NCBI GenBank assembly: GCA_029834535.1
Contig: JAQMWT010000211.1
Location: 1-29,537, forward strand
Length of the DNA: 29,537 nt
Direction of reading: 5' to 3'
From: Chrysophaeum taylorii
Lineage: Eukaryota > Sar > Pelagophyceae > Pelagomonadales > Pelagomonadaceae
Positions within the stretch are counted from its first letter, which is position 1; every line of letters begins with the position of its first letter. Below the pieces are notes generated by a model. The model was not told where the DNA came from. It worked only from the letters and a program-made list of their open reading frames with translations, and did no database searches. The translations under genes were made by a program, and so were the position numbers. Positions 1 to 29,537 of this stretch are shown in pieces.

Positions 1-626
1 CACGTGTAGAAGCCCTGCAAAAAGTATTGTGTTATGCCGGTTTCAGGTATCCGATGTTCGACGAACAACTGCATAACGCGAAACGAAAGCATTTGGGGTG
101 TGACTTGCGCGGAGTCCACTGACTTGAGGACGGCGCTAGGTGGGTCACTAAAGGTGTTAGCCTTGGTCTTGGGGTCTTGTTGAGCTGGAGTGGCGGGTGG
201 AGCCGCAGCAGCGACGGCGGGTGGTGGTGCTCCTTGCGTAGCTTGCATTTGTCTCAGCATATCGCGAAGGCCTTGAAAGTCTTGTTTTTGTGCTTGCATC
301 TCCCTTTGATGCCGAGCTTCGTACGCTTGAGCTTGTTGTTGCATGTCTCTTTGGTACTTTGCTTCCAAGCGAGCTTCTTGTTCTTTTATTTCCTTCTGGC
401 GTTCTTGATTGGTTGGCATATTGTTTGGGTTCAGGAACGTCAGGGAGCGGAGCTCTTCTGGAAATCCTGGGACTCTGCTGATACCGGGACTGATGCCCAA
501 TACCTTGATAACAGCAATTTCAACTGTGTTACACTTCAGCAGAGCGATGGGCAGTGGTAGTCTGCCCTCGAATCTATCTCCTAAAACGAGGACAGCCGGT
601 GTAAATAACACAGCGTTTTTCTTAAA
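1..626 (-). CDS. Partial coiled-coil/Ala-Pro-rich ORF of a terminal-repeat element (E0)
   Basis: The minus strand is open from a TGA at 627-629 to the left edge and continues beyond it. The first in-frame Met is at 419, but the frame above it (motif VLVLGDRFEGRLPLP, then VPGFPEELRSLTFLN) also reads like protein, so the true start is unclear. After the Met comes a Gln/Glu/Lys-rich helical stretch of about 55 residues that looks like a coiled coil, then an Ala/Pro linker (GAPPPAVAAAAPP), then a compact helical part ending in RIPETGITQYFLQGFY. That order resembles retroelement Gag proteins, but I find no diagnostic motif. The frame begins about 75 bp inside a terminus shared with the E elements further right, so I take it as this element's first ORF. 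Function unknown. Confidence 0.5.
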
Positions 627-660
627 TCAAAAGGTGCTAAAGTTAAGGGAACTAACCCTA

Positions 661-702
661 GGATAGGGGGGTACTAACCCCAATTCAAATTTTCTATCTC
701 TA
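661..702 (-). repeat. Terminus of element E0
   Basis: Read on the minus strand this begins TAGAGATAGAAAATT, continues into GGGGTTAG and then a C-run. The E elements at 4603, 16970 and 17193 begin with the same signature (TAGAGATAGAAAATTCCA, then AGGGTTAG and a C-run). It therefore marks the outer end of the element lying to the left. No target duplication can be tested because the other end is outside the window. Confidence 0.6.
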
Positions 703-704
703 AT

Positions 705-1520
705 ATGCAATGTTGGTCTCAGCCTATGCATCAGCTGCTCACCGATGCACAACATACCAACAAAGTGGATAATATTCATTTCTTGGGCTCTCTCCTGTGC
801 TTAAAGACTAAAAGGATAAGGAATGCACCGAACGTACCAGTAAATGAAGGCATACGCCTGCACAAGTTTCCTCCCATCAAAGGAGTTGTCAAAGTACATG
901 TACTTTGTACAAAGTGCATCAATAAAACCGACGCACCTGGTACTCCGTTGGTTCTCGCTGTCTGTACTGAGGACGAAGTAAAAATGGAGGAAGTCACTAA
1001 ACTTATCGAAGAGCACCTATCTTCTGCTCAACACGCCGAGCACTGTTTTGATATCGCACGCCCCATCTACTTATGGATATGTGTTATGTGTAACCTCTCA
1101 CAGCACGGTACCGCATTAATGAAGAGCCGTCTAGACAAGTTTCTACTCTCATGTGATAATGACCCTTCAGCCCATATTCGAGCCGCTATTCTGCGCTTTG
1201 GAAAGTCCATTCCAATTAATAAACAGCTCAAAGACGCGCTACTAAAATACATGGCTGCTCACAACATTGATAGCTCTGACATAGTAGTCAACCCAGACGA
1301 TGATAACTTCCCGCTTCTTTTACAACTTCCCCATATTTCGATTGTAAACATTGAAATACTTATCACCTCTTGGTCACTGTTACAGTCCGTCGAAGACAAA
1401 GTATGTATCGTCACAAACCCTGAAGAACTTCTTGCAGTTCTCATTGAGTGTTTCGTTAATGATGTCACACGTCAGATTCACACTTCTTCTCGTGAGACAT
1501 TACCGCCGATGGTGGACTAA
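705..1520 (+). CDS. Unknown protein, N-terminal part of an interrupted gene
   Basis: An open frame of 271 codons with an ATG at 705, directly beside the E0 terminus, so the true N-terminus may be lost or displaced. The product looks like a soluble mostly helical protein: a CTKC pair near residue 66, a helical stretch with EEVTKLIEEHLSS, and HIRAAILRFGKSIPINKQL. I do not recognise the family. The frame ends at a TAA within the short repeat inserted at about 1517. Coding with a similar style resumes after that repeat at about 1885, so the stop is probably a product of the insertion rather than the original end. Base composition is more AT-rich than in the E elements, which suggests a different origin, perhaps a host gene or an older element gene. 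Confidence 0.5.
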   Translation: MQCWSQPMHQLLTDAQHTNKVDNIHFLGSLLCLKTKRIRNAPNVPVNEGIRLHKFPPIKGVVKVHVLCTKCINKTDAPGTPLVLAVCTEDEVKMEEVTKLIEEHLSSAQHAEHCFDIARPIYLWICVMCNLSQHGTALMKSRLDKFLLSCDNDPSAHIRAAILRFGKSIPINKQLKDALLKYMAAHNIDSSDIVVNPDDDNFPLLLQLPHISIVNIEILITSWSLLQSVEDKVCIVTNPEELLAVLIECFVNDVTRQIHTSSRETLPPMVD

Positions 1521-1876
1521 CTTATAACTAACTAACTTCAGACCTCTCCCGAGCATGGGAGCCAGGCCGGACCGACAGGAGCCAGTCCGGAATCACGGGC
1601 CTGTAGACGAGGAGCGCCGAAAGGTCGGTCGGCGGAGAGTGACCATCAAGCTTGTCGCCATGCGACGAGGAGACCGCGATGTGACTGACAACCAACTCGT
1701 CGATAACCTTCCGTCTTCGCCCCCCGGCCATACCCCGTCCCACTGCGAACGTTCCGGCTGCCAACCGGCCCGCCCGGGAGGCGAATAGGTGCCAACCTAC
1801 GCCGGGAGGGCGGATGCCCTCGCAAGGCTCAGGATTCATGAGGCACCGTCCTCCATCGCAACCGCAGTCGGCGATC
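1517..1876 (+). mobile_element. Short interspersed repeat R1 with (CTAA)n end
   Basis: About 360 bp, nearly identical over its length to 17335-17695. It starts with imperfect CTAA units, then CTTCAGACCTCTCCCGAGC, and ends near CAACCGCAGTCGGCG. Short size, one tetranucleotide-repeat end and the absence of terminal inverted repeats fit a SINE-like or other non-autonomous retroelement. I did not find a convincing Pol III A/B box or a clear target duplication for this copy. The small ORFs on both strands inside it are shadows. It interrupts the gene at 705-2714. Confidence 0.75.
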
Positions 1877-1884
1877 AGGGTAAG

Positions 1885-2714
1885 GGGGCTACTCCCTTAA
1901 ATTAGTCCCAGATAACCAGACTGCATTCAAGAATGTGCTTATCCAAGCTGGTTATCCCTCTGTAATAATAGACTCGTTTTCAGGCACTAAATTGTCTAAA
2001 GTTGAGCAAGAACATGCTGTGCTTACCCCTACAGCTGAGCCTCTCGATATCGTACCTGAAACTTTACGACTTCTGAAAGAGGAAATCCAGTCACTTTCTT
2101 TGCACATCGCCAAGCGCGATAAACAACTATCAGAACGTGACCAACGAATTTCCGATGCTTTGGAGACCATCACTCAACTTCAAAGTGCAAACGATGCTCT
2201 CACCGCGCAATTACTGATAACACCAAGCATGTGTCACTCTTGTACGATTTGCTTTCCAGCTACCTGATGTACCAGGACGCTACATCGCCCACTCTTGCTG
2301 TTTTAGCTCACCTCATTTCAAAGTCACTCATCACTTCAGTTGGACAGTCTCCTCCAAACATCTTTGAGGAGGTGCAACGACATATAATCGACAATACAGC
2401 TGTTGGTTTACACACCGCTATGTCTGGCGCACAGGGACATGTCATTCTCGCAACAGAGTTGCGTACTCTACCACCTGCTGCTGCTATGTCCTACTTGCCT
2501 TGCGTCATTTCTCCACTTGCTGATCTCTGTGACGCGACGGCTGTGAACAACACTACCTAATAACGACGATCTCGAAGACCATGTCACGTCTACCCCAGAA
2601 TTAAAGAAACTTGACGAAAATAGTGATGATGAATTGGACCATCCGTCAGACACTATGGATGCAGACTCGTTGCGTAACGTAACGACACGTCCAACTTCAT
2701 CCTCCTCATGTTAA
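1885..2714 (+). pseudogene. C-terminal part of the interrupted unknown gene, with two frame changes
   Basis: Coding resumes right after repeat R1. The first segment, to about 2215, contains AFKNVLIQAGYPS and then a heptad-like helix (LRLLKEEIQSLSLHIAKRDK, continuing through an SERD/ISDA stretch) that looks like a coiled coil. Near 2215 the plausible frame shifts to the one running to 2560 (SLLYDLLSSYLMYQ ... FEEVQRHIIDNTAVGLHTAMS). Near 2555 it shifts back to the original frame, giving an acidic Ser/Asp-rich tail (KKLDENSDDELDHPSD) that stops at TAA 2712-2714. Two single-base indels would explain this, as would small introns, but I see no good splice sites. With R1 it reads as the broken remainder of one gene of about 550 residues. 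Family not recognised. Confidence 0.45.
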
Positions 2715-3168
2715 TTGTAATGTAACCTCATCGTTTATGTTGTTGTTTTTTGTTTAAGTTGCTCGATGCTTTCATGTATCGTACACAAGCTTCACACTCA
2801 AGAACGTCTGGAACGCATAAAGCTTTTTCCACACGTCCAGAGAGCTACACTACAATGTGTACGACGCTGGAGTTCCTCGCACCTCTTTTCACACTCCTTC
2901 TACATGAGGGTTTTCTCTCCGTAATACGGCTTTCCCTCATATCTCCCTCTTCCTTACCCTTCCGCAATTATTACTTTCAAGACTATGAAGAACTAGGTCG
3001 GAAGCTTTCTTCGAACAAGGAGAAGTCCTCCAGGTGCGTACCGTTGGGTACGGGGTCTTCTGCTTAATTGGCAGGAGCTTCGTTCCTCGTTGTCAGTGTA
3101 AAAGCTTCAATGGGACCCAATGTCTTTAAGGAGTTAGGTCCTAAATCCCTGCCTTGTGTAGTAGCATG
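2715..3168. other. No recognisable gene
   Basis: This stretch separates the broken unknown gene from the integrase remnant. A 105-codon frame at 2750-3067 and a 74-codon frame at 3068-3292 exist, but neither resembles a known family and the second overlaps the better integrase frame. It may hold the 3' UTR of the left gene and decayed pol sequence. Confidence 0.4.
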
Positions 3169-3732
3169 TGACAAGCGGAATGGTTTGTCCACGCCAAAGA
3201 CCGCACGCGGTCTCTACCATTTACCCGGAGATGGTCAAATCTCTCTAATATTGCGTTTTGCTATAACCGCATATTCATTCCAGGCACGCTGATTTCTCAC
3301 TTTATGCTACGCCTGAACCGTCAGCCCATGTTGCCGACTGATTATACCCTTATGGATTTCGATACCCGACTGCTGCCGAAGACTCGCTCCGATGCAGTCG
3401 CTGAAACTCGTGAGCGATTGAAGTATTATACGAAGATCGTGAACGAAGCTCGTAATAAAGCTTCGAAGAAACAGCGATTGGCTTACAACGCTGATCATGT
3501 CGATGTGGAATACAAGGAAGGATCGAAAGTTTTGCTCTACATTCCCTTCCTTCAGAACAAGCTTCGACCGAAATGGCGAGGACCGTTTATTATCAAGGAA
3601 CGCCTTTTCCCGGTCACCTATAGGCTTCAGTCTCTCGACTCTCCGCCTGAAGGACGACGAGTTCATGTTAATCAGATCACGCCTGTGATGGTTCCTCCGA
3701 TCGTCAATCAAGCCATCCGCAAACCCGAATAA
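3169..3732 (+). pseudogene. Ty3/gypsy-type integrase, C-terminal end (5'-truncated)
   Basis: An open frame from a TGA at 3166-3168 to TAA 3730-3732. The first part matches the end of the integrase core of Ty3/gypsy elements: a WxxLxNIAFCYN block, then a degenerate 'hSSTGxSPF'-like segment (IPGTLISHFMLRLNRQPMLP) that leads into the LPTD step. Further on is a GPY/F-type module with LRPKWRGPFIIKERLFPVTY, followed by RRVHVNQITPV, typical of the integrase C-terminal domain. The catalytic D,D-35-E part, RNase H and RT are missing upstream, so only the last 188 codons remain. Position just before an LTR fits the end of pol. An in-frame ATG at 3304 exists but is not a true start. Confidence 0.8.
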
Positions 3733-3761
3733 ACTTTCCGCGACGATCATCAGCACGGTAA

Positions 3762-4172
3762 TTTTTTTGTTTTCCGGATTCCTGCCGGAACCGCTCTGAT
3801 TGGCGCAAGAAGATTTATGTTGCTGAAGTTCACGAGCCTTGCGATTACCAGAATGATCGTGTTGCTCTGCACTTCTACTCCGATTTGGGTCCGAATGACG
3901 ATGTCGCTTATTTCAAGCCGGACTCTCACCTTTCGAACCGCAAGCTTCAACCTGATTACACGGACGTTGACGGTCGCAGTTTCACCGACAAGTCCAAGAT
4001 CTCATCCAGCACCACTCCTTGTGTCACGGATTTCGCTCCGCACGAGATTGGTGTGTTGGTCACCAAGTTTACTTTGCGCAGTGGTCGAGTTCCCGAACCG
4101 ATCATCACCCGCGTTTACAATAAGATTCGTTCACGAGATGCTCGGAAGGCGAAGCCGCGCCCCTCGCGCTAG
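3762..4172 (+). CDS. Post-integrase ORF of the LTR element
   Basis: A different frame from the integrase, open from a TAA at 3759-3761 and ending at TAG 4170-4172, 40 bp before the LTR. It includes KKIYVAEVHEPCDYQNDRVA, a central Asp/Tyr-rich part and FTLRSGRVPEPIITRVY near the C-terminus; 'LRSGRV..P' resembles tails of some gypsy polyproteins. It could be a frameshifted continuation of pol or a separate small ORF. I do not see a chromodomain with confidence. Confidence 0.5.
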   Translation, partial: FFCFPDSCRNRSDWRKKIYVAEVHEPCDYQNDRVALHFYSDLGPNDDVAYFKPDSHLSNRKLQPDYTDVDGRSFTDKSKISSSTTPCVTDFAPHEIGVLVTKFTLRSGRVPEPIITRVYNKIRSRDARKAKPRPSR

Positions 4173-4198
4173 CCGCTCGCTGGGGCAGCTCGTATTCG

Positions 4199-4212
4199 CA
4201 CCAGGGGAGTCC
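4199..4212 (+). promoter_or_regulatory. Candidate polypurine tract
   Basis: The sequence CACCAGGGGAGTCC directly precedes the LTR start at 4213. A short purine run immediately 5' of the 3' LTR is where plus-strand priming occurs in LTR elements. The run is short (AGGGGAG), so this rests mainly on position. Confidence 0.4.
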
Positions 4213-4548
4213 TGTGGCGGGAACTTCCTCCTCCGAAGGCTTACCCCTCCTTTAGCCCCCCCCCCTTATCAGGGGTACCCTACTCCGATCTGATGACGTC
4301 AATTTTCCCTATGACACCATCTTCCTTTTCTGTGACATACGTCACAGTGATTTATGTGATTCAAGAGTTCTTGATCATAAAGCAACTGCCGATCCTCCAG
4401 TTGCGATGATCAGGCGAAGGAGTTGTTTGTGGTTTTGTGGCGGGAGAACGGCCTTCCAGTCCAGCGACTCGATCGAGAGCACGGGCGTGAGCGGCGAACC
4501 TATTTTCGAAGATGAGCCCAGGTAGGGGAAATTTCCCTTTCCGCCACA
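4213..4548 (+). repeat. 3' LTR (336 bp) of a Ty3/gypsy-type element
   Basis: Starts TGTGGCGG and ends CCGCCACA, a perfect 8-bp terminal inverted repeat of the TG...CA type. It aligns along its whole length with 23832-24168, clearly similar but not identical, sharing blocks such as CTTATCAGGGG, CATCTTCCTTTTC, TTGATCATAAAGCAAC and GTGGCGGGAGAACGGCC. Its position after an integrase C-terminus makes it a 3' LTR. The presumed U3 contains the CRE-type palindrome TGACGTCA (4293-4300) and TGACATACGTCA (4332-4343). No matching 5' LTR of this copy is in the window, so no target duplication can be checked. Confidence 0.85.
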
Positions 4549-4602
4549 AGCACAATTTGCCACAAATCAGAGGACTACAAGTATTGGTTTGGTGAAAACG
4601 GG

Positions 4603-4757
4603 TAGAGATAGAAAATTCCATTTAGGGTTAGCTCCCCCCCCCTTTATCTCACACTCACACCTAAACACCAACAAATCGCTGTGTCGAACACCGCGCCGCT
4701 CTTTGTGTCGCAAGAGGACAGGACAAGTAGAGTGGCACTACCACTGCCACCATTCTC
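4603..4757 (+). repeat. E1 left terminal repeat, outer part
   Basis: Matches the inverted sequence at about 16830-16970 (E2) and 17193-17334 (E3). It contains a C-run, CTTTATCTCACACTCACACC, TCGCTGTGTCGAACACCG and GAGGACAGGACAAGTAGAGT. It stops at CCATTCTC where repeat R2 begins and resumes at 5164. Confidence 0.8.
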
Positions 4758-4758
4758 T

Positions 4759-5163
4759 TTTGCGATCGCTAACCGTTGGTTGCGGTGGAGGACGGCGCCT
4801 AACACGCTTGCTCCCTGCGGCGGCCCCGGCCGTCCCGGAGTGAGACGGTGCCTGCTCGCCTCCCGGGCTGGCCGGTTAGCACCCGGAAAGTCCGCGCTGG
4901 GATGGGGTTCGCCCTGTTGGGCAGAACGCGACGGACAGGTCGATTGTTCGTGGACCAACACGTCCGCGGCCTGCGACGCTTTTGCACGACCTCGCACAAG
5001 ACCGCGCGCAGTGGCGGTCCACCATCAACAAGTCCGTCCTCGTCCCTCGCCTCTGCCCCAACTGCGTGATTTTCTTCTGTGATTCCGTGCCGGCTCCTGC
5101 CGGTCCGGCCTGGCTCCCATGCTCGGGTGAGGTCTGAAGTTAGTTAGTTAGTTAGTTAGTTAG
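4759..5163 (-). mobile_element. Short interspersed repeat R2 with (TTAG)n tail, inserted in E1 terminus
   Basis: About 405 bp in the orientation opposite to R1 and R3. It starts near TTTGCGATCGC, shares GGAGGACGG, CGCCTCCCGGGCTGGCCGGTTAG and CTCCTGCCGGTCCGGCCTGGCTCCC with the other copies, diverges in the middle and ends in seven TTAG units. It is bounded by TTCTCT at 4753-4758 and again at 5164-5169, which I read as a 6-bp target duplication. Removing it restores the E terminal repeat. One simple-repeat tail plus target duplication fits retroposition. Confidence 0.75.
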
Positions 5164-5201
5164 TTCTCTACCAAGGGCACACTGATTTTTACTGTTCTCT
5201 A
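5164..5201 (+). repeat. E1 left terminal repeat, inner part
   Basis: TTCTCTACCA..GGCACA.TGATTTTTACTGTTCTCTA. The inverted counterpart is at 12902-12939. A further partial inverted copy of TTCTCTACCAG occurs at about 5222-5234 as a subterminal motif. Confidence 0.8.
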
Positions 5202-5422
5202 GGCTATGGGCCCAGTCCGGCACTGGTAGAGAAACGTCCTCCCAAAGACATCGATCTCGATCGACGTCTCGGACAAAGACCCAGGATTTCCAGGTAAGAG
5301 CAATCTCCCGAAGTTCCTGAAGTTGCAAATACCGTAGTCAAGTCTCATCGCTTGCTACTGGTGAGCAAGTGTGAAAAAGTTTGAAAGGCAACCAACAACG
5401 CGCAACACGCAACCCCGACAAC

Positions 5423-7966
5423 ATGGCGACTCATGACCCACAAGTCCCGAGTCTGGAAGTAGCAACGCAACTCGCTACACAAAACGCTCTCTGGCAAATC
5501 CTCAACGCTGATTTGCAACAGCTCACAGCTGCCTACGCTCATCTCAGAGCCAAAAGCGCTGCCTACAATGCCGCGCTCGCCGCAGAAATCGCTGCCACCG
5601 CAAACATCGCAGCTCAAGAAGAGCAACTCGACCAAGACGTGCAACTCGATCAAGACGAGCAACTTGGACAAGCTTCTCCACCCGCTGTTCTTACGGCAAC
5701 CCCCCTCAAGCAAGCTTCTCACGAAGTCGCGACCCAAGACCCGATCATCTCGATGGTCACCCTTCCTCCTGCTGTTCAAAGCGTTCTCGAACATGAACAG
5801 AACCCACCTCCTGCCGTCCACCCCACCGGATGTCAAACACCCCACCGCAAAGACCCCACTGCCTTCCCTCCGGACCCAGGCATAGCCAAGGTTACTCCAC
5901 AACCTGGCACACCCCACCCTCACGAGGACACTCCACCTTGTTCGAATATCGCACCAGCGATGTTGAACACTCCACCACCACCACCACTAAGCATTACTCC
6001 CTTTACTCCACCAACTCCACCGGAGCCTCCACCTCCTTCACTGGAGCCTAATTCCCCACTATCGGCGACTCCCACTTCACCATCTATTCAAGTTTCCCAA
6101 CATCCTCGTCAACCCCTTCGCCGCCACACTCATCCCCTTCCTGATGATCACGCCACCTACGGCCATGACGGCCCCGGCACCGTCATCCCGGACCAAGCCC
6201 CCACCGCGGCTCAAGCTCCTGCCGCCCCACCGTCGGACCCTCCTGTCCGATATCCATCATCTTCCGCAAGTCACTCTCCTCCAGACTTTCATCTCCACCC
6301 ACAAGACCATGCCACCTACGGCCACGACGGCCCCGGCACTTCCATTCCTACCCCAGCTCCTTCCGCTGCTCAAGCTACTACCGCCCAACCATCGGACCCT
6401 CGTGACCGACCTTCATCATCTATCGAAAGTCGCTGTCCTCCCGATTTTCATATCCACCCGCGCGATTACGCACTCCACGGCTACGACCATTTCCCCATCT
6501 CCACCCAAGCAACACTCCACCTTCTTTTTCAATGTTCCAATGCACCTCTGTCCGCGCTCCAACGCGAGTTGGCCACCACTCAGGCTGCATTCCGCTCCCC
6601 AACCGCTGACTTGGTCGCAACCAAGGCCACGCTCACTGTCAAAGACGACGCTTTGTCATCCACAGCCGCCAAACTCGCCATAACTGACGCCGCCCTAGCC
6701 TTCGCCACTGCCCAGCTCGCCATCAAAGCTGACGAATTGGTCTCCGCCCACGCGGAACTCCATCTCACCCACACCCAGTTCCAGGCACTCGAAATTGCCC
6801 ACGCTGACATTCGGAACTCCCACTCGAAACCAACGCCGTCCTCCACACCATTCTTACCTCCTTGGATGCCACCCACCCCAACCAAGATGCTGCATCGCAT
6901 CTTTCACCTCCTTTCCCCATTCACCACCTACCTTCATCCCCTTCCGAACCAACCTCCAATGCCTCTCTCCCGCTTCTCCCCAAGTATCATCACCACCTCC
7001 ACGGATGCCCCGGACCTGGTTCTCCTGGTTCACCACCCGCTCCGCCTATCTGTTCTCAACCCCCCGCCATCTCTGGCCCATCCTCCTCTGCCAAATCACT
7101 CTTCGCCTCTCTGGCACCCCCTTAACCCCTTTGCACCCGCTCGCCTTCTCAGCCACCTGGCTCATTCCAACTCGACCACATCCCCGCGTCCGAGTTGCGA
7201 GGGCGTACATCCAACACCGGCGACCGTACCCCCACCACCGGCGACGTTCCCCTCGCGCAAAGTCACACCAAGAAACAAGACCACCAACATCAAGATTCGA
7301 CAAAATTCCGAATTATCAACAGACAGCTCTCTCCCTGATGGTCATGATCACCATCATGCTGCCAAGACATGCACAAGGGCTTCTTCTCTCTTCGGGCACA
7401 ACGGCCCAGGAAGCGGTCTTGTCGAAGGAACACAAAGCCACCTCGTTCCCACTTTCGACAAGTCAAAGAACAAGATACTTCGAGATGTTCCCGAGTATTA
7501 CGCCTACGTCGACTATGGCAACCACCCTAAAGGACCCATGACTCCACCGTACTCAATGCCCCAGGCAACAGAGCCGCAGGCTACTGACAACACCCCCTCG
7601 GATTCAGCCCCCTGGTATGATGCATACTGCAAAGAAGCAAGACCGACTTCACTAGCCTCGAAGATGATCTCCCCGACCATTCCAGATCAGCCGCCTGATC
7701 CAAGCACCATCAATGCCCCCGCAATGCCGTATCCACAAGGACAAGACAGGCTGTTAACGGTCCCACGGTCAACATACTCGCAGGAACTCACCGCACCTGC
7801 AGGCATCACCTCAGATTCACCAGGCACTCCCGCCTTGTTCGATATCTCTCGATCAGCAGCTCCCGTTCACTTCGAACCTGGTTCCACCTCGCTGCCTTCT
7901 CTCCCCGAAGACACGCGCTCGCTGCTGCACCCACCATCCACCTTCTCGGCCGGATGCACTGGATGA
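5423..7966 (+). CDS. E1 ORF1: Pro/Ser/Thr-rich protein with coiled coil and 53-residue repeats
   Basis: I chose ATG 5423 because the matching E2 frame has its ATG at the same point (MATHDPQV); an earlier non-ATG start at 5381 is less likely. Order: an Ala/Gln-rich N-terminal helix, EQLDQD hexapeptide units (5619-5672), a Pro-rich stretch, two copies of a 53-residue unit containing DHATYGHDGPGT (about 6145 and 6304), and an Ala/Thr/Leu coiled-coil-like segment (ELATTQAAF ... TADLVATKATL). Near 6825 this copy changes frame relative to E2, whose ETSAVLQTILTSLDATHP continues in another E1 frame (6862-7125). E1 also lacks about 20 bp near 7925 that E2 keeps, which creates the stop at 7966. So the product as read is mosaic and the ancestral protein was probably longer. 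Function unknown; a structural Gag-like role is possible. Confidence 0.5.
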   Translation: MATHDPQVPSLEVATQLATQNALWQILNADLQQLTAAYAHLRAKSAAYNAALAAEIAATANIAAQEEQLDQDVQLDQDEQLGQASPPAVLTATPLKQASHEVATQDPIISMVTLPPAVQSVLEHEQNPPPAVHPTGCQTPHRKDPTAFPPDPGIAKVTPQPGTPHPHEDTPPCSNIAPAMLNTPPPPPLSITPFTPPTPPEPPPPSLEPNSPLSATPTSPSIQVSQHPRQPLRRHTHPLPDDHATYGHDGPGTVIPDQAPTAAQAPAAPPSDPPVRYPSSSASHSPPDFHLHPQDHATYGHDGPGTSIPTPAPSAAQATTAQPSDPRDRPSSSIESRCPPDFHIHPRDYALHGYDHFPISTQATLHLLFQCSNAPLSALQRELATTQAAFRSPTADLVATKATLTVKDDALSSTAAKLAITDAALAFATAQLAIKADELVSAHAELHLTHTQFQALEIAHADIRNSHSKPTPSSTPFLPPWMPPTPTKMLHRIFHLLSPFTTYLHPLPNQPPMPLSRFSPSIITTSTDAPDLVLLVHHPLRLSVLNPPPSLAHPPLPNHSSPLWHPLNPFAPARLLSHLAHSNSTTSPRPSCEGVHPTPATVPPPPATFPSRKVTPRNKTTNIKIRQNSELSTDSSLPDGHDHHHAAKTCTRASSLFGHNGPGSGLVEGTQSHLVPTFDKSKNKILRDVPEYYAYVDYGNHPKGPMTPPYSMPQATEPQATDNTPSDSAPWYDAYCKEARPTSLASKMISPTIPDQPPDPSTINAPAMPYPQGQDRLLTVPRSTYSQELTAPAGITSDSPGTPALFDISRSAAPVHFEPGSTSLPSLPEDTRSLLHPPSTFSAGCTG

Positions 7967-7984
7967 CACTACCCAGCAGGCTGC

Positions 7985-9693
7985 ATGGACCCATCTGCGA
8001 TCACCATTTCACGATTCGATGGATGTCTTCGCACGAGCATCAGTCGCACACATGATCACCCGCTCCCCAACTCTCAGTCAGAGGACGCACTCCTTTCGGC
8101 TGCCGATCCTTATGTCTCACCGCGACCGAGCTTCTGGAAAGCCTTACCCATGGCTGCAGTAACAGACAAAGATTTCGAGAGTTCCGAACGGCCCGCTGAG
8201 CCGCAAACTATGCACGCTTCTATTGCGACCACTTCGGTCCTTTATGTCCCCTTGCATAGCTCTCTTCTGGACGCCACACGCTTGCGCTGCCTCCGGAAAA
8301 TCGATGTTGCGCTCTCAGGGGACATTCTCCGCGCGCACTATACAGACTCGATCCCCCTGTACCGCTTCTGTCAGCATTTTCGCATAACTGGAATGTACAA
8401 CAAATGTTCCACACCAGCTGCCGGCTCCACCACAACATGCACCCAAGTCACGCACGTTGCCTCCCTCAAAAGCGTCTTATCGCTCGGCACGTCACTCCTA
8501 ATTCGAGGACGCATGTCACATGCCCGCACCTTCGAATGCACAACACGCCTATGGGCAACCCTGGTCACTACGGCACTCACTGCTCTGGTCCCCGCATCTC
8601 CGCCATTGAGGATGCACCCAGCATGACTGACCCGTCCATCGTCCTTGGTCCTACTGCACTCACGTACAATGACCCGAGCGAAATCACACTCTCCTTCGGC
8701 GATCCCCCTTTACGATTTCCCGCACTGGACCAAAAGCATTCCAGGCCGGATACTCTCCAGCACGGGATCTCAGCTCACGCGCCCATCTGCACTACCTTGC
8801 AGACAGGTCAGCCGCGCACAACACACCTTTTGGCACTGACTTCGGAACACTCGCATCACGCAATTTTGCTCTTGGAGCGTGACATGCTTCTCGATGCTCT
8901 CCGCGTCACCGCCTTCAACACCTATACACTCGTCACTTCCACCGACACTCCGCGCCGCCACGTGTCTCACGACCTTCCGATCACCGACCTAGGTCGATCG
9001 CGCCCGCACCACGTCGCGCACGCCTTACGAGGGCGCATTTCGATTGGTGATCTCACAGGTCCTTCGATGCATTCTCCGACGTCCGACTTTGAAGTTACGA
9101 GTCACTTTATGGCAATCCCCAATGCCAAGACGTCGGAAGCCGCGCAATCATGTCTCTGGAACTCCACAGCCACAGAAACTGCCGGACAAGAAAGCACACA
9201 GCTCCCCACAGCTGCTCAAAAGCTACTTATAGTCTCGCACATAGCACCGAGTACTATCTCGCAGTCTCTATTGGATGACAAGACGAAAAATAAGACCACA
9301 AAAGCTAACTACACCAATCAGCCCATTGATGTAGCAGACGAGACAATGCAAACCAACTGTACAGCACGGTTCCAGACTATGCAGACGATGCCCAGGTCCA
9401 ACGCTCAATTGCTCGACCACGCACACATTCTGTCACCCGACCTTGCACTGCTACCGGTTCCTGTCTCATTCATAGCTGATGCACCCCATCCGATGGATCA
9501 GTCCTTCAGATATGTCCCGCCCACAGAAGCACACCGCCGGACACACAGGTACATCATGAAGATACAGGCAAGCGCACCACGATCACGCGCACTATCACGC
9601 GCACTAGCTCATTGCGCCTATCTGATCACGATGAGACGAAGCGACAGCTTTGCTTGCCCCCTTCGCCTCTGGAAGACAAAGGCCGCCTTCTAG
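7985..9693 (+). pseudogene. E1 ORF2 region, frameshifted relative to E2
   Basis: Read in one frame to about 8435 (SEDALLSAADPYVSPRPSFW, then SSLLDATRLRCLRKIDVALS) and in the next frame to TAG 9691-9693 (MHPSHARCLPQKRLIARHVT ... LRGRISIGDLTGPSMHSPTS). The E2 copy keeps both halves in a single frame (14518-12986); there CACAAACATG replaces CACAACATG of E1, so a 1-base deletion near 8436 explains the shift. The same protein is therefore conserved between copies, which argues it is real and not only a by-product of C-rich DNA. No known domain recognised; the sequence is rich in His, Thr, Ser and Pro. Confidence 0.5.
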
Positions 9694-9786
9694 CCTCCCA
9701 GGCACCTGACCCGTCCCCATCGCTGCAATCCGCATTAGCACAGACGATCTCGCCTCCCTGCACGACTGCAGATCAAGCACAAGCCA

Positions 9787-11466
9787 ATGTCCGCACTCTG
9801 CAGAGTTATGCGCACCCACTGGAATCTTACCAGCACGGCTACCTCAGCCAGGCAGGTCACTGCACCACCTCGGTCTCCTTTGACACCAGGTGAGCGTATC
9901 GCTCATTCGCGATCACCTCACGTCATCTATTGGACGACTATGATCTCGAGCATGAACTCACCGCAACGCTTGAGTCATACCAAAAAAGTATCCTACTTTG
10001 GAGTCACCTCAGCCACTTCCACAGAAACTTTGGCCACCAGACGCTACCCATGTGCTCATGGTTTCTCCATTGGTTCCTCCAGAGCTTTTGACTGCAGCAG
10101 AGACAATATGCAGCCTTTCCATGCGACTTTTCTCGCATTCTCGTTTGGGACACAAGCATTTCCTTCATGTCAGATAGTTACGCTCATAGTACCGCCACAA
10201 ACGGCAACCAAGATAGACGTGGACTGCGTTCCACCCTCATCTCTGAGCGCTACCCCCGACATGCTGCTCCCGGCACTAATAGCCAGTCCCATCACGTCTG
10301 ATTCAGCTCCCATCGCCTTGTATGACGTCATACGTCATATTCCGATTACAGCCCAGACACCGCACAGGCTTCTATGCACTCGCGACGGCACGCTCACCGC
10401 CCCTCTCGGTTTGGACTACCGACATTGCGCCATCCCCATGGTACACTCGCAGTCAACCGAGATGCACGCTCGCTTGTCGCACAGTACGATGCCCGAACAC
10501 CTTTTGATTCATGATACGCAGAACACTGTCGTCTCAGCCACCGCTGAAGCGCCTCCTCCGACCGCCGCCCGGCTCTGCGCTCGTTCCGCAACCATGGTCT
10601 CTCCGTCTCACCGGCCATTCGAAGATTTCACCCAGTTCGAATTACGAGGGCGCATTAGTTTTCCACCGACGACAAGATTCGTTTCGATTCGTATCAGTCA
10701 TGCCTCCTATGGCGACTCTGGCTACATCGGAGCTCAATTCAAGGCACGTACCGAAGTCCCTCTTCCTAAGGACCTCTGTCACACGCCAAGACCGGATGAG
10801 CATTCGTCGTTCCTCCCCGCTTCAACGCGACTCCCGACGACCAAATCCCCGACGATTTGTGATGACACTAAGCTCCGTCATCAATGCAATTCCGAGCCTC
10901 CCACCCTCTTCCGTCAGTCTCTTTCAGGTCACACCTCTCAAGTTTCAGCTCACTCTATTCTATCCTGCATGCGGTCATATGCAAACAAAGTTATGTCACG
11001 CCAACGCCACATGTCGCAGTTATCGCCAGTCTCGCGCAATAAATTCCCGCCACTACATGATAGCCGCACGCAGAGTCCTTTGCTCACCTCCTTTAACGTC
11101 CCTCCCAGCACTATGCTTGACGTTTTAGCTCTGCACCACGATGGTTCGGTTACAACACAACTTCACGCGACATCCTCGCCCAGTTCTGATCATGTTTCGC
11201 ATCTGTCGACGTTACTGTCCGAATTCTGCTTCGGACGCAGCTCAGACTGCACTCGCGTGTTACGCTCTTATGCCGCACCCGGTTCGCTCCTCTTTGTTCA
11301 CAATGCAGGTTCCATCTTGCAGAACTCTGAGCCCAACAGCCGCCATTGCGATTCGCACCCAGTCGACACTTTCCATAGCACCCGCGAGGATACCCCCAAT
11401 CCCCACAGGCGGGACACGCGCTCTGCTCTCAGCATTCTACCGGATGTCACTGCCGCACACCGCTAG
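9787..11466 (+). pseudogene. E1 ORF2 region, middle part
   Basis: A 559-codon frame that continues the composition of the preceding region. It contains ELRGRISFPP near 10640, echoing LRGRI at 9027 and IRGRM at about 8507, so LRGRI-like words recur through the protein. The stretch 9694-9893 reads better in another frame (PLEDKGRLLASQAPDPS), so there is probably an indel near 9690 and another near 9890. E2 ends before this part, so there is no second copy to confirm the frame. No domain recognised, and part of the openness may come from the C-rich composition. Confidence 0.35.
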
Positions 11467-11650
11467 CCCCACCCAGTTGTGTTACGAATCAAGGGAAGTC
11501 AACTGCCATGCCTATCTCTACCTTCATTCCCGCACACTCGCTGCTAGCCACAGTCTCGCATGACCCTTATCGGACAGTTCTCACATTATGGACATTACCT
11601 AATATCATGTTCATTCTTCGGACATCGCCCGTCCACAGATTAATCCCCTC

Positions 11651-12607
11651 TTGAAACATACGCTACCTACTCGCTGTATACTGTACAGCTCTCGCATATC
11701 GACCACACCCGTCTGTCGAATGTCACCCCTTTCAGTCACTGCACGACTCACCAAGGATGCACCACGCACCCTCGCGCTTGTACATCAAAGGAAGTTTGAT
11801 TCTGGTGAAAACGACTCCGGATATGAAATGAATACTGGATCAGTCGATTGTCACGACTCAGGATTACTTTGCCGAAAGGAACACGAAAGACGCGACTCCG
11901 ACCATACCTTCAAAGTCAACTCTCCCCCAGGCAAGGACAATATCTTCGAACCGTCCATCGCCTTCAGGCATTTTCTTCTGTTGCCCAACTCTTCGGCATC
12001 TTCTGCACAGGACACACGCCTGTATCCACGATCATACGCGATACACTCGCAAACCTCAGCCCCAGTGCAATCATCTTTCGATGATAGCAAGTGGCAACCT
12101 CCACCAGACCACAACTCCAAGTCTACAGCAAGTTTAGAGTTTTCATATTTATGGCCACCCCCAGACAACTTTATCCCGATATCAACATCACACCATGATT
12201 ATCCGCATGTTATTTTAGACGCTCATAGTTTAGCTTCAGCTGGCCCACGCTACACTCAGGACGACAGCTTCGACACGTATGTGACAGGCAATTCTGGTTC
12301 TCTAATCTTCCAGGAACAGCTTCGCCTTACCCGCTATCGCTACGACGATTACCTTACCATGTCGAAACCGATTTGGTTGAATGGTCATATCTCTTCATGG
12401 GATAACGCTGCCACTCAGTCACATCGTCACACCTTTACTAGCCCAACTTTAGTCACAATAGAATCTCATCCCTATGGCCACTCTCACTATTCGCCTTTCG
12501 ATCAATCATTGGTCTGCTCCACAATTCACGACTGCCTGACCCATGATCTCTACTGTTGTTATCAGTTAGACCACTCGTTCTACTACGAGGATTCTCCAGC
12601 CACTTAG
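11651..12607 (+). pseudogene. E1 ORF2 region, C-terminal part
   Basis: A 318-codon frame ending at TAG 12605-12607, about 300 bp before the right terminal repeat. It is rich in Ser, Tyr, His and Asp (SFDTYVTGNSGSLIFQEQL, RYRYDDYLTMSKPIWLNGH) and less Pro-rich than ORF1. An internal 1-base shift from the previous segment is likely. I see no catalytic motif. The remaining 12608-12901 holds no frame I can support. Confidence 0.35.
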
Positions 12608-12901
12608 GATTTATCCACCGGCACGCACCGTCGTCATATGTCACGAAACACCCATGACTTCCTGCATACAACTTTCGACTTCAACTATGACATTAGTACA
12701 CTCGCTTATTCTTCACGATATTGTCATTACATCCTTGTTTCATCCGCCACTGAACATGATGATGGTCTGATCTCTCGTACAGAATTCGCCATACTTTGCC
12801 ATTAGCTCACCTCGCATCTTCCTCCACGTCTCCTCTTCCTTACGATCGATGCCTTTTTCCTTCTTGACCATTCGCCTCCTCATGCAATATCCTTTTCAGT
12901 T

Positions 12902-12980
12902 TAGAGAACAGTAAAAATCACTGTGCCTCTGGTAGAGAATGGTGGCAGTGGTAGTGCCGCCTTTCGTCCTGTCCTCTAAC
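12902..12980 (-). repeat. E1 right terminal repeat, outer part missing
   Basis: Inverted copy of the inner left terminus: TAGAGAACAGTAAAAATCAC ... TCTGGTAGAGAA, then GTGGCAGTGGTAGTGCCGCC and CGTCCTGTCCTCTAAC. At 12981 the sequence switches abruptly to the truncated 3' end of E2. Confidence 0.75.
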
Positions 12981-12985
12981 AGAGA

Positions 12986-14518
12986 CTACGAGATAGTACT
13001 GGTTGCTATGTGCGAGTCTTTAAGTAGCTTTTGAGCAGCTGTCGAGAGCTGAGTGCTCTCTTGTCTGGCAGTTTCTGTTGCTTTGGAGTTCCAGAGACAT
13101 GACTGCGCAGCTTCAGACGTCTTGGCATTGGGGATTGCCATAAAGTAACTCGCAAGTTCAAAGTCGGACGTCGGAAAATGCATCGAAAGACCTGTGAGGT
13201 CACCAATTAAAATACGCCCTCGTAAGGCGAGCGCGTCGTGGTGCGGGCGCGAGCGACTTATGTTGGTGATTTGAAGGTCGTGAGATACGTTGCGGCGCGG
13301 AGTGTCGGTGGAAATGACGAGTGTCGTGGTGTTAGAGGCGGTGACGCGGAGAGCATCGACAAGCGTGTCATGCTCCAAGAGCGAAAGCGCGTGATGCGCG
13401 TGGTCCGAAGTCAGTGCCAAAAGGAGTGTGGCTCGCGGCTGACCTGTCTGCAAGGTAGGGCGGATGGGCACGTGAGCTGAGATCCCGTGGTGGAGAGTAT
13501 CCGGCCTGAAATGCTTGGGGTCCAGTGCGGGAATTCGAAAAGAGGGGTCGCCGAAGGAGAGTGCAGTTGAACCAAAGGCGATGTAAGGGTCAGTCCTGCT
13601 GGGTGCATCCTCAATAGCGGAGATGCTGGGACCAGAGCGGTGAGTGCCGGAGTGACCAGGGTTGCCCTTAGGCGTGTAGAGCATTCGAAGGTGCGGGCAT
13701 GTAACATGCGTCCTCAAATGAGGAGTGACGTGCTGAGCGATAAGACGCTTTTGAGGGAGGCAACGTACGTGACTTGGGTGCATGTTTGTGGTGGAGCCGG
13801 CAGCTGGCGTGGAACGTTTGTCGTGCATTCCAGTGATGCGAAAATGCTTACAGAAGTGGTTCAGTTGAAGCGAGTCTGTGCATAGTGCGCGGAGAATGTT
13901 TCCTGAGAGCGCAACGTCGATTTTCCGGAGGCAGCGCAAGCGTGTGGCGTCCAGAAGAGAGCTATGCAAGGGGACAAACAGGACCGATGTGGTCGCAATG
14001 GAATCGTGCATAGTTTGCGGCTGATCGGGTCGTTCAGAACTCTCGAAATCTGTGTCTGTTACTGCAGCCATGGGGAAAGCTTTCCAGAGGCTTGGTCGCG
14101 GTGAAACAATAGGATCGGCAGTCAAAAGGAGTGCGTCCTCTGACCGAAAGTTAGGGAGCGGGTGATCGGGTGCTGCGACTGGTGCTCGTGCGAAGACATC
14201 CATCAAATCGTTACAATGTGGTCGCAGATGGGTCCATGCAACCTGCCGAGCAGTGTCATCCAGTGCATCCAACCGAGAAGGTGGATGGTGGGTGCAGCAG
14301 CAAGCGCCGGTGAGCGGCAGTGCGCGCCTGTCTTCGAGGAGGGGAGGCGGCGAGGCGGAACCAGCTTCGAAGTGATCGGGAGCTGCTGATCGAGAGATAT
14401 CGAATAAGGTGGGAATGCCTTGTGAATCTGGGCTGATACCTGCAGGAGCGGTGAGTGCCTGCGAGTATGTTGACCGTGGGACCGTTGACAGCGTGTCTTG
14501 TCCTTGTGGATTCGGCAT
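12986..14518 (-). CDS. E2 ORF2, 510 codons, truncated at its C-terminus
   Basis: A single open frame that joins segments which are in different frames in E1, so it is the best available version of this part of the protein. It starts around MPNPQGQDTL, contains SRSAAPDHFEAGS, a stretch CCCTHHPPSRLDALDD that E1 partly lost, SSLLDATRLRCLRKIDVALS and LRGRILIGDLTGLSMHFPTS. The Met at 14518 is probably internal, because homologous E1 sequence continues upstream in frame with ORF1. The end is artificial, where E2 breaks against the E1 terminus. No known family. Confidence 0.5.
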   Translation of the reverse strand: MPNPQGQDTLSTVPRSTYSQALTAPAGISPDSQGIPTLFDISRSAAPDHFEAGSASPPPLLEDRRALPLTGACCCTHHPPSRLDALDDTARQVAWTHLRPHCNDLMDVFARAPVAAPDHPLPNFRSEDALLLTADPIVSPRPSLWKAFPMAAVTDTDFESSERPDQPQTMHDSIATTSVLFVPLHSSLLDATRLRCLRKIDVALSGNILRALCTDSLQLNHFCKHFRITGMHDKRSTPAAGSTTNMHPSHVRCLPQKRLIAQHVTPHLRTHVTCPHLRMLYTPKGNPGHSGTHRSGPSISAIEDAPSRTDPYIAFGSTALSFGDPSFRIPALDPKHFRPDTLHHGISAHVPIRPTLQTGQPRATLLLALTSDHAHHALSLLEHDTLVDALRVTASNTTTLVISTDTPRRNVSHDLQITNISRSRPHHDALALRGRILIGDLTGLSMHFPTSDFELASYFMAIPNAKTSEAAQSCLWNSKATETARQESTQLSTAAQKLLKDSHIATSTIS

Positions 14519-14865
14519 TGCGGGGTCATTGGTGGTGCTTGGATCAGGCGGCTGCTATGGAATGGTCGAAGATACCATCTTCGAGGCGTGTGAAGTGGGT
14601 CTTGCTTCTTCGCTGTATGCATCATACCAGGGGACTGAATCAGAGGGGATGTTGTCAGTGGCCTGCGGCTCTTGTGCCCGGTGCATGGAATACGGCGGAG
14701 CCTTAGGTTCTTGGGTGTGGTTGCCATAGTCGATGTAGGCATAATACTCGGGAACATCTAGAGGTGTCTTGTTCTTTGACTTGTCAAAAGTGGGAACGAG
14801 GTGGCTTGGTGTTTCTTCGACAAGATTGCTTCCTGGGCCGTTGTGGCCGAAGAGATAAGAAGTCC

Positions 14866-16563
14866 TTATGCATGTCTTAGCAGCATGATGGTGAGCGTGA
14901 CCATACTGTCTTTTGATAATTCGGAACTTGTCGACTCTTGATGTGGGTGGTCTTGATTCTTGGTGGGACTTTGCACGTGGAGATCGTCGCTGGTGGTAGG
15001 GGTACGGTCGCCGGTGTTGGAGGTACACCCTCGCAACTCGGACGCGGGGATGTGGTCGAGTTGGAATGAACCAGGTAGCTGATATGGCGAGCGGGTGCAA
15101 AGGGGTTCAGGGGGTGCCAAAGAGGCGAAGAGTGAGTGGGTAGATGAGGAGGGGCCAGAGATGGCGGGGGGTTGAGAACAGAGAGACGGAGTGGGTGGCG
15201 AACCAGCAGAACCAGGAGAACCAGGTCCGGGGCATCCGTGGAGGTGGTGATGATACTCGGGGAGAATCGGGGGCGAGGCATTGGAGGTTGGTTCGGAAGG
15301 GGATGAAGGTTGGTTGTGGATGGGGAAAGGAGGTGTAAGATGCGATGCAGCATCTTGGGTGGGGTGAGTGGCATCCAATGAGGTAAGAATGGTTTGGAGG
15401 ACGGCGCTGGTTTCAAGGTGGGAGCTGCGGATGTCAGCGTGGGCAGTTTCGAGTGCCTTGAGCTGGGTGTGGGTGAGATGGAGGTCGGCTTGGATGGCGA
15501 GCTGGGCAGTGGCGAAAGCCAGGGTGGCGTCGGTGGTGGTGAGTTGGTTGGCTGCGGAGGAGAAAGCGTCATCCCTGCGAATGAGCGTGGCCTTGGTTGC
15601 GGCCAATTCAGCGGTTTGGGAGCGGAATGCAGCCGTAGTGGCGGCCAACTCGCGTTGGAGCGCAGACGGAGTTGCATTGGAACTTCGAGAAAGGAGGTGG
15701 AGTGTTGCTCGAGTGGGGGCGGATGAATGGTCGTAGTCGTGGAATGCATAGTCACGCGGTTGGAGGGGCGAATCGTAGGAACAGCGACTTTCGAAAGGTG
15801 ATGAAGGTCTGTCAGGAGGGTCCGATGGTGGGGCGGCAGGAACTTGAGCCGCGGAGGGAGCTGTGGTGGAAATGGAAGTGCCGGGGCCGTCGTGGCCGTA
15901 GGTGGCATGGTCTTGTGGATGGAGAGGAAAGTCCGGAGGAGAGTGACTTACGGAAGATGATGGATATCGGACAAGGGAATCCGACAGTGGGGCGGCATGA
16001 GCTTGAGCCGCGGTGGGGGCTTGGTCAGGGATGAAGGTGCCGGGGCCGTCATGGCCGTATATGGCATGATCATCAAGAAGATGAGTGGTGCGGCGAGAGG
16101 GTTGACGAGGATGTTGGGGAACTTGTATATGTGGTGTAGCGGGAGTCGTCGATAGTGGGGAGTTAGGCTCCAGTGAAGGAGGTGGAGGCTCCGGTGGGGT
16201 TGGCGGGATGAAGGGAGTCGTGAGGGGAGTTGCCGGAAGAACAGCTTGTTGGGGAACTTGTTCAAGTTGCTCGTCTTGATCGAGTTGCACGTCTTGATCG
16301 AGTTGCTCGTCTTGATCGAGTTGCTCATCTTGAGCTTGGATTACTGTGATTTTGGCTCTGAGATCAGCGTAATCAGCGGCGATTCTGGCTTTGATAATAG
16401 CTTGATCAGCGGCGAGTTGATCCAAGAAATTAGCTTTGCGCCGTTGGCAATCAGCGGCGAACTGAGCAAAGAAATCGGCTTGGAACTGTTGAATGAGAGC
16501 TTGTTGTGTAGCGAATTGCGTTGCTACTTCCAGACTCAGGACTTGTGGGTCGTGAGTCGCCAT
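14866..16563 (-). CDS. E2 ORF1: Pro-rich, coiled-coil protein
   Basis: Starts at ATG 16563 (MATHDPQVLSLEVATQ), equivalent to E1 ATG 5423. The N-terminal helix differs from E1 (FQADFFAQFAADCQRRKANF) and is followed by several EQLDQD hexapeptides encoded by an 18-bp tandem repeat at about 16268-16335. E1's stretch between the hexapeptides and the Pro-rich part is largely absent here. Two DHA.YGHDGPGT units and the coiled-coil region are kept, then a Pro/Ser part and RGCTSNTGDRTPTTSDD. It stops at 14866, but homology with E1 continues in another frame (15100-14555: DVPEYYAYIDYGNH), so this copy too has a frameshift. Confidence 0.5.
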   Translation of the reverse strand: MATHDPQVLSLEVATQFATQQALIQQFQADFFAQFAADCQRRKANFLDQLAADQAIIKARIAADYADLRAKITVIQAQDEQLDQDEQLDQDVQLDQDEQLEQVPQQAVLPATPLTTPFIPPTPPEPPPPSLEPNSPLSTTPATPHIQVPQHPRQPSRRTTHLLDDHAIYGHDGPGTFIPDQAPTAAQAHAAPLSDSLVRYPSSSVSHSPPDFPLHPQDHATYGHDGPGTSISTTAPSAAQVPAAPPSDPPDRPSSPFESRCSYDSPLQPRDYAFHDYDHSSAPTRATLHLLSRSSNATPSALQRELAATTAAFRSQTAELAATKATLIRRDDAFSSAANQLTTTDATLAFATAQLAIQADLHLTHTQLKALETAHADIRSSHLETSAVLQTILTSLDATHPTQDAASHLTPPFPIHNQPSSPSEPTSNASPPILPEYHHHLHGCPGPGSPGSAGSPPTPSLCSQPPAISGPSSSTHSLFASLAPPEPLCTRSPYQLPGSFQLDHIPASELRGCTSNTGDRTPTTSDDLHVQSPTKNQDHPHQESTSSELSKDSMVTLTIMLLRHA

Positions 16564-16783
16564 CGTTTTCGGGGTTGCGTTTTGCGCGTTGTTGGTTGCC
16601 TTGCACACTTTTTCACACTTTTCACCAGTAGCAAGCGATGAAACTTGACTACGGTCTTAAAACTTTCAGGAACTTCAGGAGATTGCCCTTTTCTGGGAAT
16701 CCTGAGCCTTTGTCCAAGACGTCGATCGAGATCGATGTCTTTCGGAGGACGCTTCTCTACCAGTACCGGACTGGGTCCAAACC

Positions 16784-16970
16784 TAGAGAACTGTAAAAAT
16801 CACTGTGCCTCTGGTAGAGAATGGTGGCAGTGGTAGTACTGCCTTTCGTCCTGTCCTCTAACGACACAAAGAGCAGCACCGTGTGCGACACAGCGATTGA
16901 GTGGTTGTAAGTGTGAATGATGTTAAGGGGGGGGTGGGTTCCAAACCCTAAATGGAATTTTCTATCTCTA
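16784..16970 (-). repeat. E2 terminal repeat, complete (about 187 bp)
   Basis: The only uninterrupted terminal repeat in the window. On the minus strand it runs from TAGAGATAGAAAATTCCA through GGTTTGGAACCCA, a C-run, TCGCTGTGTCGCACACGG, AGAGGACAGGACGAAAGGC and TCTCTACCAGAGGCACAGTG to TGATTTTTACAGTTCTCTA. Confidence 0.8.
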
Positions 16971-17192
16971 CATTTTGCTTCCCTTCTCAACCTATTCCAC
17001 GTTCAACTTCGCGCTCTTTCTCCTTTCTCACTCACACTCACCTGCTACTCTGCTCTACTCTATCTCTCTCATGCACATCGCACACGTCTCATTCCACGCC
17101 TCTTCACAACTCAACGTCTATTTGTCTCTGCCCAGACATTTGTTTTGTTTGTTCCAGATTTCGCTCATCACCGAGTTCAATCAGCGAGGGCG
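16971..17192. other. 222-bp spacer between E2 and E3 termini
   Basis: Pyrimidine-rich on the plus strand (TTTCTCCTTTCTCACTCACACTCACC). It separates two outward-facing E termini. No gene is seen. Confidence 0.5.
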
Positions 17193-17334
17193 TAGAGATA
17201 GAAAATTCCATGTAGGGTTAGGACCACCCCCCCCCTTTATCTCACACTCACACCTAAACACAAACAAATCGCTGTGTCGAACACCGTGCCGCTCTTTGTG
17301 TCGAAAGAGGACAGGACAAGTAGAGTGGCACTAC

Positions 17335-17695
17335 CTAACTAACTAACTAACTTCAGACCTCTCCCGAGCATGGGAGCCAGGCCGGACCGACAGGAGCCAG
17401 TCCGGAATCACGGGCCTGTAGACGAGGGGCGCCGAAAGGTGGGTCGGCGGAGAGTGATCATCAAGCTTGTCGCCATGCGACGAGGAGACCGCGATGTGAC
17501 TGACAACCAACTCGTCGATAACCTTCCGTCTGCGCCCCCCGGCCATACCCCGTCCCACTGCGGACGTTCCGGCTGCCAACCGGCCCGCCCGAGAGGCGAA
17601 TAGGTGCCAACCTACGCCGGGAGGGCGGATGCCCTCGCAAGGCTCAGGATTCATGAGGCACCGTCCTCCATCGCAACCATGCGGTCGGCGAGAGA
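17335..17695 (+). mobile_element. Short interspersed repeat R3 with (CTAA)n end and 8-bp target duplication
   Basis: 361 bp, flanked by GGCACTAC at 17327-17334 and 17696-17703. It opens with CTAACTAACTAACTAACTTC and ends GCGGTCGGCGAGAGA. It is almost the same as R1 (1517-1876), with only scattered substitutions such as GAGGGGCGC for GAGGAGCGC. Excision restores an uninterrupted E terminal repeat, so the insertion boundaries are secure. The 77- and 103-codon frames inside are not supported as genes. Confidence 0.85.
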
Positions 17696-17819
17696 GGCAC
17701 TACCACTGCCACTATTCTATACCAAGAGCACCGTGATTTTTACTGTTCTCTAAGGGGAGAAGAAAGGGTAAGGGAGAGATCGCGTTCTCGACGGACGGAA
17801 TAAGGGTAGGAGTCAGCAG

Positions 17820-18695
17820 ATTTCTCTGCAAAGAGTTCAACGATCTCAAAGCTCAGCTCAACGATGCCAAAGCTCAGCAAGCCGCATATTCAGCTGAACT
17901 CGCTGCTCTATCAGCTCAGTTTGCTGCCGACACGTCTACCATCGACAAGCTCGCCGCACATTCGATGCCATATACGAGCATCCCGACCACCGACCAGACG
18001 CGCCACCTGGAAAAGATTCCACCCCTGCCGTTTACACGGCAACCCCCCTCAAACAAATTTCTCTCGAAGTTAAGACCCAGGACCCGACCATCTCAATGGT
18101 CACTCCCCCTCCTGCTGTCCTGCACGTTATTGAACATGGACAACAACCACCTTCTGCCATCCACACCGCCGGACGTCCAACCCCCCAAGTCAAAGTCACG
18201 GCCCCCACAACCGTCACTCAAGACCCTGTCATAGCCAACGTCACTCCACGACGTGGCAAAACCCATCTTCACGATGACACTCCGCCTTGCTCGAATATCG
18301 CGCCAACGATATTGAATACCTCACCACCAACCCCAACTTTCATTCTCCCCTTCACTCCACCCACTCCGCCGGAGCCTCCACCTCCTTCACTGGAGCCTTC
18401 CTCCCCACTTTCGCCGACTCCCTCCCCACCATCTTCTCCTGTTCCCCATCATCCTCTTCCACCCACTCGCCGCGAAAACCACCCCTTTCCACAAGATCAT
18501 GCCACCTACGGCCATGATGGCCCCGGCACCTCCATCCCTGATCATGCCCCTTCCGCGGCTCAAGCTCCTGCCGCCCCACCATCGGACCCTCCTGTCCCGT
18601 CTCCATCATCTTCCGAAAGCCAATGTTCCCGCGATTTCACCTCCACCCGTGTGGCGGTAACGCCCTTCCCTCGACTTACCCGCCTGTTGCCTTGA
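17820..18695 (+). pseudogene. E3 ORF1 remnant
   Basis: The first part reads as an Ala/Leu-rich coiled coil (EFNDLKAQLNDAKAQQAAYS) and continues to about 18030. The frame then changes by one base into the frame 18042-18695, which matches E1 ORF1: TATPLKQ, ISMVTPPPAV (E1 ISMVTLPPAV), PPEPPPPSLEPSSPLS and one DHATYGHDGPGTSIP unit where E1 and E2 have two. It stops at TGA 18693-18695 before the coiled-coil part of the E1 protein. The variable N-terminal helix, different in all three copies, contrasts with the conserved Pro-rich part. Confidence 0.55.
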
Positions 18696-18700
18696 ACTTG

Positions 18701-19419
18701 ACCCTGACATCTCCACTTGTTTTTCCACGGATACCGGTGTACCGGGAATTTGTATTTCCATTGCCAATCTTAGCATATCTTGATTGCTTTTCTTGTAATC
18801 TATTGATTCTTGCCTAAATCCCTCCTTTTTTTTGATTGTCCAACCTCAAGACGATGCGTGCGCAACCATCGGGCTGGGCGTGTGGCGGAACCACCCGCGG
18901 GTTGGGCACATTGAAAGGTCACGTTGTGACTGCCAGTCCGGCTAAGGGGGCGGGTGAAGAAGTTTCGGCCACATCTTGGTCTCCGAAACGGGAACCGAGA
19001 GTTCCCAGGGGTGTTGTTACATCAACCCCGGACGCCCGGTTCTTCGTGTTCGGCGGCGAATCGGTGAATTCGGCTTTTGAGTGAGCGCAGAGCCGACGTG
19101 TTGTGGGCGAGATTCCGACGGATCGAGAGAGCACATCGCGCTATTTACGTGAATCGGAACATAAAACGTTCGAGCGACGTCCCTCGAACATTGGGCGGGT
19201 ATTGTAAGTCCCAAGGAAAGAAGGGGAGAGAAGAAGGCGAGGAACGTCTCCAGCCGGTGGGGGACCGACCATAGTCCCTAGCAAAGGCAGAGAAAGCTTA
19301 ATTCTTGTAAGACCAAAATCGCACCGGCCGCGCGCAAGTCAACAGCTGCCGGCAAATTTTCGGTTTGACGAAAATTTTTTGGTGTCCGCGATAGTGGTTG
19401 CTGTCCGAGAAAATACACC
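18701..19419. other. No supported gene
   Basis: AT-rich to 18830, then GC-richer. An 82-codon frame at 18836-19084 has no recognisable feature. I see no terminal repeats here. Confidence 0.4.
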
Positions 19420-19910
19420 ATGGAGAGAAGAGCAGGAGAATGGTTTTGGGACGCCAGAAACGACTGCGGCATACGATCACCCCGACCATGGAGGCATCTG
19501 TCCGAAGACGGCTGGAAGCTGGAACAGATGAGAGAAGAACAGAGACTACCCCAGCAGAGCGAACTCCGAGTGTGGCCAGTGTGCCGGAAGTGCGCCCTGC
19601 AGAAAGAGAAAGAACGCCGGGTGTAGCGGACGCCACGACAGCCCCGGTGTCTGCAACATCTGTTGGGAGCGAGCCGATGTCACCGCCCGTACGTTAGCGA
19701 GACGAGACGGGTGCTCCTGAATGGCCTCCGATCGGCGTCGAGGCTTGCGATGCTAGCAGCCTCATCCGGCGCGACACTTGCGGCGACCTCAAGAAGCTAC
19801 CCTCTGAGAGGAATAAGTGCGTGGAGGAGCGCGAGGCGGCCGCTGACGATGGTGGAGCTGCTGCTGATGATGACAACGATGGCGACGACGGGCCCACAGA
19901 TGCCGACTAG
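19420..19910 (+). pseudogene. Broken Cys-rich small gene
   Basis: ATG at 19420 in a good context (CACCATGG). The frame MERRAGEWFWDARND ... HLSEDGWKLEQMREE leads, after a 1-base shift near 19535, into a Cys-rich block ending at 19720 with spacing C-x2-C-x5-C-x7-C-x10-C-x2-C (ECGQC, PC, GC, VCNIC). Another 1-base shift near 19710 gives EWPPIGVEAC ... KKLPSERNKCVEE and an acidic tail DDDNDGDDGPTDAD ending at TAG 19908-19910. The Cys spacing suggests a metal-binding fold, but I cannot name one. Reading across three frames makes a pseudogene (or a gene with unseen introns) more likely than chance. Confidence 0.3.
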
Positions 19911-20147
19911 GTCGAGCACCTCGACCATCGCGTTGCGCCTATCGACTCCCTTACACCAACCAGACCTTTCTCGACCTAGTGTTGCGTCTGCCGTGTTCTA
20001 ACTGCGTCTCATTCTCATTTTTTGCATGTACATGGCCTATCACATGCCGCGTTACTTTTGATGTGCAGGGCCCAGGGTCATCAAGCCACAGTCCCTCGAA
20101 CCTCTTGCAGACCAGAGCACTAGCTGCCTCAGGAAGGGCGGGGGGAC

Positions 20148-20280
20148 TGTTGGGGTCATCTTTGGTCGCGTCGGCGGCCTCGCTGGTGTCGAGGGCTGTC
20201 CGCTACGCCCCTCGCAAGAAATATATAATTTTTGAACAAGCCGCTTGTGTTCTTTCTACTTACTAGGTTCTTCTTACTAG
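20148..20280 (+). repeat. Possible start of an LTR (Copia-like boundary)
   Basis: A purine run AGGAAGGGCGGGGGGA is followed one base later by TGTTGGGGTCATC, the arrangement seen at the polypurine tract/3' LTR junction of many Copia elements. A TATA-like AAATATATAATTT lies at 20219-20231, a plausible U3 promoter distance. I cannot find the right LTR end, a second copy or Copia coding sequence, so this is tentative. Confidence 0.3.
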
Positions 20281-20309
20281 GTAGACATATTGACCGTTGA
20301 AAATATGAT

Positions 20310-20409
20310 AAGTTTTGAGAAGTTCTGATAAGTTTTGAGAAGTTTTGATAAATTTCGAGAAGTTTTGAGAAGTTTTGAGAAGTATTGAGAAGTTTTGAGA
20401 AGTTTAAAG
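20310..20409 (+). repeat. 10-bp tandem repeat, about 10 units
   Basis: Consensus AAGTTTTGAG, with variants such as AAGTTCTGAT and AAATTTCGAG. It overlaps the beginning of the open frame that follows. Confidence 0.85.
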
Positions 20410-21147
20410 AAGGATTTTGTTGCTGAGTCGGCACATTCCGAAACAGAACACGGACTCGGCGCCGCCAAGGGGCACGAAGCGCGGCACGGGATCTCTAGAA
20501 GATTGCATTCATTTGCTCCTCTCCTCACGGGCTACCTGTGGGCCCTTTCTGCTGAGAGAACTCGGTTTTGGGAACCTTGTCGTTCGCGACTCGCCGCACG
20601 CGATGCCAAAAAAGATGATAAAGAGTGGAATGGCGAAGAGAAAGTGTACAAGCGCGCCGTTGATGCGTGGAAGCGCTTGTGGCGTGTTGGAGATGGTCGC
20701 TTTCTCGAGCGCGAACGTGCGGTCCTTCGCGACAAGATGGGGCGATTGCGGGCCGCTCGTCGTGAAGCTCTTGCCGCCGGCGACGAGGATGCGGCGATGC
20801 TGCTTGAGCGTCAACGCGAGGCCAAGCGTATTGCAATTGCAGAGCGGCGTGATGATCGTCTAGAAGAAGCGCACGCCGGCGACGAGGACGCGATGCGCGC
20901 GCTCGAGGACGAACGCGAGGCTGATCGTCTGCGCCATGTCGCAAGGCGCGACAAACGTTTAGAAGAAGCGCACGCCGGCGACGAGGACGCGATGCGCGCG
21001 CTCGAGGACGAACGCGAGAGTGGTCGTCTGCGCCACGCCGTATGCCGCAAGAGTCGCAGGGGAGCTAAACGAGCTCGTCGTAGTCACCAGCAGCACTCCC
21101 CCCCCCCTTTTCTAACTTTTTTTTTCCAACCTAAGCCCTGGCCCTAA
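20389..21147 (+). CDS. Charged alpha-helical protein with 33-residue tandem repeats
   Basis: Open from a TGA at 20386-20388 to TAA 21145-21147. There is no early in-frame ATG, so the 5' part may be an exon or the gene may be truncated. The C-terminal half has three units of 99 bp. Two are nearly identical (20848-20946 and 20947-21045: RLEEAHAGDEDAMRALEDER) and one is divergent (20749-20847: AAGDEDAAMLLERQREAKR). The Glu/Arg/Ala pattern predicts a long single helix or coiled coil. It ends in a basic tail (RKSRRGAKRARRSHQQH). The repeats keep frame exactly, which supports coding. Family not recognised. Confidence 0.45.
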   Translation, partial: EVLRSLKKDFVAESAHSETEHGLGAAKGHEARHGISRRLHSFAPLLTGYLWALSAERTRFWEPCRSRLAARDAKKDDKEWNGEEKVYKRAVDAWKRLWRVGDGRFLERERAVLRDKMGRLRAARREALAAGDEDAAMLLERQREAKRIAIAERRDDRLEEAHAGDEDAMRALEDEREADRLRHVARRDKRLEEAHAGDEDAMRALEDERESGRLRHAVCRKSRRGAKRARRSHQQHSPPPFLTFFFQPKPWP

Positions 21148-21216
21148 TGACGCGCTCTTGACCCTTACCCTGATTGTACACTCAACCTTTAAGTCTCTCA
21201 TAGCGCCATACTTTTC

Positions 21217-21450
21217 GCGATGGAGGACGGTGCCTTCTAAACCCGCACCTTGTGACGGAATCGGTCCTCCCGGCGTAGGTTGGCACCTGTTCGCCTCCCT
21301 TGCGAGGGCACCGGTCCTCCCGGCGTAGGTTGGCACCTGTTCGCCTCCCGAACGGGCCGGTTGGCTTCCGGAACGTTCGCAGCGGGACGAGGTATGGCCG
21401 GGGGGCGTGGAAGGAAGTTGACGACGAAGTTGACAGTGAGTCCGAATGTC
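21217..21450 (-). mobile_element. Partial short-repeat copy R4 with internal 50-bp duplication
   Basis: Shares CGATGGAGGACGGTGCC, CCTCCCGGCGTAGGTTGGCACCT and ACGAGGTATGGCCGGGGGGCG with R1-R3 (orientation as R2). The 38-bp block starting CGGTCCTCCCGGCGTAGG occurs at 21262 and again at 21312, a 50-bp period. The distal (TTAG)n part is not present; sequence diverges after about 21450. Confidence 0.65.
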
Positions 21451-21689
21451 CGCGGTCTCAAAAACGAGGCGAAGATAGTTCACGTACGGCCGGGTCTCAT
21501 CAAGGCACTCCGAATATTTCACATAAGCACGAAGATATGGTACTCCCTCGCTCAAGACCGTGACAACTGGCGACAGACCATCTACGTGCCCTCTGACCGC
21601 CCGGCGACTCTGATTGCACGCGCCACGGTGCTGGGAGTAAATAGCCGACGCCCCATGCATTGGGCCGGCCTTTAGTTTATTTGTTAGTG

Positions 21690-22275
21690 GTGACAGCTGC
21701 CAGATACACGAGGAGGGCGCGAGGAGCGAGAAGCAAAAGTACGCCCGCGAGAATATCAAAAAACGGCTTGTCATGAAGTTCAAGAATCAGCTGAACGGCG
21801 GTGAGCAGCTGTAGCGGCCGGTCAACTACGTCGAGATCGGCTGGAAGAAGCTCGACGCCTTCCTCGACCAGTTCGAACACAAGTATGCCAGGATCAAGTG
21901 GTCCAAGCCCTCGGCGCCGCAGCCTTCGACGGGCGAACAGCTTGCTGCTCAGGATGCCACCCGAGATGCCCAACGTGATGCCCTCGCGGCCCTGTGCAAG
22001 GAGCTGCCGTCAACGTCCATCGAGACGGCAAAAAGGATGGACCTCGTGCGAAGGGCCAAACTGATGGGCCTCTAGCTCCAAGTCCTAGGACCGACGGCAA
22101 GCCCGGCACGCGCCAGATGAAAGTCGCCGAGCTCCGCAAGGCTTTCCTCGGGACACTCCGCCCCTCGGCCAAAGCCGCGGCGCCCGCTCCGTTCGCTCCC
22201 GCGCCCGCGCCCGCCGCACCGTTCCCGCCCACCTCACCTTCAACCGCTTCCGACGTCGATATGGCCGCGTCTTAA
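21690..22275 (+). pseudogene. Gene fragment with internal stop and frame change
   Basis: One frame reads QIHEEGARSEKQKYAREN and KRLVMKFKNQLNGGEQL, then a TAG near 21812, then VNYVEIGWKKLDAFLDQFEH and DALAALCKELPSTSIE, ending at TAG 22072-22074. From about 21994 a second frame gives GTRQMKVAELRKAFLGTL, an Ala/Pro-rich linker (APAPAPAAPFPPT) and the end VDMAAS at TAA 22273-22275. The pieces look like parts of one basic helical protein with a Pro/Ala linker. I do not recognise it. A host gene fragment caught among mobile DNA is possible. Confidence 0.3.
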
Positions 22276-22466
22276 ACGCAACACCTTTGCGGGCGCTTGA
22301 CTGCCCGAGGGCGCCAAGCGGACGAACCCGTCAAGCCAGAGCGCATAGCAGTAGTTCGTCTAGATGTACGTCATTTGTACAAGTGTAGTATGTAGGCAAA
22401 TCAGGTTGCATTCGTTCCGTTGAGAAAGCGAGAGAGAGAGATTATCTACATTGTAAGAAAAACAAC

Positions 22467-22789
22467 TGCAGGCCAGCAAGTTCACCTAGTCCCAATCTCT
22501 AACCCCAGTAAGTTCACCTGGTCCCAATCTCTAACCCCAGCAAAAACTCGGCGTAAACCCAATCTCTAACCCCAGTAAGTTCGGCGTAAACCCACACCCA
22601 CTCTCCTTTGAGCTCGTCGCTCTCACCCCCGCCAATCCAAGCTGCTTTGATCCGCACACGCCGCTCAGCTTTGAGTTTACTCTAAAAGCCCCAGTAAGTT
22701 CACACTTGGTCTCAGTAGGTTCACCTGGTCACTAAGTTCACCTATTCCCAATCTCTAACCCCAGTAAGTTCACCTGGTTCCAGTAAGTT
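22467..22789. repeat. Direct repeat DR1 (about 323 bp)
   Basis: Runs from TGCAGGCCAG to CAGTAAGTT and matches 23507-23830. Inside, two words alternate: AGTAAGTTCACCTGGT-like and CCCAATCTCTAACCCC-like. A unique core includes GCTCTCACCCCCGCCAATC. Confidence 0.85.
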
Positions 22790-23400
22790 AACCTATAGTG
22801 CGCGTGTAGACGCCGGGAGGGGTCTTATCGGTATTGCGCCGCACGTGTGGGGTAGGGTGGAGTCGTCGACCCAGAAGAGGATATCCTCGGGGTTGCCGAT
22901 CGACAGAGAGCCACGTAGAGCTGGACGTGACAGAAGGCGGGCTTGTGGGCAAGAGGACGCCGACCTCGCGGGGCGTCTGGCCCTGGCTCTTGTTGATCGT
23001 TTGGCGTAGGCGGGACTTAAGGGATACAGGTTGGAGGAGCCTCAGCGACAACGACACAATCAATGATGTATCTGGTACCGTTGCAGTGGCCGTGCGACGG
23101 GTCGAGGTTGCGAAGACTTTAAGCTCGCGATCAAAGTCAGCATCCCGTTGGTTGTCAGGGAGTTGAAAACTCGACTGTAAAGAGCGAGGCGTCGGCTTCC
23201 GACCCAACCTAGTCGGCCGAAAAGAACTCTGACGCCTCGTCTCCGGGAAAAAAAGGCCACGGTCACGCGCGCGTTGTCAGCATCGACAACATCGTTTCGA
23301 CGGGGCGTGAGAATGGCGCGCTGAAAGAGCCGCCGCGGGTCGTGGAAATAGTCTGAGAGGTCGCCGTAGACGGCTTGGAGGATCAATGCCTGGCTCGCGG
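22790..23400 (-). pseudogene. Helitron-type (Pif1-like) helicase, C-terminal remnant
   Basis: On the minus strand three motifs fall in the order found in Helitron helicases. First, RAILTPRRNDVVDADN (frame 23386-23060), like 'raILtptNedVdeiN'. Second, TINKSQGQTPREVGVLL (frame 23207-22788), matching the TINKSQGQT motif of SF1B/Pif1 helicases. Third, CHVQLYVALCRSATP in another frame (about 22945-22860), matching 'sHGQLYVALSR'. The frames differ, so the gene is broken. The N-terminal Rep (HUH) part and the earlier helicase motifs are absent. It lies exactly between the two direct repeats. Confidence 0.8.
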
Positions 23401-23429
23401 GCCTACCTGATCCTTACCCTAAATTGGGG

Positions 23430-23434
<5 letters not shown>

Positions 23435-23477
<43 letters not shown>
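23435..23477 (+). repeat. (ACAG)n microsatellite
   Basis: About ten uninterrupted ACAG units between the helicase remnant and DR2. Confidence 0.95.
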
Positions 23478-23481
<4 letters not shown>

Positions 23482-23506
23482 TCTGTCGATTAGTAGTATG
23501 GACAAG

Positions 23507-23830
23507 TGCAGGCCAGTAAGTTCACCTAGTCCCAATCTCTAACCCCAGTAAGTTCACCTGGACGCGTTAAGTTCACCTAGTCCCAATCTCTAACCCCTGT
23601 AAATTCGGCGTAAACCCACTCGTTCTCACATCCACTCACCCCACTCTCCTTTGAACTCGTCGCTCTCACCCCCGCCAATCTAAGCTGCTTTGATCCGCAC
23701 ACGCCGCTAACCTTCGAGTTTACTCGAAAAAACCCAGTGAGTTCGCTTGGTCCCAGTAAGTTCGCCTGGTCACTAAGTTCACCTAGTCCCAATCTCTAAC
23801 CTCCGTAAGTTCACCTGGTTCCAGTAAGTT
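23507..23830. repeat. Direct repeat DR2 (about 324 bp)
   Basis: Second copy of DR1, in the same orientation, ending CAGTAAGTT one base before the LTR that starts at 23832. The LTR element therefore inserted at or very near the edge of this repeat. Confidence 0.85.
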
Positions 23831-23831
23831 C

Positions 23832-24168
23832 TGTGGCGGCAACTCCCGCCTCCAAAGGCTTACCCCTCTTCTAGGACCCCCCCTTATCAGGGGCACCCTA
23901 CTCCGTTCTGATGATGTCAGTGTTCTCTATGACATCATCTTCCTTTTCCGTGACATGCGTCACCCTCATTTCTGTGTTTCGATATACCTTGATCATAAAG
24001 CAACAGCCGAGCCTCAAGTTGTGAGGACCAGGCACGGAAGTTGTTTGTGGTTGTGTGGCGGGAGAACGGCCACCCTCGTCCAGTGACTCCACCAAGGGCA
24101 CGGACGCGAGCGGCGAGCCAGGATTCGAAGGCACGCCAGGTAGCCCCTAAAATTCTCCTTACGCCACA
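23832..24168 (+). repeat. 5' LTR (337 bp) of the methyltransferase-bearing retrotransposon
   Basis: Starts TGTGGCGG and ends ACGCCACA, giving 7-bp inverted termini. It is homologous throughout to the LTR at 4213-4548. A primer-binding-site candidate follows two bases downstream and gag begins 465 bp later, so this is the 5' LTR. The U3 part has TGATGTCA (23912-23919) and TGACATGCGTCA (23951-23962), which keep the spacing of the CRE-like sites in the other LTR. The 3' LTR is outside the window. Confidence 0.85.
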
Positions 24169-24170
24169 GG

Positions 24171-24193
24171 TGGTGGAGGAATGCGAGATTCGA
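24171..24193 (+). promoter_or_regulatory. Primer-binding site candidate
   Basis: TGGTGGAGGAATGCGAG and the bases after it lie two bases after the LTR end. The reverse complement ends ...CTCCACCA and includes TCGAATC, like a tRNA 3' end (T-loop TTCGAATC, acceptor strand, CCA). That fits minus-strand priming by a tRNA. Which tRNA cannot be told without the host tRNA set. Confidence 0.55.
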
Positions 24194-24456
24194 GCGACTA
24201 TGTCGGTCGCAGCGAACTAGTGCATCTTGCATTATCTACACGGACCGGACAAGCCGTGCGCGCCCTGATCGAGCGCGCCGACAAGGAATTCCAGAAGGAC
24301 CACTGCCGTGGGAAAGTTCCCCGGCCGGATACGTTAGTCGTCGGAAGTGACGACGCGCGATTCGGTGCTAGCCGACGCGCAACCCGGGTACCGCTGCCGC
24401 AGGCGAGCGGAGTGAGATCGCAACTCACGGATAAGGCATCGATTGCCGGGCAGTGA
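24181..24456 (+). CDS. Short upstream ORF in the leader
   Basis: ATG 24181 overlaps the primer-binding site; 91 codons. It includes TGQAVRALIERADKEFQK, a plausible amphipathic helix, but there is no second copy to test conservation. It may be a chance frame in the 5' leader, or a uORF that limits translation of gag at 24634. Confidence 0.25.
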   Translation: MRDSSDYVGRSELVHLALSTRTGQAVRALIERADKEFQKDHCRGKVPRPDTLVVGSDDARFGASRRATRVPLPQASGVRSQLTDKASIAGQ

Positions 24457-24633
24457 CGAGTTCTGCCGCCCACCGGACTGATAGATTTGTCGGTGGAAGA
24501 CGCACGCGACGACGATATTACGCGTGTCGTGGACGATTAGAAGTTCCAGAGTCGAAGGAGCACGAGAACGACGACGACTCAACCATTTTGGACCCGCTCT
24601 GATCTCGGCCGACTAGAACGAGCCAGAGCCGAT

Positions 24634-27600
24634 ATGGAAGACGATGATGCTGCCGTCGAGCAGCTACGATATGAAGAATCGCCAAGCCGTCAGGATGAGA
24701 CGAACGATCGGAATGACGATGATGATAATGACTACGATGAAGAAGAGCACGACACAGAAGTTGACGACGAGGAAGAAGAGCTAGACTACAACGACGGCAA
24801 GCCCACGGAGAGACCTACGGGAGAACGATCGACAGCTCCGTCAACGCGTGCAGGACCTCCGGATGCAACGAAAATGAATGAGTTCTACGAGGCTCACTTG
24901 CGGGCATTACGCGAAGAGAACGAACGCGCGCAAGAACGACTTTTAAAACAAATAGGGGAAGAGAACGAACGAAAAGAACGGCTACAACGGAAGGAGAAAG
25001 GAGAATTAAAAGAGCAACTGCGCACGGCCGACGCTCGAGCAGACGCCTTCCAAGATCAAGTAAGCTCGTTGACACGTGAAAGAGACGAGTTGCGTACGCC
25101 GAGTCGATCAAGGCGAGCGAGCAGCACGGGGTCCCGAGCTGAGGAGGAGCCGCCAACTACACGATCACGCGCGAAAGCTAGGAAGCCGCGCTATGAAGAC
25201 GATGATGAAGAAGAAAAGGAGGAGACGCGCGGCGACGGAAGGATCGACACCCAAGAGTTCTTGATGGGGTTTACAGATCGATTCGCCAGCGCGTTAGCTA
25301 AACACGATCGCAACAAGGAGCGGCGATCAACCTCTGGATTAAAAACCGAAACTTTTAAACTGGTTCTCGATGGACGCGATCAGGACCAGTTCGATTTAGA
25401 TGCGGGCGCGGTGATGAGTACGTTAGCCGAAGACCATTTCAGCTTGGAGAAACTACGATATCTGCTTCCCGCGACCCTGCGCGACACAGTCGCACCGATT
25501 TTTCGAGAACACTTAAAGAAGTATGAAGACCTGTGTAAAGACCTCGATCACCCAGCGTCTTTTTATTTACGTCGGGATGTCGACGATGAGGAGTACGGTT
25601 CCGTGGTACGACGGATACGACGATTGAACGAGAAGTATTGCCTCAAGATTTTGAAATATTTCCGAGAGAGTTGTCCGCTGCCGGTGACGGCAGAGGAATC
25701 GTTACGAAAGTTACAATGCACGACCCAAGCGACCGTTCCGAAACGCTCTGGGGAACGCCACGTGCATACATATTGCATTAAATTTCAGAAAGAGGCCATG
25801 GCGTACTGTTCCGTGGCCAACCGAGATCTCAACGATGTGGAGATCATATCTTACTTGATACGCGGACTGGAGTCCAGCGAATTGAAATCCCGCGTGCGAA
25901 CGATGCGCAGCGGACACCCGACGACGTATAATACGTTTACGTCTACGTTGTCGCTGATTACACGGCTCGAGAACGACTTCGCAACAGCCATGGCGGAGAA
26001 GAACAGCCGAAACTCAATGAACCCATCGAGCGGGAAGCCGCAGAAGCCACCGTCTGGACGCGGAGGACGGGCTCTCGCCTCGGGAACGAAAGATAAAACG
26101 ACGAAATATGAAGCATTACGCCTCGAAGAGAATCCGAAAAAGTGGTTCGAGAGGACATGCAAGGATTGTGGGTTTTTCTTAACGACCCACGACAAGGATG
26201 AACACGGGAACCGAGTCATTTGCAACCGCGAGCCCGACGACTATTATGTAGCGATGTGCAAATACATCGAAGACGGCATAAAGCCCATTTCGCGAGGACG
26301 ATGGGAGAGCCGACAAAGGAAAGATAATCATTCGCGTGACGACGGCAGTTCTAATGCCACCCTCTGTTCGAGCGCTGCTCAAGATATTCAGAGCAGACTC
26401 CATGACATGGGCACGCAGCTGATCACGGTTATGGATTCCGTGAAGCACTTAATAGATGGACACGGCCGATCGTCTTCGACACGACCGGGCCGTCGAGATA
26501 GCCGGAGCCCCCGATGCCGCGACAAGAGCCGTAGCAGCTCGCGCCAGCGCCGACGGAAAGATAGCAGGAGCTCTAGCAGACATTCACGCCGCCGCCGGCG
26601 ACGAAGATCTCACGATCGAAATTCGGACGATGGTCGTTACCGGGAAGACTCGGGACATTCGTCTGCAGCGTTCGCGTTTACGACCCCTTGCGGTCAACAG
26701 TTACCATTAGGAGTGATGGTGTACCCGAACACGGACATCCACACCGACGACACAGCCGACGCCCTTGCCGCGGCCGCATTCGAAGATCTTGCTCGCCAAC
26801 CGATGGACGAGCCACCCAACGACGTGCTGACCAATCGTCGGTCTTTGGCACAGATTTATGAGCAGATGTCGAGCGATGAGCTCGAAGATTCGAGCGAGGA
26901 ACTCGAAGCTCCACGATACTGGGAAGGCGATTCAGATTTGGAAGATGAAGAAGCTACACCTTGTGAACCAGTGTCCGCGATAACGTTATTTGACGAGTCG
27001 TCCACGGACGACCCACCGTTTATTTTTGACGAGGAAGCCCTCGATGCCATCGGCTTATCTTTGGACCCTCCAGAGATGACCGTTGGCGACCGAACTGGCT
27101 GCGAGCCAGACCTGGATTTCTGCAGTGATAGCTTGTGCGCTCATTCGCCTGACGAGACGATGACCACCGCGAGTGATGCAGACGACGATTTTACGATAGA
27201 GTTGACGTCGGGGACGACGACATCTTTTCCTGCGGACCCCCCCGAAACGGTTTCGGTTACTACGGATCGAGCCACGGATACGCCGCCGGAAGAAAAGGAT
27301 AGATTTAAGAAGAAGATTAGCAGCGTTCTCGAGTGGGACGAAGACGAGCCGACGTGGAACCTGCAGGATTTGTGGACGAAAACTCTGAAATTCTTGCTAA
27401 AGAAGCCACCAGAACAACCGCTCAGCTACGGACTCGAAGCCGCAGCCGACACGGAACCGATCGCCGATGATGGTGAGGATCAACCGGCGACGAATGAATT
27501 CACAGATACATTCTGGAACGACGAAATGATTGATTTATGGGAGGGGTCGTTTGCTTCCAAGAACTACGAAGACCAGGATCCCCTGCCAGCGTTGATGCCC

Positions 27601-27873
27601 TCCGAGATTGTCTTGGAGGAAGAGCGGAAGCCGCCAGATAAAGAGGCTGCCGCGAGCGTTATGGCGATGACGCCAACAACAGATGATATGAAAGCTCAAG
27701 CAGCGGTATCGATGCCCAACCCCGGAGATGAGCGAGTCAGAGCCCGATGTGCTCACACTTCGTTGACGCCGCGAGACGGCAAGACGATCGAAGATGATTT
27801 GGTTACCCTCAGTTGTTTAGATACGGGTACTCTTACATTTGTAGCCTGTCACATCTACAGGAATCGTGACTGA
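24634..27873 (+). CDS. gag-pro: Gag-protease polyprotein of the LTR retrotransposon
   Basis: 1079 codons from ATG 24634 to TGA 27871-27873. Order: an acidic N-terminus (residues 1-60), a coiled coil with repeated EENER words (80-150), a basic/acidic hinge, a helical capsid-like region (200-460; LDGRDQDQFDLDAGAV, LIRGLESSELKSRVRTM), a Cys/His cluster C509-x2-C512-x6-H519-x4-H524-x5-C530-x11-C542, and an Arg/Ser-rich stretch (607-672) with many RS/SR pairs like the RS domains of splicing factors. A long acidic part follows, and then the end carries LSCLDTGT at residues 1060-1067, a retropepsin-type DTG. The order Gag, nucleic-acid-binding region, protease is standard for LTR elements. The Zn cluster is not the usual CCHC knuckle. 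The stop falls 14 codons after DTGT, inside the expected protease fold. Confidence 0.75.
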   Translation: MEDDDAAVEQLRYEESPSRQDETNDRNDDDDNDYDEEEHDTEVDDEEEELDYNDGKPTERPTGERSTAPSTRAGPPDATKMNEFYEAHLRALREENERAQERLLKQIGEENERKERLQRKEKGELKEQLRTADARADAFQDQVSSLTRERDELRTPSRSRRASSTGSRAEEEPPTTRSRAKARKPRYEDDDEEEKEETRGDGRIDTQEFLMGFTDRFASALAKHDRNKERRSTSGLKTETFKLVLDGRDQDQFDLDAGAVMSTLAEDHFSLEKLRYLLPATLRDTVAPIFREHLKKYEDLCKDLDHPASFYLRRDVDDEEYGSVVRRIRRLNEKYCLKILKYFRESCPLPVTAEESLRKLQCTTQATVPKRSGERHVHTYCIKFQKEAMAYCSVANRDLNDVEIISYLIRGLESSELKSRVRTMRSGHPTTYNTFTSTLSLITRLENDFATAMAEKNSRNSMNPSSGKPQKPPSGRGGRALASGTKDKTTKYEALRLEENPKKWFERTCKDCGFFLTTHDKDEHGNRVICNREPDDYYVAMCKYIEDGIKPISRGRWESRQRKDNHSRDDGSSNATLCSSAAQDIQSRLHDMGTQLITVMDSVKHLIDGHGRSSSTRPGRRDSRSPRCRDKSRSSSRQRRRKDSRSSSRHSRRRRRRRSHDRNSDDGRYREDSGHSSAAFAFTTPCGQQLPLGVMVYPNTDIHTDDTADALAAAAFEDLARQPMDEPPNDVLTNRRSLAQIYEQMSSDELEDSSEELEAPRYWEGDSDLEDEEATPCEPVSAITLFDESSTDDPPFIFDEEALDAIGLSLDPPEMTVGDRTGCEPDLDFCSDSLCAHSPDETMTTASDADDDFTIELTSGTTTSFPADPPETVSVTTDRATDTPPEEKDRFKKKISSVLEWDEDEPTWNLQDLWTKTLKFLLKKPPEQPLSYGLEAAADTEPIADDGEDQPATNEFTDTFWNDEMIDLWEGSFASKNYEDQDPLPALMPSEIVLEEERKPPDKEAAASVMAMTPTTDDMKAQAAVSMPNPGDERVRARCAHTSLTPRDGKTIEDDLVTLSCLDTGTLTFVACHIYRNRD

Positions 27874-29537
27874 CCGAAATTCTCGACGACCATCGGTGTC
27901 GATGGAATGGCATATGTTTCTTATATTTGCCGAGAAATGGTCAGAAAGTTGGCCAAAGATCAGTTGATTTTCGATGAAGGCGAACTTCCGATTAAGCGCA
28001 AGCTGTACGGATCAGGGTTGAATACGACGACGATCTATCGTTGGATCGCGATTCGGGTCGCCCTCGCCGACGACATCGCTGCCCCCATTGTCGCTATTGT
28101 AGCCGATACGAACTATCTGTTCCTGTTGGGAGGGCGCGATATACGAGTTTTGGGGGCCGTCGTGGACTATCCCCACGATCGGATCTGTTTTTATCGAACT
28201 CAAGTCGTCTACGGGCGCAAGAAGATTAAAGTTGAGGATGAACGAGTCGATGCACCCATCGTGACCTTTCGATCTATTTACGATCGAGATCCGATAACCG
28301 TGCCGATTTACAATCATCAACACGATGCCTTTCGGAAGAGTCTCGACCTGGTCAAGACTCGAGTTTACGCTCGTTTGAGCACGATTAAAGATCTCCGAAG
28401 CCCGCCGCCGGAACGTACGGTAGCCTTGGCTACGCGGGGACATGCTACGACCAAATTCTCCCCAGCTCCGGGAGAAGCCGCGCAGGAAGTAGTTGCTTAT
28501 GCTGCGCGCACGCTTCAAATTGAGCCCGGTCGAACTTACAATCTACCGGTTATTTTGTCGAAGCCTATGGAAATGGGACAGGTTTTCGTCGCTACGTTTG
28601 CTGAGAACGAGCAGTTGGGAGTTGTCGAAGGAATGTGTTCTTCTTGCGAAGAGCACGACCGGTTCGCTGCTCGGGTGGTGGTTACGGCCACGGAAGAAGT
28701 GCCGACGGTCGTCACTCAAGGCGAAGTCCTTGCGATTGGCGGTATCGTTAGGTACGAATATGAGTTGAGCGTCTCTACGATCAAAGAACTTACGAAAGAA
28801 TGTGAAGAAGGATACGACAAGGGGAACCTTTCTTTCACCGTTTCTGTCGCTAGTCACTTTACGCGATGCGACGAATCTCCCCCGCCGATGCTGCTGAGCA
28901 CGGTACAGAAGGACGCTACGACCGCTATGACGGACAAGTCCACCCTCCAACGACCTGAAGGCAGCGACGATTTCGCTCGAAGGTCGGAAGAAGATGAAAA
29001 GAAATGCCGCGAGATCACCGAAGCGGAGATCCGCTGCCGATATGAAAAGGCTCAATGGCTTCCAATCACTTATCGCAAGGTGGTGATGCTGTTCAGTGGA
29101 GCCGGAGGCAGTACTTTAGGTCTCCAACGAGCCAACGAAACGTGTGGGACGTCGTTTCGAGTCGTGCTAGCACTCGATGCGTCGGACACCGCCAACCAGA
29201 TCCACCATAAGAATTTTCCGAACATTCCTGTGGTGCAGCACACACTGTGTGGTCGCTATGTTACAACCTTACGGTTGATCGAATCTTATTTACCCTACGC
29301 GGAATGGTCGTCGTCGATGTGTGTCGCGTCGCCACCCTGCGTACACTCCGCTCTGTGCAACTTGACCTCCAGAGATGTTGGGAAAGGAGTCACCGCTACC
29401 CACTGGACGATGAAATTATGCAAGATGGCTGGTTTCTTCATGTGGCTGATAGAGCAGGAGGCTTCGATTATTTCTTACGTTGCACGTTTGCACCCTTACG
29501 TGTACGTCGTCAATTTTTACGACATAACTCCCAGTTT
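27874..29537 (+). CDS. Pol segment: protease C-half, beta-rich spacer, C5 cytosine DNA methyltransferase (partial)
   Basis: In the same frame as gag-pro, open from the TGA at 27871 to the right edge with no stop. First is a protease-like part with VDGMAYVSYI and YLFLLGGRDIRVLGAVVDY, the latter matching the retropepsin 'LLGxD' flap-end motif. Next is a spacer (TLQIEPGRTYNLPVI ... AARVVVTATEEV ... GEVLAIGG) like the beta-rich segment found after protease in many Ty3/gypsy-like elements. From about 29077 comes a C5-methyltransferase: motif I LFSGAGGSTLGLQRA (from 29089), motif II VLALDASDTANQIHHKNFPN, and catalytic motif IV SPPCVHSALCN with the Cys codon at 29338-29340. Motif VI (ENV) is not clear; the candidate HPYVYVVNFYD lacks the Glu. 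Motifs VIII-X and any RT lie outside the window. It would act on DNA to make 5-methylcytosine if active. Confidence 0.8.

Follow-up and report, generated by a model that had tools for sequence, protein, structure and literature searches.

A C5-methyltransferase-type domain in the Pol region of a Ty3/gypsy retrotransposon family of the pelagophyte Chrysophaeum taylorii

The right-hand part of contig JAQMWT010000211.1 of the pelagophyte Chrysophaeum taylorii, analyzed here at its entire length of 29,537 nt (hereafter the window; contig C211), is almost certainly a truncated copy of a Ty3/gypsy LTR retrotransposon family. From sequence comparison, the order within this family is a Gag side, a presumed protease, a C5-methyltransferase-type domain, RT, RNase H, and integrase, and motifs I–IV of the domain are homologous to those of C5 methyltransferases. 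Overall, the explanation that fits best, and which we regard as probable, is a gypsy-borne, homologous, and selected domain with a non-canonical role in the particle. As to the nature of that role, we tentatively favor a non-catalytic or altered-chemistry function as likelier than ordinary 5mC writing on DNA, with confidence somewhat short of even.

Structure of the element in the window and in other copies

The right end of the window is the contig end and lies inside the element, so the window copy is incomplete (Table 1). Motif I, the motif II–III region, and SPPC lie in order in a single frame from 27907, confirming what the original prediction had read from the letters. That prediction also placed the domain in the same frame as, and downstream of, a Gag and protease region behind an LTR. 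The upstream LTR and the common reading frame hold, but in the window copy the Gag-side frame and the domain-bearing ORF are split by the in-frame TGA, a position at which 0 of 29 close copies have a stop. Furthermore, no Gag or retropepsin model scored above the Pfam cut-off on the window frames or on L032, the copy described below, and both names are presumed by position only.

Table 1. Features of the element copy in the window (window positions).
Feature	Position	Strand	Remark
5′ LTR, 337 bp, TGTGGCGG...CGCCACA	23832..24168	+	Aligned with the LTRs at both ends of four other copies
Putative primer-binding site, TGGTGGAGGAATGCGAGATTCGAGC	24171..24195	+	2 bp past the LTR
Gag-side open frame, 1079 aa	24634..27873	+	Ends at in-frame TGA 27871-27873
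Presumed protease plus spacer, N-terminal side of the methyltransferase domain	27907..29091	+	Position only
Motif I (SAM-binding), FSGAGGSTLGLQRA	29092..29133	+	FSGAGG in 34/36 other copies; alignments A3 and A4
Motif II-III region, LDASDTANQIHHKNFPN (LDASD...NFPN)	29173..29223	+	Aligned to IDNDNLVEKTHHKNFPN of the PF00145 protein P0001
Motif IV, SPPCVHS	29329..29349	+	Catalytic-type cysteine codon 29338-29340; SPPC in 36/36 other copies
KLCKMAGF, opposite motif VI (ENV) in alignment A4	29413..29436	+	ENV absent
Domain continuation up to the contig end	29437..29537	+	Motifs VIII (CRVRLLV), IX, and X visible in other copies only

The stretch read as a primer-binding site is present behind the 5′ LTR of four other copies too, with one base differing over the part compared. 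Exact-pattern searches for the primer tRNA gave no match, and none of the 20 tRNAs read from 65 was exact; the best ungapped agreement among those 20 was 18/22, to a tRNA-Pro (L119). By eye, and with one gap allowed, a tRNA-Ala (L115) comes near the site.

We searched the 70.8-Mb assembly (697 contigs) with the window frame and obtained at least 84 matches; as 80 of 1233 candidates were scored, copy counts are lower bounds. One copy, L032 on contig C5, contains an open ORF of 2838 residues within a stop-to-stop frame of 3063. Along it, the C5-methyltransferase-like domain (Pfam match from residue 1218, 18.4 bits) is followed by RVT_1 (from 1772, 45.9 bits), RT_RNaseH (2031, 89.2 bits), Integrase_H2C2 (2327, 64.7 bits), rve (2403, 44.9 bits), and the integrase C-terminal model p58_C (2642, with a score right at the cut-off). 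The original prediction had left open whether the domain was inserted between protease and RT or replaced a part of pol. The order in L032, with RT, RNase H, and integrase all downstream, shows that the domain is inserted and does not replace RT. A host DNMT gene beside an unrelated element was rejected, RT and integrase being in the same frame as the domain.

Direct LTR pairs of ~337 bp with TG...CA ends were found in all four copies checked, with identities of 336/336 (100%), 331/335 (98.8%), 309/316 with 23 gap columns (97.8%), and 323/336 (96.1%). These pairs bear out the LTR called in the window, and RT, RNase H, integrase, and a 3′ LTR, which the original prediction proposed to look for, are all present in other copies. 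In a genome search with the LTR, 40 of 481 candidate places were scored, and these matched. The copy on C47 has the 5-bp sequence GTTTT on both flanks, and the flanks of the other three do not match. On a single contig (C5:520043-554379), two copies (L033 and L036) lie in the same orientation; AGGAG is common to their outermost flanks and each copy's own flanks differ, a pattern that looks as though it could stem from recombination or else from chance.

When loci were picked by RNase H instead (150 of 625 candidates scored, 8 read upstream), 7 of the 8 had part of the domain where it was expected. At C157:15650-20031 (L093 with L087), Gag-side sequence sits at the expected domain position, upstream of a recognizable post-domain region, and the presumed protease and methyltransferase domain are missing from this copy.

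Between the domain and RT lies a homopolymer of C whose length varies (e.g., in L007 and L003). Of the 32 copies assessed (36 loci tried), 18 have a spacing across this run that is divisible by three, and 14 fall in the other two phases (10 and 4). The variable run may represent slippage, homopolymer sequencing error, or a frameshift site. In copies whose frame is broken here, the domain remains on the Gag side, which is one reason for considering it as a particle component.

Several further repeats are found in the window. A frame at 3304-3732, similar to the ORF for the integrase C-terminus in L031, and an LTR at 4213-4548, 79.6% identical to the window 5′ LTR, are by their similarity the remnant of an older copy. 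Left of the 5′ LTR, at 22478-23830, lie short repeats of the aagttcacctggtcc type, with similar ones in L031, L032, and L037. Long frames at 5381-12607 (+) and 12986-16608 (−) lie on opposite strands and encode proteins that resemble each other, MATHDPQV... being one example; four of the frames were tested with no Pfam match, and they probably represent inverted copies of a further repeated element.

Relationship to C5 methyltransferases and the missing motif VI

Against the window frame, the Pfam C5-methylase model PF00145 matched residues 391–446 (E = 0.0011) at 19 bits, under its cut-off of 22. With the 368-residue domain alone from two other copies, the same model gave 25.0 and 26.4 bits. 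In the HMM check that the original prediction called for, the score is thus below the cut-off on the frame of the window and above it on the isolated domain of the two other copies. We also built a profile from 14 copies of the domain, chosen for the absence of stops. Over motifs I–IV, hhalign aligned this profile with bacterial C5 methyltransferases at E = 8e-13 and with DNMT2 at 6e-12, each E-value being that of one comparison.

Database searches gave fainter signals. The domain profile yielded one weak match among 7995 scored proteins, P0001 (a PF00145 protein; E = 0.036), which is the closest protein found, at 40% identity over 78 aligned residues. A PDB search with the single window sequence recovered DNMT2 at E = 0.013; with the 14-copy profile, DNMT2 was recovered at 0.27–0.29, ranked behind an unrelated protein (0.16). 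A protein search for homologues of the element gave none at E ≤ 0.01 among 4120 candidates of 0.55–1.75 times the length of the 1834-aa frame, and no relative was found in the viral contigs searched.

For the C-terminal half (motifs IX–X), a bacterial profile matched in the right place with a score of 26.1, compared to a maximum of 20.9 in 50 column shuffles and 15.7 when reversed. A broader bacterial profile scored 19.0 (200 shuffles: 95th percentile 18.4, maximum 23.1), and the best match to the DNMT2 profile, at 19.4, was in the wrong place. By these scores, the match of motifs IX–X is weaker than that of motifs I–IV, and ~90 residues in all are safely alignable with C5 methyltransferases.

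AF2 with element copies only failed (pLDDT 34). Upon addition of bacterial C5 enzymes, block means reached 61–89 for residues 21–110 and 64–73 for residues 261–300; this second model had a mean pLDDT of 47.7, with 229 of 368 residues below 50. In a Foldseek search with the second model, the best 50 matches were all C5 methyltransferases, with DNMT2 first and DNMT3 chains lower, but the TM-scores (query length) were low, at 0.18–0.39, and the model includes homologues in its alignment and is therefore not independent. Among PDB structures, DNMT2 (TRDMT1) thus ranks first both for the single window sequence and for the fold.

We next counted motifs in 36 copies besides the window: 29 close copies and 7 of a subfamily, two members of which share 79% identity with L032 across the domain. 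In addition to motifs I and IV (Table 1), RVRLLV (motif VIII) is kept in 36 of 36 and VVPP in 35 of 36. The residue after SPPC is V in the copies shown, where Q is usual. ENV (motif VI), searched for between residues 1218 and 1500, was found in none of the 36 copies, whereas all 19 DNMT2-type proteins aligned keep E-N-V.

In the aligned copies, the absence of ENV is certain, and what replaces it differs between two alignments: KLCKMAGF stands opposite ENV in A4 (MAFFT), and a gap does so in A3. All 36 copies have the C of LCK; other cysteines are invariant too. Motif VIII is colinear in both alignments. The distance between motif VIII and RSL (motif IX) is 71 residues in the domain, compared to 119 in P0001.

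Selection, CpG content, and possible roles of the domain

To estimate selection, dN/dS was calculated by pooled pairwise Nei-Gojobori counts, leaving out four duplicate loci and dropping pairs with <70% of a region. Between subfamilies, the ratios were 0.076 for motifs I–IV, 0.042 for IV–VIII, 0.092 for the linker, 0.026 for RT (28 pairs), and 0.339 for the post-domain region; these are rough, as dS in these regions is 0.7–1.8 and near saturation. For VIII–X, synonymous sites are saturated between subfamilies (dN 0.18). Within the close group, dN/dS was 0.24 for I–IV, 0.06 for IV–VIII, 0.43 for VIII–X, 0.31 for the presumed protease and spacer, and 0.07 for RT (6 pairs), and within the other subfamily it was 0.13, 0.13, and 0.29 for the three parts of the domain and 0.15 for RT. 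Judged from these ratios, motifs I–VIII are under purifying selection, somewhat weaker than that on RT. Therefore, motifs I–VIII have a function for the element.

The CpG observed/expected ratio is 1.40 in the window element and 1.32 and 1.33 in two other copies, compared to 0.97 in the remaining window sequence, 1.00 in the frame of a copia element described below, and 1.26 and 1.46 at two host-gene loci. The window LTR alone has a ratio of 0.74. We compared substitutions in 28 copies with one copy (L032) over residues 700–1960. C-to-T changes occurred at 152 of 8546 CpG sites (0.0178) and at 294 of 16319 other C (0.0180), and G-to-A changes at 200 of 8546 CpG sites and 453 of 17611 sites elsewhere. 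Sorted by the next base, C-to-T changes are most frequent at CT (163/5167, 0.0315) and least frequent at CC (0.0061), a roughly five-fold range. Nothing in the sequence of the coding part points to heavy 5mC at CpG, and the data are compatible with methylation in the LTR, in contexts other than CpG, or on RNA.

We hypothesize that the domain would be translated together with Gag-Pol and housed in the particle beside the element RNA and cDNA, where it may act as a SAM-binding, nucleic-acid-contacting accessory to replication or integration. What it does for the element is probably not ordinary DNA methylation. Sequence-specific 5mC on DNA is doubtful as the main activity because ENV is missing and the usual target-recognition stretch is short; as the domain retains motifs I and VIII and the PPC cysteine, some catalysis may remain.

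The same retained motifs, together with purifying selection, speak for an active DNA C5 methyltransferase with which the element methylates its own cDNA, passing as host DNA or evading degradation, as has been proposed for the retrotransposon DNMTs of Symbiodinium and Klebsormidium. The low LTR ratio agrees with such an enzyme, and passages of de Mendoza et al. (2018, PMC5890265) state in discussion that SymbioDIRS-Dnmt3 methylates CG de novo and that the tested SymbioLINE enzyme does not. However, the lack of ENV in every copy counted, the ratios of 1.32–1.40 in three long element stretches, and the lack of excess C-to-T or G-to-A change at CpG argue against it. The absence of CpG depletion is weak evidence, because only SymbioLINE is described as CG-depleted among the Symbiodinium families in the same passages. 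We consider an active enzyme of this kind unlikely, though a real contender. The original prediction had proposed that the element writes methylation on its own or its neighbors' DNA; the missing ENV, the shortened VIII–IX stretch, the unchanged substitution rate at CpG, and coding DNA that is not CpG-depleted count against that proposal, and the LTR ratio points the other way.

In the RsmB/NSUN RNA m5C enzymes, two cysteines are the rule. An RNA-type chemistry could accordingly be imagined for the domain, in which the motif VI Glu has given way to the conserved Cys of LCKMAGF, pairing with that of PPC as in RNA m5C methyltransferases, with genomic RNA or the primer tRNA as the target. The LCK cysteine is constant across both subfamilies, and the nearest solved structure by single-sequence and fold search, DNMT2, is a tRNA methyltransferase. 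Yet the pairing is based on one MAFFT alignment (A4) and contradicted by A3, model confidence is low in the LCKMAGF region, and further cysteines are equally invariant, so this reading seems improbable.

A captured gene that persists as a neutral passenger or as a remnant could account for the loss of motif VI, the shortened VIII–IX stretch, and the loose VIII–X part in the close group (dN/dS 0.43), but dN/dS of 0.04–0.08 for motifs I–VIII between subfamilies, compared to 0.34 directly after the domain, makes it very improbable, and we rejected it on this selection result. A chance likeness of motifs without C5 methyltransferase kinship, for which one could cite the sub-cut-off Pfam scores of 18–19 bits in long frames, the unrelated protein on top of the PDB profile search, and the lack of relatives among proteins comparable in length to the 1834-aa frame, is the least credible account and was rejected on the identity to P0001, the order of the motifs, and the hhalign profile matches.

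A second methyltransferase-bearing family and known retrotransposon systems

A search of the assembly with PF00145 gave at least 57 matches (123 of 474 candidates scored), and seven places were read. Five of them (L041, L042, L044, L045, and L055) are one repeated family, with PCQ in 5/5 and ENV in 4/5, L045 having ENA. In L055 (736-6555; C96:62400-69000), a 1939-aa frame matches PF00145 (32.1 bits), then rve weakly (17.3 bits, under the cut-off), and then RVT_2 (133.2 bits). By this order, the family is a copia element whose C5 methyltransferase-type domain precedes integrase and RT. It shares with the gypsy family an LTR-class pol joined to such a domain and differs in its copia order, its PCQ, and its mostly kept ENV.

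No similarity between the copia and gypsy domains was detected by hhalign (16.5), suggesting that the two may be independent captures. Independence is only suggested, because the host gene L040, although it matches bacterial C5 enzymes, likewise goes unrecognized by the gypsy profile. L040 (1024-3537; C621) is an apparent host C5 methyltransferase with a 2086-residue open frame and a PF00145 score of 65 bits. Another host gene, L039 (C634), is DNMT2-like and matches CTAYLR_008533 along its whole length at 100% identity.

Combining these observations, a captured C5 methyltransferase could have been reworked as a replication factor, with a two-cysteine center and a shortened target-recognition stretch, that either acts on primer tRNA or the RNA of the element or else binds SAM and nucleic acid but catalyzes nothing, and with another capture, in the copia family, that keeps ENV. 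We offer this combined account as speculative and, taken as a whole, rather unlikely.

Retrotransposon-borne C5 methyltransferases have been characterized in dinoflagellates and in one charophyte, where self-methylation has been discussed as their use. The original prediction wondered whether the present element comes from one of those lineages; its host is neither, but a pelagophyte stramenopile. The closest parallel is KnitGypsy-Dnmt3 of Klebsormidium nitens. Passages of de Mendoza et al. (PMC5890265) describe it as an LTR Gypsy element whose Pol polyprotein ORF includes a C5 methyltransferase of Dnmt3 type, with key residues conserved and under purifying selection, and whose repeats are arranged as in DIRS. 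Both are gypsy elements with a selected C5 methyltransferase domain in Pol. In contrast to the charophyte element with its DIRS-like repeats, that of C. taylorii has a pelagophyte host and plain direct LTR pairs in 4/4 copies, and whereas KnitGypsy-Dnmt3 is Dnmt3-type with key residues kept, the C. taylorii domain lacks ENV and is nearest to DNMT2 or the bacterial type in searches. A 2025 paper calls the streptophyte elements Copia.

The Symbiodinium families SymbioDIRS-Dnmt3 and SymbioLINE-Dnmt are reported in the same passages of PMC5890265 to have many copies, purifying selection, and conserved key residues. They resemble the present family as multicopy retrotransposon-borne C5 methyltransferases under purifying selection, but belong to the DIRS and LINE classes and not to gypsy. 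A 2019 opinion (PMC6338049) mentions DAM- and DCM-encoding Ty3/Gypsy and DIRS elements in stramenopiles, among others. Its statement is general: the passages in question specify neither methylase type, species, nor element for stramenopiles and name no pelagophyte. Because this opinion already places methylase-bearing retrotransposons in stramenopiles, we make no claim of novelty on the host group alone. Our literature searches found no report of the C. taylorii gypsy element, and the main text of the C. taylorii genome paper contains no word starting with transpos, retro, or repeat.

What sets the C. taylorii case apart from the KnitGypsy-Dnmt3 precedent is the pelagophyte host, the absence of ENV, the nearest matches of DNMT2 or bacterial type, and a second domain in a copia family. 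The occurrence of methyltransferase domains in gypsy and copia elements of one 71-Mb pelagophyte genome suggests that such capture is recurrent and useful. A well-conserved domain without ENV suggests further that its use need not be ordinary DNA methylation. With a gypsy domain that lacks ENV and a copia domain that has it, the pair makes the function of the domain directly testable.
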